NCBI GenBank assembly: GCA_903844215.1 | Contig: CAIMSP010000158.1 | Coordinates: 1-64,000, forward strand | Source of the DNA: an uncultured beta proteobacterium | Lineage (GTDB): Bacteria > Pseudomonadota > Gammaproteobacteria > Burkholderiales > Burkholderiaceae_C | Length of the DNA: 64,000 bases | Reading direction: 5' to 3' | Shown here: positions 1 to 64,000 of the stretch, piece after piece | Position numbering within the stretch: position 1 is the first letter of the stretch | Layout of the letters: each line of letters begins with the position of its first letter | The notes under the pieces: model-generated | What the model was told of the DNA's origin: nothing | Seen by the model: the letters and a program-made list of their open reading frames with translations, nothing else | Databases searched by the model: none | Program-made: the position numbers and the translations under genes

Positions 1-115
1 CCAAGCCTGCGCAGGCAGGCTTGGAGCCGCGGTCCTCAAACTTGGCGCTGCCACAGGCAGGCGCCTCTTCGGACCGTCCAAGCCTGCGCAGGCAGGCTTG
101 GAGCCGCGGTCCTCA
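1..115. repeat. 38-bp direct repeat (two copies) containing a hairpin
   Basis: Positions 1-38 and 78-115 are identical. Each copy begins with a 10-bp inverted repeat (CCAAGCCTGC, loop GCAG, GCAGGCTTGG). The spacer at 39-77 holds a further imperfect GGCGC/GCGCC hairpin. The second copy supplies the stop codon of the PAS-LuxR gene on the minus strand. The 77-bp period and the position at the window edge allow for more copies upstream. The hairpins may act as a bidirectional terminator; this is an inference, since there is no strong T-run. Confidence 0.75.
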
Positions 116-667
116 GCCAGCCATGAGTTTGTGGACCAGGTCGGCGGTGGTGCTGGCCTTGAACTTGCGCATCAAGCGCGCGCGGTAGATCTCGACGGTG
201 CGGTGGCTGATGGCGAGCAACTTGCCGATCTCCTTGCTGGTGAGCCCGTCGAGCAGGCTGGCCGCCACCTCGCGTTCGCGCGGCGTGAGTTCGGCTTTCA
301 CCGGGCGGCGCGCGGACAGGTCTTCAAAGCTCCAGATGCCGCTTTCGTGCGGCGCTTCGCGGTTCACCGCGCGTCCCGTCACATGGCACCAGAAGGTCTC
401 GCCCTTGAAGCGGCCATCCACGCGCTTCATGATGCGGTCGTCAGCGTAGCTGCCGTGGCGGTTGAGCAGCGGCGCGATGCGCGCACCGGTGCGCTCGTAC
501 TCGGCGGCGCTAGGGTAGAGAATCTGGAACGATTGCCCCAGCAACTGCTCGCGCGCGGCGCCGAACATTTCGCACACGCGCTGGTTGCAGTCCACCATGG
601 TGCGGTTGCGCGACAGCACCAGGCCCAGCGGAGCCAGATCGAAAGCGAGGCGGTAATCAATGTCCAT
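113..667 (-). CDS. PAS domain / LuxR-type HTH transcriptional regulator
   Basis: 184-residue protein. Residues about 5-115 look like a PAS sensor domain (LAFDLAPLGLVLSRNRTMVD, then CNQRVCEMFG). Residues about 125-170 form a LuxR/GerE helix-turn-helix (LTPREREVA, SKEIGKLLAISHRTVEIYR). There is no receiver domain, so it probably senses a ligand or redox state directly. It is divergent from the CoA-transferase genes, with only about 95 bp between them and a perfect ACTACGTAGT palindrome in the gap. It therefore probably controls that operon, and perhaps itself. The domain calls are firm; the target is inferred from position. Confidence 0.85.
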   Translation of the reverse strand: MDIDYRLAFDLAPLGLVLSRNRTMVDCNQRVCEMFGAAREQLLGQSFQILYPSAAEYERTGARIAPLLNRHGSYADDRIMKRVDGRFKGETFWCHVTGRAVNREAPHESGIWSFEDLSARRPVKAELTPREREVAASLLDGLTSKEIGKLLAISHRTVEIYRARLMRKFKASTTADLVHKLMAG

Positions 668-702
668 GGCGGCGGGGATTCAGGGGTTTTACTTTAGGAA
701 GA

Positions 703-712
703 ACTACGTAGT
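703..712. promoter_or_regulatory. Perfect 10-bp palindrome in the divergent promoter region
   Basis: ACTACGTAGT lies midway between the PAS-LuxR gene and the CoA-transferase operon. TACGTA-type palindromes are common targets of LuxR-family HTH proteins, so this is a candidate operator for the neighbouring regulator. No footprint or second copy supports it. Confidence 0.4.
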
Positions 713-761
713 GCATTAGGTAGTATCGTAACGCCATTGTTTGTTTTCAGGAGAACACCGA

Positions 762-1481
762 GTGAACAAGATTTATCCCAGCGCGGCTGCCGCGCTTGAC
801 GGCATCGTGCACGACGGCCAGTTGCTGGCCGTGGGCGGCTTTGGCCTGTGCGGCATTCCCGAGGCGCTGATCGACGCGCTGCGTGACAGCGCCGTGAAAG
901 ACCTCACGGTCATTTCCAACAACGCCGGGGTCGATGGTTTCGGCCTGGGCAAGCTGCTGGAGACGCGCCAGATCAAGCGCATGATCTCCAGCTACGTGGG
1001 TGAGAACAAGGAGTTCGAGCGCCAGTACCTGGCGGGCGAGCTGGAGTTGGAGTTCACGCCCCAGGGCACGCTGGCGGAAAAGCTGCGTGCCGGTGGCGCC
1101 GGCATCCCGGCCTTTTTCACGCGCACCGGCTACGGCACGCTCGTGGCCGAAGGCAAGGAGACGCGCGAGTTCGATGGCCACATGTACGTGATGGAGCGCG
1201 CGCTCTTGCCCGACGTGTCGCTGGTCAAGGCTTGGAAGGCCGACAAGAGCGGCAATCTGATCTTTCGCCGCACGGCGCGCAATTTCAATCCGGCCGTGGC
1301 CATGGCCGGTCGCATCACCGTGGTGGAAGTTGAAGAGATTGTCGAGACCGGCAGCTTCGACCCGGATGCCGTGCACCTGCCCGGCATCTACGTGACGCGC
1401 CTGGTGCTGAATGCGCACCCGGAAAAGCGCATCGAGAAAAGAACACTGACTGAGACGTCAACGAAGAAAGCGGGGGTTTGA
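762..1481 (+). CDS. scoA: 3-oxoacid CoA-transferase subunit A
   Basis: 239 residues. Alpha subunit of a succinyl-CoA:3-ketoacid (or related) CoA-transferase, which moves CoA between an acyl donor such as succinyl-CoA and a 3-oxoacid in ketone-body or aromatic catabolism. The family glycine-rich motif [10 protein letters not shown] is at residues 25-34. I chose the GTG at 762 because a good Shine-Dalgarno (AGGAGA, 749-754) precedes it; an in-frame TTG at 741 has none. The stop overlaps the region just before subunit B, so the two are translated together. ScoA, AtoD and PcaI cannot be told apart by eye, so the exact substrate is open. Confidence 0.92.
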
Positions 1482-1483
1482 TC

Positions 1484-2122
1484 ATGGCTTGGACACACGA
1501 CCAAATGGCAGCCAAGGCGGCCGAAGAACTGCAAGACGGCTTCTACGTCAACCTCGGCATTGGGCTGCCCACGCTGGTGGCCAACTTCGTCTCGCCCGAC
1601 ATCGAAGTCTGGCTGCAAAGCGAAAACGGCATGCTGGGCATCGGCGCGTTCCCCACCGAAGACGAGGTGGACGCGGACCTGATCAACGCCGGCAAGCAGA
1701 CCGTCACGACCATTCCGGGCTCCAGCATCTTTGGCAGCCACGACAGCTTTGCCATGATCCGCGGCGGCAAGATCAACCTGTCCATCCTGGGTGCGATGCA
1801 GGTCAGTGCCAGCGGCGATCTGGCCAACTGGATGATCCCCGGCAAGATGGTCAAGGGCATGGGCGGCGCCATGGATCTGGTGGGCGGCGTGAAAAACGTG
1901 GTGGTGCTGATGGAGCACGTCGCGAAAAAGAAGGACGGCAGCATCGACCTGAAGATCCTTCCCGCGTGCACGCTGCCGCTGACCGGCGTGGGTGTGGTGG
2001 ACCGCATCATCACCGATCTGGCGGTACTGGACATCACGCCGCATGGTCTGAAGGTGGTGGAGATGGCGCCGGGTGTGACGCGTGAAGAGCTGCAAGCCAA
2101 GACCGGCGTGCCGCTGCACTGA
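1484..2122 (+). CDS. scoB: 3-oxoacid CoA-transferase subunit B
   Basis: 212 residues. Beta subunit of the same enzyme. The catalytic glutamate that forms the gamma-glutamyl-CoA thioester is Glu47 in SENGMLGIG, and the GIGLPT loop is at residues 25-30. The ATG at 1484 lies 2 bp after the subunit A stop and has a purine-rich CGGGGG upstream, so it is preferred over a TTG at 1478. It forms a two-gene operon with subunit A. The next gene is convergent and ends 3 bp after this one, leaving almost no room for a terminator. Confidence 0.92.
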
Positions 2123-2125
2123 GCG

Positions 2126-4555
2126 TCAGGCGTTCAGGCCGAGCGGCTTGTCCGGCGCCTTGCGCGCCGCGAGCGCCGCCGGTCGAATCCAGTTGCCAAG
2201 CTTTGCCGCCAGTTCGCGGATGTCGCGCATCAGAAAGAGCATCGGCAGCAGTCGCCACGCGGCGACGGCCAGTGCCGCGGCGATCGGCAGGTAGCGCAGA
2301 CTCTGTGGCAGGAACAGGGGCAAAAACAACACGGCCAACAGCACAAAGATCGCCACGTCGCGGCTCAGCCAGCCGACATTTTGCGCGCGGCGTTCCATCA
2401 GTTGCTCCACCTTGGCCCGAAGCTGGTTCAGCACCGGTTTCGCGCGCGCCACGGTCTTGCTCATCTGCCGCCAGGGCAGGTCCGAGCGGCCCGAGGCGAT
2501 GATGCTTGAGACCAGGTCGAAATAGCGCTCGATGCAGGCCGCCAGCTCGCTGGCGCCGGCCGGCGCGATCAGGCTGGCGCGAGCGGCGCTTTGAATCTGG
2601 CTCAGCACATTCTGGAATTCAACGCCCATCGCCTTGCATTCATCCGTCTGGGCTTGAAGTGCGCGGGCGTTGGCCTGAAGTTGACGGTCTGCCGCTTTGC
2701 GCGCTTCGGGCAGCAGCGACTCCAGCACCAGCAGCTCGGCCGCCGCCATGGCTTGCGGGTCGCCCAGATCCGTCAGCCAGGGACAGTGCACGGCAAGGCC
2801 CACCAGGTCGGCCGTGAGGCGCGCCCGCAAACGTTGCGCCCAGACCGCGTCGTAGGCCACGGCCAGCAGGCGCGCATGCAGCTTGGCCAGGGCCGGGCGA
2901 TCGGGGTCGCTTTGGCCGTAGAGCAGTTGGTGCACATCGGGGTAGTCGTTCGCCGCCGCCGCAGGCGCCTTCGCCCGGATGCGCGCCAGCCCGTGCTCCC
3001 AGGCCTGGTCAAAGCCGTCGGCGGCGTCGCCCCAGCGCTGCACGATGTCGGCGCAGGCGCTGTTGCCGGCTTGCGCATAAGTCTGCAGCACCCGGTATTG
3101 GTGCAACTGGTGCAGCCAATGCTCGGCCTCGACATCGCCGTTCAAGGCCTCGTTGGCGTGCTGCAACACGGCCCGCAGGCCCAGCGGCTCGGCGCGCCAC
3201 ACGGCAGGAATGCCGGGCGCCAGTTGCAAGATCAACTGCAGCAACTGCACGTCCACCGGCAGGCGGCTGTCGTGGCGCAGATCGAGCAGCAGGCGCACCA
3301 CGTTTTGATCGACCTGCACGTCGCGAAACCAGGTCAGCAACAGCCCGTTGGCAATGTCGGCCACGCCCGCAGCCCAGTGGCGGCTCAGCGCCACGGCGAG
3401 CTGCTCGGGGCTGTAGCAGACGTCCGTGCCGAGCCGATAGGCCTGCTCGAAACGGTGTGCCACGCCCGCGTCCTGCGCTTCGGCCAGGCTGGGGTCGTGC
3501 GCCAGCCAGCGCCTGATCTCATCACCGCCCCAGCGCTGCTTGGGGTCGCGCACCAGCAGGCCGCGCAGCAGTTTCCTGAAGCTGCGATCCGTGACTTCGG
3601 TCAGGTCGATGCCGCGCGTGGTGAGGTGGTGCAGCACCACCGGTTCCGAGAGTCCGGCAAAAGGATGTTTGCCCAGCAGGGCTTCGAGCACGATGATGCC
3701 CAGCGCCCAGAAATCGGCCTTCACGTCGATGACGCCGGACAGGCTCTCGGGCGAGGCGTAGGGCAGGGTGCGCGCCACGCTGGTGAAGCGCTGCGTGGCT
3801 TCGAGCACCGAGGAGATGCCGAAATCGGTGAGCACCAGTTCCAGCGGCTGGGCCCGGCGCAGCAGGATGTTCTCGGGCTTGAGATCGCGGTGCAACAAGC
3901 CCAGCGCGTGCACCGCCTCAATCGCCGCCGCCGTCTGGCGCAGCACCTCGCGCAGCGCAGCGTCGGCCAAGGGGCCCAAGCGCAGCAGGTCGCGCAGGGA
4001 GCCGCTCGCGCAATACTCCATCAACTCGTAGGCATAGCCCTGCTCCGTGCCGGATTGCAGCACGCGCACGCAGTAGCTGGGATCGAGCTGCGCGATGCGC
4101 TGCAGCACCTCGGCCTTGGGTTGCAGGCCGTGGCGGTAGATCTTGGCCACCAGCGTGGGGCCGCCCGCCAGGCTTTGCACCAGCAGCAGTTCGGCTTCGG
4201 CGCCGGAACTGGCCAAGGGGCGCAGGATGCGGTACGCGTCCTTGAGCTTGCCCGGCAGGCTGATCAGGCTGTGCAGCTGATCGCCGCCTGCGCTGGTCTG
4301 CGCCAAGGGGCGGTCGCAGTAGAGGCAGGTCTTGGCGCCGGGCGGGTTGCTTTGGCCGCAGTCCTCGTGCGCGCAGACGCTGGCTGCTTGCGCCATCGCC
4401 ACGTCGATCGGCGCGGCCGCAACAACGGCCGCAGCGCCGCCTTGTCGGCTCACCAGATCGACCCCGGCGAGCAGCGCGCCGCAGGCGCAGCGCATCACCG
4501 GCGGCGCGTTCTCGGTGCCGCAACTGGGACAAAGGCGGTGCTCATCCACGCTCAT
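2126..4555 (-). CDS. Zinc-ribbon Ser/Thr protein kinase with C-terminal membrane segments
   Basis: 809 residues. The N-terminus has two short zinc-ribbon-like clusters (Cys9, 12, 23, 25 and Cys61, 66, 77, 80). A Hanks-type kinase domain spans about residues 108-360, with VAK Lys138, HRDLKPEN (Asp224, Asn229) and DFG Asp244. The glycine loop is degenerate (ASSGAEAE). A roughly 300-residue alpha-helical region of unknown function follows, then a hydrophobic hairpin near residues 720-775 that should anchor the protein in the membrane. It is the last gene of a four-gene operon; its ATG abuts the stop of the Fe-S protein gene with no gap. The key catalytic residues are present, so it is probably active. 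Its substrates are unknown, and the co-encoded AAA+ ATPase and coiled-coil protein are the obvious candidates. Confidence 0.88.
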   Translation of the reverse strand: MSVDEHRLCPSCGTENAPPVMRCACGALLAGVDLVSRQGGAAAVVAAAPIDVAMAQAASVCAHEDCGQSNPPGAKTCLYCDRPLAQTSAGGDQLHSLISLPGKLKDAYRILRPLASSGAEAELLLVQSLAGGPTLVAKIYRHGLQPKAEVLQRIAQLDPSYCVRVLQSGTEQGYAYELMEYCASGSLRDLLRLGPLADAALREVLRQTAAAIEAVHALGLLHRDLKPENILLRRAQPLELVLTDFGISSVLEATQRFTSVARTLPYASPESLSGVIDVKADFWALGIIVLEALLGKHPFAGLSEPVVLHHLTTRGIDLTEVTDRSFRKLLRGLLVRDPKQRWGGDEIRRWLAHDPSLAEAQDAGVAHRFEQAYRLGTDVCYSPEQLAVALSRHWAAGVADIANGLLLTWFRDVQVDQNVVRLLLDLRHDSRLPVDVQLLQLILQLAPGIPAVWRAEPLGLRAVLQHANEALNGDVEAEHWLHQLHQYRVLQTYAQAGNSACADIVQRWGDAADGFDQAWEHGLARIRAKAPAAAANDYPDVHQLLYGQSDPDRPALAKLHARLLAVAYDAVWAQRLRARLTADLVGLAVHCPWLTDLGDPQAMAAAELLVLESLLPEARKAADRQLQANARALQAQTDECKAMGVEFQNVLSQIQSAARASLIAPAGASELAACIERYFDLVSSIIASGRSDLPWRQMSKTVARAKPVLNQLRAKVEQLMERRAQNVGWLSRDVAIFVLLAVLFLPLFLPQSLRYLPIAAALAVAAWRLLPMLFLMRDIRELAAKLGNWIRPAALAARKAPDKPLGLNA

Positions 4556-5208
4556 CTAAGGCCTCCAGGAAACCTGGCTGAAGGCCAGACCGCGCTGCGC
4601 GCAGGACGCCTCCAGCGCCGCCATGTCGCCGCGCGCCGGAATGCCCACATACCAGACGCGGTCGCCGTCCACCATGGTCTGCATGCGCTTGTCTGCATCC
4701 TGCGCCAGCGCATCCACGTGCGCGCCGTAGCGGGCGCGGCCACGCTCGGACAGCGGCACCAAGGGCTGATTGGCCGAGCCGCGCCACACCTGGGTGAGCG
4801 GCCGGGCCTGCACAAAGGGCTCGGGGATGAGGGCGTCGAGCTGCGCCAGCAGGCGCGCGTGTTTTTTCTGCAGCGTGGCCAGCGCGTAGCCGCTGTAGCA
4901 CAGGATGTCGAAATCGAGCTGCTCGGCGCTGCGCCACTGCGCTAATCCCGCCAGCAGGGCGGCCAGCGCCTGGGGCTGGTCAAACGGCTCGCCACCGGAA
5001 ATCGTCACGCCATCGAGCTGGCTGGCGCTGGTCTGGCGGCACCAGGCGAGCAACTGCGCCACGCCCATCTCGCGCCCGGGGTCCCGGCTCCAGGTGTCTT
5101 GCGACACGCAGCCCTTGCAGCCAATGCTGCAACCCTGGACCCAGATGCCGATGCGCCGCCCCGGCCCCAGCACCGTCACCGGGAAGTGCGCCTTGTTGAT
5201 GGCGATCT

Positions 5209-5212
<4 letters not shown>
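4556..5212 (-). CDS. Radical-SAM / 4Fe-4S activase-like protein (NrdG-like fold)
   Basis: 218 residues from the ATG at 5212, which overlaps the AAA+ stop as ATGA; a GTG at 5218 is the alternative. The cysteine motif CxxxCxxC is at Cys28, 32 and 35 (QGCSIGCKGC), followed by a GGEP motif (ISGGEPFDQP) that binds the SAM amino group. This is the short radical-SAM architecture of anaerobic ribonucleotide reductase activases and related 4Fe-4S single-cluster proteins. No NrdD or other glycyl-radical enzyme is nearby, and the gene is locked between an AAA+ ATPase gene and a kinase gene. An NrdG role is therefore unlikely, and the substrate is unknown. Confidence 0.82.
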
Positions 5213-7043
<1,831 letters not shown>

Positions 7044-7047
<4 letters not shown>

Positions 7048-8105
7048 TTGAGTTCGCGTTGCAGCGGTTGGGTGTGCGATGCGGCGGCTTCTTCGTCGGC
7101 AAAGCGCGGTAGCTTGTCGGCCTGCACCCACTGCACCGGCAGCTCGCCCGCAGCCAGGCGGCGCGTCACGTCGAGCTGCACGCCGCGCGCCTCCAGCGCC
7201 TTGAGCAGGGCCGGGAATTCGCTGCACCAGCGGTCCTCGGCCAGGTGGTCGAGCACGCTGCGTTCGTTGTGCTCGGCGCGGACGGCGCGCACCACGTTGA
7301 AGTTGACGGAACTGGCCTGGGCGTTGACGCGCATGCGCACCATGTAATTGCCCCAGGACTGGCGCCGGAAATGCACCACGCCGCCCTCGACGAAGAGCGT
7401 GCTGCCAATTTCTTCCACCTGGTAGCCCAGGTCCTTGAGCGCGCGCTCGACGATGGTGGCCGTGGCCTGCTGTACCTGTTGCTGTTGCAGGGCTTCGATG
7501 TGCGCCTGGATGCGCGCACGCAGTTCGGTGGCCAGCAACTCGGCGCGCTCGCCCGGCAACGTGGCGTCGAGTTCGCGTGCCACGCTCTGGATGTGCGCGG
7601 GCACCGGCCCCAGGGCGTCGATGCGTTGCAGCAGGCGTTGCGCGAGCGTGCGCGCGGCGGCCTCGGGCAGCGGCAGATCGACCGCCTGTTCGGCAAACTC
7701 AAGGCTCTGGCGCGCGGCCTCGGTCAACAAAATGGCGCGCAGCTCGGCGCTCAGTGTTTGCAGGGCTCGCACATAGGCGCCCAGCGCGTCGGCGTCGCCC
7801 GCCGGCGGTGGCGCCGGGCGTGTGGCGCGCACCTGCTCGGCCAGGCCCAGGCGCTCGGCCAGCCCCTGGAGTTGATCGAAAGCGGTTTGCGCGCCTTGCG
7901 CTTCTTCGCCCAAAGCCGCGTGTCCGCGCTGTTGCGCGGCGCTTTGCGCCACGGCGCGGGCCTCGTCTTGTTGCTGGTGTTGCTGCTTCAGCGCCGCGGC
8001 AAGCGCGTGGCCCTCGTACACCGCAAGCGCGGCGCGAATGGCGGCCGCCGAAAGCAGGGCTGCGATCGGATTCGCCGAGATGACGACAGTGATGGGACCA
8101 CTCAT
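7044..8105 (-). CDS. Coiled-coil protein of the AAA+/kinase operon, unknown function
   Basis: 353 residues and not assignable to a family I recognise. The first 30 residues form an Ala-rich hydrophobic stretch (ISANPIAALLSAAAIRAAL) that could be a membrane anchor. Residues about 33-220 are rich in Gln, Ala and Glu and look like long coiled coils. Residues about 220-340 form a globular tail (YQVEEIGSTLFVEGGVVHF, then a basic YMVRMRVNA strand). It is the first gene of the four-gene operon and its stop overlaps the AAA+ start. It may be a scaffold or effector acted on by the ATPase and kinase; this is inference from context only. Confidence 0.75.
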
Positions 8106-8141
8106 GCCGACAAGTATCGCAGGAAGCGGCGTCGGCTGGCT

Positions 8142-8480
8142 TCAGTCTTCGGGGCGGAACAGGTCGGTCTGGGCAAACACCGCAGGCAGCTTCTTGGGCG
8201 CCGTGATGCGCAACTGCTTGTTCACGTTTTCCCGGCCAAAGACGACCTCGATGTCGGCCACTGCGACGCCGAACAGCGGCGCCAAAAAGCGCAGCATGTG
8301 ATCGGTGGCTCGGCCATTCACCGGGGCTGCGGTGACGCTGACCTTGAGCTGCGTGCCCTTGGGCTTGCCGATGGCGTCCTTGGAGGCGCTGGGTTTGCCC
8401 AGGATGTTCAGCACCAGCACCTCGCCCTCCCACACGTAGAAGGAGTCGCCGGTGGCGTTCTTCACCTGGCCGCGGCTCAT
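8142..8480 (-). CDS. yggU: DUF167 (YggU) family protein
   Basis: 112 residues. It matches the small DUF167/YggU family by its core pattern VSVTAAPVNGRATDHMLRFLA, followed by an acidic-strand segment and a basic end (ENVNKQLRI). The molecular function of the family is not established. It starts 12 bp after the murA stop and ends 36 bp before the coiled-coil gene start, all on one strand. It could therefore be co-transcribed with either neighbour. Confidence 0.85.
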   Translation of the reverse strand: MSRGQVKNATGDSFYVWEGEVLVLNILGKPSASKDAIGKPKGTQLKVSVTAAPVNGRATDHMLRFLAPLFGVAVADIEVVFGRENVNKQLRITAPKKLPAVFAQTDLFRPED

Positions 8481-8492
8481 GACAAAGGGGGC

Positions 8493-9770
8493 TTACGCCC
8501 GCCTGGAAATGCGCGCGCCCAGGCCCAGCAGCTTTTCTTCCACGTGCTCGTAACCGCGCTCGATCATGTTGGCGTTTTGCACCGTGGATTTGCCGGTGGC
8601 GCACAGCGCCGCGCCCAACAGCGCCATGCCGGCGCGGATGTCGGGCGAGCTCAGCGTGGTGCCGCGCAGCTGCGATCTCCCGCTGATGACAACTCTATGC
8701 GGGTCGCACACCACGGCGTTGGCGCCCATGGCGATGAGGCGATCCACAAAGTACAGGCGCGACTCGAACATCTTCTCGAAGAACAGCACGCTGCCCTGCA
8801 CCTGGGTGGCCAGCGTGATCATGCAGCTCATCTGGTCGGTGGCAAATTGCGGCCAGGGCCCGTCGCCGATGACGGGAATCGAGCCGTCGTAGTCGGGGTT
8901 GATGCGCAGCTCCTGGTCCGGGGGCAGATGGATGTGGTCCTTGTAGAGCTCGATCTTCACGCCCAAGGTGGCAAACACGCGCTTGCACATCCAGTAGGCG
9001 TGCAGGTCCGTGCCCTCGACCCGGATCTCGCCGCCGGTGGCAGCGGCCAGCGCCAGGTAGGAGGCGGCTTCGATGTGGTCGTGGCAAACGCGGTGCGTGG
9101 TGCCGCGCAGTGAGGTCACGCCGTCGATCTCGAGCTGGTTCGTGCCGATGCCGGTGATCCGGGCGCCCATGGCGTTGAGCATGTGGGCCAGATCCTGCAC
9201 ATGCGGCTCGCAGGCGGCGTTGCGGATGATGGTGTGGCCCGCGCTCACGGCGGCGGCCATCAGGATGTGCTCCGTGCCAGTGACCGAGGGCTCGTCAAAG
9301 AACAGGTCCGAGCCGCTCAGTCCTGCGGGCACGGTGAAGTCGTAGGTCGTGCCCAACTCCAGCGTGGCGCCGAGTTTTTGCAGTCCATAGAAGTGCGTGT
9401 CCAGGCGCCGACGGCCAATCACGTCGCCGCCCGGCGGATACAGCTTGGCCTTGCCGGTGCGGTGCAGCAGCGGCGCCACGCACAGGATGGAGGTGCGCAC
9501 CTTGTTGCACAGTGCCTGCGAGATTTCGCTGGTGTGGACCTGCGCCAGGTGCACGCTCACGCGCTCGCCGCTGCGCTCGACCTTGCCGCCGAGTTCGACG
9601 ATCACGTCGAGCATGTGGCGCACGTCGATGATGTCGGGAACGTTCTCCAGAATCATTTCCTGATCCGTGAGAATGCACGCCGCGATCATCGGCAGAATGG
9701 CGTTCTTGTTGCCCGAGACGCGGACCGTGCCGCGCAGCGGAACACCGCCTTCGATTTCAAAAATGGACAT
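8493..9770 (-). CDS. murA: UDP-N-acetylglucosamine 1-carboxyvinyltransferase (MurA), Asp-type
   Basis: 425 residues from the ATG at 9770 (MSIFEIEGG); the longer frame adds 24 non-homologous residues. MurA transfers enolpyruvate from PEP to UDP-GlcNAc in the first committed step of peptidoglycan synthesis, in the cytoplasm. The conserved SGNKNAILP motif near residue 20 is intact. The residue equivalent to E. coli Cys115, in the flexible PGGCxIG loop, is Asp116 here (PGGDVIG). Cys-to-Asp MurAs, as in mycobacteria and chlamydiae, are active and insensitive to fosfomycin. The gene does not lie beside the his genes, so it may be a second copy; this window cannot settle that. Confidence 0.9.
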
Positions 9771-9876
9771 GGGATGGCTGACTTCAGAGTGAGCTTGGAT
9801 TGTCCCATACCGTTGTGCGCCGTCGCCGCAGGGGGCCGACATCGGGGTTTGCAGTCACGCGAACAATGGCCCATAA

Positions 9877-9896
9877 TACTGTACAAATAAACAGTT
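9877..9896. promoter_or_regulatory. LexA (SOS) box upstream of imuA
   Basis: CTGTACAAATAAACAG sits about 25 bp before the imuA ATG and matches the LexA consensus CTG-N10-CAG with an AT-rich core. imuA-imuB-dnaE2 cassettes are classically LexA-repressed, so DNA damage should induce this operon. Confidence 0.88.
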
Positions 9897-9917
9897 ATTG
9901 TTCGTGATCTTGCCGCC

Positions 9918-10691
9918 ATGCCACCCGCTCTCGCTCTTGCTTCTTCGGTCGATCCGTCCGCGTTGGTGGGCGTTTGGCGCGCCGACCAGATGGCCTCGGC
10001 CGTGGGCAGCGTGCTGTCCAGCGGCTACCCGGCGCTGGACGCGCAATTGCCCGGCGGTGGCTGGCCGGTGGGCGCGCTGACCGAGTTGCTTCAGGTGCAG
10101 TCGGGCGTGGGCGAGTGGGGCTTGCTGTTGCCCGCGCTGGCGTGCAGCTTGTCCCGCGCGACCTCGCCCCGGGCGACACTGGTGCTGGTGGGCGCGCCGC
10201 ATGTGCCGCTGGGTCCGGCGCTGCTGGCGCGCGGACTGGACGCGCAGCGCCTGCTGTGGGTGCGCACCGACACGCCTGCGGCGCGCGCCTGGGCCTGCGA
10301 GCAGGCGCTGCGCTGCGCCGACGTGACCGCCGTGCTGGCCTGGCTGCCCCAGGTGCGCACGGACGCGCTGCGCCGTCTGCACCTGGCCGCGCACGACCAT
10401 GCCAAGCTGCTGTGGGTGTTGCGTCCGGCCGCAGCGCAACACGAGTCTTCTCCGGCACCGCTGCGCCTGCTGCTGGCCACCGCAAGCCCGGGCTTGGGCG
10501 CGGCGCATGAGAGCCTGGTGAGCATCCTCAAGCGCCGCGGTCCGCCGCTGGAGCAGGCGCTGCCGCTGGCCCTGCACAGCGCCGCGCTGCGGGCCCTGCT
10601 GGCGGCCGCCAAGCTGCGCGGCAGCGAAGCGCGCGAAACGCTGGTTGTGCGGAGGGCGCATGCATTGGATCGCCTTGCAGCCGCTGTGTGA
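9918..10691 (+). CDS. imuA: ImuA, mutasome accessory protein
   Basis: 257 residues. Small RecA-like protein of the ImuA family, the first gene of the inducible mutagenesis cassette. ImuA works with ImuB and DnaE2 in error-prone translesion synthesis. The N-terminal pattern LSSGYPALDAQLPGGGWPVG is characteristic, while the canonical P-loop is not evident, as is usual for ImuA. The ATG at 9918 follows the LexA box. The 3' end overlaps imuB by 32 bp, indicating translational coupling. Confidence 0.9.
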   Translation: MPPALALASSVDPSALVGVWRADQMASAVGSVLSSGYPALDAQLPGGGWPVGALTELLQVQSGVGEWGLLLPALACSLSRATSPRATLVLVGAPHVPLGPALLARGLDAQRLLWVRTDTPAARAWACEQALRCADVTAVLAWLPQVRTDALRRLHLAAHDHAKLLWVLRPAAAQHESSPAPLRLLLATASPGLGAAHESLVSILKRRGPPLEQALPLALHSAALRALLAAAKLRGSEARETLVVRRAHALDRLAAAV

Positions 10692-11994
10692 CGCGCCGCC
10701 GGGGCAGAGCGTTTCAGCGCCGGACGAAGCGGCGCTGCGCGTGGCCCTGGGCTGGCGCGCCCTGCAGTTCACGCCGCGCGTGGCGCTGCAAGACGAAGCC
10801 GTGCTGCTGGAGGTGTCGGGCAGCGAGCGCCTCTTTGGCGGGCGCGACGCCTTGCTGCAGCAACTGCTGCAGCCGCCCCTGGCCATCAGCGGCTGGGCGC
10901 AAGGGGCGAGTTCCTTGCTGGCGCTGGCGTGTTTGCGCACCGGTGTCACGCAACCGTCTTCGCCCGATGCCTTGGCTTTGCACACCTTGAGCGCGGCGCG
11001 CAGCCACCTGGCCACGCTCTCGCGCCTGGGTTGCAACCGCTGGGGCGAGCTGCGTGCGCTGCCGCGCGGCGGCGTGGTGCGCCGCTTTGGCGCGGAGCTG
11101 CTCGACGCACTCGATTGCGCCTATGGGCTCCGGCACGAAGCCCCGACCTGGCTCATCGCGCCGCAAGTGTTCGAGGTCAAGCTCGAACTGCACGCGCTGG
11201 TGGAGCAGGCGGGCGCGCTGATGTTCGTGGCGCAGCGCTTGTTGGCGCAGTTGCAGGCCTGGCTGCAGGCGCGGCAAAGCGGCGTGCTGGCCTTGCAATG
11301 GACCTGGTTTTTTGACGCGCGGCGCAGCCATGCGCTGGGTGATGCGCCGGACTGCGACGGCCTGCTGATTCGCACCGCAGAGCCGACGCGCGACATGGCG
11401 CATCTGGCGCGGCTCACGGCCGAGCAACTGGCGCGCTGCACGCTGACCACGCCGGTGCACAGCCTGCGTTTGCAGTCCATCGAGGTGACTCCCTTGCCCA
11501 CGGCCAGCGCCAGTTTGCTGCTCGAAGAACGATTGCACGGCGACAGCCTGCACCAGTTGGTGGAGCGACTGGGCGCGCGGCTGGGGGCGCAGCAGGTGGT
11601 CTGGCTGCAGCCCCGGGCCGAGCACCTGCCCGAGCACATGCAAAGTCTGGAGCCGGCAGGGTTGGCGCTCCCGCGCCTGGCGCCGCGCGCAAAAAAAGCC
11701 TCCAACGCCGACGCGGCTCCCGACGCCGCGCTCTACCCCAGCTGGCTGCTGGAGCGTCCGCTGCCGCTGGCGCTGCAGGGCAGCCGTCCGCTGTACCAGG
11801 GCGCGCTGCAATTGCTGGTGGGGCCGCAGCGCCTGGAGCTCATGGGCTGGGCCCAGCTCGACGCGCCGGCGCCTGCGCTGCGCGACTACTTCATCGCCCT
11901 GAGTCCGCACGCCGGTTTGCTTTGGGTGTACCGCGAGCGACTGACCCGGGGCCAGGCCAGCGACCGGTGGTTTTTGCACGGCATCTATGCCTAA
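10660..11994 (+). CDS. imuB: ImuB, Y-family polymerase-like protein
   Basis: 444 residues. Catalytically inactive Y-family polymerase homologue that acts as the hub of the ImuA-ImuB-DnaE2 mutasome and normally binds the beta clamp. I take the ATG at 10660 (MHWIALQPL), with GGAGGG at 10651-10656 just upstream, over a TTG at 10645. The polymerase-like core covers the N-terminal 350 residues or so, and the tail resembles the ImuB C-terminal region (LYPSWLLERPLPL). The usual acidic metal-binding residues of active Y polymerases are not apparent. It overlaps imuA; dnaE2 follows after 102 bp of repeat DNA. Confidence 0.9.
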   Translation: MHWIALQPLCDAPPGQSVSAPDEAALRVALGWRALQFTPRVALQDEAVLLEVSGSERLFGGRDALLQQLLQPPLAISGWAQGASSLLALACLRTGVTQPSSPDALALHTLSAARSHLATLSRLGCNRWGELRALPRGGVVRRFGAELLDALDCAYGLRHEAPTWLIAPQVFEVKLELHALVEQAGALMFVAQRLLAQLQAWLQARQSGVLALQWTWFFDARRSHALGDAPDCDGLLIRTAEPTRDMAHLARLTAEQLARCTLTTPVHSLRLQSIEVTPLPTASASLLLEERLHGDSLHQLVERLGARLGAQQVVWLQPRAEHLPEHMQSLEPAGLALPRLAPRAKKASNADAAPDAALYPSWLLERPLPLALQGSRPLYQGALQLLVGPQRLELMGWAQLDAPAPALRDYFIALSPHAGLLWVYRERLTRGQASDRWFLHGIYA

Positions 11995-11998
11995 GCTG

Positions 11999-12091
11999 AT
12001 TCCCCTCACCCCGCCCTCTCCCCCGAGTACGGGGCGAGGGCGTTGGAATGACTCCCTCGCCCGCTTGCGGGAGAGGGCGGGGGTGAGGGCT
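11999..12091. repeat. REP-type inverted repeat pair between imuB and dnaE2
   Basis: A CCCTCACCCC-CGCCCTCTCCC arm is followed by CGGGGCGAGGG and then CCCTCGCCCGCTTGCGGGAG and GGTGAGGG, giving nested hairpins. The same element type recurs at about 51955-52062 after the GH30 gene. It separates imuB from dnaE2 and could attenuate transcription or stabilise mRNA within the operon. No associated transposase is in the window. Confidence 0.75.
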
Positions 12092-12096
12092 GAGCC

Positions 12097-15000
12097 ATGA
12101 ACCACACTGAACTGCCCGCCTATGCGGAGCTGCACTGCCGCTCCAACTTCAGCTTCGGGCTGGGCGCGTCCTTGCCCGAAGAACTGGTGGAGCGCGCCCA
12201 CGCCTTGGGCTACAGCGCACTCGCGCTCACCGACGAATGCTCCGTGGCCGGGATGGTGCGCGCGCACACCGAGGCGAAAAAAATCGGACTCAAGCTGTTG
12301 CCGGGAAGCGTGTTTCGCGTGCAGCAATCGGCTCAAGAGAGCTTTGAGCTGATCGCCTTGGCGCGCAACTTGAACGGCTGGGGCAACCTGTGCGAGTTCA
12401 TCACGGCCGCGCGCCGCGCCGCGCCCAAGGGCGAGTACCGCGTGACGCTGGAGCATTCCGACTTCACGCTGCTGCACGACTGCGAATTGCTGTTCCTGCC
12501 GCAGCGCCGCCGCTACACCGAGGACGAGGTGACGGCGCTCGCTGCGCTGTTGCGGCAGCTTGCCGAGCGCTTCGGCGCCTGCCTGTGGCTGGCGCTGGAG
12601 CTGCTGCACGGCGTGGATGACGCGCTGTGGCAGCAGTTGCTGACGCAGGTCAGCGCGGCCAGCGCCGTGCCGCTCGTGGCCGCCGGTGGCGTGCTCATGC
12701 ATGTGCGCTCGCGCAAGCCGCTGCACGACGTGCTCACCGCCACCCGCCTGCACCTGCCGCTGTCGCAGTGCGGCCAGGTGGTGCAACGCAACGCCGAGGC
12801 GCACCTGCGCCAGCGTGTGCGCCTGGGGCAAATCTATGCGCGAACCCTGCTGGAGAACACGCTGGAGGTGGCGGCGCGCTGCGCCTTCAGCCTGGACGAG
12901 ATCCGCTACCAGTACCCGCTGGAGACCGTGGACCCGGGCCAGACGCCGACGCAGACGCTGGCGCGCCTGAGCTGGGAAGGGGCGGGCGCGCGCTATCCGC
13001 AAGGCATACCGGCCAGCGTGCAGCAGCAGGTGGAGCACGAGCTCGCGCTCATCGCCGAACTGAGGTACGAGATGTATTTTTTGACCGTGCACGACATCGT
13101 GCGCTTTGCCCGCAGCCGACGCATCCTGTGCCAGGGCCGGGGCTCGGCGGCGAACTCGGCCGTGTGCTATTGCCTGGGCGTGACCGAGGTCGATCCGGCG
13201 CGCATCAACGTGCTGTTCGAGCGCTTCATCAGCCGCGAGCGCGACGAGCCGCCCGACATCGACGTGGACTTCGAGCACCAGCGGCGCGAGGAGGTGATCC
13301 AGTACATCTACGCCAAGTACGGCCGCGAGCGCGCCGCCCTCACCGCCGTGGTCGTGAGCTACCGCCCGCGCAGCGCCTTGCGCGACGTGGGGCGTGCGCT
13401 GGACATCGACGCCGCTTTGATCGCCGCGCTGTCGCGCGAACACCCCGGCATGTACAGCCGCGAGGTGCTGGCCGAGCGACTGCAATCGGCGCTGGAACAA
13501 CTGGGTCCGCAGGCGCTTGTGCCTTCGCCCCAGCGCCTGGCCCTGTGGCTGGACCTGTCGCGCCAGCTCATGGGTTTTCCGCGCCATCTGGGCCAGCATG
13601 TGGGCGGCTTCGTGCTGACGCAAGGCAAACTCACGCGGCTGGTGCCGGTGGAGAACGCTGCCATGATGAATAGAAGCATCATCCAGTGGGACAAGGACGA
13701 CCTGGACGCCATGGGGCTGCTCAAGGTCGATGTGCTGGCGCTGGGCATGCTCAGCGCCATCCGCCGCTGCCTGGACCTGATGAGCGCGCGCCGTGGCCAT
13801 GCCTTCGAGATGCAGGACATCCCGGCCGAAGACAGCGCCACCTACGACATGATCTGCGCCGCCGACACCGTGGGCGTGTTCCAGATCGAAAGCCGCGCCC
13901 AGATGTCGATGCTGCCGCGCCTGCAGCCACGCTGCTTTTACGACCTGGTGGTGGAAGTGGCGATCGTGCGCCCGGGCCCGATCCAGGGCGGCATGGTGCA
14001 TCCCTACCTCAAGGCGCGCGCCAACCCGGATGCCGTGGTCTATCCCAGCCCTTCGCTCAAGGAGGCTTTGAAGCGTACCCTGGGCGTGCCGATCTTTCAG
14101 GAACAGGTGATGCAGATCGCCATGCTGGCCGCAGGCTTCAGCGCGGGCGAGGCCGACAGCCTGCGCCGCTCCATGGCTGCCTGGAAGCGCAAGGGCGGCG
14201 TGCACAAGTTCTACCAGCGCATGGTCAGCGGCATGCTGGAGCGCGGCTACACGCTGGAGTTCGCGCAAGGCATCTTCAAGCAGATCGAAGGCTTTGGCGA
14301 ATACGGTTTTCCCGAGAGCCACGCCGCCAGCTTTGCCCTGCTGGTGTATGTGAGCTGCTGGCTCAAAAAACACGAGCCCGCGTGCTTCCTCACGGCCCTG
14401 CTCAACAGCCAGCCCCTGGGTTTTTACAGCCCCTCGCAACTGGTGCAGGACGCCCAGCGCCACGGCGTTCAAGTGCGCGCCGTGGACGTGATGTGCAGCG
14501 AGTGGGACTGCACCTTGGAAGCTGAGTCGTCATTGCGAGCGCAGCGCGGCAATCCGTCTCTTGCCTCCGATGCACTTGCCGTCAGATTGGGTCTGCGCAT
14601 GGTCGCGGGCCTGAGCGCCGCGGCCGCACAGCGCATCGTTGACGCAAGGCAGCAGCTGCCCTTCAGCAGCACCGAAGACCTGGGCCTGCGCGCGGCGCTG
14701 GACCAGGGCGAACTCAAGGCGCTGTCCGCGGCCGATGCGCTGGCCGCGCTGTCGGGCCATCGACGCCAGCAGGTGTGGGACGCGTCGGCCTTGAAAGTGG
14801 CGCCGCCGCTGCTCAGGAACATTCCGGTGGCGGAGGATTTTCTGGAACTGCCTGCCGCACCCGAAGGCGAGGAAATCGTCTTTGATTACGCCTCCACCGG
14901 ACTGAGCCTGAGGCGCCACCCCCTGGCGCTGCTGCGCGAGAGCTTGAACAAGAAAAGACTGCTCACGGCACAGGCGTTGCGCGATCGGGCCAACGGCGCC

Positions 15001-15303
15001 TTGGTGCGCGCCTGCGGCATCGTCACCGTGCGCCAGCAGCCGCAAACGGCGCACGGCGTGACCTTCGTCACGCTGGAGGACGAAACCGGCAGCGTCAACG
15101 TCATCGTCTGGAAAGCGCTGCGCGAGCGCCAGCGCCAAGAGCTGATCCACGCCAAGCTGCTGGCGGTGTATGGCGTGTGGCAGCGCGACACGTCGTCGCC
15201 GCAGGGCAGCGGCGCCCAGGTCTGCCACCTCATCGCCAAGCGGCTGGTGGATCTGACGCCGCTGCTCGGGAGGCTCGCCACCGCGAGCCGGGATTTTCAT
15301 TGA
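12097..15303 (+). CDS. dnaE2: Error-prone DNA polymerase III alpha subunit DnaE2
   Basis: 1068 residues, the usual length for DnaE2. The N-terminal PHP domain starts at AELHCRSNFSFGLGAS. The palm carries the acidic pair in PDIDVDFEHQRR (about residues 385-396), and the OB-fold/tail region ends the protein. It performs the damage-tolerant synthesis step of the ImuABC mutasome. Residues about 808-828 (SSLRAQRGNPS and neighbours) are encoded by an inserted palindromic repeat that keeps the frame, so a non-native loop interrupts the region between the fingers and the C-terminal domain. The 3' end is partly duplicated at 16024-16046, beyond the neighbouring TA module. Confidence 0.95.
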   Translation: MNHTELPAYAELHCRSNFSFGLGASLPEELVERAHALGYSALALTDECSVAGMVRAHTEAKKIGLKLLPGSVFRVQQSAQESFELIALARNLNGWGNLCEFITAARRAAPKGEYRVTLEHSDFTLLHDCELLFLPQRRRYTEDEVTALAALLRQLAERFGACLWLALELLHGVDDALWQQLLTQVSAASAVPLVAAGGVLMHVRSRKPLHDVLTATRLHLPLSQCGQVVQRNAEAHLRQRVRLGQIYARTLLENTLEVAARCAFSLDEIRYQYPLETVDPGQTPTQTLARLSWEGAGARYPQGIPASVQQQVEHELALIAELRYEMYFLTVHDIVRFARSRRILCQGRGSAANSAVCYCLGVTEVDPARINVLFERFISRERDEPPDIDVDFEHQRREEVIQYIYAKYGRERAALTAVVVSYRPRSALRDVGRALDIDAALIAALSREHPGMYSREVLAERLQSALEQLGPQALVPSPQRLALWLDLSRQLMGFPRHLGQHVGGFVLTQGKLTRLVPVENAAMMNRSIIQWDKDDLDAMGLLKVDVLALGMLSAIRRCLDLMSARRGHAFEMQDIPAEDSATYDMICAADTVGVFQIESRAQMSMLPRLQPRCFYDLVVEVAIVRPGPIQGGMVHPYLKARANPDAVVYPSPSLKEALKRTLGVPIFQEQVMQIAMLAAGFSAGEADSLRRSMAAWKRKGGVHKFYQRMVSGMLERGYTLEFAQGIFKQIEGFGEYGFPESHAASFALLVYVSCWLKKHEPACFLTALLNSQPLGFYSPSQLVQDAQRHGVQVRAVDVMCSEWDCTLEAESSLRAQRGNPSLASDALAVRLGLRMVAGLSAAAAQRIVDARQQLPFSSTEDLGLRAALDQGELKALSAADALAALSGHRRQQVWDASALKVAPPLLRNIPVAEDFLELPAAPEGEEIVFDYASTGLSLRRHPLALLRESLNKKRLLTAQALRDRANGALVRACGIVTVRQQPQTAHGVTFVTLEDETGSVNVIVWKALRERQRQELIHAKLLAVYGVWQRDTSSPQGSGAQVCHLIAKRLVDLTPLLGRLATASRDFH
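14527..14560. repeat. REP-like palindrome inserted in frame within dnaE2
   Basis: GTCATTGCGAGCGCAGCGCG followed by GCAATCCGTC is the widespread BIME/REP sequence, here read through as SSLRAQRGNP inside DnaE2. The insertion preserves the frame and lies between CTLEAE and the resumed family sequence near VRLGLRMVAGLS. Confidence 0.8.
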
Positions 15304-15305
15304 AC
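15283..15305 (+). repeat. Left copy of the dnaE2 3'-end direct repeat
   Basis: 23 bp (GCGAGCCGGGATTTTCATTG plus AAC) containing the dnaE2 stop codon. It is repeated exactly at 16024-16046 on the other side of the PIN/RHH module, with about 20 bp of weaker similarity extending further upstream in both copies. Confidence 0.85.
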
Positions 15306-15312
15306 CTGAAAT

Positions 15313-15537
15313 CTACGCGCGGCCTGCGGCCGCTTTGGCCAGCAGCTTGAGCCCGCGGCCCTGATGTCCGGCACCGCGCTGCGATCGCACCCGGTAGCGA
15401 ACCTCTGCATCGAACTCGGCCAGCATCAGCGTGACCGTTTCGTCCAGCAGGCCATTGATCGTCGTGGACCTGGCCAGCGCAAGTTGCCGCAAACGCTGGT
15501 GTTTGTCATCGGACAGGCGAACCGTCAGGGCGCTCAT
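15313..15537 (-). CDS. Ribbon-helix-helix antitoxin
   Basis: 74 residues. The N-terminal part fits a short RHH/CopG-type DNA-binding antitoxin (SALTVRLSDDKHQRLRQLAL, then STTINGLLDETV). The C-terminal tail is basic and probably wraps the toxin. The start overlaps the end of the PIN toxin gene by 4 bp (ATGA), so the pair is one transcript with the toxin gene first, the reverse of the commonest TA order. It ends 8 bp from the convergent dnaE2 stop. Confidence 0.8.
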   Translation of the reverse strand: MSALTVRLSDDKHQRLRQLALARSTTINGLLDETVTLMLAEFDAEVRYRVRSQRGAGHQGRGLKLLAKAAAGRA

Positions 15538-15959
15538 GGTGTTTGCTCCTTCAAAAATTGCTCAGGACTCAAAATTCTCAATCCCGCAAAGCTCAAGTCC
15601 ATACCTGAAAAATCCCGCACATTGCGGGTAACGATAGAGTCTGCGCTCCCGGCCACAGCGAGCTCGATCAGGTGGTTGTCTGCTTCGTCCCGCAAATTGG
15701 GTCGCCAGCCAAAGTAGACACGCACCCACTTGGTCTGGGCCAAAAAAATGTCAAGCAACTCAGAGCGCTCCCGTGCCGTCAATCGGCAGCCTTTGAAAAG
15801 CGCCGTGCGCCCCAACACGTCTTCATACTCTGCCATCAGGGTGGAACCCATCAGCGCTTGGAGGTGTCCCTCTAGGCACATGCCGACAACGCGATTGGCA
15901 GCGCCGGTTCCAAGGCAAGCCCCAACAAACACATTGGTGTCCACAACAGCGCGAATCAT
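15534..15959 (-). CDS. PIN-domain toxin (putative RNase)
   Basis: 141 residues. PIN-fold ribonuclease with the first catalytic Asp7 in VVDTNVFVGA, an acidic residue in AEYEDVL near residue 45, and a C-terminal acidic cluster (DEADNHLIELA, then a TRNVRDF strand). It resembles the COG1569-type toxins paired with RHH antitoxins. The reading frame is intact. The gene reads toward dnaE2 and is flanked by the duplicated dnaE2 end, indicating recent insertion. Confidence 0.83.
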   Translation of the reverse strand: MIRAVVDTNVFVGACLGTGAANRVVGMCLEGHLQALMGSTLMAEYEDVLGRTALFKGCRLTARERSELLDIFLAQTKWVRVYFGWRPNLRDEADNHLIELAVAGSADSIVTRNVRDFSGMDLSFAGLRILSPEQFLKEQTP

Positions 15960-15966
15960 TCTGCAA

Positions 15967-15986
15967 TGGTAGCAAAATTGCCACCA
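15967..15986. promoter_or_regulatory. Inverted repeat upstream of the PIN/RHH operon
   Basis: TGGTAGCAAAATTGCCACCA is a 9-bp inverted repeat with one mismatch, immediately upstream of the toxin start on the minus strand. It is a natural operator for the RHH antitoxin or the complex. Confidence 0.55.
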
Positions 15987-16023
15987 ATGTTCAAATACTG
16001 TACTTTCGGGCGCCTCAGCCAGC

Positions 16024-16046
16024 GCGAGCCGGGATTTTCATTGAAC
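16024..16046 (+). repeat. Right copy of the dnaE2 3'-end direct repeat
   Basis: Exact copy of 15283-15305. The sequence from here to 16337 has no convincing gene. A frame at 15966-16262 runs through the operator and the repeat and shows no family resemblance. A TACAAT at 16279-16284 may be the -10 box of the next gene. Confidence 0.85.
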
Positions 16047-16337
16047 TTCAAGCGCGATCCAGCTCAGCCCAAACCGCGCCCGACGCCGAGGCCGATCTAC
16101 GCACAGCGGGCTGAACGCCAAGCCTGCGACCTGATTCGCTCTTGTCAAGGTCAGGGCTGGGCTCGGGCGGCGCGTTCAATGGGGCTTTGCCGGAGCAGGC
16201 TTCTTGCCATCAGGCAGACCCCACTTGGCATCGCTGCGCGCAAGCGCCGGTTCCGCCGCTGATCAAAGCTAAAACCTTCTCGTACAATTTCCCGTCCTCG
16301 CAAACACCGGCCTGGTCAGATTCACTTACACGGGAGC

Positions 16338-17276
16338 ATGTCGCGCATGGCACAGAAGAAGTCGCTGTATGAAATACTGAAGCTCGAAGCCGATGCGTCC
16401 TACTCCGAGATTCGTGCCGCCTACGAAATGCGGGTGCAGGCGCTGGACAGTCGGTCGCAGTCCTTGCTCACGGAAGACGCCGACCTACAAAGGCGTTTGC
16501 TCACGCTGGCCTACAGCACCCTCTCGACACCTCTGTCGCGCGACGCCTATGACGCCCATTTGGCGGATCGCAAGGCATCGACCAAGCCCCCTTCGAGCGC
16601 GCTGGTGGCGGCCTCTCTGGGCAACCCAAGCGCCGCCGAAATTCGGGCCGATGCCATGCTGATGCGCGCCGATGCCATGTCACTGCGCGCCGACGCGATG
16701 GGCTTTCGGGCCGACAGCCTCGATCGCCAGTCGCCAGCAGGTTCGCGCATCGGGGCAAGCCCGGTCGTGTCCCGTGTGCTGTCGTCGTTCAAGACCGCGC
16801 TGCTGACGCTCGGTACGCTGGCCGCGCTTGGCATGGTTATCAAGATCGTGTTGCTTTTCACCATGACCGGGCAGTCCGATGCCGTGACCAGCGCACGCAG
16901 CGCCAACAGCGAAAAGATCTTCCTGCAGGACTATTACCAGACCTGGGGCGTGCGCCCGGCCAGCCGGGCCGAAGCCGAGTTACTCGACGCGCAGCGGCGC
17001 AGCGACGAGGATGCCACTCGGGCTCGGAAACAGGCGGAAGATGAAAAGAAAAAAGCGCTGCGGGCAGAACGCGAATTTGAGGCGGAATCCCGAAAGCGTG
17101 GCGCCCAGGTGTCGGCTGAACTGGATTTTGCGGAAGAAAAAGCCCGCCAGGCCAGGCACTACGACGAGCAGCAGAAAGAACGCGCTGAGCGCATGAAAGC
17201 CCAGGCCGAGCGCCAGCGCATTGAGGCCAAGCAAGCCGAGTGGCAGAGAATATTGGATAGCCCCACCAACCGATGA
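16338..17276 (+). CDS. Membrane protein with degenerate J-like domain and heptad repeats
   Basis: 312 residues. Residues about 6-80 look like a J domain (SLYEILKLEADASYSEIRAAY, ending TLSTPLSRDAYDAHLADRK) but lack the HPD motif needed to stimulate Hsp70 ATPase. Then come four near-perfect 7-residue repeats (IRADAML, MRADAMS, LRADAMG, FRADSLD), one membrane helix (about residues 152-175, TALLTLGTLAALGMVIKIV), and a long charged coiled coil to the end. Its stop overlaps the next small gene as ATGA. It is probably a scaffold partner of the second J protein downstream; function unknown. Confidence 0.75.
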   Translation: MSRMAQKKSLYEILKLEADASYSEIRAAYEMRVQALDSRSQSLLTEDADLQRRLLTLAYSTLSTPLSRDAYDAHLADRKASTKPPSSALVAASLGNPSAAEIRADAMLMRADAMSLRADAMGFRADSLDRQSPAGSRIGASPVVSRVLSSFKTALLTLGTLAALGMVIKIVLLFTMTGQSDAVTSARSANSEKIFLQDYYQTWGVRPASRAEAELLDAQRRSDEDATRARKQAEDEKKKALRAEREFEAESRKRGAQVSAELDFAEEKARQARHYDEQQKERAERMKAQAERQRIEAKQAEWQRILDSPTNR

Positions 17277-17482
17277 GCACGAAGGGAAGGCCACATGAAC
17301 GACTCGGCCTGGCCGCGTATGGCAATACGGAATCCGGGACTATCCGCGACGGATGCATTGTCTGGCGCCATCAAGAGGGATCTCAAATCAGCACGGAGGT
17401 CAATGCGGTGGTGTCGCTCACGGACACCGGGTTTCGTTTGCGCGAGGCGGGGCGGGTCACGACTTTTCAGCGCCGCCATTGA
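17273..17482 (+). CDS. Small hypothetical protein between two J-like genes
   Basis: 69 residues with no recognised family. It starts at an ATG overlapping the preceding stop (ATGA). The sequence looks coding (YGNTESGTIRDGCIVWRH, then AVVSLTDTGFRLREAGR), with beta-strand-like alternation. A second frame at 17295-17516 also overlaps the next gene, but its codon use (AGG, CGA, TCA) is worse, so I prefer this one. Confidence 0.5.
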   Translation: MSTKGRPHERLGLAAYGNTESGTIRDGCIVWRHQEGSQISTEVNAVVSLTDTGFRLREAGRVTTFQRRH

Positions 17483-17512
17483 CGCAGCGAGCGCCGCCGC
17501 ACGAGGTCAAGC

Positions 17513-18415
17513 GTGACGCACTATGACCTCCTGGAGGTCAGCCCCAAGGCGAGCATCGAAGTCGTCCGCGCTGCCTACAAAAGCCTGATGCAGCGCCACC
17601 ATCCGGACAAAAATGGCAACGCCTCGGAGGCGACCAAGCAGGCTTCGCAGATTGCTCAGGCCTATGCGGTGCTGAGTGACCCGCAGCGGCGCTGCGCCTA
17701 TGACGAGACGCTCCAGCGCCAAGCCGCGACCACGCCTTCGGCCAACAGCGCAGCACAGGGCGCGGCTTCCCACGGACTGCGGTCAGGCCATCCCGGGGTC
17801 GCCACGGGTTGGCGCAACTGGTATGCGCCCGTGCTCATCATGTTCATCATTCTCGCCGGTGGAACCCTGCTGCTGCTGACCCAGGAGCGGGCGCTGGGCC
17901 GGGCCAGCGGGGCTCAAGCCCGGCAATCCCCGGCCGCGCCGCTGGTGGGGCTGGACGTCGCCGTGAAGGCGCCCAGGGCAGGGGACGCGCTGGGCACTGA
18001 AAGATCCAGCGCCAAGGCGGACGAACTGCAAGCCAGGACGATTTCCGCCTTCATCATCGACTTGTCCATTGACTTGCCCCCGCTTGACTCGGTGCCCGCC
18101 GGCGCGCTCCACGTGTTGCACATTCCAAACATCGGGCTTCGGGTGTGGGCAAGCGAGCCGCAGCGCTGGCTGCAAAGCATGCAGGAGCAACGGGCCGTCA
18201 TCATCCAACGGCTGTTGCTGACGCTGGCCAAGGCGCCTTACGCCGAGCTCATCAAGGCCGATGGCGAGCGCTACCTCAGCAGAATGATCGAGGACGTGGT
18301 GATCGAGGCGATCGGTCTGGGTCAGTTGGCCCAGCCGCCGGGCGCCGGCGCATTGACCCAGGACGCGTCCGTGCCCGTGCAAGCCTTGTTGCCCTTGTCG
18401 TTCTCCGTGCGCTAG
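17513..18415 (+). CDS. Membrane-anchored J-domain protein
   Basis: 300 residues from a GTG. Residues 1-70 are a canonical J domain (HYDLLEVSPKAS, HPD at 30-32, AYAVLSDPQRRCAYDE), so it should recruit and stimulate a DnaK-type chaperone. A single membrane helix (about 103-122, APVLIMFIILAGGTLLLL) separates it from a C-terminal domain (about 180-280: IDLSIDLPPLD, VLHIPNIGLRVW, YAELIKADGERYLSRM) that I do not recognise. It is the last gene of a three-gene set with the degenerate J-like protein. An envelope-associated Hsp70 recruitment module is a reasonable guess. Confidence 0.82.
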   Translation: MTHYDLLEVSPKASIEVVRAAYKSLMQRHHPDKNGNASEATKQASQIAQAYAVLSDPQRRCAYDETLQRQAATTPSANSAAQGAASHGLRSGHPGVATGWRNWYAPVLIMFIILAGGTLLLLTQERALGRASGAQARQSPAAPLVGLDVAVKAPRAGDALGTERSSAKADELQARTISAFIIDLSIDLPPLDSVPAGALHVLHIPNIGLRVWASEPQRWLQSMQEQRAVIIQRLLLTLAKAPYAELIKADGERYLSRMIEDVVIEAIGLGQLAQPPGAGALTQDASVPVQALLPLSFSVR

Positions 18416-18630
18416 CAGCCTGTCGGACTCTGGGCGTGGGCGCGACGGGGGTGCATTCGGATGCAGCGCTAGGCGCGGCGCCGAAGCTTGGGGCGGCGAT
18501 GGCGAGCATTTGCAACAACGCCATGGGTGCGAAGGCGCGCTTTCATGTTTCGATATTTCTGGGTTGGAGTACCGGGACGAGGCCGGGAGGCCCGCTGCGT
18601 GGCAGCTTGACCAGGCCGCTGATCGCAGCG
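18416..18630. other. Intergenic stretch without identifiable gene
   Basis: The 215 bp between two convergent genes hold no credible open frame. The start (GCCTGTCGGACTCTGGGC) has the look of an insertion-sequence end, but no matching end or transposase fragment could be identified. Confidence 0.4.
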
Positions 18631-19995
18631 TCATTGCAGCCGTGAGTTCCAGAGGGGAATGCGCACCGCAAAGCAGCAGCCGCGGCCGTCCAGCCCGATG
18701 GCCAGGGAGACCTCGCCGCCCATGGCGCGCGCTGCCTGCCTGACGATGGCCAGTCCCAGACCGGAGCCTGATTCGTCGGCCGACTGTTCGCGGTGAAAGC
18801 GATCGAACACGCTCTCCCATTGCGCCGGCGCAATGCCCGGGCCGTCGTCCATCACGCGGATCGTCAGCGACCCCGGTTCCTGCAGCACCGCCACTTCGAT
18901 CCGGCCCGGCTGCGGGCCATAGCGCAAGGCGTTGTCCAGCAGGTTGTCGATCACGCACTGCAGCGCCTGGGCGTCGCTCTCGCAGGGCAGTTGTTCCGGG
19001 CCGTCCAGCGTGATCTCCACGCCACGCGCGCTCGCGCGTTCGGAGGTTTCGGCAATCGAGTCGCGCAACAGGTTCATCACATCCAGCGCTTGATGCCGCT
19101 GTTCGCGTCCCTCCAGTTGCGCCAGTTGCAGCATCTGGCGCGTCAGGTGCGAGGCCCGCACCAAGGCCCTTTCCAGCCGCCGAGCCGCCTCGCTGCGCGC
19201 AGCCGGGGTGTCGGCAGCGGCCAGTACATGGGCTTGGGCCAGAATCACCGCCAACGGGGTGCGCAACTCGTGGGCCGCATCCTGGATAAACGCCTTTTCG
19301 CGCGCGAGCGCGTCGCGCAAACGGGTTAGCAAATTGTTCAGTGCATCGTTCAGTGGCTGCAAATCGTGGTAGCGCACGCGTTCCGGCACCGGGGAGAGAT
19401 CGTCGGCACTGCGCTGGGTGATTTCATCGGTCAGCAGACTCAAGGGCTTTAAGCCGGTGCGCACCGCCCACCACACAGCGGGCAGCAGGATGGGCGCGAG
19501 CGCAATCAACAACAGGGCGAATAAAACCGCCGTTCTCACCGTCCGCCTATTCAATCGGCTTTCGTCAACCACTATCACGGTGCGCCAGCGTTTGCCTTGC
19601 ACTGTGAACGTGCGGAACTGTTGTTCGCCGAGCTTCACAAGTCCCTTTCCGATGACCACTTCACGCAGGCTCTGCAACGGCAATTCTCCGGTGGCGTCAA
19701 CCAGCGAGTTGTCAGTGTCAAACACGGCGAATCCGCTCGGGTTCTCTGCCTCCATCAGCTCCTTCTGGCTGATCAGGCTCTGAATGAAAGCGAGCACATG
19801 CTTGACCTCGGCGGGATCCGTCACGTCGGCGAGGCTCTTGTCCAATGCGGTCGCGAACCCCAGCAACTTTTCATCGGCAGTGTCCCTCGTGCCGTCCCAG
19901 TCGAGCGGTATGACGCAGAGCCAAAGCACGAAAAACGTGCCCAGGAAGAACAGCAGAATTCTTCGCGCCAGTGTGCGCCGCGTGAGCCACTTCAT
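18631..19995 (-). CDS. Two-component sensor histidine kinase (QseC/TctE type)
   Basis: 454 residues. It has two membrane helices (about 12-32, ILLFFLGTFFVLWLCVI, and about 160-185) bracketing a periplasmic sensor loop, then a HAMP-like linker. The dimerisation box is DAAHELRTPLAV with phospho-acceptor His242. The ATPase has N (VIDNLLDNALRYG), G1 (MDDGPGIA) and G2 (GSGLGLAIV) boxes. It overlaps the response-regulator gene by 4 bp and is the second gene of that operon. The stimulus is unknown; the family often senses organic acids, metals or polymyxin-like compounds. Confidence 0.9.
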   Translation of the reverse strand: MKWLTRRTLARRILLFFLGTFFVLWLCVIPLDWDGTRDTADEKLLGFATALDKSLADVTDPAEVKHVLAFIQSLISQKELMEAENPSGFAVFDTDNSLVDATGELPLQSLREVVIGKGLVKLGEQQFRTFTVQGKRWRTVIVVDESRLNRRTVRTAVLFALLLIALAPILLPAVWWAVRTGLKPLSLLTDEITQRSADDLSPVPERVRYHDLQPLNDALNNLLTRLRDALAREKAFIQDAAHELRTPLAVILAQAHVLAAADTPAARSEAARRLERALVRASHLTRQMLQLAQLEGREQRHQALDVMNLLRDSIAETSERASARGVEITLDGPEQLPCESDAQALQCVIDNLLDNALRYGPQPGRIEVAVLQEPGSLTIRVMDDGPGIAPAQWESVFDRFHREQSADESGSGLGLAIVRQAARAMGGEVSLAIGLDGRGCCFAVRIPLWNSRLQ

Positions 19996-20648
19996 GGCCG
20001 GATCAAATAGCCCACGCCGCGCACCGTGCGCAGGCAGTCGGCGCCCAGCTTGCGCCGCAGGTTGTGCACATGCACTTCCACCGCATTCACATCCATGGCC
20101 TCGCCCAGCGGGGCGAGCATTTCGGTGAGCCGGTGTTTCGGCACGGCCTTGCCCGGAGTGCGCGCCAGTGCCAGCAGCAGCTCGTATTCGCGCGGCGCCA
20201 GATGCACCACTTGGCCTGCCTGGCGCACCTCGTGCGCGGCCGTGTCAATTTCGAGTTCGCCCAGCGTCCACAAGGCGCTGGCCTGCTGTGCCGAACGGCG
20301 CGTCACCGCGCCCAGGCGCGACAGCAGCTCGGCCACAATAAAGGGCTTGAGGATGAAGTCGTCGGCGCCGTCATCCAGGCCGGCCAGGCGGTCGCCCAGG
20401 CCGGCGTTCGCGGTGAGGATGATGACCGGCAGCTTGAGCCCTTCGGCGCGCCATTGGCGCAACAGATCCATACCGTTGCCATCGGGCAGCGAGAGGTCCA
20501 GCAGCACGCAGTCAAAGCCCTTCTCCCTTGCCATGGCCAGGCCCTGGCGCGCACTGCGCAACCACTCGCTGGTATGGCCTTCGATGCGCAGGGCCTGCTG
20601 CAGGCTGGTCCCCAAGTCGAGGTCGTCTTCAATCAAAAGCAGATGCAT
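19992..20648 (-). CDS. OmpR-family response regulator
   Basis: 218 residues from the ATG at 20648; the in-frame extension upstream is rejected because the protein clearly starts at MHLLLIEDD. The receiver has its phosphorylation site at Asp51 (LLDLSLPDG), and the C-terminal winged helix covers about residues 125-218 (LAPREYELLLALA, VHVHNLRRKLG, TVRGVGYLI). It is paired by a 4-bp overlap with the sensor kinase and is divergent from the S41 protease gene across about 200 bp. Control of that gene is possible but unproven. Confidence 0.92.
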   Translation of the reverse strand: MHLLLIEDDLDLGTSLQQALRIEGHTSEWLRSARQGLAMAREKGFDCVLLDLSLPDGNGMDLLRQWRAEGLKLPVIILTANAGLGDRLAGLDDGADDFILKPFIVAELLSRLGAVTRRSAQQASALWTLGELEIDTAAHEVRQAGQVVHLAPREYELLLALARTPGKAVPKHRLTEMLAPLGEAMDVNAVEVHVHNLRRKLGADCLRTVRGVGYLIRP

Positions 20649-20854
20649 GCGCCAAGCATAGCAAGACTCCTGCGCCCAAGCTGAGCGCAGGCTGAACGCA
20701 ACGACATTGCCGCTGCCGCCCGCCTTCAGCAAACGTAAAGCCGAGCTTAAGCCAGCGCAAAGCCAGTCCCTCCTAAGATTGATTCGCCAGGGTTTTTGAA
20801 TTCGCCCTGCCCCGGAAAAGCATCCCGATGAATCTCAAGTAAAGGTGAAATGAA

Positions 20855-22234
20855 TTGAAAAATAGATTGCGAATTTTGGCCTGCGCGGCCGCCATGGTCT
20901 TGGTGGGCTGCGGTGGTGGCGGTGGTGGCTCCTCTGCACCCGTGTCGCCCCCTGCGATTGTCTTTCCACCCCCGAGTAGTTTGGCGAACATCTGCACCCC
21001 TGAGGGCGAGAAGGCCTGGGTCCGCTCCTATATGGACGACGTGTATCTCTGGTCCAACGAAATCGTCGATGTGAATGCCGCCAGCTATGCCACGCCGAGT
21101 GACTATTTCGACGCGCTGCGGGTTAAGTCCAAGGACAAATTCAGCTTCAGTCTGCCCAATGCGCAGATGGCCGCTATGGCCAGCGGTTCCGGCGCAGTGA
21201 GCTACGGTGCGGTCTATACCCTCAGCCCTGACCATCGCATATTGGTTGCCTACTCCGAGCCCAATACGCCAGCCAGCGCCGTCGGCCTGGGGCGCGGTGC
21301 GCAAATTGTGAATGTCAATGGCGCGGCCTTGACGCCAGCGACCGAGCCCGCTTGGAACGCCGCGTTGTTTCCTGAGGCCGCGGGCCAGACCAACAGCTTT
21401 GATGTGCTGGACCCGGGTGCCAGCGTGACCCGCAAGGTGACGCTCACCTCGGCCCTGGTGACGGTCACGCCCGTGCCGCAAGCGCAAGTCATCACCCAGA
21501 GCACGGGGAAGAAGGTCGGCTACCTGGTGTTCAATGCGCACATCGCCAGCGCCGAGGCGCCACTGAGCGCCGCCATTGCGCAATTTGCGCTCGCCAAAAT
21601 CGACGACCTGGTGCTGGATCTGCGCGACAACCCAGGGGGCGAACAGTCCATCGCAGCGGAGCTGGGCGCCATGATCGGTGGCGCGCCAGTGACGGGCAAG
21701 ACGTTTCTGAAAATAGCATTCAACGCGAAACACCCGGAGAAAACCAATGACCCCAGCAGCACGGTGGCGTTCCCACGCACCGACAGCACGGGCCAGACGC
21801 TGCCCACGCTGGGGCTGCCACGGGTGTTTGTGTTGACCAGCGGCATTACCGCTTCATCCAGCGAACTCGTCATCAACGGCCTCAAACCCTTTGTCACCGT
21901 CATTACCATTGGAGCAACCACCAGCGGCAAGCCTTACGGAGAAAATTTCGTGACCAATTGCGCAACCAGTTACGCCGCGATGGAAATGAGCGCGACCAAC
22001 TCTTTGGGTCAGGGCAACTACGTCAATGGCTTTGCACCCACCTGCGCCGCCGTGGACAACCTTGATCTGCCGCTGGGTCAAACGAACGAAGTCCTGCTGA
22101 ATGCCGCGCTGAGCTACCAGACGACGGGCGCCTGCCCTGCAAGCTCGGCACAGGCCAAGCAGCAGATCCGACCGGCTCAGGACGGGGCGCCATCCGATCT
22201 GCTCAAGAAGCTGCTGCAACCGCGCCACCGCTGA
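20855..22234 (+). CDS. S41-family peptidase, predicted lipoprotein
   Basis: 459 residues from a TTG with AAAGG about 10 bp upstream. A signal peptide ends in a lipobox (LVGC, Cys19), followed by a Gly/Ser linker. A PDZ-like region lies at about 120-190, then the S41 protease core: strand VLDLRDNPGG, nucleophile Ser in TASSSELVI (about residue 334) and Lys359 in SGKPYGE. It is probably anchored in the outer membrane facing the periplasm and may process envelope proteins. The next gene also encodes a small lipoprotein. The family call is firm; the substrate is unknown. Confidence 0.85.
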   Translation: MKNRLRILACAAAMVLVGCGGGGGGSSAPVSPPAIVFPPPSSLANICTPEGEKAWVRSYMDDVYLWSNEIVDVNAASYATPSDYFDALRVKSKDKFSFSLPNAQMAAMASGSGAVSYGAVYTLSPDHRILVAYSEPNTPASAVGLGRGAQIVNVNGAALTPATEPAWNAALFPEAAGQTNSFDVLDPGASVTRKVTLTSALVTVTPVPQAQVITQSTGKKVGYLVFNAHIASAEAPLSAAIAQFALAKIDDLVLDLRDNPGGEQSIAAELGAMIGGAPVTGKTFLKIAFNAKHPEKTNDPSSTVAFPRTDSTGQTLPTLGLPRVFVLTSGITASSSELVINGLKPFVTVITIGATTSGKPYGENFVTNCATSYAAMEMSATNSLGQGNYVNGFAPTCAAVDNLDLPLGQTNEVLLNAALSYQTTGACPASSAQAKQQIRPAQDGAPSDLLKKLLQPRHR

Positions 22235-22297
22235 ACTTGTCCTGGGGCAAGCCCCAGCCTGCTGAAGAAAAACTGAAACCTATTTTTGGAAACCATT

Positions 22298-22687
22298 ATG
22301 AAATTAGCTACATTGATCATCTCCGTCGCCGCAGTTGCCCTCCTGGGCGGCTGTGCAACCTCCGGCAACGAGCACCTGAAAAATCAAACGTCTTCGACGA
22401 TCCATGAGTCGATCTTTGAAGGCGTCACCACCAAGGATTTGATTCGCGCGAGCATGGGCGAGGCGACGACGGTCACGTTCACTGACGGGGGCAACGAAGT
22501 TTGGACGTACCGCTATGACCGCTCCGTGCCCCAACTGCACAGCTTCATTCCGTATGTGAACTTGGTGAGCCAGGTGGCGGACGTCAAGTCCAAGGAACTG
22601 GTCGTGATGTTCGACAAGAACAATGTGGTCTCAAAGTACGTCATGCGCGAGGTGAGTTCGGTGAAGAAAATCGGCCTCGCGTATTGA
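22298..22687 (+). CDS. Small lipoprotein with SmpA/BamE-like fold
   Basis: 129 residues from the ATG at 22298. Lipoprotein signal with lipobox LGGC (Cys18). The mature part follows the SmpA/BamE-like pattern: a GVTTKDLIRASMGEAT helix, then EVWTYRYD and KELVVMFDKNNVVSKY strands. The next gene ends in a similar module. Such proteins often stabilise outer-membrane assemblies; a specific role cannot be given. Confidence 0.65.
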   Translation: MKLATLIISVAAVALLGGCATSGNEHLKNQTSSTIHESIFEGVTTKDLIRASMGEATTVTFTDGGNEVWTYRYDRSVPQLHSFIPYVNLVSQVADVKSKELVVMFDKNNVVSKYVMREVSSVKKIGLAY

Positions 22688-22802
22688 CCTGAGCCTAAAG
22701 GGTCATGCCTGGGCGCTGGACGTGGTCCAGTGGCGTGTCGATGCGCCGAGCTCGTTCGAAGTGCTGGCATGATTGGGCGCTGATTTGCCATTGAAACTTC
22801 TA

Positions 22803-23999
22803 ATGCGTTCTTACCCTTGCGTCGTGTGGTTGGTTGGTGGCACAGCCCTGCTGGCCAGTGCTCTGCTGGGTGGCATGGTCCATGCGCAAACCGCAGCCGG
22901 TGGTGCAGCCCAAGACACGGCGGTGTTGCCGCGGGTCGAGGTCGGCGGCGTGTCGGCCGCGCCCCGAGAGTTGAAAACACTGAACCAATTTGCGTACACG
23001 CAGATTCTGTTTGAGCGCTACCACCAGCTCGCGCCCCAAGCCGAACTCAAGTTCAAGGTGTTTGCGCGCAAGTCAGAGCGGGATTTGGACCACGCGGAGT
23101 TGAGCTTGGTTGGCAAGAGCGAATCCGCTCCGGTGGTGCTGGATGCGCAGCAGCGCTTTGTGCTCGACCCGGTGTGGCGCCAACTCGATGGGAATACGGA
23201 GCTGCGCAGCCGATTGCCCGAAGGGCGTGTGGCTTGGCGCGTGGACATTCAAACGCCGGGCTTGCCAAGTGGCACCCGGCGGCTGGGGGACTTGCGCCTG
23301 GAATATATCGCAGCTGCTATCAGTGGACTGGCGCGCACGGTGGAGTTGTCTTATTTGGGGGCCTATATTTGGTCCAGGGAGAGCAAGGTGACGGACCCCT
23401 ACCTGACCTACCCCGAGATGATGAGCCATATTGCCGAGCGCCCGGTGTTTGGTGTGACGCTGGTGCACGGGGAACGGCGATTCAGCTTGAATTACTTTCA
23501 GTTGCATGGCAGCGGCGATGGACTGAGCCTCAAGTCCGCCAGCAAGAGGCTGGATTGGGGCTACGGGATGCGCAATCGCATGTATCGGCTGCCGCCATCT
23601 GCCAATGATTGGCCGGACGACACCTTGGTGGTGCTGGAATTCATGGACTCCCCTGACGCAAAGTCCGCTGCTGGTGAACCGGGCGCCAATGCAGCCGCCC
23701 CCGATGGCGTGGCCGCGCCTTACGCCCGCTGTGCGCAATCGCTTGTGGTTGGGATCACCCGTCGCGCTGAGGTGGAGCAGCAACTCGGCCGTGCCCGCGT
23801 GCTGCGGTTCGAGGACGGCACCGAGACCTGGCACTACTTCCAATTCCACAACGGTGCCAGCGTTGAAAATCTCTTCAACACCGCGCCGATGATCCACAGC
23901 TTGAAATCGGATGCGGTCGAATTGCGGCTGCTGTTTGATGCCGACGGCGTGCTGAAGAAGTTTGCGCTACGCGAGCACGCCGCCGTCGCGATCCGCTAG
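22803..23999 (+). CDS. Exported protein with C-terminal SmpA-like module
   Basis: 398 residues from the ATG at 22803. A signal peptide (VVWLVGGTALLASALLGGMV, cleavage after AQ-type residues near 28) is followed by about 270 residues that I do not recognise (TLNQFAYTQILFERYHQL onward; basic and aromatic strands). The last 85 residues or so (CAQSLVVGITRRAEVEQQLG, ETWHYFQFH, LRLLFDADGVLKKFALRE) parallel the whole of the preceding small lipoprotein. The two genes may work together at the envelope. Confidence 0.6.
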   Translation: MRSYPCVVWLVGGTALLASALLGGMVHAQTAAGGAAQDTAVLPRVEVGGVSAAPRELKTLNQFAYTQILFERYHQLAPQAELKFKVFARKSERDLDHAELSLVGKSESAPVVLDAQQRFVLDPVWRQLDGNTELRSRLPEGRVAWRVDIQTPGLPSGTRRLGDLRLEYIAAAISGLARTVELSYLGAYIWSRESKVTDPYLTYPEMMSHIAERPVFGVTLVHGERRFSLNYFQLHGSGDGLSLKSASKRLDWGYGMRNRMYRLPPSANDWPDDTLVVLEFMDSPDAKSAAGEPGANAAAPDGVAAPYARCAQSLVVGITRRAEVEQQLGRARVLRFEDGTETWHYFQFHNGASVENLFNTAPMIHSLKSDAVELRLLFDADGVLKKFALREHAAVAIR

Positions 24000-24040
24000 T
24001 TTGCGCTGACCCGCTGCGGCCGATTGCCCGCGCCGAGTCC

Positions 24041-24928
24041 TCAACCGAACTTGCCCGTGTCCACATATTCCTGCGAGAGCATGGACCACCAGTCGGTGGC
24101 CAGGCCGTTGAGAACGTAGGCGTAGGGCAGCCAGCCGTAGCCGCCGTCGCCCCAGCCCGTGCCCCAGGAGTTGCGGATGAGCAAGGCGCCAGTGGTGGCA
24201 GCAGCGCCGGCGGCGGTGTTCTTGATGACCAGGGCGTCGTTGTAGCCGACGGCCATGACGGCGTGTCCGCCAACGATCTTTTCTCCGGCCACGGGGTAGG
24301 GAATTGCGCCCTTGTTGGCCACGCTGGCCTGGGTGTAGGAGCTGTACACGGTGAAGCCGAACATCGACGGCAGACCGGCTGCCAGATTGGCCTTGATGGC
24401 GGCCAGCAGGTTCGCCGCCGTGGTGCCGGCGGGGTCGAGCCGGTAGTAGTTCAGCGCCTGGTAGTTCTGCCCGAAGGAGTAGAGAAAGGCCGTGGGTTCG
24501 TTGTCGAAATTGGCGACAACGTAGGGGCAATACTCTTCGGGCGGAACGCCAAACAGCACCAGGGCCGCCATCGTGCTGCGCAGATAGGCGCCGGTGTCGC
24601 CCGTGACTTTCATCAGGTCACGCGTGGCCTTGTACAGGAACAAGCGCGAAGCGTCGATGTGCCGGCCGTAGGCGCGGCGCTCGTAGTACTCGACCATGCC
24701 CACGCCGGCGTGGGCGGTGCAGGAACCCAGGTTGAGCTGGTTCTCGACGGATGAGCACCAGGCGCGCAAATCGGCGCTCGCCGCCAGGGCCACGGGCGCG
24801 CCCTTGGCCTTGGGCTTTTGCAATCGGGTGAGCAGGGGTTTGAGCTTGGCGTGCTCTGGCGTGTAGTCGTTGATGCTGGGCAGGTCGTGCAGCCAGCCAA
24901 GGCCCAGCGGGTTTGATGAATCAGCCAT
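24041..24928 (-). CDS. Papain-like (C1A) cysteine peptidase
   Basis: 295 residues. All catalytic residues are visible: Cys70 in NLGSCTAHAG with the upstream Gln of the oxyanion hole, His222 in VGGHAVMAVGY, and Asn253 in IRNSWGTGWGDGGYG. There is no signal peptide or obvious propeptide (N-terminus MADSSNPLGLGWLHDLP), so it is either cytoplasmic or exported without a classic signal. Bacterial C1A peptidases of this form are found mainly as accessory genes. The 264 bp upstream show a good ribosome site on the minus strand and nothing else. Confidence 0.88.
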   Translation of the reverse strand: MADSSNPLGLGWLHDLPSINDYTPEHAKLKPLLTRLQKPKAKGAPVALAASADLRAWCSSVENQLNLGSCTAHAGVGMVEYYERRAYGRHIDASRLFLYKATRDLMKVTGDTGAYLRSTMAALVLFGVPPEEYCPYVVANFDNEPTAFLYSFGQNYQALNYYRLDPAGTTAANLLAAIKANLAAGLPSMFGFTVYSSYTQASVANKGAIPYPVAGEKIVGGHAVMAVGYNDALVIKNTAAGAAATTGALLIRNSWGTGWGDGGYGWLPYAYVLNGLATDWWSMLSQEYVDTGKFG

Positions 24929-25192
24929 AAGAGGTTCTCCTTGAATTTGAGTGAAAGTGAGCCGTCAAGCAGGAGTCGCTGGCAAGACGAACGGCGGCGC
25001 TTGACAACGTGCAGGTGTCCGTTGCGAGACCTGCGGCACGAAGTTATCAAAAGAAGAACATTGAAGCAATAGATTTCAGCCCTATGCCGACGCGGCGCTC
25101 AGGGATCGCGGCGGATACCATTTAGACTCGTCACGCCCCCCGATCCCCTTGACCTACCCGCCGTTAGCGCCCGGCCATTGCGTTGGAACCCG

Positions 25193-27316
25193 ATGAAAAA
25201 ATCCGTCCTGCTGGCCTGCGCCCTGGCGCTTGGCTTAACACTTGGCTCGCCCCCGATGACACTCGCTCAAACCAGTACCAAAGATCAGGACGCCTATCAA
25301 TGGCTGGAGGAAGTCCAGGGAGCGCGCGCCCTCACCTGGGTGCGCGAGCGCAACGCCGTCAGCCTACAGGCCCTGCAGGCCAGCCCCAACTACACGCCGC
25401 TGCGCCAGGAACTGCTGGCCGTGCTCAACAGCCGCGACCGTATTCCGCAGGTGAGTCGCTATGGCCCCTGGCTGTACAACCTGTGGCAGGACGAGCTGCA
25501 CCCGCGCGGCCTGTGGCGGCGCACCAGCCTGGCCGAATACCGCAAGCCCGCGCCGCTGTGGCAGACCGTGCTCGATCTGGACGCCCTGGGCGCGGCTGAA
25601 AAGGAGAGCTGGGTGTTTGGCGGCGCCACCTGCCTGGGGCCGGACTACCGTCTGTGCCTGTTGTCGCTGTCGCGCGGCGGCGCCGATGCGCATGTGGTGC
25701 GCGAGTTCGACACGCAGACCCTGAAGTTTGTCGAAGGCGGTTTTCAACTGCCCGAAGCCAAGAGCGCGGTCGAGTGGATCGACGCCGAGCACCTCTACGT
25801 CGGCACCGATTTTGGTCCTGGAACGCTCACCGACTCGGGCTATCCGAGGGTCATCAAGCGTTGGCAGCGCGGCCAGGCGCTGGCACAGGCCAAGACCGTG
25901 TTCGAGGGTCAGGCCCGCGACGTGGCGGTGTCGGTCCAGGTGGACCGCACGCCCGGTTACGCGCGCACCCTGTTCAGCCGCGCGCTGGACTTTTACAACC
26001 AGAAGACGTTCTTGCTGCAGGGCGAATCGCTGCTTGAGTTGGACCTGCCCAGCGACATGAAGGAGCACTTCTGGGGCGCACGCCTGCTGCTGCAGCCGCG
26101 CAGCGATTGGCAGGTGGGCGCAGAAAAATTCCCCGCCGGTGCGCTGCTGCTGACCGATGCCGCCGCCTACTTGCGCGGCGAGCGCAAGTTTCAGCGGCTG
26201 TTCAGTCCCACGGCCACGCGCTCGCTGGCCGGCTACACGCTGACGCGCGCGCGCGTGATCCTGAACATCAGCGACCAGGTCGCGAGCCGGCTGGAGGAAT
26301 GGGATCTGTCCGCCGCCCCGCCGCAGCATCGCAGCGTGCAAGCGCCGTTTCCTGGCACCCTGAGCCTGGGCGGCTTGTTTGACAGCGAGCTGGCGCACGA
26401 TGAGCTGGCCGAGCGCTACCTGGTCAACTACGCCGACTTTCTGACACCCGACACGCTGTACCTGGCGCAAGCCGGCAGCGATGCGCGCGAGGCGCTGAAA
26501 AGCCGCGAGCCGCAGTTCAAGGCCGACGGCATGCGCGCCGAGCAGTTCTTCGCCACCAGCCGCGACGGCACCCAGGTGCCGTACTTCGTCGTCTGGCCCC
26601 AAGGCGCCAAGGCCGACGCCAGCAACCCCACGCTGCTCTATGGCTATGGCGGCTTCGAGGTCTCGATGCGGCCTTGGTATTCGGGCGGCTTCGGTCGCGC
26701 CTGGTATGCGCGTGGCGGCGTGCTGGTGCTGGCGAATATCCGGGGCGGCGGCGAGTTCGGACCCAGTTGGCATCAGGCCGCAGTGAAGGCCGCCAAGCAG
26801 CGCAGCTACGATGACTTTGCCGCCGTGGCCGAGGACCTGATTGCGCGCAAGATCAGCACGCCCCGGCACCTGGGCATCATGGGCGGGAGCAATGGCGGAC
26901 TGCTGGTGGGGGCCACGTTCGTGCAGCGCCCCGAGCTGTTCAACGCCGTGGTCTGCCAGGTCCCGCTGTTGGACATGCGCCGCTACCACCGCCTGCTGGC
27001 GGGCGCTTCCTGGATGGCCGAATACGGCGACCCGGAGCAGGCCGACGAATGGGCCTACATCTCGAAATACAGCCCGTATCAGAACGTCAAGACGGGCGTG
27101 CGCTACCCCAGGGCGTTGTTCACCACGTCCACGCGCGACGACCGCGTGCACCCCGGACACGCGCGCAAGATGGCGGCCAAGATGCTGGAGCAGGGGCACG
27201 ACTTGCTGTACTACGAGAACATCGAAGGCGGCCACGGCGGCGCGGCCGACAATGAGCAGCGCGCCACGCTGCAGGCGCTGGAATACAGTTATCTCTGGCA
27301 GCAACTGGGACGTTGA
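25193..27316 (+). CDS. Prolyl oligopeptidase family (S9A) serine peptidase
   Basis: 707 residues from the ATG at 25193. The signal peptide (LLACALALGLTLGSPPM...AQ) points to the periplasm. The N-terminal two-thirds is the beta-propeller (DAYQWLEEVQGARALTWV is the typical S9A entry motif). The alpha/beta-hydrolase domain carries Ser566 in GGSNGGLLVG, Asp near 650 in RDDRVHPGH and His681 in GGHGG. It cleaves short Pro-containing or similar peptides. The next gene starts 5 bp after the stop and is probably co-transcribed. Confidence 0.92.
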   Translation: MKKSVLLACALALGLTLGSPPMTLAQTSTKDQDAYQWLEEVQGARALTWVRERNAVSLQALQASPNYTPLRQELLAVLNSRDRIPQVSRYGPWLYNLWQDELHPRGLWRRTSLAEYRKPAPLWQTVLDLDALGAAEKESWVFGGATCLGPDYRLCLLSLSRGGADAHVVREFDTQTLKFVEGGFQLPEAKSAVEWIDAEHLYVGTDFGPGTLTDSGYPRVIKRWQRGQALAQAKTVFEGQARDVAVSVQVDRTPGYARTLFSRALDFYNQKTFLLQGESLLELDLPSDMKEHFWGARLLLQPRSDWQVGAEKFPAGALLLTDAAAYLRGERKFQRLFSPTATRSLAGYTLTRARVILNISDQVASRLEEWDLSAAPPQHRSVQAPFPGTLSLGGLFDSELAHDELAERYLVNYADFLTPDTLYLAQAGSDAREALKSREPQFKADGMRAEQFFATSRDGTQVPYFVVWPQGAKADASNPTLLYGYGGFEVSMRPWYSGGFGRAWYARGGVLVLANIRGGGEFGPSWHQAAVKAAKQRSYDDFAAVAEDLIARKISTPRHLGIMGGSNGGLLVGATFVQRPELFNAVVCQVPLLDMRRYHRLLAGASWMAEYGDPEQADEWAYISKYSPYQNVKTGVRYPRALFTTSTRDDRVHPGHARKMAAKMLEQGHDLLYYENIEGGHGGAADNEQRATLQALEYSYLWQQLGR

Positions 27317-27321
27317 ACAGC

Positions 27322-28176
27322 ATGGAAAAAATCGCCATCCAACATCAAACCGAACCGGGCCGCTTCTGGGCCGAGGTCCAGGGCCATACGGTGGAACTGG
27401 ACTACCAGCGCCGGGGTGAACAACTGATCTTTCACCACACCGGCACGGCGCCGGCGCTGCAGGGGCGTGGCCTGGCGGGCCAGTTGGTGGAACACGCGCT
27501 GCACTGGGCGGCGCCGCTGGGCTTGCAACTGGTGCCGGCCTGCAGCTACGTCGCCGGCTATGTGCAGCGCCATCGGCACTGGCAACGGCTGCTCGAACCG
27601 GCGGCCGTGCAGCAGGTGTTGAACTACTGGTTCGGACCCCTGGGCAGCGACACCGACAAGCAAATTCGCGCGCTCTGGTTTTACAAGAGTGAGGCCACCG
27701 ACGCCGAGATCCGGCAGCGCTTTGGCGCCTTGATCGAACCGGCGCTCGCGGGCCACCTTCGCGACTGGAGCCGCACGCCGCTGGCGCGCTTGGCGCAGAT
27801 CATCGTGCTCGACCAGTTCACGCGCAACGTCTTCAGGGACAGCGCTCGCGCCTTCGCCGGTGACGCCCAGGCCTTGCCCGCAGCGCTTGACTTGCTGGCC
27901 CGTGGCGACGATTTGCAGCTGGAGCCGCTGCAGCGCTGGTTCGCGCTGCTGCCGCTGGAGCACGCCGAAGACGGCGCCATGCAGCAGCGCTCGGTGGCTG
28001 AATTTGAAGCGCTGGCGGCGGCTGACCCGCGACTGGCGGATGCGCTGGAATATGCCCGCAGGCACCAGCAAGTCATCGTGCGCTTTGGCCGCTTCCCGCA
28101 CCGCAATCAGGCGCTGGGGCGGGTTTCAAGCGCGGAGGAATTGGCCTATCTGGCGCAGCCGGGTTCGGGCTTTTGA
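27322..28176 (+). CDS. Fusion of small GNAT acetyltransferase-like domain and DUF924
   Basis: 284 residues from the ATG at 27322; a TTG at 27313 overlaps the upstream stop. Residues 1-95 or so match the compact YidJ-like GNAT fold (FHHTGTAPALQGRGLAGQLV, CSYVAGYVQRH). Residues about 98-284 are a DUF924 helical domain (VLNYWFGPLG, VLDQFTRNVFR, LLPLEHAEDGAMQQ, RFGRFPHRNQALGR). The two domains usually occur as separate proteins, so the fusion suggests they act on related substrates. Function unknown. Confidence 0.82.
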   Translation: MEKIAIQHQTEPGRFWAEVQGHTVELDYQRRGEQLIFHHTGTAPALQGRGLAGQLVEHALHWAAPLGLQLVPACSYVAGYVQRHRHWQRLLEPAAVQQVLNYWFGPLGSDTDKQIRALWFYKSEATDAEIRQRFGALIEPALAGHLRDWSRTPLARLAQIIVLDQFTRNVFRDSARAFAGDAQALPAALDLLARGDDLQLEPLQRWFALLPLEHAEDGAMQQRSVAEFEALAAADPRLADALEYARRHQQVIVRFGRFPHRNQALGRVSSAEELAYLAQPGSGF

Positions 28177-28213
28177 GCTGGACGCCGCGCCCGCGCGGTG
28201 AGGGTCGAGAAAA

Positions 28214-28492
28214 CTAGCGGCCCAGCACCGACCAGCCGGCGTGCAGGTTGACCTTGTTGTTCTCGTACTCCCACGCGGTGCCGCAGCGTTCACAGCGGTA
28301 GCGGGTGATGGTGACCTGGCCGTGAGCGCGCGGCTCCTTGCGGTTCAGTCCTTGCACCAGCTCGGCGTGCCCGGGGGCGCGGCGCCAGTTGCGCTGGATG
28401 CCGGCGCAGGATTCGCAAAGCGCCAGCGCGTCCGATTCAGTGTTTTGAGTTGGGTCTTGGGTCATGGGGTGGCTCTGGATAGCGGGCTGCAT
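28214..28492 (-). CDS. Small zinc-ribbon protein
   Basis: Up to 92 residues; an internal ATG at 28465 (MTQDPTQN) is an equally good start. Two CxxC knuckles (CESC near residue 28 and CERC near residue 71, YRCERCGTAWEYENN) form one zinc ribbon. There is nothing else to assign a role. It is convergent with the GNAT-DUF924 gene. Confidence 0.65.
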   Translation of the reverse strand: MQPAIQSHPMTQDPTQNTESDALALCESCAGIQRNWRRAPGHAELVQGLNRKEPRAHGQVTITRYRCERCGTAWEYENNKVNLHAGWSVLGR

Positions 28493-28522
28493 GTGCCTTG
28501 AGGCGGGGCCTCGCGATGATTT

Positions 28523-28903
28523 TTACTTGGCAGGGCGGTGCAGCGCACAGATCTTGTTGCCGGTGGGGTCGCGCAGATAGGCCAGGTAGAGCTTGCCTGA
28601 TGCGGCCTCGCGCCAGCCGGGCGGGTCTTCGCAGCTGCTGCCGCCATTCGCAACGCCGGCCGCATGGAAGGCATCGGCTTGCTCGGTGGACTGCATGCTC
28701 AAGCCGATGGTGCTGCCATTGCCGTGCGTCGCGCTCTCGCCATTGCTGGGTGTGGTGATGCCGAACGTGCCGGAGGGGCTGCGGTAGAAATAGCGGTTCT
28801 TGTTGGCCACGCCCGGGCCAATGCCCAGCGTGGCGAAGAGCGCGTCGTAAAACGTTTTTGAGGCCTCAAGGTCGTTCACGCCGACCATCACATGACTGAA
28901 CAT
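28523..28903 (-). CDS. VOC (glyoxalase/bleomycin resistance) family protein
   Basis: 126 residues from the ATG at 28903 (MFSHVMVGVNDLEASKTFYD). It is a single VOC module pair of the small glyoxalase-like dioxygenase family, with the closing motif YLAYLRDPTGNKICALH that carries the last metal ligand position. Such proteins are metal-dependent lyases, isomerases or binding proteins; the substrate cannot be read from the sequence. The 187 bp upstream contain no gene. Confidence 0.85.
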   Translation of the reverse strand: MFSHVMVGVNDLEASKTFYDALFATLGIGPGVANKNRYFYRSPSGTFGITTPSNGESATHGNGSTIGLSMQSTEQADAFHAAGVANGGSSCEDPPGWREAASGKLYLAYLRDPTGNKICALHRPAK

Positions 28904-29090
28904 GGCTTTCTCCTTTGGCGCCCATTGGGCGAAGTGCAATCTGACGATGGTAGTCGAAGCCCGCCAGCGCCGCTGAGGTGCGATGCAGGCTGACGCCGAG
29001 CAAGCGGTGCTGGAAAAGCATCTGCCTGCGCTTTCAGTCGATTACGCCGCGCGGGGTAAGCAGCAGTCAATCACGAGCGACTCGGGATCG

Positions 29091-29583
29091 TCAGCGCCAG
29101 CACGACGTCTGGGTGCTTCCCGCCGTACTCAGCGTGGCCGGAACCGTGAAGGCAGCGAGTCCCAGCCGGCCAGCGCTTCGGCGCGGTCGGCGTCGAGCCG
29201 GGCCTTTGCTGGATTGGTAGAGGATTCCCTCAAACCCGGCGGCGCGTACCAGATCGGCCAGGATGTGGCTCTGCAAGGGCAGACCGAACTGGATGGGCAG
29301 CACGCGCCAGTTGTGGTTGACCACCATGTTCAGTATTTGTTTGCCGGTTTTGGCCATGGCCAGGGCGTGAGATGGGATGCGAAGCGCACTCTTGAGCTTG
29401 CGGCCACGCTCGGGCATCTTGATCTTGCTGAAGACGCGGGCGATGTCGTTGCGGGTGTCGGGCTGACTCAAGTCGATGATGCGACTCAGGTTCCAGCTTT
29501 TGTGCCAGGCGTTCGGCCAGACGGCGCTCGCCCGGCGTCATGCGTGATACGCAGGCGCCAAGCGCCGGTATGAGGGTTGCCAT
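29091..29583 (-). pseudogene. Frameshifted accessory gene remnant
   Basis: Two overlapping minus-strand frames look like parts of one broken gene or a fusion scar. The first (from 29583, MATLIPALGACVSRMTPGER, AERLAQKLE) resembles the start of NERD-domain proteins. Near 29490 the coding sense passes to another frame (SWNLSRIIDLSQPDTRND, then ILADLVRAAGFEGILYQSS), whose end resembles a RES-type domain. After 29200 the reading degenerates. The assignment of each half is tentative; that the locus is broken is clearer. Confidence 0.4.
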
Positions 29584-29731
29584 GGTGGTTGTCTTGTCCC
29601 GGATATGGAATCGAGACCATCATGGCGGCAACGAAGGGGGTGCCAAGCGCGCAACTGGCAAGGTACGAGACCGCCGTCGCGATACGCTCGCATTGCGATA
29701 GCGGCGTGCCGATCGGCTTGCACGACCTTCC

Positions 29732-29753
29732 TGTTTGTCATAACATACAAACA
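29732..29753. promoter_or_regulatory. Inverted repeat upstream of the Phd/VapC operon
   Basis: TGTTTGT-CATAACAT-ACAAACA has perfect 7-bp arms and lies 20-45 bp before the antitoxin start. It is a likely autoregulatory operator bound by the Phd/YefM-type antitoxin. Confidence 0.6.
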
Positions 29754-29775
29754 TCAAATTACGGGGATGCTGAGC

Positions 29776-30036
29776 ATGACGGTCCATACATTTTCAAGCC
29801 GAGATTTCACACGCGACGTGTCGGCGGCCAAGCAGGCTGCGGCCAAGGGACCGGTGTTCATTACGGACCGTGGTCGCCCGGCGTTTGCTCTGTTAAAAAT
29901 CGAAGACTACTACCGCATCGTCGGTGCAAACCAACCGACCCTGCTCGATGTCATGGACGGAATTCCCGGCGGGGATGACATCGCATTCGACCCGCCTCGG
30001 AGGGATGTCCAGATCCGTGCCGCCTCGTTCGACTGA
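29776..30036 (+). CDS. Phd/YefM-family antitoxin
   Basis: 86 residues from the ATG at 29776; an ATG at 29767 is also in frame. Typical Phd/YefM layout: an N-terminal DNA-binding fold (VHTFSSRDFTRDVSAAKQAA, PVFITDRGRPAFALLKIEDY) and an acidic, disordered toxin-neutralising tail (FDPPRRDVQIRAASFD). It is followed after 10 bp by the VapC gene. Confidence 0.88.
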   Translation: MTVHTFSSRDFTRDVSAAKQAAAKGPVFITDRGRPAFALLKIEDYYRIVGANQPTLLDVMDGIPGGDDIAFDPPRRDVQIRAASFD

Positions 30037-30046
30037 GGTACGGACG

Positions 30047-30460
30047 ATGTACGTTCTGGATACAAACGTGATTTCTGAGTTGCGCCATGGCAAGCCCAAC
30101 CAGTCTCCCAAAGTGCGAGCCTGGGCCGCAACGCAACCGACGGGGCGGCTTTTTCTGTCGGCAATCACCATCCTGGAGTTGGAAATTGGCGTTCAGGCGT
30201 TGGAGCGCCGGACCCCACCGCAAGGCAGTGCGCTACGCAATTGGCTTGACGGCGTGCGTGTGGCCTTCGCAGGCCGAATCTTGCCATTTGCCGAGCACAC
30301 GGCTGCGCTGTGCGCCTCATTGCATGTGCCCGATCGGCGTTCTGATCGTGACGCGATGATCGCGGCGACGGCGATCGAGCACCGGTTCACGGTCGTCACA
30401 CGCAACGTGGCAGACTTTTCCAGTTCAGGCGTGGCACTCTTCAATCCGTGGGGCGCCTGA
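30047..30460 (+). CDS. vapC: VapC-type PIN-domain toxin
   Basis: 137 residues. PIN RNase with catalytic acids at Asp5 (MYVLDTNVISELRHG), Glu in ITILELEIG near residue 45, Asp in RSDRDAMIAATA near 104, and the TRNVADF closing strand. FitB/VapC toxins cleave tRNA or rRNA. The frame is intact and the gene is paired with the Phd-type antitoxin. The 150 bp after the stop hold no gene. Confidence 0.9.
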   Translation: MYVLDTNVISELRHGKPNQSPKVRAWAATQPTGRLFLSAITILELEIGVQALERRTPPQGSALRNWLDGVRVAFAGRILPFAEHTAALCASLHVPDRRSDRDAMIAATAIEHRFTVVTRNVADFSSSGVALFNPWGA

Positions 30461-30610
30461 GGGCGCCCGTCGCGGAGGATTCGAGGCGCGCATCACGACT
30501 GGTAGTTGTTGTCAATATGATATAAATGTTTCTCCCGCTGACCTGACGCCGCCGAGCCATTCGCAAGCAGGTCAACCCAGCCTGCACCACCACGCCAAGC
30601 GAGGAACATC

Positions 30611-31498
30611 ATGGCCAACATCCACATGGTTTGCATCACGCCGCATCAACTCGAACCGGACAGTTTGGGCGGTTTATATGACCTGGAACGCTTCGAGAAG
30701 AGGTACCTGGCTCAGGGCGACTCCTGGTTCTCCATCGGCCACATGCCGCCCTGGTGCACCACCAATGTGCTGCAGCAGATGACGCTGTCGCGCGCGGCGG
30801 TGGCCGTCAACTGCGCGCATCCGGGCATGGAGTTGATGCACATGGCCGACAGCAGCACCGAGCCGGCCTTTCTCAATCTGCTCAACGGCAGCGGCAACGC
30901 CAAGCTGGCCTGGAAATGGGATGCCATTCTGATGTCCGGCGGCGGCAACGATTTGATCGACGCAGCGCAAGCCGATCCGCAGGGACAGCCCGGCGCGCGC
31001 CTGCTGCTGCGGGCCGACGAGTGGGCCGGCGCGGGCGGGGTCGAGCGCTACTTAAGCGAGCCGGGATGGCAGGCGTTTTGTGGGCACCTGGACCTCGTTC
31101 TTTTCAATCTGCTGGAGGAGCGCGACCGCAACGTCAACCTGGGCGTGCCGCTGCTGCTGCACAGCTACGATTTTGTCACCGTGCGCAACGCGCCCGCCGG
31201 GCCGGGCCTGGGGCCCTGGCTGTACCAAGCAATGAATGACATCTACCGCATTCCCGCCACCGATTGGGACGCGCTCTCGGATGTGTTGATCCGCAGGCTG
31301 CAAGCCCTGATGCGCAGCCTGGGACAAAAGTACGCCGGGCGCAACGTGATCGTGGTGGACTCCGTCGGCACGCTGGCTCGCGCCGCTGCTGGCACTTCGG
31401 GCGTCAGCGGCGACTGGGAGAACGAGATTCATCCCACGCCGCATGGCTACGCGCTGTTGGCGCAAGCCTGGCGCGGTCCGCTGGACGCGCTGGCCTGA
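30611..31498 (+). CDS. SGNH-hydrolase-like protein
   Basis: 295 residues without signal peptide. The SGNH blocks can be placed: GDSWFS with nucleophile Ser38, GGGND near residue 116, and WENEIHPTPHGYALLA near residues 270-286 with the Asp/His pair. The long N-terminal extension before GDS (38 residues) is unusual. The likely activity is ester hydrolysis on a small molecule; no substrate is evident. It stands alone between the VapC gene and the convergent ycaO. Confidence 0.65.
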   Translation: MANIHMVCITPHQLEPDSLGGLYDLERFEKRYLAQGDSWFSIGHMPPWCTTNVLQQMTLSRAAVAVNCAHPGMELMHMADSSTEPAFLNLLNGSGNAKLAWKWDAILMSGGGNDLIDAAQADPQGQPGARLLLRADEWAGAGGVERYLSEPGWQAFCGHLDLVLFNLLEERDRNVNLGVPLLLHSYDFVTVRNAPAGPGLGPWLYQAMNDIYRIPATDWDALSDVLIRRLQALMRSLGQKYAGRNVIVVDSVGTLARAAAGTSGVSGDWENEIHPTPHGYALLAQAWRGPLDALA

Positions 31499-31535
31499 CT
31501 CCTGCACTCTTGCCCCGGCCTGCCCCGAGGCGCAC

Positions 31536-33263
31536 TCACATGTTGGCGTGCACCTTGTCGTAGGCGGCCAGCAGCTTGCGGTGCATCTCGCAACCGACGA
31601 GTGCCAAGCCCGGTGCCGAGATGCCCATGAAGCGATCGGCCTGCATGATGAGTGCGTGCGCCTGGGCCACGGCGCCGGCGCCATAGAGCTGACGCAGCGC
31701 ATCCAGATATGGGCCGGTGTCGCCCATGTCGGTGAGCTTGATCAGGCTCTCGATGCAGGCATAGACATTGCGCCGTTGCGGATTGAGCTGATCGAAATGG
31801 CGGATCCAGTCGCAGCCTTCGAGCGTGGCGGCCTCATCGCCGATGGCCAGCGCCAACAGGGTCTTGAGTTCGCCCACGCGCAAATCGGCCCAGAAGGTAC
31901 CCGCGTCCGCCGCCAGGCCGATCACCGCCGCCACCGGGCGCTGGTCGGCCAGCGCAGACTCGTTTAAAGCGTCCAGCAGGTCCGAGCACTCTTCATCATC
32001 CAGATCGGTCAGGTTCAGGATGGCTTCGCGCATGTCGTTGGCCACCGAGTTGTTCTCGAAGTCCAGGTCGTCCACGGGGTAAATCTCGGACATGCCGGGC
32101 ACCAGGATGCGGCAGGCATAGACGCCCAGATGCTGGAAATCGGCCACGTAAATGTCGCGCCCGTCCTGGTGGATGCGCGCCACCGCCCAGGCGTAATCTT
32201 CCGCCGTGGTGTTGGAGAAGTTCCAGTCGCAGAACTCGAAGTCAGGCTCGTCGCCCAGGAACTTCCAGTGGATCACGCCGCTGGAGTCAACGAAGTGGAT
32301 CTCGATGTTGGTGGAGCTGGCGACTTCTTCCAGGTCGAAGCCGGGCGCAGGGAAGCCGCCGAGCGAATCCAGGGCGCGGCCTTGCAGCAGTTCGGTCAGG
32401 GCGCGCTCCAGTGCGATCTCGAAGCGCGGGTGCGCGCCGAAGCTGGCAAAGCAGCCCTGGTCTTCGGGGTGCAACAGCGTCACGTTCATCACCGGGTACT
32501 GGCCGCCCAGCGAGGCGTCTTTCACCAGGATGCCGAAGCCCGCAGCGCGCAGCGCGGCGATGCCAGCGGCGATGCGCGGGTAGCGTGCGATCACGGCCTC
32601 GGGCACGTCGGGCAGGCAGATGCCTTCACTGATGATGCGGCCCTTGATGTGGCGCTCGAAGATTTCCGACAGCGCCTGCGTCCTGGCTTCCGCTTCGGTG
32701 TTGCCGGCCGACATGCCGTTGCTCACGTACAGGTTGCCGATGATGTTCACCGGGAAGTAGGTGAGGGCGCCATCGCGCAGGCGCACGTAGGGAATGGCGC
32801 AAATGCCGCGCTCGGCGTTGCCCGAATTGAACTCCACTAGCGCGCTGGCGTCGATGGCGCGCTCGGGGTTGTAGAACTTGTGCAGTTCGGCGTTCAACAC
32901 GGCGGGGGGCCAGCGGTCGTCTTCGCCGGCGGCAAACCAGCGCTCCTGCGGGTAGTGCACGTGCGCGCGGTTCGCGATGTCAGGACCGAGGTAGTAGTGG
33001 GTCCAGAAATAGTTGGTGGACAGGCGCTCAAAGAACTCGCCCAGGGCGCTGGCCAGGCAGGCCAGGCGCGTCGCGCCCTTGCCATTGGTGAAGAGCAGCG
33101 GGCAGTCGCGGTCGCGGATGTGCACCGACCAGACCCCGTCCACGGGGTTGAGCCAGGATTTCTCCTCGATATGAAAACCCAGGGCCTGCAGCTTGCCCTG
33201 CAGGGTGTTGATGGTGGATTCGAGCGAGGCGTCTTTGCCGGGGATGAAGTTTTCGGTGGTCAT
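31536..33263 (-). CDS. ycaO: YcaO, ribosomal protein S12 methylthiotransferase accessory factor
   Basis: 575 residues from the ATG at 33263 (MTTENFIPGKDASLE); the longer frame is discarded. The sequence matches E. coli YcaO along its start (WLNPVDGVWSVHIRDRDC, LFTNGKGATRLACLASALGE), with the ATP-binding YcaO core in the first 400 residues and the helical C-terminal extension typical of this subgroup. YcaO aids RimO-dependent beta-methylthiolation of S12 rather than peptide heterocyclisation. No peptide precursor gene is nearby, which supports the housekeeping role. Confidence 0.93.
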   Translation of the reverse strand: MTTENFIPGKDASLESTINTLQGKLQALGFHIEEKSWLNPVDGVWSVHIRDRDCPLLFTNGKGATRLACLASALGEFFERLSTNYFWTHYYLGPDIANRAHVHYPQERWFAAGEDDRWPPAVLNAELHKFYNPERAIDASALVEFNSGNAERGICAIPYVRLRDGALTYFPVNIIGNLYVSNGMSAGNTEAEARTQALSEIFERHIKGRIISEGICLPDVPEAVIARYPRIAAGIAALRAAGFGILVKDASLGGQYPVMNVTLLHPEDQGCFASFGAHPRFEIALERALTELLQGRALDSLGGFPAPGFDLEEVASSTNIEIHFVDSSGVIHWKFLGDEPDFEFCDWNFSNTTAEDYAWAVARIHQDGRDIYVADFQHLGVYACRILVPGMSEIYPVDDLDFENNSVANDMREAILNLTDLDDEECSDLLDALNESALADQRPVAAVIGLAADAGTFWADLRVGELKTLLALAIGDEAATLEGCDWIRHFDQLNPQRRNVYACIESLIKLTDMGDTGPYLDALRQLYGAGAVAQAHALIMQADRFMGISAPGLALVGCEMHRKLLAAYDKVHANM

Positions 33264-33309
33264 GCGGGGAGCATATCGCACCGCCGTGTCGCGCCTGCGT
33301 GGGTTAGGG

Positions 33310-33404
33310 GTAGGTCGGGTTAGCGCAGCGTAACCCGACAACTTCTGTGCCGTTGCTTCATCCGGCATTTGTCGGGTTACGCCCGGCGGGCTAACCCGAC
33401 CTAC
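33310..33404. repeat. Dispersed palindromic repeat
   Basis: GTAGGTCGGGTTAGCGCAGC through GTAACCCGACA, a 40-bp loop, then TGTCGGGTTACG through CTAACCCGACCTAC. The outer arms are inverted copies, giving a large cruciform of the GTAGGTCGGGTTAG family seen dispersed in many proteobacteria. It lies between ycaO and the DUF2239 gene. Confidence 0.8.
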
Positions 33405-33423
33405 GACTGCGACCCATTGTTTT

Positions 33424-33465
33424 ACCCGGATGTAATTATGGTATATTTATACCCGGATATTAATT
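33424..33465. promoter_or_regulatory. Direct repeats in the AT-rich DUF2239 promoter
   Basis: ACCCGGATGTAATTA (33424) and ACCCGGATATTAATT (33451) repeat 27 bp apart in an AT-rich region 32 bp before the DUF2239 start. They may be operators overlapping the promoter. Confidence 0.4.
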
Positions 33466-33496
33466 GCACTAGAGACTGACCTCGGAGAATGACGCA

Positions 33497-34180
33497 ATGA
33501 ACAACTGGACCCACATCCAATGCACCGCCTTTGAAGGTAGTCGCCGTATTGCCTCGGGCGCGCTGCATGAGGTTGCGCTGGTGGCCAAGCGCGCCGTTGA
33601 CCGCGCAGCGCACAGTGCAACACCCGCTTTGGTTTTGATCTTCAACGATGCCACGAGCGAAGTGATCGAGCTGGATTGGCGCGGTTCCAAAGAAGCGTTC
33701 AAGGCCCGACTGGATGTGATGCTGGGCCTGGGGGCGATCGCTGCGGGCCGCGATTCCTGCACGCAGGCGCAGGGCGCGCAGACCGAATTGCCCGCAGCCG
33801 ATGGCTTGGTCGCGGCGCGCGGCCCCGGGCGCCCCAAGCTGGGCGTGGTGGCGCGCGAGGTCACTTTGCTGCCGCGCCATTGGGAGTGGCTGAGCGGCCA
33901 GAGCGGCGGCGCCTCGGTGGCGCTGCGCAAACTGGTGGACGCTGCACGCCGTGCCTCGGAGGTGCAAGACCGCATGCGCCACGCCAGCGCCGTAGGCTAC
34001 AAGTTCATGTCCACGCTGGCCGGCCATGAACCGGGGTTTGAAGAGGCCAGTCGCGCGCTCTTTGCCGGTGATAAGGTTCGATTCGAGGCGCAGATTGCAT
34101 CCTGGCCGATCGATGTCCAGATGCACCTGAAAAAGATTCTCGCTGACGCCTTCGTGCCGTCCGATGCCAACGCCAACTGA
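33497..34180 (+). CDS. DUF2239 family protein
   Basis: 227 residues. It matches DUF2239 by CTAFEGSRRIASGALHEVAL at the N-terminus and GRPKLGVVAREVTLLPRHWE in the middle, a segment that looks like an RHH/CopG-type DNA-binding stretch followed by WLSGQSGGASVALRKLV. It is probably a small DNA-binding regulator. The stop lies 7 bp before the MATE start chosen here, suggesting an operon. Confidence 0.85.
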   Translation: MNNWTHIQCTAFEGSRRIASGALHEVALVAKRAVDRAAHSATPALVLIFNDATSEVIELDWRGSKEAFKARLDVMLGLGAIAAGRDSCTQAQGAQTELPAADGLVAARGPGRPKLGVVAREVTLLPRHWEWLSGQSGGASVALRKLVDAARRASEVQDRMRHASAVGYKFMSTLAGHEPGFEEASRALFAGDKVRFEAQIASWPIDVQMHLKKILADAFVPSDANAN

Positions 34181-34187
34181 TCCGTCC

Positions 34188-35570
34188 ATGAACAAGAATT
34201 CGCCCACGCCCACGAGCGCCGCCAAAGCGCCGACCGCCGTTCTGTGGAAGAGCTATCTCGCCTTTCTCGCGCCGATGATCCTGAGCAACTTTCTGCAGTC
34301 CATCTCGGGCACGGCGAACAACATCTACCTTGGGCAGATGCTGGGCGTGCAGGCCATGGCGTCGGTCTCGGCCTTCTTTCCGGTGCTGTTCTTCCTGATC
34401 GCCTTCATGATCGGACTGGGCTCGGGTGCGTCCGTGCTGATCGGTCAGGCCTGGGGCGCGAAGGAGCGCGAGCGCGTCAAAGCCATTGCCGGCACCACAC
34501 TCATGATGGGCCTGAGCGCAGGCCTGCTGGTCGCGCTGTTTGGCGGCTCGTTTGCGCAGGTCATGCTGGCCGCTCTGGGCACGCCGGCGGACATCCTGCC
34601 GGGTGCCACGGCCTATGCGCGGGTGATGCTGCTGGGCGCGCCGCTGATCTTCGTCTTCCTGCTGACGACGTCGATGCTGCGCGGCGTGGGCGACACCACC
34701 ACGCCGCTGTTGACGCTGCTCATCGCCATCGGCGTGAGCCTGCTGCTGACGCCGGCGCTGATCCAGGGTTGGCTGGGCTTGCCGCGCCTGGGCGTGGCCA
34801 GCGGCGCCTACGCCGCAGCCATGTCCTACGCGAGCGCGCTCGCCTGGCTGGCCTGGTATCTGCGGCGCAAAAAGCACGTGCTGGCGCCCACCGCCGCGTC
34901 CCTGAAATACCTCACCATCAACCGCGCCCTGCTGCAAAAAGTGCTGCGCATCGGATTGCCCACCGTGCTGTCCATGACCACCGTTTCCATCGCCGAAATC
35001 GCCGTGCTGTTTTTGGTGAACCGCTATGGCTCCCAGGCCACGGCCGCCTATGGCGCGGTGAACCAGATCGTCTCTTACGTGCAGTTCCCGGCGATCTCCA
35101 TCGCCATCACGGCCTCCATCCTGGGCGCGCAGGCCATCGGCGCGGGCAGGGTGCACACGCTGGGCCACATCGCGCGCACCGGCATCGTGCTGAACCTGGC
35201 GCTGACGGGCTCGCTGGTGCTGCTGGGCTACCTGTTCTCGCGCAGCATCCTGGGCTTGTTCATCACCGACGCTGCGGTCGTGGACCTGGCGCAAACGCTG
35301 CTGCACATCATGCTCTGGAGCAGCGTCATCATGGGCATGTCGATGGTGCTGTCGGGTCTGATGCGCGCCAGCGGCACGGTGCTGGCGCCGACCGCGATTG
35401 GCATGCTGGCCATCGCCGGCATCGAGATCCCCGTGGCCTGGGCCTTGAGCCAGCGCTACGGCCTGAACGGCATCTGGGCCGCCTATCCGGTGGCGTTTCT
35501 GGCGATGCTGGGAATGCAAACCGCCTACGACCGGCTGGTTTGGAAGAAGAGGCCGATTCGCCGGCTGTGA
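34188..35570 (+). CDS. MATE-family multidrug/Na+ antiporter
   Basis: 460 residues from the ATG at 34188 (MNKNSPTPTS); an ATG at 34164 would overlap DUF2239. Twelve membrane helices and the MATE repeats are visible (ISGTANNIYLGQMLGVQAMA, GSGASVLIGQAWGAKERE, TSMLRGVGDTTTP). Members export cationic drugs in exchange for Na+ or H+. The last 231 bp (35340-35570) recur at 36295-36525 with four differences, and the last 112 bp recur again at 37078-37189. This full copy has TAT and GAC where both fragments have GAT and TAC. Confidence 0.93.
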   Translation: MNKNSPTPTSAAKAPTAVLWKSYLAFLAPMILSNFLQSISGTANNIYLGQMLGVQAMASVSAFFPVLFFLIAFMIGLGSGASVLIGQAWGAKERERVKAIAGTTLMMGLSAGLLVALFGGSFAQVMLAALGTPADILPGATAYARVMLLGAPLIFVFLLTTSMLRGVGDTTTPLLTLLIAIGVSLLLTPALIQGWLGLPRLGVASGAYAAAMSYASALAWLAWYLRRKKHVLAPTAASLKYLTINRALLQKVLRIGLPTVLSMTTVSIAEIAVLFLVNRYGSQATAAYGAVNQIVSYVQFPAISIAITASILGAQAIGAGRVHTLGHIARTGIVLNLALTGSLVLLGYLFSRSILGLFITDAAVVDLAQTLLHIMLWSSVIMGMSMVLSGLMRASGTVLAPTAIGMLAIAGIEIPVAWALSQRYGLNGIWAAYPVAFLAMLGMQTAYDRLVWKKRPIRRL

Positions 35571-35614
35571 AAGGAGCCGCGGGCTGGCTTTCGCCGCTCC
35601 TGCCCGTGCGCTGA

Positions 35615-35947
35615 CTACGCGTGAGCTGCGGTTTGCAGCACCTCGGTGGCCCATTGATTCAGGCTCTTGCCGGAGGCTTGTGCCGCAATCAGGGCAGCCC
35701 CGTGGACTTCGGATGGCACGCGCAGCATGAGTTTGCCAGACGCCGGTTTTTCCGGCTTCACGCCTTGTTGCTTGCAGTCTGCAAGGAAGTCGTCAACCGC
35801 GGCTCCAAAGGCATCACGCAATTCAGCTACTGTTTCGCCGTGGAAACTGATCATGGCGCGCAGACCCAACACGCGGCCAACGAATATGTTGTCGCGGTCA
35901 TCAAATTCAATGCGGGCGCTATAGCCCTTGTGGTTCATGGTGTTCAT
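35615..35947 (-). CDS. hicB: HicB antitoxin
   Basis: 110 residues. The N-terminal degenerate RNase-H-like fold (GYSARIEFDDRDNIFVGRVL, MISFHGETVAELRDAF) and C-terminal RHH segment (GKLMLRVPSEVHGAALIAAQ, SLNQWATEVL) identify HicB. It overlaps hicA by 4 bp and reads toward the MATE gene, ending 44 bp past its stop. Confidence 0.92.
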   Translation of the reverse strand: MNTMNHKGYSARIEFDDRDNIFVGRVLGLRAMISFHGETVAELRDAFGAAVDDFLADCKQQGVKPEKPASGKLMLRVPSEVHGAALIAAQASGKSLNQWATEVLQTAAHA

Positions 35948-36198
35948 GGTTCAACCCCGACTCGTTCAAGCAGTTCGCGAGCCTCTTCGACCTGGTAGCG
36001 TTTTGCTTCTTTTCCTGGATGCGGGCGATGGCATCGCCACTGTTCTCCCGCAAGAATGATCTTGACCCGTGAGCCTTCACGTTCATGAACTTCACCACCC
36101 AGACCAACAATCAAATTCTCGACGTCGGAAAATACGATCGACGGTGACGTTGGCCGGGTAAAGATGGCTCGCAAAGTCTTGCGCTGCTTGGTATTCAC
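35944..36198 (-). CDS. hicA: HicA toxin (mRNA interferase)
   Basis: 84 residues from a GTG at 36198 (VNTKQRKTLRAIF), which matches the family start better than the upstream frame to 36234. The double-stranded RNA-binding-like fold has the active-site His in the WRCHRPHPGKEAKR motif. Toxin first, antitoxin second, as usual for hicAB. Confidence 0.9.
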   Translation of the reverse strand: MNTKQRKTLRAIFTRPTSPSIVFSDVENLIVGLGGEVHEREGSRVKIILAGEQWRCHRPHPGKEAKRYQVEEARELLERVGVEP

Positions 36199-36225
36199 GC
36201 CCGTGATACTAGCGGAAAGTTCCCT

Positions 36226-36254
36226 TATATGCAATCACAAAGTGATTGCATATA
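36226..36254. promoter_or_regulatory. Perfect palindrome upstream of hicAB
   Basis: TATATGCAATCAC-AAA-GTGATTGCATATA, 13-bp perfect arms, 28 bp upstream of the hicA start. This is very probably the HicB operator. It is AT-rich, unlike the surrounding DNA. Confidence 0.75.
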
Positions 36255-36294
36255 GACTGAAATCTTGCCAGTAGCAAAGCAATGAAATGGCTGC

Positions 36295-36525
36295 TCGATG
36301 GTGCTGTCGGGTCTGATGCGCGCCAGCGGCACGGTGCTGGCGCCGACCGCGATGGGCATGCTGGCCATCGCCGGCATCGAGATCCCCGTGGCCTGGGCCT
36401 TGAGCCAGCGTTACGGCCTGAACGGCATCTGGGCCGCCGATCCGGTGGCGTTTCTGGCGATGCTGGGAATGCAAACCGCCTACTACCGGCTGGTTTGGAA
36501 GAAGAGGCCGATTCGCCGGCTGTGA
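36295..36525 (+). pseudogene. Second copy of the MATE gene 3' end (77 codons)
   Basis: 231 bp matching 35340-35570 at 227 positions, including the stop codon. It begins abruptly after unrelated AT-rich DNA and has no promoter or start of its own. The reading frame has stayed open, which points to a recent duplication. It lies between the hicAB and relBE-type modules. Confidence 0.9.
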
Positions 36526-36537
36526 CGGGGCTGGTCG

Positions 36538-36828
36538 CTACGTCTGACGGCCTGGGAATTCGCGTCGCGCATGGACGACAGTGACCACCTCAATGTACTC
36601 TGCCGAAACGCGGTAAAAAATGACGTAGTTGGGATGCGTGACTATTTCGCGCAAGCCAGGGATTCTCTGACTGGATTTGTACAAATAGGGATGCTCTGCC
36701 GCATGCTCCAAGTCGGTTTGCATTTGTGCAAAAAGGCGATCTGCAGCCGGTTCGTTTCTTTCGCTGATGAAGTCAAGAATTTGCTGCAAATCAGCCCGGG
36801 CCGATGCGCGCCATTCAATCGGTAACAC
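36538..36828 (-). CDS. RelE/ParE-family toxin
   Basis: 96 residues from a GTG at 36828 (VLPIEWRASARADLQQILDF), chosen over an upstream in-frame ATG inside the antitoxin gene. RelE/ParE fold signs: the N-terminal RASARADL helix start, a central PNYVIFYRVS strand and the closing VVTVVHARREFP. It overlaps the antitoxin 3' end by 14 bp and ends 12 bp past the stop of the second MATE copy. Confidence 0.88.
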   Translation of the reverse strand: MLPIEWRASARADLQQILDFISERNEPAADRLFAQMQTDLEHAAEHPYLYKSSQRIPGLREIVTHPNYVIFYRVSAEYIEVVTVVHARREFPGRQT

Positions 36829-37006
36829 AGGCCTTCTTCTTTGCATCCAGCAGGGCATGCATCTCGGCCATCACTTGATCGTGCGCAAAGTTGGGGCGCG
36901 TGTCATTGAGGCTGGCCTCAACTTTGGCCTTCAACCAAGACAGGTGGCTGGCTTCCTGCTCCAGTGTGTCGAACTCGGAGACGATAGGGGAAAGCGGTTC
37001 GCTCAT
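36815..37006 (-). CDS. RelB/ParD-like antitoxin
   Basis: 63 residues, acidic, with a helix-rich sequence (SHLSWLKAKVEASLNDTRP, DQVMAEMHALLDAKKK) like the toxin-binding part of ParD/RelB antitoxins. A good ribosome site (AGGAGGT) precedes the ATG at 37006. It is the first gene of the pair with the RelE/ParE toxin. Confidence 0.82.
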   Translation of the reverse strand: MSEPLSPIVSEFDTLEQEASHLSWLKAKVEASLNDTRPNFAHDQVMAEMHALLDAKKKACVTD

Positions 37007-37077
37007 TGGGACCTCCTGTCAAGCTTTTCACGGGCACCAGTTTACTCCTCAAAGGCAAGTTTTATCGGCGCACCGGT

Positions 37078-37189
37078 CGGCCTGAACGGCATCTGGGCCG
37101 CCGATCCGGTGGCGTTTCTGGCGATGCTGGGAATGCAAGCCGCCTACTACCGGCTGGTTTGGAAGAAGAGGCCGATTCGTCGGCTGTGA
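37078..37189 (+). pseudogene. Third copy of the MATE gene 3' end (37 codons)
   Basis: 112 bp matching the last 112 bp of the MATE gene, with the stop codon. It differs from the second copy at two positions and from the intact gene at four. It shares GAT/TAC variants and the post-stop CGGGG with the second copy, so these two are closest. It is followed by DNA holding another TA remnant. Confidence 0.9.
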
Positions 37190-37225
37190 CGGGGGCAGCG
37201 CCCTCTTCAATCCCAGTGTCTGGCG

Positions 37226-37519
37226 GGAGCGGCCGTTTTGGCCGCATGGGTTGGCGAGGTGGAAGAACGCCACCGCTTGACTTTGGAGGGGATGGCAGAG
37301 CTCACCGCCGGTCGAGTTGTGGATCAAGCGGACGTGGAGGGTTGGGCGGTTAGCCGCGGGCCGACAAGCCCCCCGGTGTGTTCCACAAAGGTGAAACTGA
37401 GGTGGTCCAACGAAGCCGTCGCCGAGCTTGCGCGGCTGCACGATCTTCTGGCAGCGATGAAACCGACAGCCGCTGCGCGTGCGGCCCTAGCATTGGCGCT
37501 GGCCCCGACAAATTCTTGA
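37226..37519 (+). pseudogene. Decayed ParD/ParE-like toxin-antitoxin remnant
   Basis: One open frame reads as the tail of an antitoxin (VEERHRLTLEGMAELTAGRV, then DVEGWAV) joined directly to the first 40 residues or so of a ParE/RelE-type toxin (KVKLRWSNEAVAELARLHDL). In intact pairs these are two genes with a short overlap. Here the antitoxin N-terminus and most of the toxin are missing and the separating stop is lost, so this is a scar. It reads on the plus strand. Confidence 0.6.
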
Positions 37520-37683
37520 TCGCCCGCCGTGTGGATGCTTCAGCGGCTGCGCACACCGGCAAAGAAGTGAGGTTCTTTCACACTGCCGTTGCAATCGCGC
37601 CACGAATATTGAGCGATCTGAGTCTTCTAAGGGATTGTCCTGATAGGGCTAGGATTTCTCCGATGCTACATTTCAGCTATCAA

Positions 37684-37699
37684 TTGGGAACGATTCCAA
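37684..37699. promoter_or_regulatory. LacI-type operator upstream of the TonB-dependent receptor
   Basis: TTGGGAACGATTCCAA, an imperfect palindrome about 90 bp before the receptor start. It matches TTGGAATGGATTCCAA at 43371-43386 in 13 of 16 positions. It is the likely binding site of the LacI-family regulator encoded in the cluster. The rest of 37520-37789 holds no gene. Confidence 0.65.
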
Positions 37700-37789
37700 C
37701 ATGATGACCGCCAAAGTACGTCAGAGCTGCGTGTCAGGGTCGTGACATTTCACGCAGCATTTTTACACAGAGCCCGTAGGAGACACACC

Positions 37790-40561
37790 ATGAAGAGTTC
37801 CGCCCCCCAGCGCAGCCAGAACACCGTTCGGCCACGCACCGCCTTGCGCATCAGCCCCATCGCTGCTGCCTGTTCCACCCTGGTGTTTGCCATGGGTGCT
37901 GCCTACGCGCAAACCGCGACGCCGCCAGCGGCTGCACTGGACACCGTGGTGGTGACCGGTCTGCGCCACTCGATCGAGAGTTCGATTGCGACCAAGAGGA
38001 ATTCCGACTCTATCGTTGAGGCCATTTCTGCTGAAGACATCGGCAAGTTGCCAGACGTGAGCATCGCCGAAGCCCTGTCACGCTTGCCCGGCTTGGCCGG
38101 CCAACGCGTCGGCGGTCGTGCACAGGTGATCTCGATCCGTGGTCTGTCGCCCGACTTCGCCGGTACCTTGCTGAACGGCCGGGAACAGGTCTCCACTGGT
38201 GATAACCGTGGCGTTGAATATGATCAGTTCCCTTCCGAATTGATCAATGCCGCCGTCGTGTACAAGACGCCTGACGCCTCCATCATCGGCCAGGGCTTGT
38301 CCGGCACGGTCGATCTGAAGACCATCCGTCCGCTGGACATGCGCGGCCGTCAGGTCTCGATGAATGCCCGCGTTGAATCCAATTCGAATGGCACCTTGAA
38401 TGCCAATACCAGCACCAAGGGCAACCGCTTCAGCATCTCCTATGTCGACCAGTTCGCCGATAACACCGTGGGCGTGGCTCTGGGTTTTGCGCACCTAGAT
38501 ACGCCGACGCAGGAACTGCACTACAAGGCATGGGGATTCTCGAAATACGGAGATCCTTGCAATGCCGGTTGGGGTTGTGGCGGTGTCACGGGCGTGCCCG
38601 TTGGGACCAGCTTCTTGAATGGCTTTGAAGCCGAGGCCGTGTCGCGCAGCCAGAAGCGTGATGGCCTGATGGGCGTGCTTGAATTCAAACCGAGCAAGGA
38701 TGTGCACAGCACGGTTGACCTGTTCTATTCCAAGTTCAAGCAGAACGAAACCATGCGAGGTTTGATGGGCGGCTTTGGCGACAACTGGAATGGCGTTGCC
38801 GGCTCCAAATTCTCCAATATCACGACGACCAATGTCGAGTCGGGTCCGTTGATTACCAAGGCCCAGATCGACAACAACGTGATGGTGGTGCGCAATGACC
38901 TGAATACGCGTGACGATGAACTCAAATCCATCGGCTGGAACACCAAGGCCAAACTCACCGACAAGTGGACCGGCACCGCCGACGTCAACTACTCGCGCGC
39001 CGATCGCAGCGAAAACGTGATCGAGTCTTACGCTGGCCCTTACGCTGGCGCAAACAAGGCCGTCGGTACGTTCAACGTCAATCTGCCTACCGGTTCCGCT
39101 TTCCCAAGCCTGGTGCCCACACTGAGCTACTCAGATGCGGCGACCGTCAAGCTGAGCGACCCTGCGGTGTGGGGTCACGATGCACTGTGGAAAAAGCCCA
39201 AAATGAGCGACGAGATCAATGCCTTGCGCCTGGAAGCCAAGCGTGATCTGGACGGTTTTTTCAGCAGCGTGGACCTGGGGTTGAACTATTCGACCCGGAG
39301 CAAATTCCGCGAGATGAACGAACTCCAGGCCAACCTGAATAATGGCCGCGCTCCGGTTGTTGTGTCGGCCGATCTGCTGCAACCGTCCACGCCGCTGGCC
39401 TTTGCCGGCATCCCCGGTGTGCTGGCCTATGACGTGATGGGCGTGCTGAACAAGTACTACACAATTGCGCCGCAAGCCTTGGATCAGGTGTACAACCGCA
39501 ACTACAGCGTGAAAGAAAAGGTGTCGACCGGCTATGCCAAGTTCGGTATCGATACTGAATTGGGCAAGGTGCCGGTGCGCGGTAACGTGGGCGTGCAATT
39601 GGTGCACACGGACCAGAGTTCCACCGGCCTGACCCGCGTGAACAATGTCGATTCGGCGTTCACGAAGGGCACGACCTATGACGACATTCTGCCCAGCCTG
39701 AACCTGAACTTCGACCTCGGAAGCGACCGCTATGTGCGCACAGGCGTGGCCAAGACCATGGCCCGTGGTCGCATGGACGATATGAAGGCGAGCGCGTCAG
39801 CGAGTGTCGATGCCACCAAGCGCACCTGGAGTGGCGAGGGCGGAAACCCGGACCTGCTCCCTTGGCGCGCTACGGCGTTCGACCTGTCGTTCGAGCAGTA
39901 CTTTGGCAAGCGCAGCTATGTGGCCGTGGCCGGTTTCTACAAGAATCTGGACACCTACATCTACACGCAAACCAACAACAACTACGACTTCACTGGAGTC
40001 GTGAACTCCAGCGCTGTCGTGCCTTCCAGCAATATCGGCACCTTTAAGACGCCCATGAATGGCAAGGGTGGCAGCATGTCCGGTGTTGAGTTGAGTGGTT
40101 CGCTGGAAGCGACCTTGCTGAGCCAGGCCTTGGATGGTTTCGGTGTGCAGGCCAGCACTTCCTTCACGGAGAGCAAGATCCACCCGGACGGTCCTGATGC
40201 CCCTACGCGTCTGCCGGGCCTGTCCAAAACGGTGGCCAACCTAACGCTGTACTACGAGAAGAACGGCTTCTCAGCGCGCGTCAGCGAGCGCTATCGTTCG
40301 TCGTTCCGCGGCGAAATCAACGGCCTGCACAACGCGCGCTCTTTCACCGATATCGGTGCAGACAAGCAAACGGACATGCAACTTGGCTATGAAATTCAGG
40401 CTGGTACCTACAAGGGCCTGTCGGTGTTGCTGCAGTTCAACAACGTGACCAACTCGCCTTATGTGACGACGACCGGCGACGGTTCAGGCAAGGTGACAGG
40501 ACCTCTGGAGTACAACACCTACGGTCGTCAGATGTTGCTCGGTGTGACTTACAAGATGTAA
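37790..40561 (+). CDS. TonB-dependent receptor (carbohydrate type)
   Basis: 923 residues from the ATG at 37790, preceded by GTAGGAG. Signal peptide (STLVFAMGAAYAQ), N-terminal plug (DTVVVTGLRHSIESSIATKR, DIGKLPDVSIAEALSRLPG, VISIRGLSPDFAGTLLNGR), then a 22-strand barrel ending in an aromatic-rich strand (NTYGRQMLLGVTYKM). This subfamily sits in glycan-use loci of Xanthomonas and Caulobacter relatives and imports oligosaccharides across the outer membrane. It is the first gene of the beta-glucoside cluster and has its own LacI-type operator. A strong terminator follows. Confidence 0.93.
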   Translation: MKSSAPQRSQNTVRPRTALRISPIAAACSTLVFAMGAAYAQTATPPAAALDTVVVTGLRHSIESSIATKRNSDSIVEAISAEDIGKLPDVSIAEALSRLPGLAGQRVGGRAQVISIRGLSPDFAGTLLNGREQVSTGDNRGVEYDQFPSELINAAVVYKTPDASIIGQGLSGTVDLKTIRPLDMRGRQVSMNARVESNSNGTLNANTSTKGNRFSISYVDQFADNTVGVALGFAHLDTPTQELHYKAWGFSKYGDPCNAGWGCGGVTGVPVGTSFLNGFEAEAVSRSQKRDGLMGVLEFKPSKDVHSTVDLFYSKFKQNETMRGLMGGFGDNWNGVAGSKFSNITTTNVESGPLITKAQIDNNVMVVRNDLNTRDDELKSIGWNTKAKLTDKWTGTADVNYSRADRSENVIESYAGPYAGANKAVGTFNVNLPTGSAFPSLVPTLSYSDAATVKLSDPAVWGHDALWKKPKMSDEINALRLEAKRDLDGFFSSVDLGLNYSTRSKFREMNELQANLNNGRAPVVVSADLLQPSTPLAFAGIPGVLAYDVMGVLNKYYTIAPQALDQVYNRNYSVKEKVSTGYAKFGIDTELGKVPVRGNVGVQLVHTDQSSTGLTRVNNVDSAFTKGTTYDDILPSLNLNFDLGSDRYVRTGVAKTMARGRMDDMKASASASVDATKRTWSGEGGNPDLLPWRATAFDLSFEQYFGKRSYVAVAGFYKNLDTYIYTQTNNNYDFTGVVNSSAVVPSSNIGTFKTPMNGKGGSMSGVELSGSLEATLLSQALDGFGVQASTSFTESKIHPDGPDAPTRLPGLSKTVANLTLYYEKNGFSARVSERYRSSFRGEINGLHNARSFTDIGADKQTDMQLGYEIQAGTYKGLSVLLQFNNVTNSPYVTTTGDGSGKVTGPLEYNTYGRQMLLGVTYKM

Positions 40562-40582
40562 TTCTTCGTCCATCATGAAAAT

Positions 40583-40616
40583 GGCCCTGTCGGTTTTTGG
40601 CCGGCAGGGCCTTTTT
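40583..40616 (+). terminator. Rho-independent terminator after the receptor gene
   Basis: Stem GGCCCTGTCGG / CCGGCAGGGCC (one G-T pair) with a short T/G-rich loop and a TTTTT tail, 21 bp past the receptor stop. The receptor is therefore largely its own transcription unit. Confidence 0.85.
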
Positions 40617-40710
40617 ACTTGGATGGCACAATCCGCGTAGCGAGCACTCGGTGCCCGCGATTTTTATTTGAAGCATCGAAGATAGCAACACAGTTTTTTG
40701 GGAGCATGCA

Positions 40711-42231
40711 GTGAGCGTCGAACCTGTAAAAGAGATCGTGATCGTTGGCGGTGGCACCGCCGGATGGATGACCGCTGCGGCCTTTTCCAAGGTCTTGGGA
40801 AAGCGCTGCCGGATTCGTTTGCTTGAGTCCGACGAGATCGCCACCATCGGCGTGGGCGAGGCCACAATTCCGCTGATCAAGAACTTCAACATGGCGTTGG
40901 AGATCGATGAAGATGAGTTCTTGCGCCAGACCCAAGGGACGTTCAAGCTCGGGATCGAGTTTGTCAACTGGGGCAAGATCGGCGACTCTTATATTCACGG
41001 CTTTGGCAAGATCGGGCAGGAGATGGGCATGGCCCCCTGCTACCAATATTGGCTCAAGATGCGCCAGGCGGGGTTGGCGCCGGGTTTGGAAAAGTACTCG
41101 ATCAATACGCTGGCGCCCAGAGCGTCCAAATACCTCCGCAGCGAACCCGAGATGGTCGGCTCGCCACTGGGTGACATCAACAACGCTTTCCACTTCGATG
41201 CCGGGCTGTACGCGAAATTCCTGCGCGGCATTTCGGAGGCGCTTGGCGTGGTGCGCACCGAGGGACGGGTGGTGCAAACGGTGCTGCGTGAGTCCGATGG
41301 CTTCATTGAGGCCGTGGTGCTGGCCAGCGGCGAGAGGGTGGCGGGGGACTTCTTCGTCGATTGCTCGGGCACGCGGGCCATTCTGATCGGTGACGCCCTG
41401 GGAATCGCTTACGAAGACTGGTCCCATTGGCTGCCCTGCGACCGCGCTATCGCTGTGCCCTGCGAGTCGATCCATCCACTGGTTCCGTATACGCGCTCGA
41501 CGGCGCATTCCGCAGGCTGGCAATGGCGCATTCCATTACAACACCGGATTGGCAATGGCCACGTCTATTCCAGCCGCTTCATGAGCCAGGATGAGGCCAC
41601 ATCGATTCTGTTGAACAATCTAGACGGTAAACAGTTGGCCGAGCCGCGCTACATTCCGTTTGTTCCAGGCCGCCGCAAAGAGACCTGGAACAAGAACTGC
41701 GTCGCAGTAGGCCTGTCCAGCGGTTTTTTCGAGCCGATCGAATCGACCAACATCCATTTGATTCAGACCGCCATTCAGCGGGTCTTAAACCTGTTTCCAA
41801 ATTCGGGATTCAATCAGGCCGACATCGCCGAATACAACACGCAGACGCAGTTTGAATACGAGCGCATTCGCGACTTCATCATCCTGCATTACAAGGCGAC
41901 GCAACGCGACGACTCACCGTTCTGGAACCACTGTCGCACGATGGAGATTCCTGCCACCTTGCAGCACAAGATCGATCTGTTCAGCGGCAATGGACGGGTG
42001 TATCGAGAGGGGTCCGAACTGTTTGCCGAAACCAGTTGGGTGCAGGTGATGATCGGGCAGGGGATAGCACCCAAAAGCTACAACCCGCTGGTGGATTTGC
42101 GCACTGAAGATGAAGTGCGGGAATTCCTTGGCAATATCGAGAATGTCATCCAGAAGTGCGTGGACGTCATGCCCACGCATGAGGAATACATCGCGGCGCA
42201 TTGTGCGGCTGCGCCCGTGGCACCGATGTAA
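40711..42231 (+). CDS. Flavin-dependent (tryptophan-type) halogenase, copy 1
   Basis: 506 residues from a GTG. FAD-binding GGGTAGWM at residues 13-20. Catalytic Lys79 (GTFKLGIEFVNW) and Glu344 (EPIESTNIHLI) align with Lys79/Glu346 of PrnA. WQWRIP near residue 270 is the WxWxIP halogenase signature that blocks monooxygenase activity. All hallmarks of an active FADH2-dependent halogenase are present. It sits between a TonB receptor and a LacI regulator, a context shared by halogenases of unknown substrate in glycan loci. A close paralogue lies at 48928. Free tryptophan as substrate is not implied. Confidence 0.9.
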   Translation: MSVEPVKEIVIVGGGTAGWMTAAAFSKVLGKRCRIRLLESDEIATIGVGEATIPLIKNFNMALEIDEDEFLRQTQGTFKLGIEFVNWGKIGDSYIHGFGKIGQEMGMAPCYQYWLKMRQAGLAPGLEKYSINTLAPRASKYLRSEPEMVGSPLGDINNAFHFDAGLYAKFLRGISEALGVVRTEGRVVQTVLRESDGFIEAVVLASGERVAGDFFVDCSGTRAILIGDALGIAYEDWSHWLPCDRAIAVPCESIHPLVPYTRSTAHSAGWQWRIPLQHRIGNGHVYSSRFMSQDEATSILLNNLDGKQLAEPRYIPFVPGRRKETWNKNCVAVGLSSGFFEPIESTNIHLIQTAIQRVLNLFPNSGFNQADIAEYNTQTQFEYERIRDFIILHYKATQRDDSPFWNHCRTMEIPATLQHKIDLFSGNGRVYREGSELFAETSWVQVMIGQGIAPKSYNPLVDLRTEDEVREFLGNIENVIQKCVDVMPTHEEYIAAHCAAAPVAPM

Positions 42232-42252
42232 ATCAAGGAAGAAAATTCAACT

Positions 42253-43281
42253 ATGGCAACCATCAAAGACGTCGCACGCCTGGCCGGTGTCGGGGTAGGC
42301 ACGGCGTCTCGCGTCGTCAGTGGCAAGGGTTCGGTGGCGTTGGCCACGGCCGAGCGCGTGCGCGAAGCCATCGCTGAACTGGAATTTCGGCCATCGCACG
42401 CCGCGCGCTCGCTGTTGTCGGGGTCGTCGCAGATGATCGGGGTTTACATCCCGATACTCAAGGGCACGTTCTACACGCCGATCCTGGGCGCCATTGACAC
42501 CGAGTTGCGCGCTGCTGGGCGCCACATGGTGGTGGCCTTTGGTTGCGGCGACGGCGACGCACGCCAGCAGGCGATCGAGGGCATCGACTTCTTGCTCGAG
42601 CGCGGCTGCGACGGTCTGGTGGTGATGAGCAACGTGCTGCTGGATTCCGACATCGAGGCCCTGGGTCCGAAGCAGAGCAAATTGGTGGTGGTGAACCACC
42701 GTTTTTCCAGCATTGGCGATCAATGCTTTCTTGCGGACCATCCACTGGGTGGTGCGCTGGCGGCGCAAACGCTGCTGAAACTGCAGCATCGGCATTTCGC
42801 GGTGATCGCCGGGCCCAGTTCCGCACCCGACAACGTCGCGCGGATCGATGGCTTCATGGCCGAACTGAACCGAAGCGCAATCGCCCCAGCGAATGTGATG
42901 GCGCTGCAAAGCGACTTTTCGCCTGAGGGGGGCTGGGCGGCGGCTCGCACCTTGCACGCATCGGGGCACGCGTTCACGGCGCTGTTCTGCGCCAACGATG
43001 AAATGGCCGTGGGCGTTTTGTCCTACTTTCAGCAGGCCGGCATCGCGGTTCCGGGCGCGGTCTCGGTGCTGGGTTATGACGACACGCCCAGCGCCGAGTA
43101 TTCGGCGCCGCGCCTGACCTCGGTGCATATTCCATGGACCGACGTGACACTCAATGGCGTGCGCTGGTTGCTCAACGAGTGCTACGGCACGGCGCTGCCG
43201 GTGGTGCGCGACTTTCCCTTGAGCGTCACCTGGCGCGCCTCGGTGGTGATTGCGCCGGGCGAGACCTTGCCGGTCGCCTAG
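42253..43281 (+). CDS. LacI-family transcriptional regulator
   Basis: 342 residues. N-terminal LacI HTH (MATIKDVARLAGVGVGTASR) with hinge helix (PSHAARSLLSG), then the periplasmic-binding-protein-like sugar sensor domain (MIGVYIPILKGTFY, VLGYDDTPSAEYSAPRLTSV). It probably represses the locus through the TTGGnA-type operators at 37684 and 43371 until a sugar binds. It starts 21 bp after halogenase 1 and is probably co-transcribed with it. Confidence 0.93.
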   Translation: MATIKDVARLAGVGVGTASRVVSGKGSVALATAERVREAIAELEFRPSHAARSLLSGSSQMIGVYIPILKGTFYTPILGAIDTELRAAGRHMVVAFGCGDGDARQQAIEGIDFLLERGCDGLVVMSNVLLDSDIEALGPKQSKLVVVNHRFSSIGDQCFLADHPLGGALAAQTLLKLQHRHFAVIAGPSSAPDNVARIDGFMAELNRSAIAPANVMALQSDFSPEGGWAAARTLHASGHAFTALFCANDEMAVGVLSYFQQAGIAVPGAVSVLGYDDTPSAEYSAPRLTSVHIPWTDVTLNGVRWLLNECYGTALPVVRDFPLSVTWRASVVIAPGETLPVA

Positions 43282-43365
43282 GCGCTCGCGCTGGCAGCGC
43301 CCGCGCCTTCATTTCTTTTCAAAAAGTACGGGTCTGCACCGATGCATTGGCGCGTCAGATGACGA

Positions 43366-43386
43366 TACAATTGGAATGGATTCCAA
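43366..43386. promoter_or_regulatory. Promoter -10 box and LacI-type operator before the GH1 gene
   Basis: TACAAT (43366-43371) abuts the palindrome TTGGAATGGATTCCAA (43371-43386), 27 bp upstream of the beta-glucosidase ATG. Repressor bound here would block the promoter. The same operator type precedes the receptor gene. Confidence 0.65.
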
Positions 43387-43412
43387 TTTACGCGCTGCCG
43401 GATCGAAAAAAT

Positions 43413-44783
43413 ATGAACAACACGCGACCTGATCATCTACCGCAATTGAAACGCTCCGACTTTGCCAGCGACTTTCGCTGGGGTTGCTCCACTTCGTCTT
43501 ACCAGATCGAGGGGGGGGTAGAACTCGATGGTCGTGGCGAGTCGATCTGGGACCGCTTTTGCGCGACGCCGGGTCACATCCGTGATGGCTCCAGCGGCGC
43601 TGTGGCTTGCGACCACTACCACCGGTGGCCGCAGGATCTGGATCTGGCGCGCGAGTTGGGCACCAACGCTTACCGGTTTTCCATCGCCTGGCCGCGCATT
43701 TTCGCCCAGGGTCGCGGCAAGACTCCGAACCAGAGGGGGTTGGATTTCTATTCGCGCCTGGTGGACGGCATGCTCGAGCGTGGCCTGGAGCCCTGGGTCA
43801 CGCTGTACCACTGGGATCTGCCGCAGGCGCTGCAAGAGCAGGGCGGTTGGGCGAATCGCGACACGATTGACGCCTTTGTCGAGTACGCCGATGTGGTGAG
43901 CCGCCATCTGGGCGACCGCATCCAGCACTGGATCACGCACAACGAACCCTGGTGCACCGCCTTCCACGGCAATTTTGAAGGCGTGCACGCGCCGGGCTTG
44001 AAAGACTTCAAGACCGCGCTGCAGGTGAGCCACAACGTGCTGGTGTCGCACGGCCTTGCCATTCCGGTGATCCGTGCGAATGTGCCGAACGCGCGCATTG
44101 GCGCCGCGCTCAGCCTGCATCCCTTGAAGGCCGCCTCCGACAGTCCCGCCGACCTGGCAGCGACGGCGCGCCATGACGGCCTGCGCAACCGCTGGTTCCT
44201 TGACCCCTTGCACGGGCGCGGATATCCGGCCGACGTGTGGGCGATTCTGGGCGACAACGCACCCACGGTGCAGGACGGGGACTTGGCCGCGATCGCCACA
44301 CCCACGGACTTCCTCGGCGTGAACTACTACTTCCCCGAGATCGTGGCGGATGCGCCCGGCGTGGGTGTGATGTCCACGCGGGTCATCGAGACAAAGAATG
44401 TCGAGCGCACGGCCTTTGGCTGGGAGGTGTCGCCCGAGGGCATGGTGACGCTGCTGGCGCGTGTGGCGAAAGACTACCAACCGGCCGAAATCTATCTGAC
44501 CGAAAACGGGTCCACCTACGATGACGTGGTGGGCGTGGACGGCGAGATCGACGATCAGCAGCGGCGCAGCTATCTGGTGCGCCATCTGGCCGCCGCCAGG
44601 GAGATCGTGGCCCAAGGCATTCCGGTGAAGGGCTATTTCGCCTGGAGCCTGCTGGATAATTTCGAGTGGGCCGAAGGCTATATTCGCCGTTTCGGACTGA
44701 CCCATGTGGACTTCCAGACGCAGCAGCGCCGACTCAAGGCCAGCGGCAAGTGGTATCGGGCGTTTTTGCGAGGAGATAAATGA
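43413..44783 (+). CDS. GH1 beta-glucosidase
   Basis: 456 residues from the ATG at 43413, no signal peptide, so cytoplasmic. GH1 signatures: FRWGCSTSSYQIEGG, acid/base Glu178 in THNEPWC, nucleophile Glu364 in LTENGS, and WSLLDNFEWAEGY near the end. It hydrolyses beta-linked glucosides, here probably disaccharides brought in by the ABC transporter whose genes follow. The stop overlaps the binding-protein start by ATGA, placing it first in a halogenase-ending operon of six genes. Confidence 0.95.
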   Translation: MNNTRPDHLPQLKRSDFASDFRWGCSTSSYQIEGGVELDGRGESIWDRFCATPGHIRDGSSGAVACDHYHRWPQDLDLARELGTNAYRFSIAWPRIFAQGRGKTPNQRGLDFYSRLVDGMLERGLEPWVTLYHWDLPQALQEQGGWANRDTIDAFVEYADVVSRHLGDRIQHWITHNEPWCTAFHGNFEGVHAPGLKDFKTALQVSHNVLVSHGLAIPVIRANVPNARIGAALSLHPLKAASDSPADLAATARHDGLRNRWFLDPLHGRGYPADVWAILGDNAPTVQDGDLAAIATPTDFLGVNYYFPEIVADAPGVGVMSTRVIETKNVERTAFGWEVSPEGMVTLLARVAKDYQPAEIYLTENGSTYDDVVGVDGEIDDQQRRSYLVRHLAAAREIVAQGIPVKGYFAWSLLDNFEWAEGYIRRFGLTHVDFQTQQRRLKASGKWYRAFLRGDK

Positions 44784-46018
44784 TGTTGAGCATGAAAAAA
44801 TCGGCGTTTGCGGGCGCATTGGCCTTGTCTTTGGCCGCCAGCGCGCAAGCCGCAGCGCCCAAGGCCGAGGTGATTCACTGGTGGACTTCGGGCGGCGAAT
44901 CCGCCGCCGTGAAGGTGTTTTCCGAGGCCTATACCGCCACCGGCGGCGTCTGGGTGGACACGGCCGTGGCGCTGGGCGAGCAAGCCCGCTCCGTGGCCAT
45001 CAACCGCATCGTCGGGGGCAACCCGCCGACGATGGCGCAGTTCAACACCTCCAAGCAATTCCTGGACGTGGTCGAGCAGGGCATGCTGAACAACGTGGAC
45101 GAAGTCGCGATTCGCGATGGCTGGGACAAGTTCCTGCCCGAGACCGTGCTCAACGTGGTGAAGGTCAAGGGCCACTACTACGCCGCGCCGGTGGACATCC
45201 ATATGCCGACCTGGATCTGGTATTCCAAGGCCGCGTTCAAGAAGGCCGGCATCGCCGCCGAGCCCAAGAGCATGGACGAACTCTTCGCCGCGCTGGACAA
45301 GCTCAAGGCGGCGGGTCTGGTGGCGCTGGCGCACGGCGGTCAGCCCTGGCAGGAGAACACCGTGTTCACGGCGGTGCTGGCGAATGTGGGCGGCACGGAG
45401 CTGTACCTGAAGGTGCTGCGCGACCGCGACTCCAAGGCGATTCTTGGCGACGATTTCAAGAAGGTGCTGCTGGCCTACAAGCGGCTGCAGGGCTACGTGG
45501 ACAAGGGCTCACCGGGGCGCAACTGGAACGACGCCACGGCGCTGCTGATCACCGGCAAGGCGGGCGTGCAGATCATGGGCGACTGGGCCAAGGGCGAGTT
45601 CACGCTGGCGCACCAGGTGCCGGGCAAGGACTACGGCTGCATTGCGGGCTTTGGCCCGAAGTCGCCCTACATCATCCAGGGCGATGTGTTTGTTTTCCCC
45701 AAGACCACGAACGCGGAGCAGATCAAGGCGCAAAAGGTGCTGGCCGGTCTGATGCTCGCCCCGGCGACCCAGGTCGCCTTCAGCAACAAGAAGGGCTCCA
45801 TCCCCGTGCGCACCGACGTGGACTCGTCCAAGATGGACATCTGCGCCCAGCAGGGCCTGGCCATCATGAAGGACAAGTCGCGTCAACTGGGCAACGGCGA
45901 GGTCTATCTGAACCCGGACCAGAACGGCTCCATGTCCGACATCCTGACCACTTACTGGAACAAGGCTGTTCCCGTGGAGAAGGTGCAAAAGGACATCGCC
46001 GCCGCGCTGAAGAACTGA
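44780..46018 (+). CDS. Sugar ABC transporter substrate-binding protein
   Basis: 412 residues. Signal peptide (FAGALALSLAASAQAAA). The mature protein is a family 1 extracellular sugar-binding protein (VIHWWTSGGESAAVKVF, GGNPPTMAQFNTSKQFLDVV, WILYSK-like WIWYSKAAFKKAG). It binds a sugar in the periplasm and passes it to the permeases encoded next. The ATG overlaps the GH1 stop; an ATG 3 bp later is also possible. Confidence 0.94.
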   Translation: MMLSMKKSAFAGALALSLAASAQAAAPKAEVIHWWTSGGESAAVKVFSEAYTATGGVWVDTAVALGEQARSVAINRIVGGNPPTMAQFNTSKQFLDVVEQGMLNNVDEVAIRDGWDKFLPETVLNVVKVKGHYYAAPVDIHMPTWIWYSKAAFKKAGIAAEPKSMDELFAALDKLKAAGLVALAHGGQPWQENTVFTAVLANVGGTELYLKVLRDRDSKAILGDDFKKVLLAYKRLQGYVDKGSPGRNWNDATALLITGKAGVQIMGDWAKGEFTLAHQVPGKDYGCIAGFGPKSPYIIQGDVFVFPKTTNAEQIKAQKVLAGLMLAPATQVAFSNKKGSIPVRTDVDSSKMDICAQQGLAIMKDKSRQLGNGEVYLNPDQNGSMSDILTTYWNKAVPVEKVQKDIAAALKN

Positions 46019-46034
46019 GTCTTTGACGTTCTCC

Positions 46035-46931
46035 ATGAAGATCCAACCCAAACAGCTGCTGCGCCAGCTCATCACCTGGACCGCGCTGCTGCCCATGGCC
46101 GCGACGGTGCTCGTGGCCTACCTGGGCACGGTGCTGTGGTCGCTCAAGGTGTCGATGAGCAATTCACGCACCTTTCCCTCGGACGACTTCGTGGGACTGG
46201 CGCAATTCGAGCGCTTGTTCGACAACGAGCGCTGGATGTTGTCGCTGCAGAACCTGGCGCTGTACGGCGTGCTGTTCATCCTGGCCTGCATGACCATTGG
46301 CTTCTTGCTGGCGGTGTTCATCGACCAGAAGGTGATGGCCGAAGGCGCGCTGCGCACCATCTTTCTCTACCCCTATGCGATGTCGTTTGTCGCCACCGGC
46401 CTGGTCTGGCAGTGGATGCTCAACCCCGGCAACGGCATCCAGCAGGCGGTGCGCCTGATGGGCTATGAAGACTTCACGTTTGACTGGATCATCGACCAGG
46501 ACAAGGTGATGTACACCATCGTCATCGCCACCGTGTGGCAGGCTTCGGGCCTGGTGATGGCGCTGCTGTTGGCCGGTTTGCGCGGCATCGACGAGGAGAT
46601 CTGGAAGGCCGCGCGCATCGACGGCATTCCCACCTGGCGCGTGTACCTCTCGATCGTCCTGCCCATGCTCGGCCCTTCGGTGGCGACGGTGTTCGTGCTG
46701 CTCTCCACCGCCGTCATCAAGCTGTTCGACGCCGTCGCAGCCATGACGCAGGGCGGCCCCGGCACGGCCAGCGAGGTGCCGGCCAAGTTCATCATGGACT
46801 ACCTGTTCGGGCGCGCGAATATCGCACTGGCCTCGGCCGCGTCGATCGTGATGCTGCTCACGGTGCTGGCCTTGCTGGCGCCGCTGCTCTACGTGCGCAG
46901 CCGCTCGAAACGCCAGGAGGCAGACAAATGA
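46035..46931 (+). CDS. Sugar ABC transporter permease 1
   Basis: 298 residues from the ATG at 46035; a TTG at 46023 is unlikely. Six membrane helices of the MalF type, with the ATPase-contacting EAA-like loop EIWKAARIDGIPTWRVYLSIVLP. It forms the membrane channel with permease 2. The stop overlaps the next start by ATGA. Confidence 0.94.
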   Translation: MKIQPKQLLRQLITWTALLPMAATVLVAYLGTVLWSLKVSMSNSRTFPSDDFVGLAQFERLFDNERWMLSLQNLALYGVLFILACMTIGFLLAVFIDQKVMAEGALRTIFLYPYAMSFVATGLVWQWMLNPGNGIQQAVRLMGYEDFTFDWIIDQDKVMYTIVIATVWQASGLVMALLLAGLRGIDEEIWKAARIDGIPTWRVYLSIVLPMLGPSVATVFVLLSTAVIKLFDAVAAMTQGGPGTASEVPAKFIMDYLFGRANIALASAASIVMLLTVLALLAPLLYVRSRSKRQEADK

Positions 46932-47821
46932 CGCCCATCACCACGCGCCCGCCAGCGGCCCGTCGGCCCTGGCGTTTCAGCCCGGCGCGGGTCGGCGTTT
47001 ACGCCTTCTTGCTCAGCGCCTCGCTGTTCTTCCTGATGCCGCTGTACATCATGCTGGTGACTTCGTTCAAGACCATGGACGAAATCCGCCTGGGCAATAT
47101 CTTCGCGCTGCCGGTGGCGATCACGGTCGAACCCTGGGTCACGGCCTGGACCTCGGCCTGCACCGGAGTCTCGTGCGAGGGCATTCGCGGCGGCTTCTGG
47201 AATTCGGTGTGGATCGTGATTCCCAGCACCATCCTGCCGATCCTGCTGGGCGCGCTCAACGGCTACGCGCTGTCGTTCTGGAAGCCGCGCGGCGCGAATG
47301 CGCTGTTCGCCATCCTGATGCTGGGCGCCTTCATACCGGTGCAGGTGATGATGTTCCCGCTGGTGCGCATCCTGGCCACGCTGGGACTGTTCAGTTCGCT
47401 GCCCGGCATCGTCGCGATCCACATCATCTTCAGCATGCCGGTGATGACGCTGCTGTTTCGCAACTACTACCTGTCGATACCGCAAGAGCTGTTCAAGGCC
47501 GCGCGCATTGACGGTGGTGGCTTTATCCGCATCTTCGTGCAACTGATGCTGCCCATGTCCACGCCCATCATCATCGTCGCGGCGATCATGCAGGTCACGG
47601 GCGTGTGGAACGACTACATCCTGGGCTTGGTGTTCGCGGGGCGCGACAACCTGCCGATGACGGTGCAGCTCAACAACGTGATCAACACCACGACGGGGAC
47701 GCGGCTCTACAACGTGAACATGGCGGCCACGATACTGACCTCGCTGGTGCCGCTCACGATCTATTTTGTTTCGGGGCGCTGGTTTGTGCGCGGTATCGCC
47801 GCCGGTGCGGTAAAGGGGTAA
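46928..47821 (+). CDS. Sugar ABC transporter permease 2
   Basis: 297 residues. MalG-type permease with six membrane helices and the EAA-like loop ELFKAARIDGGGFIRIFVQL. The N-terminal 20 residues are Pro/Arg-rich and cytoplasmic. It pairs with permease 1 and is followed after 2 bp by the ATPase gene. Confidence 0.94.
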   Translation: MTPITTRPPAARRPWRFSPARVGVYAFLLSASLFFLMPLYIMLVTSFKTMDEIRLGNIFALPVAITVEPWVTAWTSACTGVSCEGIRGGFWNSVWIVIPSTILPILLGALNGYALSFWKPRGANALFAILMLGAFIPVQVMMFPLVRILATLGLFSSLPGIVAIHIIFSMPVMTLLFRNYYLSIPQELFKAARIDGGGFIRIFVQLMLPMSTPIIIVAAIMQVTGVWNDYILGLVFAGRDNLPMTVQLNNVINTTTGTRLYNVNMAATILTSLVPLTIYFVSGRWFVRGIAAGAVKG

Positions 47822-47823
47822 GC

Positions 47824-48897
47824 ATGTCTAGCGTCGGAATTCGCAATCTTTGTATTCGCTTTGGTGACAACGAGGTCATCAAGGACCTCCATCTCGACGT
47901 GGTCGAGAGTGAGTTCCTGGTGTTGCTCGGGCCCTCGGGCTGCGGCAAGTCCACACTGCTGCACAGCATTGCCGGTCTCATCGATGTCGCCGAAGGCAGC
48001 ATCGACATCGGCGGCACGGACATGACCTGGGCCGACCCCACAGATCGCAACATCGGCATGGTGTTCCAGTCCTATGCGCTGTACCCGACGATGAGCGTGG
48101 AGCGCAACATGTCCTTCGGGCTGCGCATCAAGGGTTTGCCCAAGGCCGAGATCGAGCGCCGCGTGAGCCACGTGGCCGAGATGCTGCAACTGCAGCCGCT
48201 GCTCAACCGCAAGCCCTCGCAACTCTCCGGTGGTCAGCGTCAGCGCGTGGCGATTGGCCGTGCCCTGGTGCGCGAAGCCGGCGTCTTTTTGTTCGACGAG
48301 CCGCTGTCCAATCTGGACGCCAAGCTGCGCGCCGAACTGCGGCGTGAACTCAAGCTGCTGCACAAGAAGCTGCGCTCCACCATGATCTACGTGACGCACG
48401 ACCAGGTCGAGGCCATGACGCTGGCCACGCGCATCGTGGTCATGCGCGCGGGCAAGATCCAGCAGATCGGCGCGCCCGATCTGGTCTATGAGAAGCCGGA
48501 GAATCTGTTCGTGGCGGGCTTCCTCGGTTCGCCCGGCATGAATTTGTTGAACGGCCGAATCAAGTCGGCAGGGGATTCCTTGCAGTTTGTCTCGGACAGC
48601 CTGAACCTCGATCTGGCGGCCTACGCCTTTGGCCAGCGTCCCGGCAGCGAGCTCGACGTGGTGCTGGGGATTCGCCCGGAAAATCTGCTGATCCATGGCG
48701 CAGGCGAGTTGCAGGGAACCGTGTCGCTGATCGAGCCCATGGGGAACCACCACGTGGTATGGGTGGATTTCGGCGGCCATTTGTTGTCGTCGGTGGTCTC
48801 GGGTGCGCTGGAGTGCCGCGTGGACGAGCGCGTCAATTTCAGCATCGCCCTGGATCGCATTTCGCTGTTCGAGCGGGCGTCCGAGCAACGCTTGTAA
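47824..48897 (+). CDS. Sugar ABC transporter ATP-binding protein (MsmK/UgpC type)
   Basis: 357 residues. Walker A GPSGCGKST at 36-44, signature LSGGQRQR near 134, Walker B VFLFDEPLSNLDA near 155, and a C-terminal TOBE-like regulatory domain (VVLGIRPENLLIHGAGELQG). It powers the import system encoded immediately upstream; its presence in the operon makes the transporter self-sufficient. Confidence 0.95.
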   Translation: MSSVGIRNLCIRFGDNEVIKDLHLDVVESEFLVLLGPSGCGKSTLLHSIAGLIDVAEGSIDIGGTDMTWADPTDRNIGMVFQSYALYPTMSVERNMSFGLRIKGLPKAEIERRVSHVAEMLQLQPLLNRKPSQLSGGQRQRVAIGRALVREAGVFLFDEPLSNLDAKLRAELRRELKLLHKKLRSTMIYVTHDQVEAMTLATRIVVMRAGKIQQIGAPDLVYEKPENLFVAGFLGSPGMNLLNGRIKSAGDSLQFVSDSLNLDLAAYAFGQRPGSELDVVLGIRPENLLIHGAGELQGTVSLIEPMGNHHVVWVDFGGHLLSSVVSGALECRVDERVNFSIALDRISLFERASEQRL

Positions 48898-48927
48898 GAT
48901 TCTTCGGATCAACCACCTCGAAGGCTC

Positions 48928-50445
48928 ATGGCTATGGCTGCTCCCATCAAGAATATCGTGATCGTCGGTGGCGGCACTGCCGGCTGGATGGCGGCTGCGG
49001 CGCTGTCCAAGGTGGCTGGGCCGGCCGTGAGCATTCGCTTGATCGAGTCGGATGACATTGCCAGCATCGGCGTGGGCGAGGCCACCATCCCGAACATCAA
49101 GAACTTCAACCTGGCCCTGGAAATCGACGAAGACGATTTTCTGCGGCACACGCAGGGAACGTTCAAGATGGGGATCGAGTTCGTCAACTGGAGCAAGTTG
49201 GGCGAGCGCTACATGCACGGCTTTGGCCGTGTCGGTCAGGATTTTGGGGCGGTCGGCTTCTTCCATTACTGGCAGAAGATGCGCGAGCTCGGTCTGGCCC
49301 GCGAGTTCGGCAAATATGCCATCAACTCGCAGGCGCCGGTGCACGCCAAATTCATGCGCGGCCCCAAGGACATGCCGAACTCGCCGCTGAACGACCTCAC
49401 CCATGCCTTCCATTTCGACGCCGGCCTGTACGCCAAGTATTTGCGCTCGTTCGCCGAACAGCGCGGCGTGCGCCGCACCGAAGGCCGCATCGTCAACACC
49501 GTGCTGCGCGGCCATGACGGCTTCATCGAGGCCGTGCTGCTGGAGGGCGGGGAGAAGGTCGAAGGCGAGTTGTTTCTGGACTGCTCGGGCATTCGCGCCT
49601 TGCTGATCGGCCAGGCCTTGGATGTCGGGTATGAGGACTGGTCGCAATGGCTGCCCTGCGACCGCGCCATCGCCGTTCCTTGCGAGTCGGTGCATCCGCT
49701 GCTGCCCTATACCCGCTCCACCGCGCATTCGGCCGGCTGGCAGTGGCGCATCCCGCTGCAGCACCGCATCGGCAATGGCCATGTCTATTCCAGCCGCTTC
49801 ATGGGGCAGGATGAGGCCACGGCGATTCTGCTCAACAACCTGGACGCACCGGCCCTGGCCGAGCCACGCTACATCCCATTTGTGCCGGGCCGCCGGCGCC
49901 AGACCTGGAGCAAGAACTGCGTTGCCATCGGTCTGTCCAGCGGTTTTTTCGAGCCCATCGAATCGACCAACATCCATCTGATTCAGACCGCGATCGCGCG
50001 CCTGATTTCGATGTTTCCGAACGCGGAGTTCAGCCCGCTTGAGCGCGACGAGTACAACGCGCAAACGCAGTTCGAGTACGAGCGCATTCGCGACTTCATC
50101 GTGCTGCACTACAAGGCCACGCAGCGCGACGACTCGCCGTTCTGGCGCCACTGCGCCGCCATGGAGATCCCGGCCACGCTGCAGCACAAGATCGATCTGT
50201 TTTGCCACAACGGCCATGTGTTCCGCGAGAACAACGAGTTGTTTGCCGAAATGAGCTGGCTGCAGGTGATGCACGGCCAGGGTCTGCGGCCCCAAAGCTA
50301 CCACCCGCTGGTGGACGCGCGCAGCCCGGAAGAAATCAAGGCCTATCTCGACGATATCGAGAGCGTGGTGCAAAAGTGCGTGGACTTCATGCCCACGCAG
50401 GAGCAGTACATCGCGCAGCACTGCGCCGCCGAACCGATGCGCTAG
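48928..50445 (+). CDS. Flavin-dependent (tryptophan-type) halogenase, copy 2
   Basis: 505 residues. Close paralogue of the protein at 40711, with shared long blocks across the whole length. GGGTAGWM near residue 14, catalytic Lys80 (GTFKMGIEFVNW), WQWRIP, and Glu345 (EPIESTNIHLI). It starts 30 bp after the ABC ATPase stop and is probably part of that operon. The second copy in one glycan locus suggests two related substrates or a heteromeric enzyme. No partner flavin reductase gene is in the cluster. Confidence 0.9.
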   Translation: MAMAAPIKNIVIVGGGTAGWMAAAALSKVAGPAVSIRLIESDDIASIGVGEATIPNIKNFNLALEIDEDDFLRHTQGTFKMGIEFVNWSKLGERYMHGFGRVGQDFGAVGFFHYWQKMRELGLAREFGKYAINSQAPVHAKFMRGPKDMPNSPLNDLTHAFHFDAGLYAKYLRSFAEQRGVRRTEGRIVNTVLRGHDGFIEAVLLEGGEKVEGELFLDCSGIRALLIGQALDVGYEDWSQWLPCDRAIAVPCESVHPLLPYTRSTAHSAGWQWRIPLQHRIGNGHVYSSRFMGQDEATAILLNNLDAPALAEPRYIPFVPGRRRQTWSKNCVAIGLSSGFFEPIESTNIHLIQTAIARLISMFPNAEFSPLERDEYNAQTQFEYERIRDFIVLHYKATQRDDSPFWRHCAAMEIPATLQHKIDLFCHNGHVFRENNELFAEMSWLQVMHGQGLRPQSYHPLVDARSPEEIKAYLDDIESVVQKCVDFMPTQEQYIAQHCAAEPMR

Positions 50446-50510
50446 CCGGCTTTGCTGGCTGGAGTGCAGCGCGGAATTTCATGTCAGCGGTTTGAAAGAG
50501 AAATACAGGG

Positions 50511-51998
50511 ATGTTTGAATTGCAAAAATGGGCGCGCCAGGGCGTGGCGCTGGCGCTGGTCCTCGGTGCCAGCGGTTGGGTCGATGCGCAACCGGTGGCG
50601 GCATCGTCGCATGCGGTGCAGGCCTGGGAAACGTGGACCGATCAGAGCCGCCTGCTGGCGCCGGTGCGCGGTCTGGCCTTTGGCAACAAGGCGGCTTTGC
50701 CGCTGGATATCAGCGTGGACGCGGGCCAGCGCTACCAGGAGATGGTGGGTTTTGGCGCTGCCATCACCGACGCCTCGGCCTGGTTGATTCAGAATCGCAT
50801 GAGCGCGGTGCAGCGTGAAGCGCTGCTGCGAGAGCTGTTTGGTCCCGCGCCCGGCCTGGGATTGAGCTTCACGCGTCTGACCATCGGCGCATCCGACTTC
50901 TCGATGAAGCACTATTCGCTGGACGATGTGCCCACGGGCCAGACGGATGCGTCGCTGAAGCATTTTTCCATTGATCCGATGCGCGCCGATGTGCTGCCGG
51001 TGGTCAAGCGTGCCTTGGCCATCAATCCCCAATTGAAAGTGATGGCCTCTCCCTGGAGCGCACCGGCCTGGATGAAGAGCAACGACAGCCTGATCAAGGG
51101 GCAGTTGCGGCCCGAGGCCTACGACGCGTTTTCCCGCTACCTGGGCAAGTTCTCCGACGCCATGGAAGCCGAAGGTTTGCCGCTGTTCGCGCTGAGCTTG
51201 CAGAATGAGCCGCACTTCGAGCCCGACGGCTATCCCGGCATGCGGGTCGATTCTGCGACCCGAGCCAAGCTCATCGGAGAACACCTGGGGCCGCTGCTCG
51301 CGCAACGGGCCAAGCCGGTCCAGATCCTGGAGTGGGACCACAACTGGGACGAGCCGCAAGCGCCGCTACAGGTGCTGGCGGACCCGAAGGCGCGGGCCTC
51401 CATTGCCGGAGTCGCTTGGCATTGCTACGTGGGCGAACCGGCGGCGCAGTCACTGGTGCACGACGCCTACCCGGAGAAGGACGCGTATTTCACCGAGTGT
51501 GCCGGTGGCGAGGGGAATTCTGGCTGGCGCGAGACCCTGCCCTGGGATGTGCGCCATCTGATCATTGGCTCGACCCGTCACTGGGCCAAGGGCGTGTTGA
51601 TGTGGAACCTGGCGCTGGACGAGAACCACGGCCCGCACCTGGGCGGCTGCCCTGATTGCCGCGGCGTGGTCATCATCAATTCCAAGACCGGCGAAGTCAC
51701 GCGCAACCTGGACTACTACGCGCTGGCGCACGCCAGCCGTTTTGTTCGGCCCGGCGCGCAGCGCATCGCATCAAGTTCGGGCGAGGGTCGGCTCGAGAGC
51801 GTGGCGTTCCAGAACGCCGACGACAAGTCCATCGTGCTGATCGTGTTGAACTCTGCGGCCAACCAGCGCGAGTTCTCGGTGAGCATGGACGGGCGCCGCT
51901 TCGTGCACCAGATGCCGGGCGCCAGCGTGGTGACCTTTGTCTGGGGCGCAAAGCCCCTCAACCCAAGCCTCTCCCCGTCAACGGGGCGAGGGGGGTGA
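50511..51998 (+). CDS. GH30 glycoside hydrolase, secreted
   Basis: 495 residues. Signal peptide (VALALVLGASGWVDAQ). The GH30 (beta/alpha)8 barrel starts at YQEMVGFGAAITDASAW; acid/base Glu233 is in LQNEPHF and nucleophile Glu329 in YFTECAGG. A beta-sandwich domain completes the protein. Family members cleave beta-1,6-glucan, glucosylceramide or similar beta-glucosides, so it probably releases oligosaccharides for the receptor or transporter. The last 12 residues (NPSLSPSTGRGG) are encoded by a dispersed repeat that has replaced the original end. Confidence 0.92.
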   Translation: MFELQKWARQGVALALVLGASGWVDAQPVAASSHAVQAWETWTDQSRLLAPVRGLAFGNKAALPLDISVDAGQRYQEMVGFGAAITDASAWLIQNRMSAVQREALLRELFGPAPGLGLSFTRLTIGASDFSMKHYSLDDVPTGQTDASLKHFSIDPMRADVLPVVKRALAINPQLKVMASPWSAPAWMKSNDSLIKGQLRPEAYDAFSRYLGKFSDAMEAEGLPLFALSLQNEPHFEPDGYPGMRVDSATRAKLIGEHLGPLLAQRAKPVQILEWDHNWDEPQAPLQVLADPKARASIAGVAWHCYVGEPAAQSLVHDAYPEKDAYFTECAGGEGNSGWRETLPWDVRHLIIGSTRHWAKGVLMWNLALDENHGPHLGGCPDCRGVVIINSKTGEVTRNLDYYALAHASRFVRPGAQRIASSSGEGRLESVAFQNADDKSIVLIVLNSAANQREFSVSMDGRRFVHQMPGASVVTFVWGAKPLNPSLSPSTGRGG

Positions 51999-52062
51999 CC
52001 CAAGGAATTGGATTTGCTCCCACGCCCGCTTGCGGCAGAGGGCCGGGGTGAGGGCCAGGGCC
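51955..52062. repeat. REP-type inverted repeat after the GH30 gene
   Basis: CCTCAACCCAAGCCTCTCCC, GGGGCGAGGGGGG, then CCCGCTTGCGGCAGAGGGCC and GGGTGAGGGCC: the same family as 11999-12091. It provides the GH30 stop codon and probably a transcription block before the next gene. Confidence 0.75.
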
Positions 52063-52090
52063 GAGCTGAATTCGGCATGACAATAGCGCC

Positions 52091-52843
52091 ATGCAACTGC
52101 AAGAAATACTTTATAGCCAGGGTTTTGGCACGCGCCGGGTCTGCGCCGGGCTGATCCAGCAGGGTCGGGTCCAGGTCTATTCGAGCCCGTCGGACAACGA
52201 GCCGCTCACCGTCACCGACGCATCGGCGCAAGTCCAGGAGACGGGTCTGCGCTTCACGGTGCAGGGCGTGCCCTGGGAGTACCACGAACACGCCTACCTG
52301 ATGCTGCACAAGCCCGCAGGGACGGAATGCTCGCAAAAGCCCTCCACCTACCCGGCGATCTACAGCCTGCTGCCGTCCGCGCTGCGCCAGCGCCCGCAAA
52401 AGGGCCCGGTGCAAGGCGTGCAGGCGGTGGGGCGACTCGATCAGGACACGACCGGTCTGCTGCTGCTGACCGACGACGGCAAGTTCATTCATCGGCTGAA
52501 TTCGCCCCGCCACCATGTGCCCAAGGTGTACGAGGTCACGACGAAACATCCGCTGGACGCGCAACAGGTGCAAAGGCTGCTCGACGGCGTGGTGCTGGAT
52601 GACGACCCGACACCGGTGCGCGCCGCCGCCTGCGAGGCGGTGGCCGAGCACCACCTGCGTCTGACCCTGACCGAGGGCAAGTACCACCAGGTCAAGCGCA
52701 TGCTCGCCGCCGTGAGCAACCGGGTCGAGGGACTGCATCGGTCGCAGATCGGCTCGCTGCTGCTGCCGGCTGATCTGGCGCCTGGACAGTGGCGCTGGTT
52801 GGGCGTTGCGGAGCTGCAGGCGGTGGGTTATGTGCCGGCCTGA
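52091..52843 (+). CDS. rsuA: Pseudouridine synthase, RsuA family
   Basis: 250 residues. A divergent S4-like N-terminus (LQEILYSQGFGTRRVCAGL) precedes the RsuA/RluB-type catalytic domain: YLMLHKPAGTECS and GRLDQDTTGLLLLTDDG with catalytic Asp117. RsuA modifies uridine 516 of 16S rRNA; the length fits, though RluE/RluF-like specificity cannot be excluded. Confidence 0.88.
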   Translation: MQLQEILYSQGFGTRRVCAGLIQQGRVQVYSSPSDNEPLTVTDASAQVQETGLRFTVQGVPWEYHEHAYLMLHKPAGTECSQKPSTYPAIYSLLPSALRQRPQKGPVQGVQAVGRLDQDTTGLLLLTDDGKFIHRLNSPRHHVPKVYEVTTKHPLDAQQVQRLLDGVVLDDDPTPVRAAACEAVAEHHLRLTLTEGKYHQVKRMLAAVSNRVEGLHRSQIGSLLLPADLAPGQWRWLGVAELQAVGYVPA

Positions 52844-52854
52844 GAAAGCCATGC

Positions 52855-53670
52855 ATGGGTGCTGAGCGCGCGCGCCGTGGCCTGTGCGCCATCCTGTTGT
52901 TGAGTCTGAGCCTGGGCTCGGCGTTGGCCGCCGCCTGTTTAAAGCCCGTCTATCTGAGCTTTGACGCCGGCCACATGGAGCAGGCGCCGCTGATTGCCGA
53001 GGTGCTCAAGCGCCAGCAGGTCCAGGTCACTTTTTTTGCGTCCAACCAGTCCACGCGCATCGGCGGCGGCGCCTTGAGCAACCACTGGGCGCCTTGGTGG
53101 AAGGAGCGCGCTCTGGAGGGGCACGAGTTCGCCTCGAACGGCTACGAGCACGTGGTCTGGCGCGCCGACGAGCGCAGCGTGGAGCCGCGCTTTCGGGTGC
53201 GGCCCATGGTGGGCGCTTTTGCCCACCGCGAATTCACCTGGGACGCGAAAAAGTATTGCGCCCAACTGGCGTATGCGAACGAACGCTTGGAGGACTTCAC
53301 CGGCAAGAAGGCGCTGCCCTTGTTTCGTGCACCCGATGGACGGACTTCGCGCAAGCTGCTGGCGGCCGCGCGGGCGTGTGGCTTTGCCCATGTGGGCTGG
53401 GCCAGCGCGGGTCTGCTGGGCGACGAGCTGCCGAGCGAGCGCTTCAGCAATGAGGCCTTGCTGCAGAAAGCGCTGCGCGACATCCGCTCGGGCGATATCC
53501 TGATGGCGCATCTGGGCGTCTGGACGCGCAAAGACCCCTGGGCGCCGACGGTGCTGGAGCCGCTGATCGTCGGTTTGAAGGAGCGCGGGTTTTGCTTTGA
53601 AACCCTGCGCCAGCACCCGGACTACAGCGCCTGGATTGCCCGCAACGAGCCCGCACCCGGCAAACCATGA
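52855..53670 (+). CDS. Polysaccharide deacetylase family protein
   Basis: 271 residues from the ATG at 52855; the upstream frame overlaps the pseudouridine synthase. Signal peptide (GLCAILLLSLSLGSALAAA). The NodB-type fold begins LSFDAGHMEQAPLIAEVLK, where the usual first motif TFDD is altered to SFDAG. Later LFRAPDGRTSRKLLAAA and DILMAHLGVW match motifs 3 to 5. It is probably a periplasmic deacetylase or a relative with changed metal binding. Confidence 0.82.
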   Translation: MGAERARRGLCAILLLSLSLGSALAAACLKPVYLSFDAGHMEQAPLIAEVLKRQQVQVTFFASNQSTRIGGGALSNHWAPWWKERALEGHEFASNGYEHVVWRADERSVEPRFRVRPMVGAFAHREFTWDAKKYCAQLAYANERLEDFTGKKALPLFRAPDGRTSRKLLAAARACGFAHVGWASAGLLGDELPSERFSNEALLQKALRDIRSGDILMAHLGVWTRKDPWAPTVLEPLIVGLKERGFCFETLRQHPDYSAWIARNEPAPGKP

Positions 53671-53712
53671 CGGTTTGAGCAGGGCCGGGTCGGACACGTT
53701 ATCCTTGACGTC

Positions 53713-54597
53713 ATGAGCAAGCTTTTCGACTCCTTCTGGCGCGCGCTGGCCTATTGCCTGCATCCGCGCGTGATGCTGCTCTCGCTGGCGCCGCTGCTGC
53801 TGATGGCGCTGCTCTGGGTCGCCCTGGGCTATTTCTTCTGGGACAGCGCGCTGGGCGCCGTGCGCTCCACGCTGGAATCCTCGGCCTGGCTGCAGACCTT
53901 GTGGAACTGGTTCGAAAGCCTGGGCCTGGGCGCGCTCAAGACCGTGATGGCGCCGCTGCTGCTGATCTTTGCGGCCACGCCGTTCATCGTCATGTTGACG
54001 CTGCTGATGGTGGCCGCGCTGATGACGCCGGCGCTCGTGTCGCTGGTGGCCCGGCGCCGCTTCCCGGCGCGGCAAAGGCGCCGTGGTGCTTCGTGGTGGA
54101 TCGGCCTGCTCTGGTCCCTGGCCTCGGTGGCGCTGGCGGCGTTGGCCTTGATCATTTCGCTGCCGCTGTGGCGGGTGCCGCCGCTGATTCTGGTGCTGCC
54201 GCCGCTGATCTGGGGCTGGCTGACCTACCGCGTGATGGCCTTCGATGCGCTCGCAGACCATGCCAGCCAGGACGAGCGGCGCGAAATTCTCAAACGCCAT
54301 CGTGGGCCGCTGTTGGGCATGGGCCTGCTGGTGGGTAGCCTGGGTGCCGCGCCCGGCCTGGTGTGGGCCTCGGGTGCGATGTTTGCGGTTTACTTTGTGC
54401 CGCTACTGCCGCTGGCCATCTGGGTCTATGTCCTGGTTTTTTCTTTCTCCTCGCTGTGGTTCGCGCACTACTGCCTGGATGCCCTGCAGGCCTTGCGCGT
54501 GCAAACCGACGCGCCGCCAGGCGGTGACAGCGTCAACCTTTCATTCACGGAAATTCCCCATGACCCTCCAGCCACCGCTTCCCTACCAGCCCCTTGA
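53713..54597 (+). CDS. EI24/CysZ-like integral membrane protein
   Basis: 294 residues with about six membrane helices (PRVMLLSLAPLLLMALLWVA, VMAPLLLIFAATPFIVMLTL, and others). It fits the EI24 domain family, which includes the sulfate permease CysZ, but the CysZ function is not assured. Its 3' end overlaps the next gene by 38 bp. Confidence 0.75.
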   Translation: MSKLFDSFWRALAYCLHPRVMLLSLAPLLLMALLWVALGYFFWDSALGAVRSTLESSAWLQTLWNWFESLGLGALKTVMAPLLLIFAATPFIVMLTLLMVAALMTPALVSLVARRRFPARQRRRGASWWIGLLWSLASVALAALALIISLPLWRVPPLILVLPPLIWGWLTYRVMAFDALADHASQDERREILKRHRGPLLGMGLLVGSLGAAPGLVWASGAMFAVYFVPLLPLAIWVYVLVFSFSSLWFAHYCLDALQALRVQTDAPPGGDSVNLSFTEIPHDPPATASLPAP

Positions 54598-55414
54598 AAC
54601 GCCGCCACGCTTTGGCATTGTCATCATCGGCGACGAAATCCTCTCGGGCAAGCGCGCCGACAAGCACTTGCCCAAGCTGATCGAATTGCTCGGCGCACGC
54701 GGCCTGCAGCCGGAGTTTGCCGACTATGTGGGCGACTCGCCGGCGCGCATCACGGCCACGCTGCAGCGCGCCTTTGCCAGCGGCGAAGTGGTGTTCTCCT
54801 GCGGCGGCATCGGCGCCACGCCGGACGACCACACGCGTCAATGTGCCGCCGCCGCGCTGGGTCAGCCGCTGCAACTGCACCCCGAGGCCGCCGCCTTGAT
54901 CCGTCAGCGCATGCAGGAGCTGGCGCTTGAAAAAGGCATCGCCTACGAACCCGAGCGCGACGACAACCAACACCGCTTGAACATGGGCGTGTTTCCTGCC
55001 GGCGCCCGCATCATTCCCAATCCCTACAACCGCATCGCCGGCTTCTCCTGCGCCGCAGCCAACGGCGGCGGCGTCCATTTCGTGCCGGGATTCCCCGTCA
55101 TGGCCTGGCCGATGATGGAGTGGGTGCTCGACACCTACTACGCCCCGCTGTTTCAGGGCCGAGCCTACGAGGAGCGCTCGGTGATCGTTTTTGGCGCCAT
55201 GGAAGCGGCGCTCACGCCGCTGATGGAGGCCATCGAGGCGGACTTTGCCGGTGTGCGCATTTTCAGTCTGCCCAGCGTGGACCACGCCGAGTGGGGCCGC
55301 CACATCGAGCTGGGTGTCAAAGGCACGCCGGCGCAAACGCTGCCGGCCTACGCGGCCTTGCTGGCCGGCCTGAAGCAGCACGACGCCAAACTCGGCCCCG
55401 AATTGGTGCGTTGA
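54560..55414 (+). CDS. CinA/MoaB-type molybdopterin-binding domain protein
   Basis: 284 residues from the ATG at 54560. The MoCF-biosynthesis fold is clear (FGIVIIGDEILSGKRADKH, VFSCGGIGATPDDHTRQ). The protein lacks the C-terminal nicotinamide-nucleotide amidase part of full-length CinA. This short form is common in Burkholderiales and its role is not settled. Confidence 0.87.
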   Translation: MTLQPPLPYQPLETPPRFGIVIIGDEILSGKRADKHLPKLIELLGARGLQPEFADYVGDSPARITATLQRAFASGEVVFSCGGIGATPDDHTRQCAAAALGQPLQLHPEAAALIRQRMQELALEKGIAYEPERDDNQHRLNMGVFPAGARIIPNPYNRIAGFSCAAANGGGVHFVPGFPVMAWPMMEWVLDTYYAPLFQGRAYEERSVIVFGAMEAALTPLMEAIEADFAGVRIFSLPSVDHAEWGRHIELGVKGTPAQTLPAYAALLAGLKQHDAKLGPELVR

Positions 55415-55420
55415 CGTTGA

Positions 55421-55460
55421 TGCACCGAACAAATGCATTTCATTGCTTTGTTTTGGTGCG
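55421..55460. promoter_or_regulatory. Two candidate NtrC sites upstream of glnA
   Basis: TGCACCGAACAAATGCA (55421-55437) and TGCTTTGTTTTGGTGCG (55444-55460) resemble the NtrC consensus TGCACC-N5-GGTGCA and are 23 bp apart, about two helical turns. They lie about 150 bp upstream of the putative sigma-54 start point. Confidence 0.5.
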
Positions 55461-55574
55461 CACCAAGCGGGGCGAATTCCTTTATTTGTGACCCGGCGCG
55501 GGCAGCGAACCCGTAACCGGGCACAACTCAAGGCAAAATACAGGGCTTTTCGGGAAAGCCGAGCCGCTGGAGCA

Positions 55575-55590
55575 TTGGCATCAATCGTGC
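55575..55590 (+). promoter_or_regulatory. Candidate sigma-54 promoter of glnA
   Basis: TTGGCATCAATCGTGC has GG and GC dinucleotides 12 bp apart, as required at -24/-12, and lies 55 bp before the glnA start. With the upstream NtrC-like sites and ntrBC downstream, it fits nitrogen-regulated transcription. Confidence 0.55.
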
Positions 55591-55644
55591 GTTCTTTGGC
55601 CCCGTGCAAGTTTTCAATCAGTTTCATTTAACCAGGAGTATTTG

Positions 55645-57060
55645 ATGGCAAAGACCGTCGCAGACGTGATGAAGATGGTGAAGGAAAACGAAGTCAAGTT
55701 TGTTGACTTCCGCTTTACCGATACCCGTGGCAAAGAGCAGCACGTGACCGTGCCGGTGTCGCACTTTGACGAAGACAAGTTTGTCTCGGGCCACGCCTTT
55801 GACGGCTCGTCGGTTGCCGGTTGGAAGGGCATTGAAGCCTCGGACATGCAACTCATGCCCGACCCGAATACCGCCAACCTGGATCCCTTCTTTGAAGAGA
55901 CCACGCTGTTCATGAGCTGCGACGTGATCGAGCCCAGCGACGGCAAGGCCTACGACCGCGATCCGCGTTCCATCGCCAAGCGCGCTGAAGCCTATCTGAA
56001 GGCGTCCGGCATTGGCGACACGGCCTACTTCGGACCCGAGCCCGAGTTTTTCATCTTCGACGACGTGCGCTGGAACACCGACATGTCGGGCACCTTCTTC
56101 AAGATCGAAGAATACGAAGCGCCCTGGAATTCGGGCAAGAAGCTCGATGGCGGCAACCGCGGTCACCGTCCCACCGTCAAGGGCGGCTATTTCCCCGTGC
56201 CACCGGTGGACAGCACGCAGGACATGCGCGCTGAAATGTCGCTGATCCTCGAATCCCTGGGCATCCCGGTGGAAGTGTTCCACCACGAGGTCGCGGGCGC
56301 CGGTCAAAACGAAATCGGCACGCGTTTCTCCACGCTGGTCGAGCGCGCTGACTGGACCCAGATCCTCAAGTACGTGGTGCAAAACGTGGCCAATGCCTAT
56401 GGCAAGACCGCGACCTTCATGCCCAAGCCCATCGTTGGCGACAACGGTTCCGGCATGCACGTGCACCAGTCGATCTGGAAAGACGGCAAGAACCTGTTTG
56501 CCGGTGACGGCTATGCCGGCCTGTCGGACTTTGCCCTGTACTACATCGGCGGCATCATCAAGCACGCCCGTGCCTTGAACGCCATCACGAATCCCGGCAC
56601 CAACAGCTACAAGCGCCTGGTGCCTGGCTACGAAGCCCCGGTCAAGCTGGCCTATTCGGCGAAGAACCGCTCGGCTTCGATCCGCAGTCCCTATGTGGCC
56701 AACCCCAAGGGCCGCCGCATCGAGGCGCGTTTCCCTGATCCGCTGATGAACCCCTACCTGGGTTTTGCCGCTTTGATGATGGCCGGTCTGGACGGCGTGG
56801 AAAACAAGATCCATCCGGGCGAAGCCGCTTCCAAGGATCTGTACCACCTGCCGCCCGAAGAGGACGCCAAGGTGCCAACGGTGTGCCACAGCCTGGACCA
56901 GGCGCTGGATCACCTGGACGCCGGCCGCAGCTTCCTGACCAAGGGCGGTGTCTTCACCGACTCGATGATCGACGCCTACATTGAACTCAAGATGACCGAA
57001 GTCACGCGCCTGCGCATGGCCACGCACCCGATCGAGTTTGAAATGTATTACTCGCTGTAA
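55645..57060 (+). CDS. glnA: Glutamine synthetase type I
   Basis: 471 residues from the ATG at 55645, a full-length GSI. It condenses ammonia and glutamate to glutamine using ATP. Visible signatures: [24 protein letters not shown] for the metal and glutamate site, [16 protein letters not shown] for ATP binding, and the adenylylation site Tyr400 in DLYHLPPEE. The enzyme is therefore of the GSI-beta type controlled by GlnE. It is followed by a strong terminator, separating it from ntrBC. Confidence 0.97.
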
Positions 57061-57090
57061 ATCTGCCTCGCGGGCTGATTTAAGTTGGCA

Positions 57091-57116
57091 AAAGGACGGC
57101 GCAAGCCGTCCTTTTT
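57091..57116 (+). terminator. Rho-independent terminator after glnA
   Basis: AAAGGACGGC-GCAA-GCCGTCCTTT followed by TT, 31 bp past the glnA stop. The perfect 10-bp stem and T-run make this a strong terminator. Confidence 0.92.
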
Positions 57117-57232
57117 CATTGGAGCGTGAACTGCGCCATTGCTTTGGCGAAGCTTTGAGACATACTTGAGACTTTGCGGGGCCGTCCGCAGCCATGCAGA
57201 GCGAGCCTGCTCTGTCCTCAATCGATTGGGTT

Positions 57233-57712
57233 ATGAAAAAAATCTTCTTCACCCTGCTGAGCAGTTTCGCCCTGCTTCATCACGCTGCGGCGCTGGACGG
57301 CGCGATTTACCGCTGCGGCAACGAATACACGAACACCGCGACCGCCGAGCAGATGAAGAATTGCAAGCTCGTCACGGGCGGCAATGTGACCGTGGTGCAA
57401 AGCCCCAAGCCGGCGCCCAAAGCGTCGGGCAGCGCCAAGCCGGCCTCTGCGGCAAGCAATGGCGCGGCGCAGCGCGAGCGCGATGCCGAGTCGCGTGCCA
57501 TCCTGACATCGGAGCTGCGCAAGACGCAGGCGCGGCTGGATGAACTCAACAAGGACTACAACAACGGCGAGCCGGAAAAGCGCGGCGATGAAGCGCGCAA
57601 TCATCAAAAGTATCTGGATCGCGTGGCCGAAATCAAGGCCAGCATCGCGCGCGCGCAAAGCGACATCGACGGCCTCAAGCGCGAGATTTCCCGCCTGCCT
57701 GTGAATAATTGA
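57233..57712 (+). CDS. Exported protein of unknown function between glnA and ntrB
   Basis: 159 residues from the ATG at 57233. Signal peptide (IFFTLLSSFALLHHAAA); a short N-terminal DUF4124-like strand pair (GAIYRCGNEYTNTATAEQMK), a Pro/Ala/Lys linker, then a C-terminal helix (AILTSELRKTQARLDELNK, VAEIKASIARAQSDIDGL) likely to coil. It overlaps ntrB by 1 bp (TGATG), so it is translated with it. Confidence 0.75.
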   Translation: MKKIFFTLLSSFALLHHAAALDGAIYRCGNEYTNTATAEQMKNCKLVTGGNVTVVQSPKPAPKASGSAKPASAASNGAAQRERDAESRAILTSELRKTQARLDELNKDYNNGEPEKRGDEARNHQKYLDRVAEIKASIARAQSDIDGLKREISRLPVNN

Positions 57713-58842
57713 TGGATGTTGCGGCACAGACCTTGTGCGCAACGGATTCGACTTTGAACACGACCCCTCCTGCCGCTTCCGATTCAGACCCGGCGAGCCG
57801 CTTTCAGGCCTTCGATTTGCTCGCGACGCTGGTGGCGGTGCTGCGCCAGGACGGCGTGGTGCTGTTTGCCAATGCGGCGCTGGAAGACGCGCTGGGGATA
57901 TCGCGCCGCGCCATTCAAGGCAGTCCCTTCGCCGACTTCTTCACCGAGCCCGCCGCGTTGCAGAGCGCCTTGGCGGGCGCTGGCAGCAACGAATTCGCTG
58001 CACTGCGCTACGACGCCTGGCTCAATCGCCTGAATCAGGATCCGCTGCCGGTGCACGTGGTGCTGGCCCAGTCTGATCTGCCGGGTGAGGTCATCATCGA
58101 GCTGCTGCCGCTGGAGCAGCAGGCGCGCCAGGACCGCGAAGAGCGCTTGCTCGCGCAGGCGCAAACCAACAAGGAACTGATACGCAACCTGGCGCATGAA
58201 ATCAAGAACCCCTTGGGCGGCATTCGGGGTGCGGCACAGTTGCTCGAAATGGAGATGGATTCGCGCGAGCTCAAGGAGTACACGCAGGTCATCATCCACG
58301 AAGCCGACCGCCTGCAAACGCTGGTGGACCGGCTGCTGGCGCCGCACCGGCGCCCGCACGTGGTGGGCGACGTGAACATCCACGAGGTGTGCGAACGCGT
58401 GCGCTCGCTGATACTGGCCGAGTTCCCCAAGGGGCTCAAGGTGCAACGCGACTACGACATCTCCATCCCTGAATTTCGCGGCGACCGCGAGCAGCTGATC
58501 CAGGCGCTGCTCAACATCGCGCACAACGCCGCGCAGGCGCTGGCCGAGCGCATCGCGCAGGACACGGCGCAGCTCACTTTGCGCACCCGCGTCGCGCGCC
58601 AGACGACGTTTGGCAAGCAGCGCTATCGATTGGCACTGGAATTGCATGTCATTGACAACGGGCCTGGCGTCCCGGACTCGATCAAGGACCGCATTTTTTT
58701 CCCCCTGGTGTCGGGGCGTGAAGGCGGTTCCGGCTTGGGTCTGACGCTGGCCCAGACTTTTGTGCAGCAACACCATGGTTTGATCGAATGCGACAGCGTG
58801 CCGGGTCGCACCGATTTCAAAATCCTGATACCGCTGCCCTAG
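57712..58842 (+). CDS. ntrB: Nitrogen regulation sensor kinase NtrB
   Basis: 376 residues. N-terminal PAS domain (FDLLATLVAVLRQDGVVLF), H-box with phospho-acceptor His162 (NLAHEIKNPLGGIRG), and ATPase motifs (IDNGPGVPDSI, GGSGLGLTLA). NtrB phosphorylates NtrC when nitrogen is short, under PII control. It is soluble, with no membrane segments. Confidence 0.95.
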   Translation: MDVAAQTLCATDSTLNTTPPAASDSDPASRFQAFDLLATLVAVLRQDGVVLFANAALEDALGISRRAIQGSPFADFFTEPAALQSALAGAGSNEFAALRYDAWLNRLNQDPLPVHVVLAQSDLPGEVIIELLPLEQQARQDREERLLAQAQTNKELIRNLAHEIKNPLGGIRGAAQLLEMEMDSRELKEYTQVIIHEADRLQTLVDRLLAPHRRPHVVGDVNIHEVCERVRSLILAEFPKGLKVQRDYDISIPEFRGDREQLIQALLNIAHNAAQALAERIAQDTAQLTLRTRVARQTTFGKQRYRLALELHVIDNGPGVPDSIKDRIFFPLVSGREGGSGLGLTLAQTFVQQHHGLIECDSVPGRTDFKILIPLP

Positions 58843-58882
58843 AACTTTTCAGAAGATTTTTTGACCAGGGGAAGGCATCAAC

Positions 58883-60382
58883 ATGAAGCCAATTTGGATC
58901 GTAGACGATGACCAGTCCATACGCTTCGTCCTGGAGAAGGCGCTGCTGCGCGAGAACCTGCCGAGTCGCAGTTTCAGCCATCCGCGCGACGTGCTACAGG
59001 CCCTGGAGAAGGCCACGCCCGAGGACGGCCCGCAGATCCTGGTGAGTGACATCCGCATGCCGGGCGGTTCCGGCCTGGACCTGCTGGCCAAGGTCAAGGA
59101 GAAACTGCCCAGCCTGCCGGTCATCATCATGACGGCGTTCTCTGATCTGGAGAGCGCCGTGTCGGCGTTTCAGGGCGGCGCCTTCGAGTACCTGCCCAAG
59201 CCCTTTGACGTGCCCAAGGCGGTGGAGCTGATACGCCGTGCCGTGCAAGAGAGCCAGCGTGAAGAGGTGGCGCAGGAGCAACTCGCGGCCGCGCCCGAAA
59301 TGCTGGGCCAGGCCAGCGCCATGCAAGACGTGTTTCGCGCCATCGGGCGCTTGAGCCAGAGCAACGTCACGGTGATGATCACCGGCGAGTCCGGCACCGG
59401 CAAGGAACTGGTGGCGCGCGCGCTGCACAAGCATTCGCCGCGCGGCGAAGCCGGCAGCAATGGCCCCTTTGTCGCGATCAACACGGCCGCGATCCCCAAG
59501 GACTTGCTCGAGTCCGAACTCTTTGGCCATGAACGCGGCGCCTTCACCGGGGCTCAGACGATGCGCCGCGGACGCTTCGAGCAGGCCGATGGTGGCACGC
59601 TGTTTCTGGATGAAATCGGCGACATGCCGTTCGATCTGCAAACGCGTTTGCTGCGTGTGCTCAGCGACGGACACTTCTACCGCGTTGGCGGACACCAGGC
59701 AGTCAAGACCAATGTGCGCGTGATCGCGGCCACGCACCAGGATCTGGAGCAGCGCGTGAAGGAGGGCGCGTTTCGCGAAGACCTGTTCCATCGCTTGAAC
59801 GTGATCCGCCTGCGCCTGCCAGCGTTGCGCGAACGGCGCGAAGACATTCCCATGCTGACGCGCCACTTCCTGCGTTCCAGCGCGCTGCAGCTGGGCGTCG
59901 AGCCCAAGCGCATCGCCGACGCCGCGCTGGCGCGCCTGAGTCAGTTTGCCTTTCCCGGCAACGTGCGCCAACTGGAAAACATCTGCCACTGGCTCACGGT
60001 GATGGCGCCGTCCCAGGTGATCGAGGCCAAGGACTTGCCCCCGGAAGTGCTGGCCAGCCCCGACCGGCCGCAGCCCAGTGTCACGCCGCTGGCGCCGGCC
60101 GCGCTGGCGGATGTGGCAGCGGCCGAAGGCGAGGGCGCCACGGAGCCGGCGGCGGAACTGCCCGGCAGCGGCGAATGGGAGCTGGGCATGGCGCTGCACG
60201 CCCAGGCCTTGCTCGAGTCCGGTTGCAGCGACGTCTGGGACGTGCTGACGCGGCAGTTCGAGTCCCGCCTGATCCGCGTGGCGCTGGCCCATACCAAAGG
60301 CCGACGCATCGAGGCCGCGAACAAGCTGGGCATGGGGCGCAACACCATCACGCGCAAGATCGCCGAACTCGGGATCGAGTGA
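58883..60382 (+). CDS. ntrC: Nitrogen regulation response regulator NtrC
   Basis: 499 residues. Receiver with Asp56 ([12 protein letters not shown]), sigma-54 AAA+ domain with Walker A GESGTGKE near 172 and the GAFTGAQ sigma-contact loop near 217, and a Fis-type HTH at the end ([19 protein letters not shown]). It activates sigma-54 promoters such as the one proposed before glnA. It starts 40 bp after ntrB. Confidence 0.96.
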
Positions 60383-60407
60383 GCCGCCGCTGCGGCTTAG
60401 CCAGGAC

Positions 60408-61166
60408 TCAGCGCGGCGCCAGGCGGATGGCGCCATCCAGGCGGATCACCTCGCCATTGAGCATGTCGTTTTCGATGATGTGCTTGGCCAGTTTGGCGTA
60501 GTCGTTGGGCGTGCCCAGGCGCGAAGGGAAGGGCACGCTGGCGGCCAGCGCGTCCTGCACTTCCTGGGGCATGCCGAACAGCATCGGCGTGCCGAAAATG
60601 CCCGGCGCGATCGTCATGTTGCGAATGCCATTGCGCGCCAGGTCACGTGCGATCGGCAGCGTCATGCCCACCACGCCGCCCTTGGAGGCGCTGTAGGCGG
60701 CCTGTCCCATCTGCCCGTCGTACGCCGCCACCGACGCCGTCGAGATCATCACGCCGCGCTCGCCCGTGGCTTCGGGGCTGTTCTTGCTCATGGCCTCGGC
60801 CGCGAGCCGGATCATGTTGAAGCTGCCGATCAGATTCACGGTGATGGTCTTGCTGAAAGCGCCAAGCGAATGGGCGCCGCTCTTGCCGACGGTCTTTTCC
60901 GCCGGCGCGATGCCGGCGCAGTTCACCAGCCCCATCAGCTTGCCCAGCGACACGGCCTTGGCCACGACCGCCTGGCCATCGGCTTCCTGGCTCACGTCGC
61001 AGCGCACGAAGGCGCCGCCGATCTCCTTGGCCACGGCCTCACCCTTGTCGGCCTGCATGTCGGCGATGACGACGGTGGCGCCGTTGGCGGCGAGCATGCG
61101 CGCCGTGCCTTCACCCAGGCCCGAGGCCCCGCCGGTGACGATGAATACTTTGCCTGCGATGTCCAT
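60408..61166 (-). CDS. SDR-family 3-hydroxyacyl-CoA dehydrogenase (HSD17B10-like)
   Basis: 252 residues. Short-chain dehydrogenase with the NAD site [20 protein letters not shown] and catalytic YSASK ([20 protein letters not shown]). The sequence resembles type II 3-hydroxyacyl-CoA dehydrogenase, which oxidises 2-methyl-3-hydroxybutyryl-CoA in isoleucine breakdown. The LiuR-like operator upstream agrees with a branched-chain acid role. Confidence 0.88.
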
Positions 61167-61184
61167 GCTGACTCCCGATTTGAG

Positions 61185-61206
61185 TTGACGTTAACGTAAA
61201 CGTCAA
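61185..61206. promoter_or_regulatory. LiuR/AtuR-like operator before the SDR gene
   Basis: TTGACGTTAACG continuing TAAACGTCAA is a near-perfect 22-bp palindrome 18 bp upstream of the SDR start. It resembles known operators of MerR/TetR regulators of branched-chain acid catabolism. The regulator is not in the window. Confidence 0.6.
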
Positions 61207-61244
61207 TTATCGCCCAGGCCGCCGTTGCGCGGCATGGCCGCAGC

Positions 61245-62222
61245 CTACATCAACAGGTGTTCGCCCGCGTTGTCGCCGCCGAGCGTGACGTAGTTCACCT
61301 TGCGGATGTCCATGAGCTTCTTGCCGCCGGCGTAGCTGATGGAGCTTTGCACGTCCTGCTCCATCTCGATCAGCGTGCTCGCCAAGCTGCCGCGAATCGG
61401 CTCCAGGATGCGCTTGCCTTCGACATGCTTGTACTCACCCTTGTTGAAGTCGGACGCGCTGCCGTAGTATTCCTTGAACAGCTTGCCGTCCACCTCCACC
61501 GTCTGCCCCGGGCTCTCCTCGTGGCCGGCGAGCAGCGAGCCGATCATCACCATGCTGGCACCAAAGCGGATGGACTTGGCGATGTCGCCATGTTCGCGGA
61601 TGCCGCCGTCGGCGATGATGGGCTTGGTCGCAACGCGGGCACACCATTTGACGGCGCTGAGCTGCCAGCCGCCGGTGCCAAAACCGGTCTTGAGCTTGGT
61701 GATGCAGACCTTGCCCGGACCGATCCCGACCTTGGTCGCATCCGCGCCCCAGTTCTCCAGATCGATCACCGCTTCGGGCGTGGCCACATTGCCGGCGATG
61801 ATGAAGGCACCGGGCATTCTTTCCTTCAGGTGCTCGATCATCTTTCGCACGCTGTCGGAGTGTCCGTGCGCGATGTCGATGGTGATGTATTCGGGCGTCA
61901 GTCCCAAGGCCAGCAACTGCTCCACCGTGGCGTAGTCGGGCGGCTTCACGCCCAAAGAAATCGACGCGTACAGGCCCAGGGCCTTCATGTCCTGGACAAA
62001 TTTCACATTGTCCAGATCGAAGCGGTGCATCACGTAGAAGTAGCCGTTTTGCGCCAGCCAGACGCAGATCTTCTGGTTCACCACGGTCTTCATGTTGGCC
62101 GGGACCACGGGGATGCGAAAGCTGCGTGCACCCAGCGTGACACTGGCGTCGCACTCGGAGCGGCTGTCAACGCGGCATTTGCGCGGCAGCAGAAGAATGT
62201 TGTCGTAGTCGAATATTTCCAT
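61245..62222 (-). CDS. guaC: GMP reductase
   Basis: 325 residues. It converts GMP to IMP with NADPH. Start [16 protein letters not shown]; catalytic Cys173 in [15 protein letters not shown]; substrate loops [12 protein letters not shown] and [15 protein letters not shown]. There is no CBS insert, which separates it from IMP dehydrogenase. It faces upstream toward an intergenic terminator. Confidence 0.93.
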
Positions 62223-62290
62223 GGGTCACTCCGTTCACAAAACAAGGGATGTGAGCGCTTGGACTGAGCCCGGCTTCATTTTTGCAAGGC

Positions 62291-62324
62291 AAAAAAAACC
62301 GGGCCAAAAATGCTTGGGCCCGGT
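62291..62324 (-). terminator. Rho-independent terminator on the minus strand
   Basis: Read on the minus strand, ACCGGGCC pairs with GGCCCGGT around a CAAGCATTTTT loop, followed by a run of eight T. It ends transcription of the exonuclease III gene about 95 bp beyond its stop and 70 bp before the guaC start; attenuation of guaC is an alternative. Confidence 0.8.
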
Positions 62325-62415
62325 GCCCGATTCTATCAGCGCGCCAGCAGCATGGCGAAAACTGAAAACACCAACGCACGCACCGGTTGGTCGCAAGTGC
62401 TTGGCGTGCCTAGTG

Positions 62416-63180
62416 CTATGCCAGCGTCAGCAGCACCGGCGCGTGGTCGCTGGGGCGCTCGTTCTTGCGCGGGCTCTTGTCGATGACGCAGGCTTGCACC
62501 AGCGGCTGCAGCGCCTGGCTCACCAGGATGTGGTCGATGCGCAGGCCGCGGTTGCGCCGAAAGGCAAACTCGCGGTAGTCCCACCAGGAGTAGCTTTTCT
62601 CGGCTTGAGGAAACAGCCGGAACGCATCCACCAGGCCCAGCGCGATGAGGGCGCGCAAGTGGTAGCGCTCTTCTTCCGTGCAGTGGATGCTCTCATGCAG
62701 GCCCACCGGGTCCCACACGTCGGCGTCGTCAAAGGTGATGTTGAAGTCGCCCATCAGCACCAACCGGGGATGCTGCGCCAGCTCCGCCCGCACCCAGTCG
62801 CGCAGGCCCTTGAGCCAGTTCATCTTGTAGTCGAACTTGTCGCTGCCGGGCTCCTGGCCGTTGGGAAAATAGGCGCCGATGACGCGCACGCCCTGCACCG
62901 TGGCGCTGATGACGCGCGCCATGTCGTCGCTGAAGCCGGGGATGTTCTTCACCACGTCGGTGGCGCTTTCGCGCGTGATCAGCGCCACGCCGTTGTAGGT
63001 CTTCTGGCCGAACCACTGCGCCTGGTAGCCCGCGTCGGCAAAAGCCTGGAGCGGGAATTTGTCGTCGGTCATCTTGATTTCCTGCAGCGCCAGCGCGTCC
63101 ACCGGATTCGCGGCCAGCCAGTCCAGCACCTGGGGCAGGCGCACGGTGAGGGAGTTGATGTTCCAGGTGGCGAGTTGCAT
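62416..63180 (-). CDS. xthA: Exodeoxyribonuclease III (ExoA/Xth family)
   Basis: 254 residues. AP endonuclease and 3'-5' exonuclease of base excision repair. Signatures: Asn7 in TWNINSLTVRLPQ, Glu34 in ALQEIKM, MGDFNITFDDADVWDP, and SDHAPVLLTLA at the C-terminus with the catalytic Asp/His. Full length and intact. Confidence 0.94.
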   Translation of the reverse strand: MQLATWNINSLTVRLPQVLDWLAANPVDALALQEIKMTDDKFPLQAFADAGYQAQWFGQKTYNGVALITRESATDVVKNIPGFSDDMARVISATVQGVRVIGAYFPNGQEPGSDKFDYKMNWLKGLRDWVRAELAQHPRLVLMGDFNITFDDADVWDPVGLHESIHCTEEERYHLRALIALGLVDAFRLFPQAEKSYSWWDYREFAFRRNRGLRIDHILVSQALQPLVQACVIDKSPRKNERPSDHAPVLLTLA

Positions 63181-63540
63181 GACGTTTGTATCTTATTGAT
63201 TTATAAATAAAAATTAAATGTTTGTTGCAAAAATTCTATCTGGCTACCCATCTAGCTACCCAAATGAGGGTAGGTGCGAAATTCACGTTCGGCAATTTCC
63301 AATCAATATCTACAATCTTCGCCTTTGAAGTACGCTTTTGCTGCATCCATGGCGCGATCTTCGATGTGCAATGATTGGGCGACAAATCAAGATTTCGGAT
63401 TTTGAATCGGGTACCGAATCTTTTCGTTTAGCTATTCGCTTTTGGCCAATCTTCTGGCACTAGTAGTTCGTTCCATCAATAACATTACAAAATAGCGGAT
63501 AATCGCCATGATCTTTTTTCAACTCTTGATGGGAGTGATT
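63181..63540. other. AT-rich intergenic stretch before the transposase
   Basis: About 360 bp of clearly lower GC than the rest of the window, with short repeats of GGCTACCC / TAGCTACCC near 63242-63262. There is no credible gene; a minus-strand frame from 63460 is the shadow of the transposase. The left end of the insertion sequence probably lies near 63460-63500 (TTCGTTCCATCAATAACATT), but the terminal repeat cannot be confirmed without the other end. Confidence 0.5.
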
Positions 63541-64000
63541 ATGGCCAGAAAGACAAAGCGTGCGGCATTGGTGTTGACGACTGAGCACCGAACGATGCTC
63601 ACTGAACTTGCGGGATCGAGAACAGCACCGATACGCGAGGTGGAGCGAGCCAAGATTTTGGTGGGCTACGCTGATGGGGCGACGATCAGCGACCTGATGC
63701 GTCGAATCGGAGTTGGGCGCCCGATGATCTACAAGTGCATTGACAAAGCGTTGGCCGCCGGAGTAGGTGCAGGGCTCAAGGATACCTACCACCGTCCCCA
63801 CGAGCCAGAGATCACCGACGAAGCAAAGGCGTGGGTGGTCAGCCTGGCGTGCACCAAGCCCACCGATCACGGACTGGCAGCCGAACTGTGGTCCATTTCG
63901 GCGTTGGCTCGCTTCATCAGCGAACATGCTGCGCAAGCCGGGCATCCGCGCCTGACGCAGGCCGGCAAGAGTACCGTGTGGCGAATCCTGAATGAGCATG
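63541..64000 (+). CDS. IS630-family transposase, 5' part (runs off the window)
   Basis: At least 153 codons, open to the last base, starting MARKTKRAALVLTTEHR. The N-terminal HTH (REVERAKILVGYADGATISD, RRIGVGRPMIYKCI) and the next region (DHGLAAELWSISALARFI, GKSTVWRILNEH) match IS630/Tc1-mariner-type transposases of bacteria. The DDE catalytic domain must lie beyond the window. The codon use and the AT-rich flank are foreign in character. Confidence 0.82.
   Translation, partial: MARKTKRAALVLTTEHRTMLTELAGSRTAPIREVERAKILVGYADGATISDLMRRIGVGRPMIYKCIDKALAAGVGAGLKDTYHRPHEPEITDEAKAWVVSLACTKPTDHGLAAELWSISALARFISEHAAQAGHPRLTQAGKSTVWRILNEH

Follow-up and report, generated by a model that had tools for sequence, protein, structure and literature searches.

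Toxin-antitoxin modules flanked by copies of gene 3' ends in a Rhodoferax-related bacterium and in other genomes

How chromosomal toxin-antitoxin (TA) modules move without a nearby mobile element is an open question. Integrative elements residing in gene 3' ends and integron cassette arrays form tandem modules with repeats at their borders. Restriction-modification (R-M) genes have been reported to insert with long target duplications of variable length (Nobusato et al. 2000; Furuta et al. 2010; both as cited in the consulted parts of PMC3031569 and PMC3874152). In Microcystis aeruginosa, a ParE/ParD-like module follows the MaOC1 gene and lies between two identical direct repeats of 152 bp (excerpts of PMC7935541), and in Escherichia coli the trimming and ligation of linear DNA followed by a single crossover yielded partial duplications, 109-950 bp long in the 14 clones that were sequenced (excerpts of PMC3240628). 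The portions of PMC3031569, PMC3874152, PMC2654758, PMC7935541, PMC4615327 and PMC3240628 drawn on here do not describe TA modules lying between repeated 3' ends of a gene, which is not to claim their absence from print, and a literature search found no paper combining "toxin-antitoxin" with "homology-facilitated illegitimate recombination" (HFIR).

The window analyzed here is a stretch of 64,000 nucleotides from a bacterium related to Rhodoferax. In it, a MATE efflux transporter gene is followed by two partial copies of its own 3' end, with hicAB occupying the first gap and a RelE/ParE-PaaA2 pair the second. TA genes were assigned by Pfam and NCBIfam profile searches, and the repeats by repeat search and alignment. 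The features are as follows:

34164..35570, + strand, full-length MATE efflux transporter gene (PF01554, TIGR00797)
35340..35570, + strand, MATE 3' end copy 1, within the full-length gene
35612..36266, - strand, hicAB module common to the window and G002:C24 (92% DNA identity, flanks differ)
35615..35947, - strand, HicB antitoxin (PF05534, E 6.8e-17)
35944..36234, - strand, HicA toxin, start codon uncertain (PF07927, E 1.4e-07)
36230..36250, no strand, palindrome TGCAATCAC-AAA-GTGATTGCA (from the sequence and its alignment with G002)
36295..36525, + strand, MATE 3' end fragment 2, 231 bp with stop codon
36538..36858, - strand, ParE/RelE-family toxin (PF05016, E 4.7e-16; TIGR02385)
36815..37006, - strand, PaaA2/RelB-type antitoxin (PF21217, NF050103)
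37078..37189, + strand, MATE 3' end fragment 3, 112 bp with stop codon
37238..37519, + strand, decayed third TA module (76% DNA identity to G000:C69:1619-1908)
37585..37789, + strand, conserved leader of a TonB-dependent receptor gene (one match per genome in five of five genus genomes)
37790..40561, + strand, TonB-dependent receptor gene (PF07715, TIGR01782)

A direct-repeat search followed by base-by-base alignment paired 35340-35570 with 36295-36525 (231 bp, 98% identity) and 35459-35570 with 37078-37189, the stop codon being present in all three copies. Copy 1 differs from fragment 2 at four positions (35399, 35456, 35484 and 35529) and from fragment 3 at 35484, 35520, 35529 and 35561. The two fragments have 117 bp in common, including the five bases CGGGG 3' of the stop codon, and agree against the full gene at 35484, where the derived state is in the fragments, and at 35529, where it is in the full gene. 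The longest perfect stretches are 59 bp (copy 1 and fragment 2), 61 bp (fragments 2 and 3) and 35 bp (copy 1 and fragment 3). No common sequence was found at the left ends of the two fragments in an alignment judged by eye. A Y-to-D change common to both fragments affects a residue that does not vary in any of 17 relatives. It was considered as proof of a prior pseudogene and dropped, because the full-length MATE gene itself carries Y-to-D at a different residue, one equally invariant in those 17.

Judged by their domains, the adjacent HicA and HicB genes would form a type II hicAB system, and the ParE/RelE toxin beside a PaaA2/RelB antitoxin a type II system of the RelBE/ParE-PaaA2 kind. Both modules are convergent with the MATE gene, their nearest stop codons ending 45 and 13 bp past the preceding MATE stop. 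The palindrome, which shows one change in the relative G002, is probably the HicAB operator. A first-pass annotation, made from the sequence alone, had described this arrangement, and its main elements held: alignment confirmed the recurrence of the 231-bp end with four mismatches and of the 112-bp end, stop codons included, as well as the variants that the fragments have in common and the intact gene lacks (35484 and 35529), and domain searches confirmed the identity, placement and convergent orientation of both TA modules. An integrase or transposase accounting for the duplication had been named there as contrary evidence; no such domain occurs in the MATE gene, the TA genes or the neighboring genes scanned, a subset of the open reading frames between 22.8 and 46.9 kb.

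Downstream of fragment 3 lies a further TA remnant absent from that annotation, a truncated RHH/ParE pair in which an antitoxin without its N-terminus runs into a toxin without its C-terminus; both genes are full length in the counterpart, and the remnant itself has no Pfam match at E 0.001. The idea that the receptor leader is spread over paralogues was rejected on its single match in each of the five genus genomes.

In the relative G003, the MATE gene is followed by the receptor leader within 20 bp, with neither TA module nor MATE fragment between them. This comparison with a relative lacking the modules, of the kind proposed for sister strains in the first-pass annotation, supplies an empty site for the window and shows, at the level of sequence, that the TA modules were inserted between MATE and receptor. 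Duplicated ends are not a habit of MATE genes: 80 further loci were fetched, and among the 79 with at least 200 bp downstream none carried a copied 3' end (BLAST, E 0.001), only scattered matches of 17-61 bp being recovered, none from the 3' end of the gene. MATE fragments without TA modules, the other contrary observation that had been named, are not seen among these 79 loci.

The proposed search for TA modules after duplicated gene ends elsewhere recovered the architecture beside an xth-like gene, metK, a TctC-type receptor gene and an aldehyde dehydrogenase gene, the last again with three nested ends and two TA modules. A second hicAB of the window's genome shows it in a less simple form. 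At the xth-like gene of G450 a TA module lies between the gene and a copied gene end, and the TA-less relative G451 provides the empty site. The G450 fragment and its downstream flank are 99.2% identical to G451 over 368 bp, across the stop codon, and both fragment and G451 gene end in GGCTTGACCCTGTGAG. The full-length G450 copy ends in GACTTCGCGCTATGAG, a single base away from the corresponding end in G164, where the same insert is present (85% identity over 1758 bp). The sequences thus show that the two ends differ in origin and that the fragment is the resident end, the end of the other lineage sitting on the full-length gene. Since the fragment matches G451 and the terminal codons of the full-length copy are of a different type, the comparison suggests that the TA pair arrived with a new gene end and displaced the old one. 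The insertion left a duplication and no recipient deletion at the joint. The G450 xth frame is open and 87 bp (29 codons) shorter than that of G451, owing to a deletion or an assembly error.

At metK, the G449 fragment is 89.9% identical to metK of G303 and 80.6% to its own full-length gene; in G438 the fragment matches G303 (88.5%) and its own gene (88.0%) about equally well. Searches for an empty site, in 11 genomes for metK and in two for the TctC-type gene, recovered no flanking homology past the fragment. In G213, a 221-bp metK end lies beside ParE, with no full metK within the 7.4 kb fetched. Over nine repeat pairs, the repeats end at 0, +5, +2, -16, +9, -1, about -6 to -16, 0 and -1 bp from the stop codon, as read from BLAST borders, which is expected if homology between alleles stops with the coding sequence. 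Repeat length is inconstant at one gene, being 231 and 117 bp in the window and 501-522 and 66 bp in G387. Cases at tRNA 3' ends (L147, L297, L433, L442) were set apart, because the tRNA-Phe ends in G276 resemble an integrase-type cassette array. The survey also turned up TA cassettes between attC-like sites.

The pattern was compared with that at 100 accessory-gene loci, where the TA excess is not significant, whether the count covers repeats of any kind (21 of 237 TA loci and 3 of 100 accessory loci, p 0.064), 3' ends of genes or tRNAs (10 of 237 and 1 of 100, p 0.18) or only those of protein genes (6 of 237 and 1 of 100, p 0.68). Relative to positions in core-gene loci there is a TA-specific excess. 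One accessory control, L286 (an HxlR regulator and an oxidoreductase-like ORF), has this pattern in the absence of TA genes.

The best explanation of these observations, held with moderate confidence, is that foreign DNA carrying the 3' end of a gene together with a TA module enters by a single crossover and displaces the old end. Addiction modules would come in behind an existing gene on DNA whose only homology to the resident is the end of that gene. One RecA-type crossover inside this end would give the resident gene the donor end and strand the old one past the insert. The far side would be an illegitimate joint, most simply produced if the incoming molecule had been trimmed and circularized ahead of the crossover, so that the homology remaining after trimming would set the repeat length. 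The nested MATE array would then reflect two rounds of entry, either both at the gene or one there and the other at the first scar. The site pattern, which groups fragments 2 and 3 against the gene, suggests that the second module may have entered the scar. Loop-out between repeats would restore the original gene, and since loss of a working TA pair is expected to poison cells, such inserts may persist where others vanish. Of these steps we infer the circle, the role of RecA, retention by addiction and the import of the window's own MATE end. Several observations weigh against this reading. As the G450 fragment is resident over its whole length, a crossover in long circle-borne homology would have to fall at its very left edge; an ordinary homologous exchange with a carrier could also have brought the insert into G450, or loop-out could have removed it from G451, and both routes keep two ends of different origin while neither keeps the circle step. 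The 87 bp missing from the G450 xth frame, the equal similarities of the G438 metK fragment, the TA-less control L286 and the comparison with accessory loci count on the same side.

The earlier proposal of repeated TA arrivals by recombination in the MATE 3' end is thereby upheld in part, by the empty site in G003 and the 79 MATE loci without a copied end, and the idea that the former end is left as a scar matches xth. HFIR, its example mechanism, fares poorly, as it is reported in the excerpts of PMC3240628 to delete roughly as much DNA as is inserted, against a duplication here. A single crossover of trimmed, religated DNA fits better, since partial duplications are reported for the former and deletions for HFIR.

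A less probable account is local target duplication, in which a TA module inserts at or near the stop codon through staggered-break repair or template switching in replication, and the upstream 46-522 bp are copied. In the window, hicAB would have come first with a 231-bp duplication and relBE then into the fragment with a 117-bp one. The 98% identity of the window copies weighs against import there and makes such duplication possible, and the grouping (gene,(fragment 2, fragment 3)), with the derived 35484 and the five post-stop bases common to both fragments, points the same way, as do the long, variable target duplications of about 100 bp reported for R-M genes (parts of PMC3874152 and PMC3031569). 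This account nevertheless leaves the nearness of repeat ends to the stop codon unexplained, and the xth and G449 metK copies match different lineages rather than one target copy; at metK of G438 and in the window both copies may derive from a single target.

It is improbable that the modules are non-autonomous cassettes using the gene 3' end as attachment site, with an integrase acting in trans and tandem accretion. Integration by an integrase normally displaces the resident 3' end of its target, and the tRNA-Phe ends in G276 form a five-copy array with one- or two-gene cassettes, in which the distal copies have a similar left part and where brnTA is also located. Yet the window genes scanned encode no integrase domain, the target genes are unrelated, the left ends of the window fragments lack common sequence by eye, and no attachment repeat of constant length is found in the window or G387. 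Chimeric assembly is very unlikely: the genome is in 187 contigs and several close relatives are MAGs, but the perfect stretches between copies are short, 61 bp at most, and the architecture recurs in separate assemblies such as G438 and G449, at 97% identity.

If the single-crossover reading is extended, one might tentatively envisage a transposase-free mobile TA that carries or acquires a host gene 3' end as its sole targeting sequence, enters behind that gene by host recombination and replaces its end. The same homology would let it spread from strain to strain, addiction would protect it from loop-out, and repeated arrivals would leave nested scars recording their order. The gene-end scar would serve as a readable record of TA arrivals, giving direction (full-length end new, fragment resident) as well as order. 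It also provides a search rule, namely to look for TA modules that separate a gene from a copy of its 3' end, and makes the retention of repeat-flanked inserts by addiction testable in a laboratory strain.

Integrative elements and integron arrays, like the present loci, have tandem modules with border repeats; here, in contrast, no integrase occurs in the window genes scanned, and the repeats, of varying length, consist of coding sequence from unrelated genes. HFIR, as described in the excerpts of PMC3240628, similarly combines homology on one side with an illegitimate joint on the other, but its products generally delete recipient DNA, whereas window and xth show duplication. In the E. coli single-crossover products of the same excerpts, too, part of the homologous end is duplicated beside the insert, but this was a laboratory construct with a selectable marker and no TA genes. 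The Microcystis module is also a TA pair with long flanking direct repeats, but its first repeat starts 14 bp past the stop codon instead of being the gene's 3' end, and the excerpts of PMC7935541 mention neither nesting nor origin. In the R-M insertions, as far as the consulted parts of the sources describe them, an addiction module unlinked to a mobile element is likewise flanked by direct repeats of about 100 bp derived from the target. The present loci correspond in having no transposase in the genes scanned, direct repeats of about 100 bp and empty sites (G003 for the window, G451 for xth), and differ in having type II TA pairs as modules and nested gene 3' ends as repeats, and in the different origin of the two xth copies.

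The window lies within contig CAIMSP010000158.1, one of 187 contigs that make up a genome of 4.05 Mb with a completeness of 93%. The nearest named relatives of its MATE gene are from Rhodoferax and other Comamonadaceae, ranked behind three beta-proteobacterial MAGs. The first-pass annotation had placed nested copies of the MATE 3' end, separated by toxin-antitoxin (TA) modules, at 35340-37189, and its coordinates and counts proved correct:

34164-35570, MATE gene
Between MATE gene and fragment 2, hicAB
36295-36525, fragment 2, repeating the MATE 3' end over 231 bp
Between fragments 2 and 3, RelE/ParE-PaaA2 pair
37078-37189, fragment 3, repeating the MATE 3' end over 112 bp
37238-37519, decayed third module (RHH/ParE pair), truncated at both ends; a full-length relative lies in contig C69 of the same genome
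37585-37789, leader of a TonB-dependent receptor gene, followed by that gene
63460-64000, listed ORF without a Pfam match, the reverse strand of which resembles by eye a transposase gene of G004, another genome of the genus

In the congeneric genome G003 the receptor leader follows the MATE gene (87% identical to that of the window) within 20 bp, with neither TA module nor MATE fragment in between. Sequence comparison with this empty site, of the kind the first-pass annotation had proposed, thus supports insertion of the TA genes in the window rather than their loss elsewhere. MATE fragments without TA modules, which had been named as speaking against repeated TA arrival, were not found there; nor were they found in 79 other MATE loci with downstream sequence of 200 bp or more, where no MATE 3' end is copied. 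The leader has one match in each of the five genus genomes; two have it behind MATE, the remaining three close to a sugar ABC cluster, indicating that the cluster has been rearranged. In G002 and G004 it lies behind that cluster instead of at MATE and, as in the window, TA genes precede the receptor, so that they occur there in at least three of the five genomes. The hicAB near the G002 leader is 92% identical in DNA to that of the window, with different flanks, and a search for a self-repeat at this locus found none. In G004 the TA genes are a TacA/GNAT pair and the remnant of a PaaA2-type antitoxin, next to a DDE transposase gene, presumably IS630-type. No TA pair was recognised 5' of the receptor in G001 from the ORF list, read without a domain search.

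Six sites variable among the three MATE 3' ends were scored against 17 of 80 MATE relatives. Relative to 17/17 of these, the state of both fragments is derived at 35484 and that of the full-length gene at 35529, bearing out the observation that the fragments have common variants absent from the intact gene. The change at 35456 is confined to fragment 2; that at 35520 is found, among the copies, in fragment 3 alone and also in one relative; the sites 35399 and 35561, where fragments 2 and 3 respectively differ, are variable among the relatives themselves. Five bases after the stop codon are also common to both fragments. The site pattern groups fragments 2 and 3 against the full-length gene. 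It fits an initial arrival of hicAB, with relBE then entering the scar, and also a later arrival of hicAB with a foreign MATE end, just one or two characters being informative.

The occurrence of TA modules behind duplicated gene ends elsewhere, a search the first-pass annotation had suggested, was assessed in 117 family-level loci of HicA and relatives of the window's RelE (after removal of two duplicates and of the window's own locus) and in 90 ParE and 30 BrnT loci at order level, all being parts of the matches listed. Direct repeats of at least 45 bp and at least 80% identity, flanking the match within 1.5 kb, were found in 11/117 HicA/RelE, 6/90 ParE and 4/30 BrnT loci, or 21 of 237 among the matches listed. 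Repeat classes were assigned by eye after the data had been seen, and the samples come from differing taxonomic levels. Six of the 237 listed loci show protein-gene 3' ends (L125, L129, L169, L289, L311 and L438), four tRNA 3' ends (L147, L297, L433 and L442) and three other target copies (L141, L183 and L342); L240 and L315 are of unclear class. Six more are actual or possible integron attC arrays; both attC core motifs are present in L112, L131 and L178 and, at L431, in the right copy, with L117 and L124 just probable.

Among the best counterparts is L438/L511, where an aldehyde dehydrogenase gene is followed by a zeta-toxin gene, 66 bp of the dehydrogenase gene's end, the gene of a BrnT toxin (5128-5364) and then 501 bp of that end, reproducing the three nested ends and two TA modules of the window; a small ORF behind BrnT has no Pfam match. 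At L311, 207-217 bp of the metK end are copied past ParDE, and likewise in G449. L289 has 46 bp of the end of a TctC-type receptor gene copied past a ParE-family toxin gene and an ORF we regard as VapC-like, and L125 has 116 bp of the end of an exonuclease III-like gene (PF03372), which we take to be xth, copied past hicAB. At L129 the copied end does not reach the last base of the stop codon, breaking off 16 bp before it. L169 belongs to the same genome as the window; there hicAB has a nucleotidyltransferase gene (PF01909) on one side and 79 bp repeated from that gene's 3' end (92%) on the other, gene and fragment being in a less simple order. This region (L169/L519, contig C97) is dense in TA genes (nucleotidyltransferase, hicAB, an XRE-like ORF identified by eye, and zeta toxin genes), its modules separated by 79-bp and 181-bp repeats. 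At L520 (G213:C30:12000-19379), a 221-bp metK 3' end adjoins a ParE gene and follows an ORF that by eye is TctC/Bug-like, with no full-length metK within the 7.4 kb fetched; end and module may have moved together. At L342/L523 (G423:C1), the first part of a gene, presumably cas1, is repeated over 84 bp from its 5' start beyond a ParE-family module. L516 (G276:C1:1882500-1889500) holds at 431-3695 five copies of a tRNA-Phe 3' end and terminator, separated by cassettes of one or two genes, brnTA being one; the distal copies resemble one another in a left part that the tRNA gene lacks, and the whole resembles an integron-like cassette array with a tRNA gene as its foundation. In L515 (G335), brnTA likewise lies between two tRNA-Phe ends.

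The same test applied to controls recovered repeats at 4/446 positions in 80 MATE loci, 3/70 HxlR loci and 0/30 GNAT loci. TA loci, taken among the matches listed, exceeded all controls together for any repeat (21/237 vs 7/546, p 8.6e-07), after removal of six attC-like loci (15/231, p 0.00018) and for protein-gene 3' ends (6/237 vs 1/546, p 0.0038). Against the 100 accessory (HxlR plus GNAT) loci, the 237 listed TA loci showed no significant excess (any repeat, p 0.064; attC-like removed, p 0.29; gene or tRNA 3' ends, p 0.18; protein-gene 3' ends, p 0.68). One accessory locus, L286, has the same pattern, with a gene 3' end copied past an HxlR regulator and an oxidoreductase-like ORF. Insertion by this route is therefore probably general, and a link to TA modules, if there is one, may reside in retention.

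The xth insert is present in G450 and absent from G451, with 97.3% upstream identity over 1499 bp. The G450 fragment and downstream flank match G451 at 99.2% over 368 bp, across the stop codon without a break; the last 245 bp of the full-length gene match at just 94.3%, and its terminal codons occur in G164, a carrier of the same insert. The fragment is thus the resident end and the gene end comes from other sequence, so that at this locus the former end does persist as a scar, as the first-pass annotation had proposed. Caution is needed because G451 may instead have lost the insert by loop-out, but in both cases the two ends are of different origin. The G450 gene (L413, G450:C83, about 1499) is open but shorter by 87 bp, in frame, than in G451, G164 and G452, owing to a deletion or an assembly error. 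The metK fragment of G449 shares 89.9% identity with the G303 metK, against 80.6% with its own gene; for G438 the values are nearly equal (88.5 vs 88.0). At xth and in G449 metK the copies match different lineages and are hence not fresh local duplications.

In nine pairs of repeats the ends fall close to the stop codon (offsets 0, +5, +2, -16, +9, -1, about -6 to -16, 0 and -1, approximate as read from BLAST borders), which is where alleles with different downstream DNA would stop being alike. Repeat length is not constant, even at one gene. Incoming DNA might be re-ligated into a circle and join the resident gene end by a crossover in which RecA could act, and addiction might then favour retention of the insert. 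The first-pass annotation had offered homology-facilitated illegitimate recombination as an example of the route of arrival; products of that process are reported generally to carry deletions (PMC3240628), unlike the copied ends described here. The same paper reports for E. coli a diagnostic PCR product for duplication in 56/60 Lac-negative clones and duplications of 109-950 bp in 14 sequenced clones, attributed to partial degradation, ligation and a single crossover; the product of this single crossover, as described there, has the same shape as the present loci.
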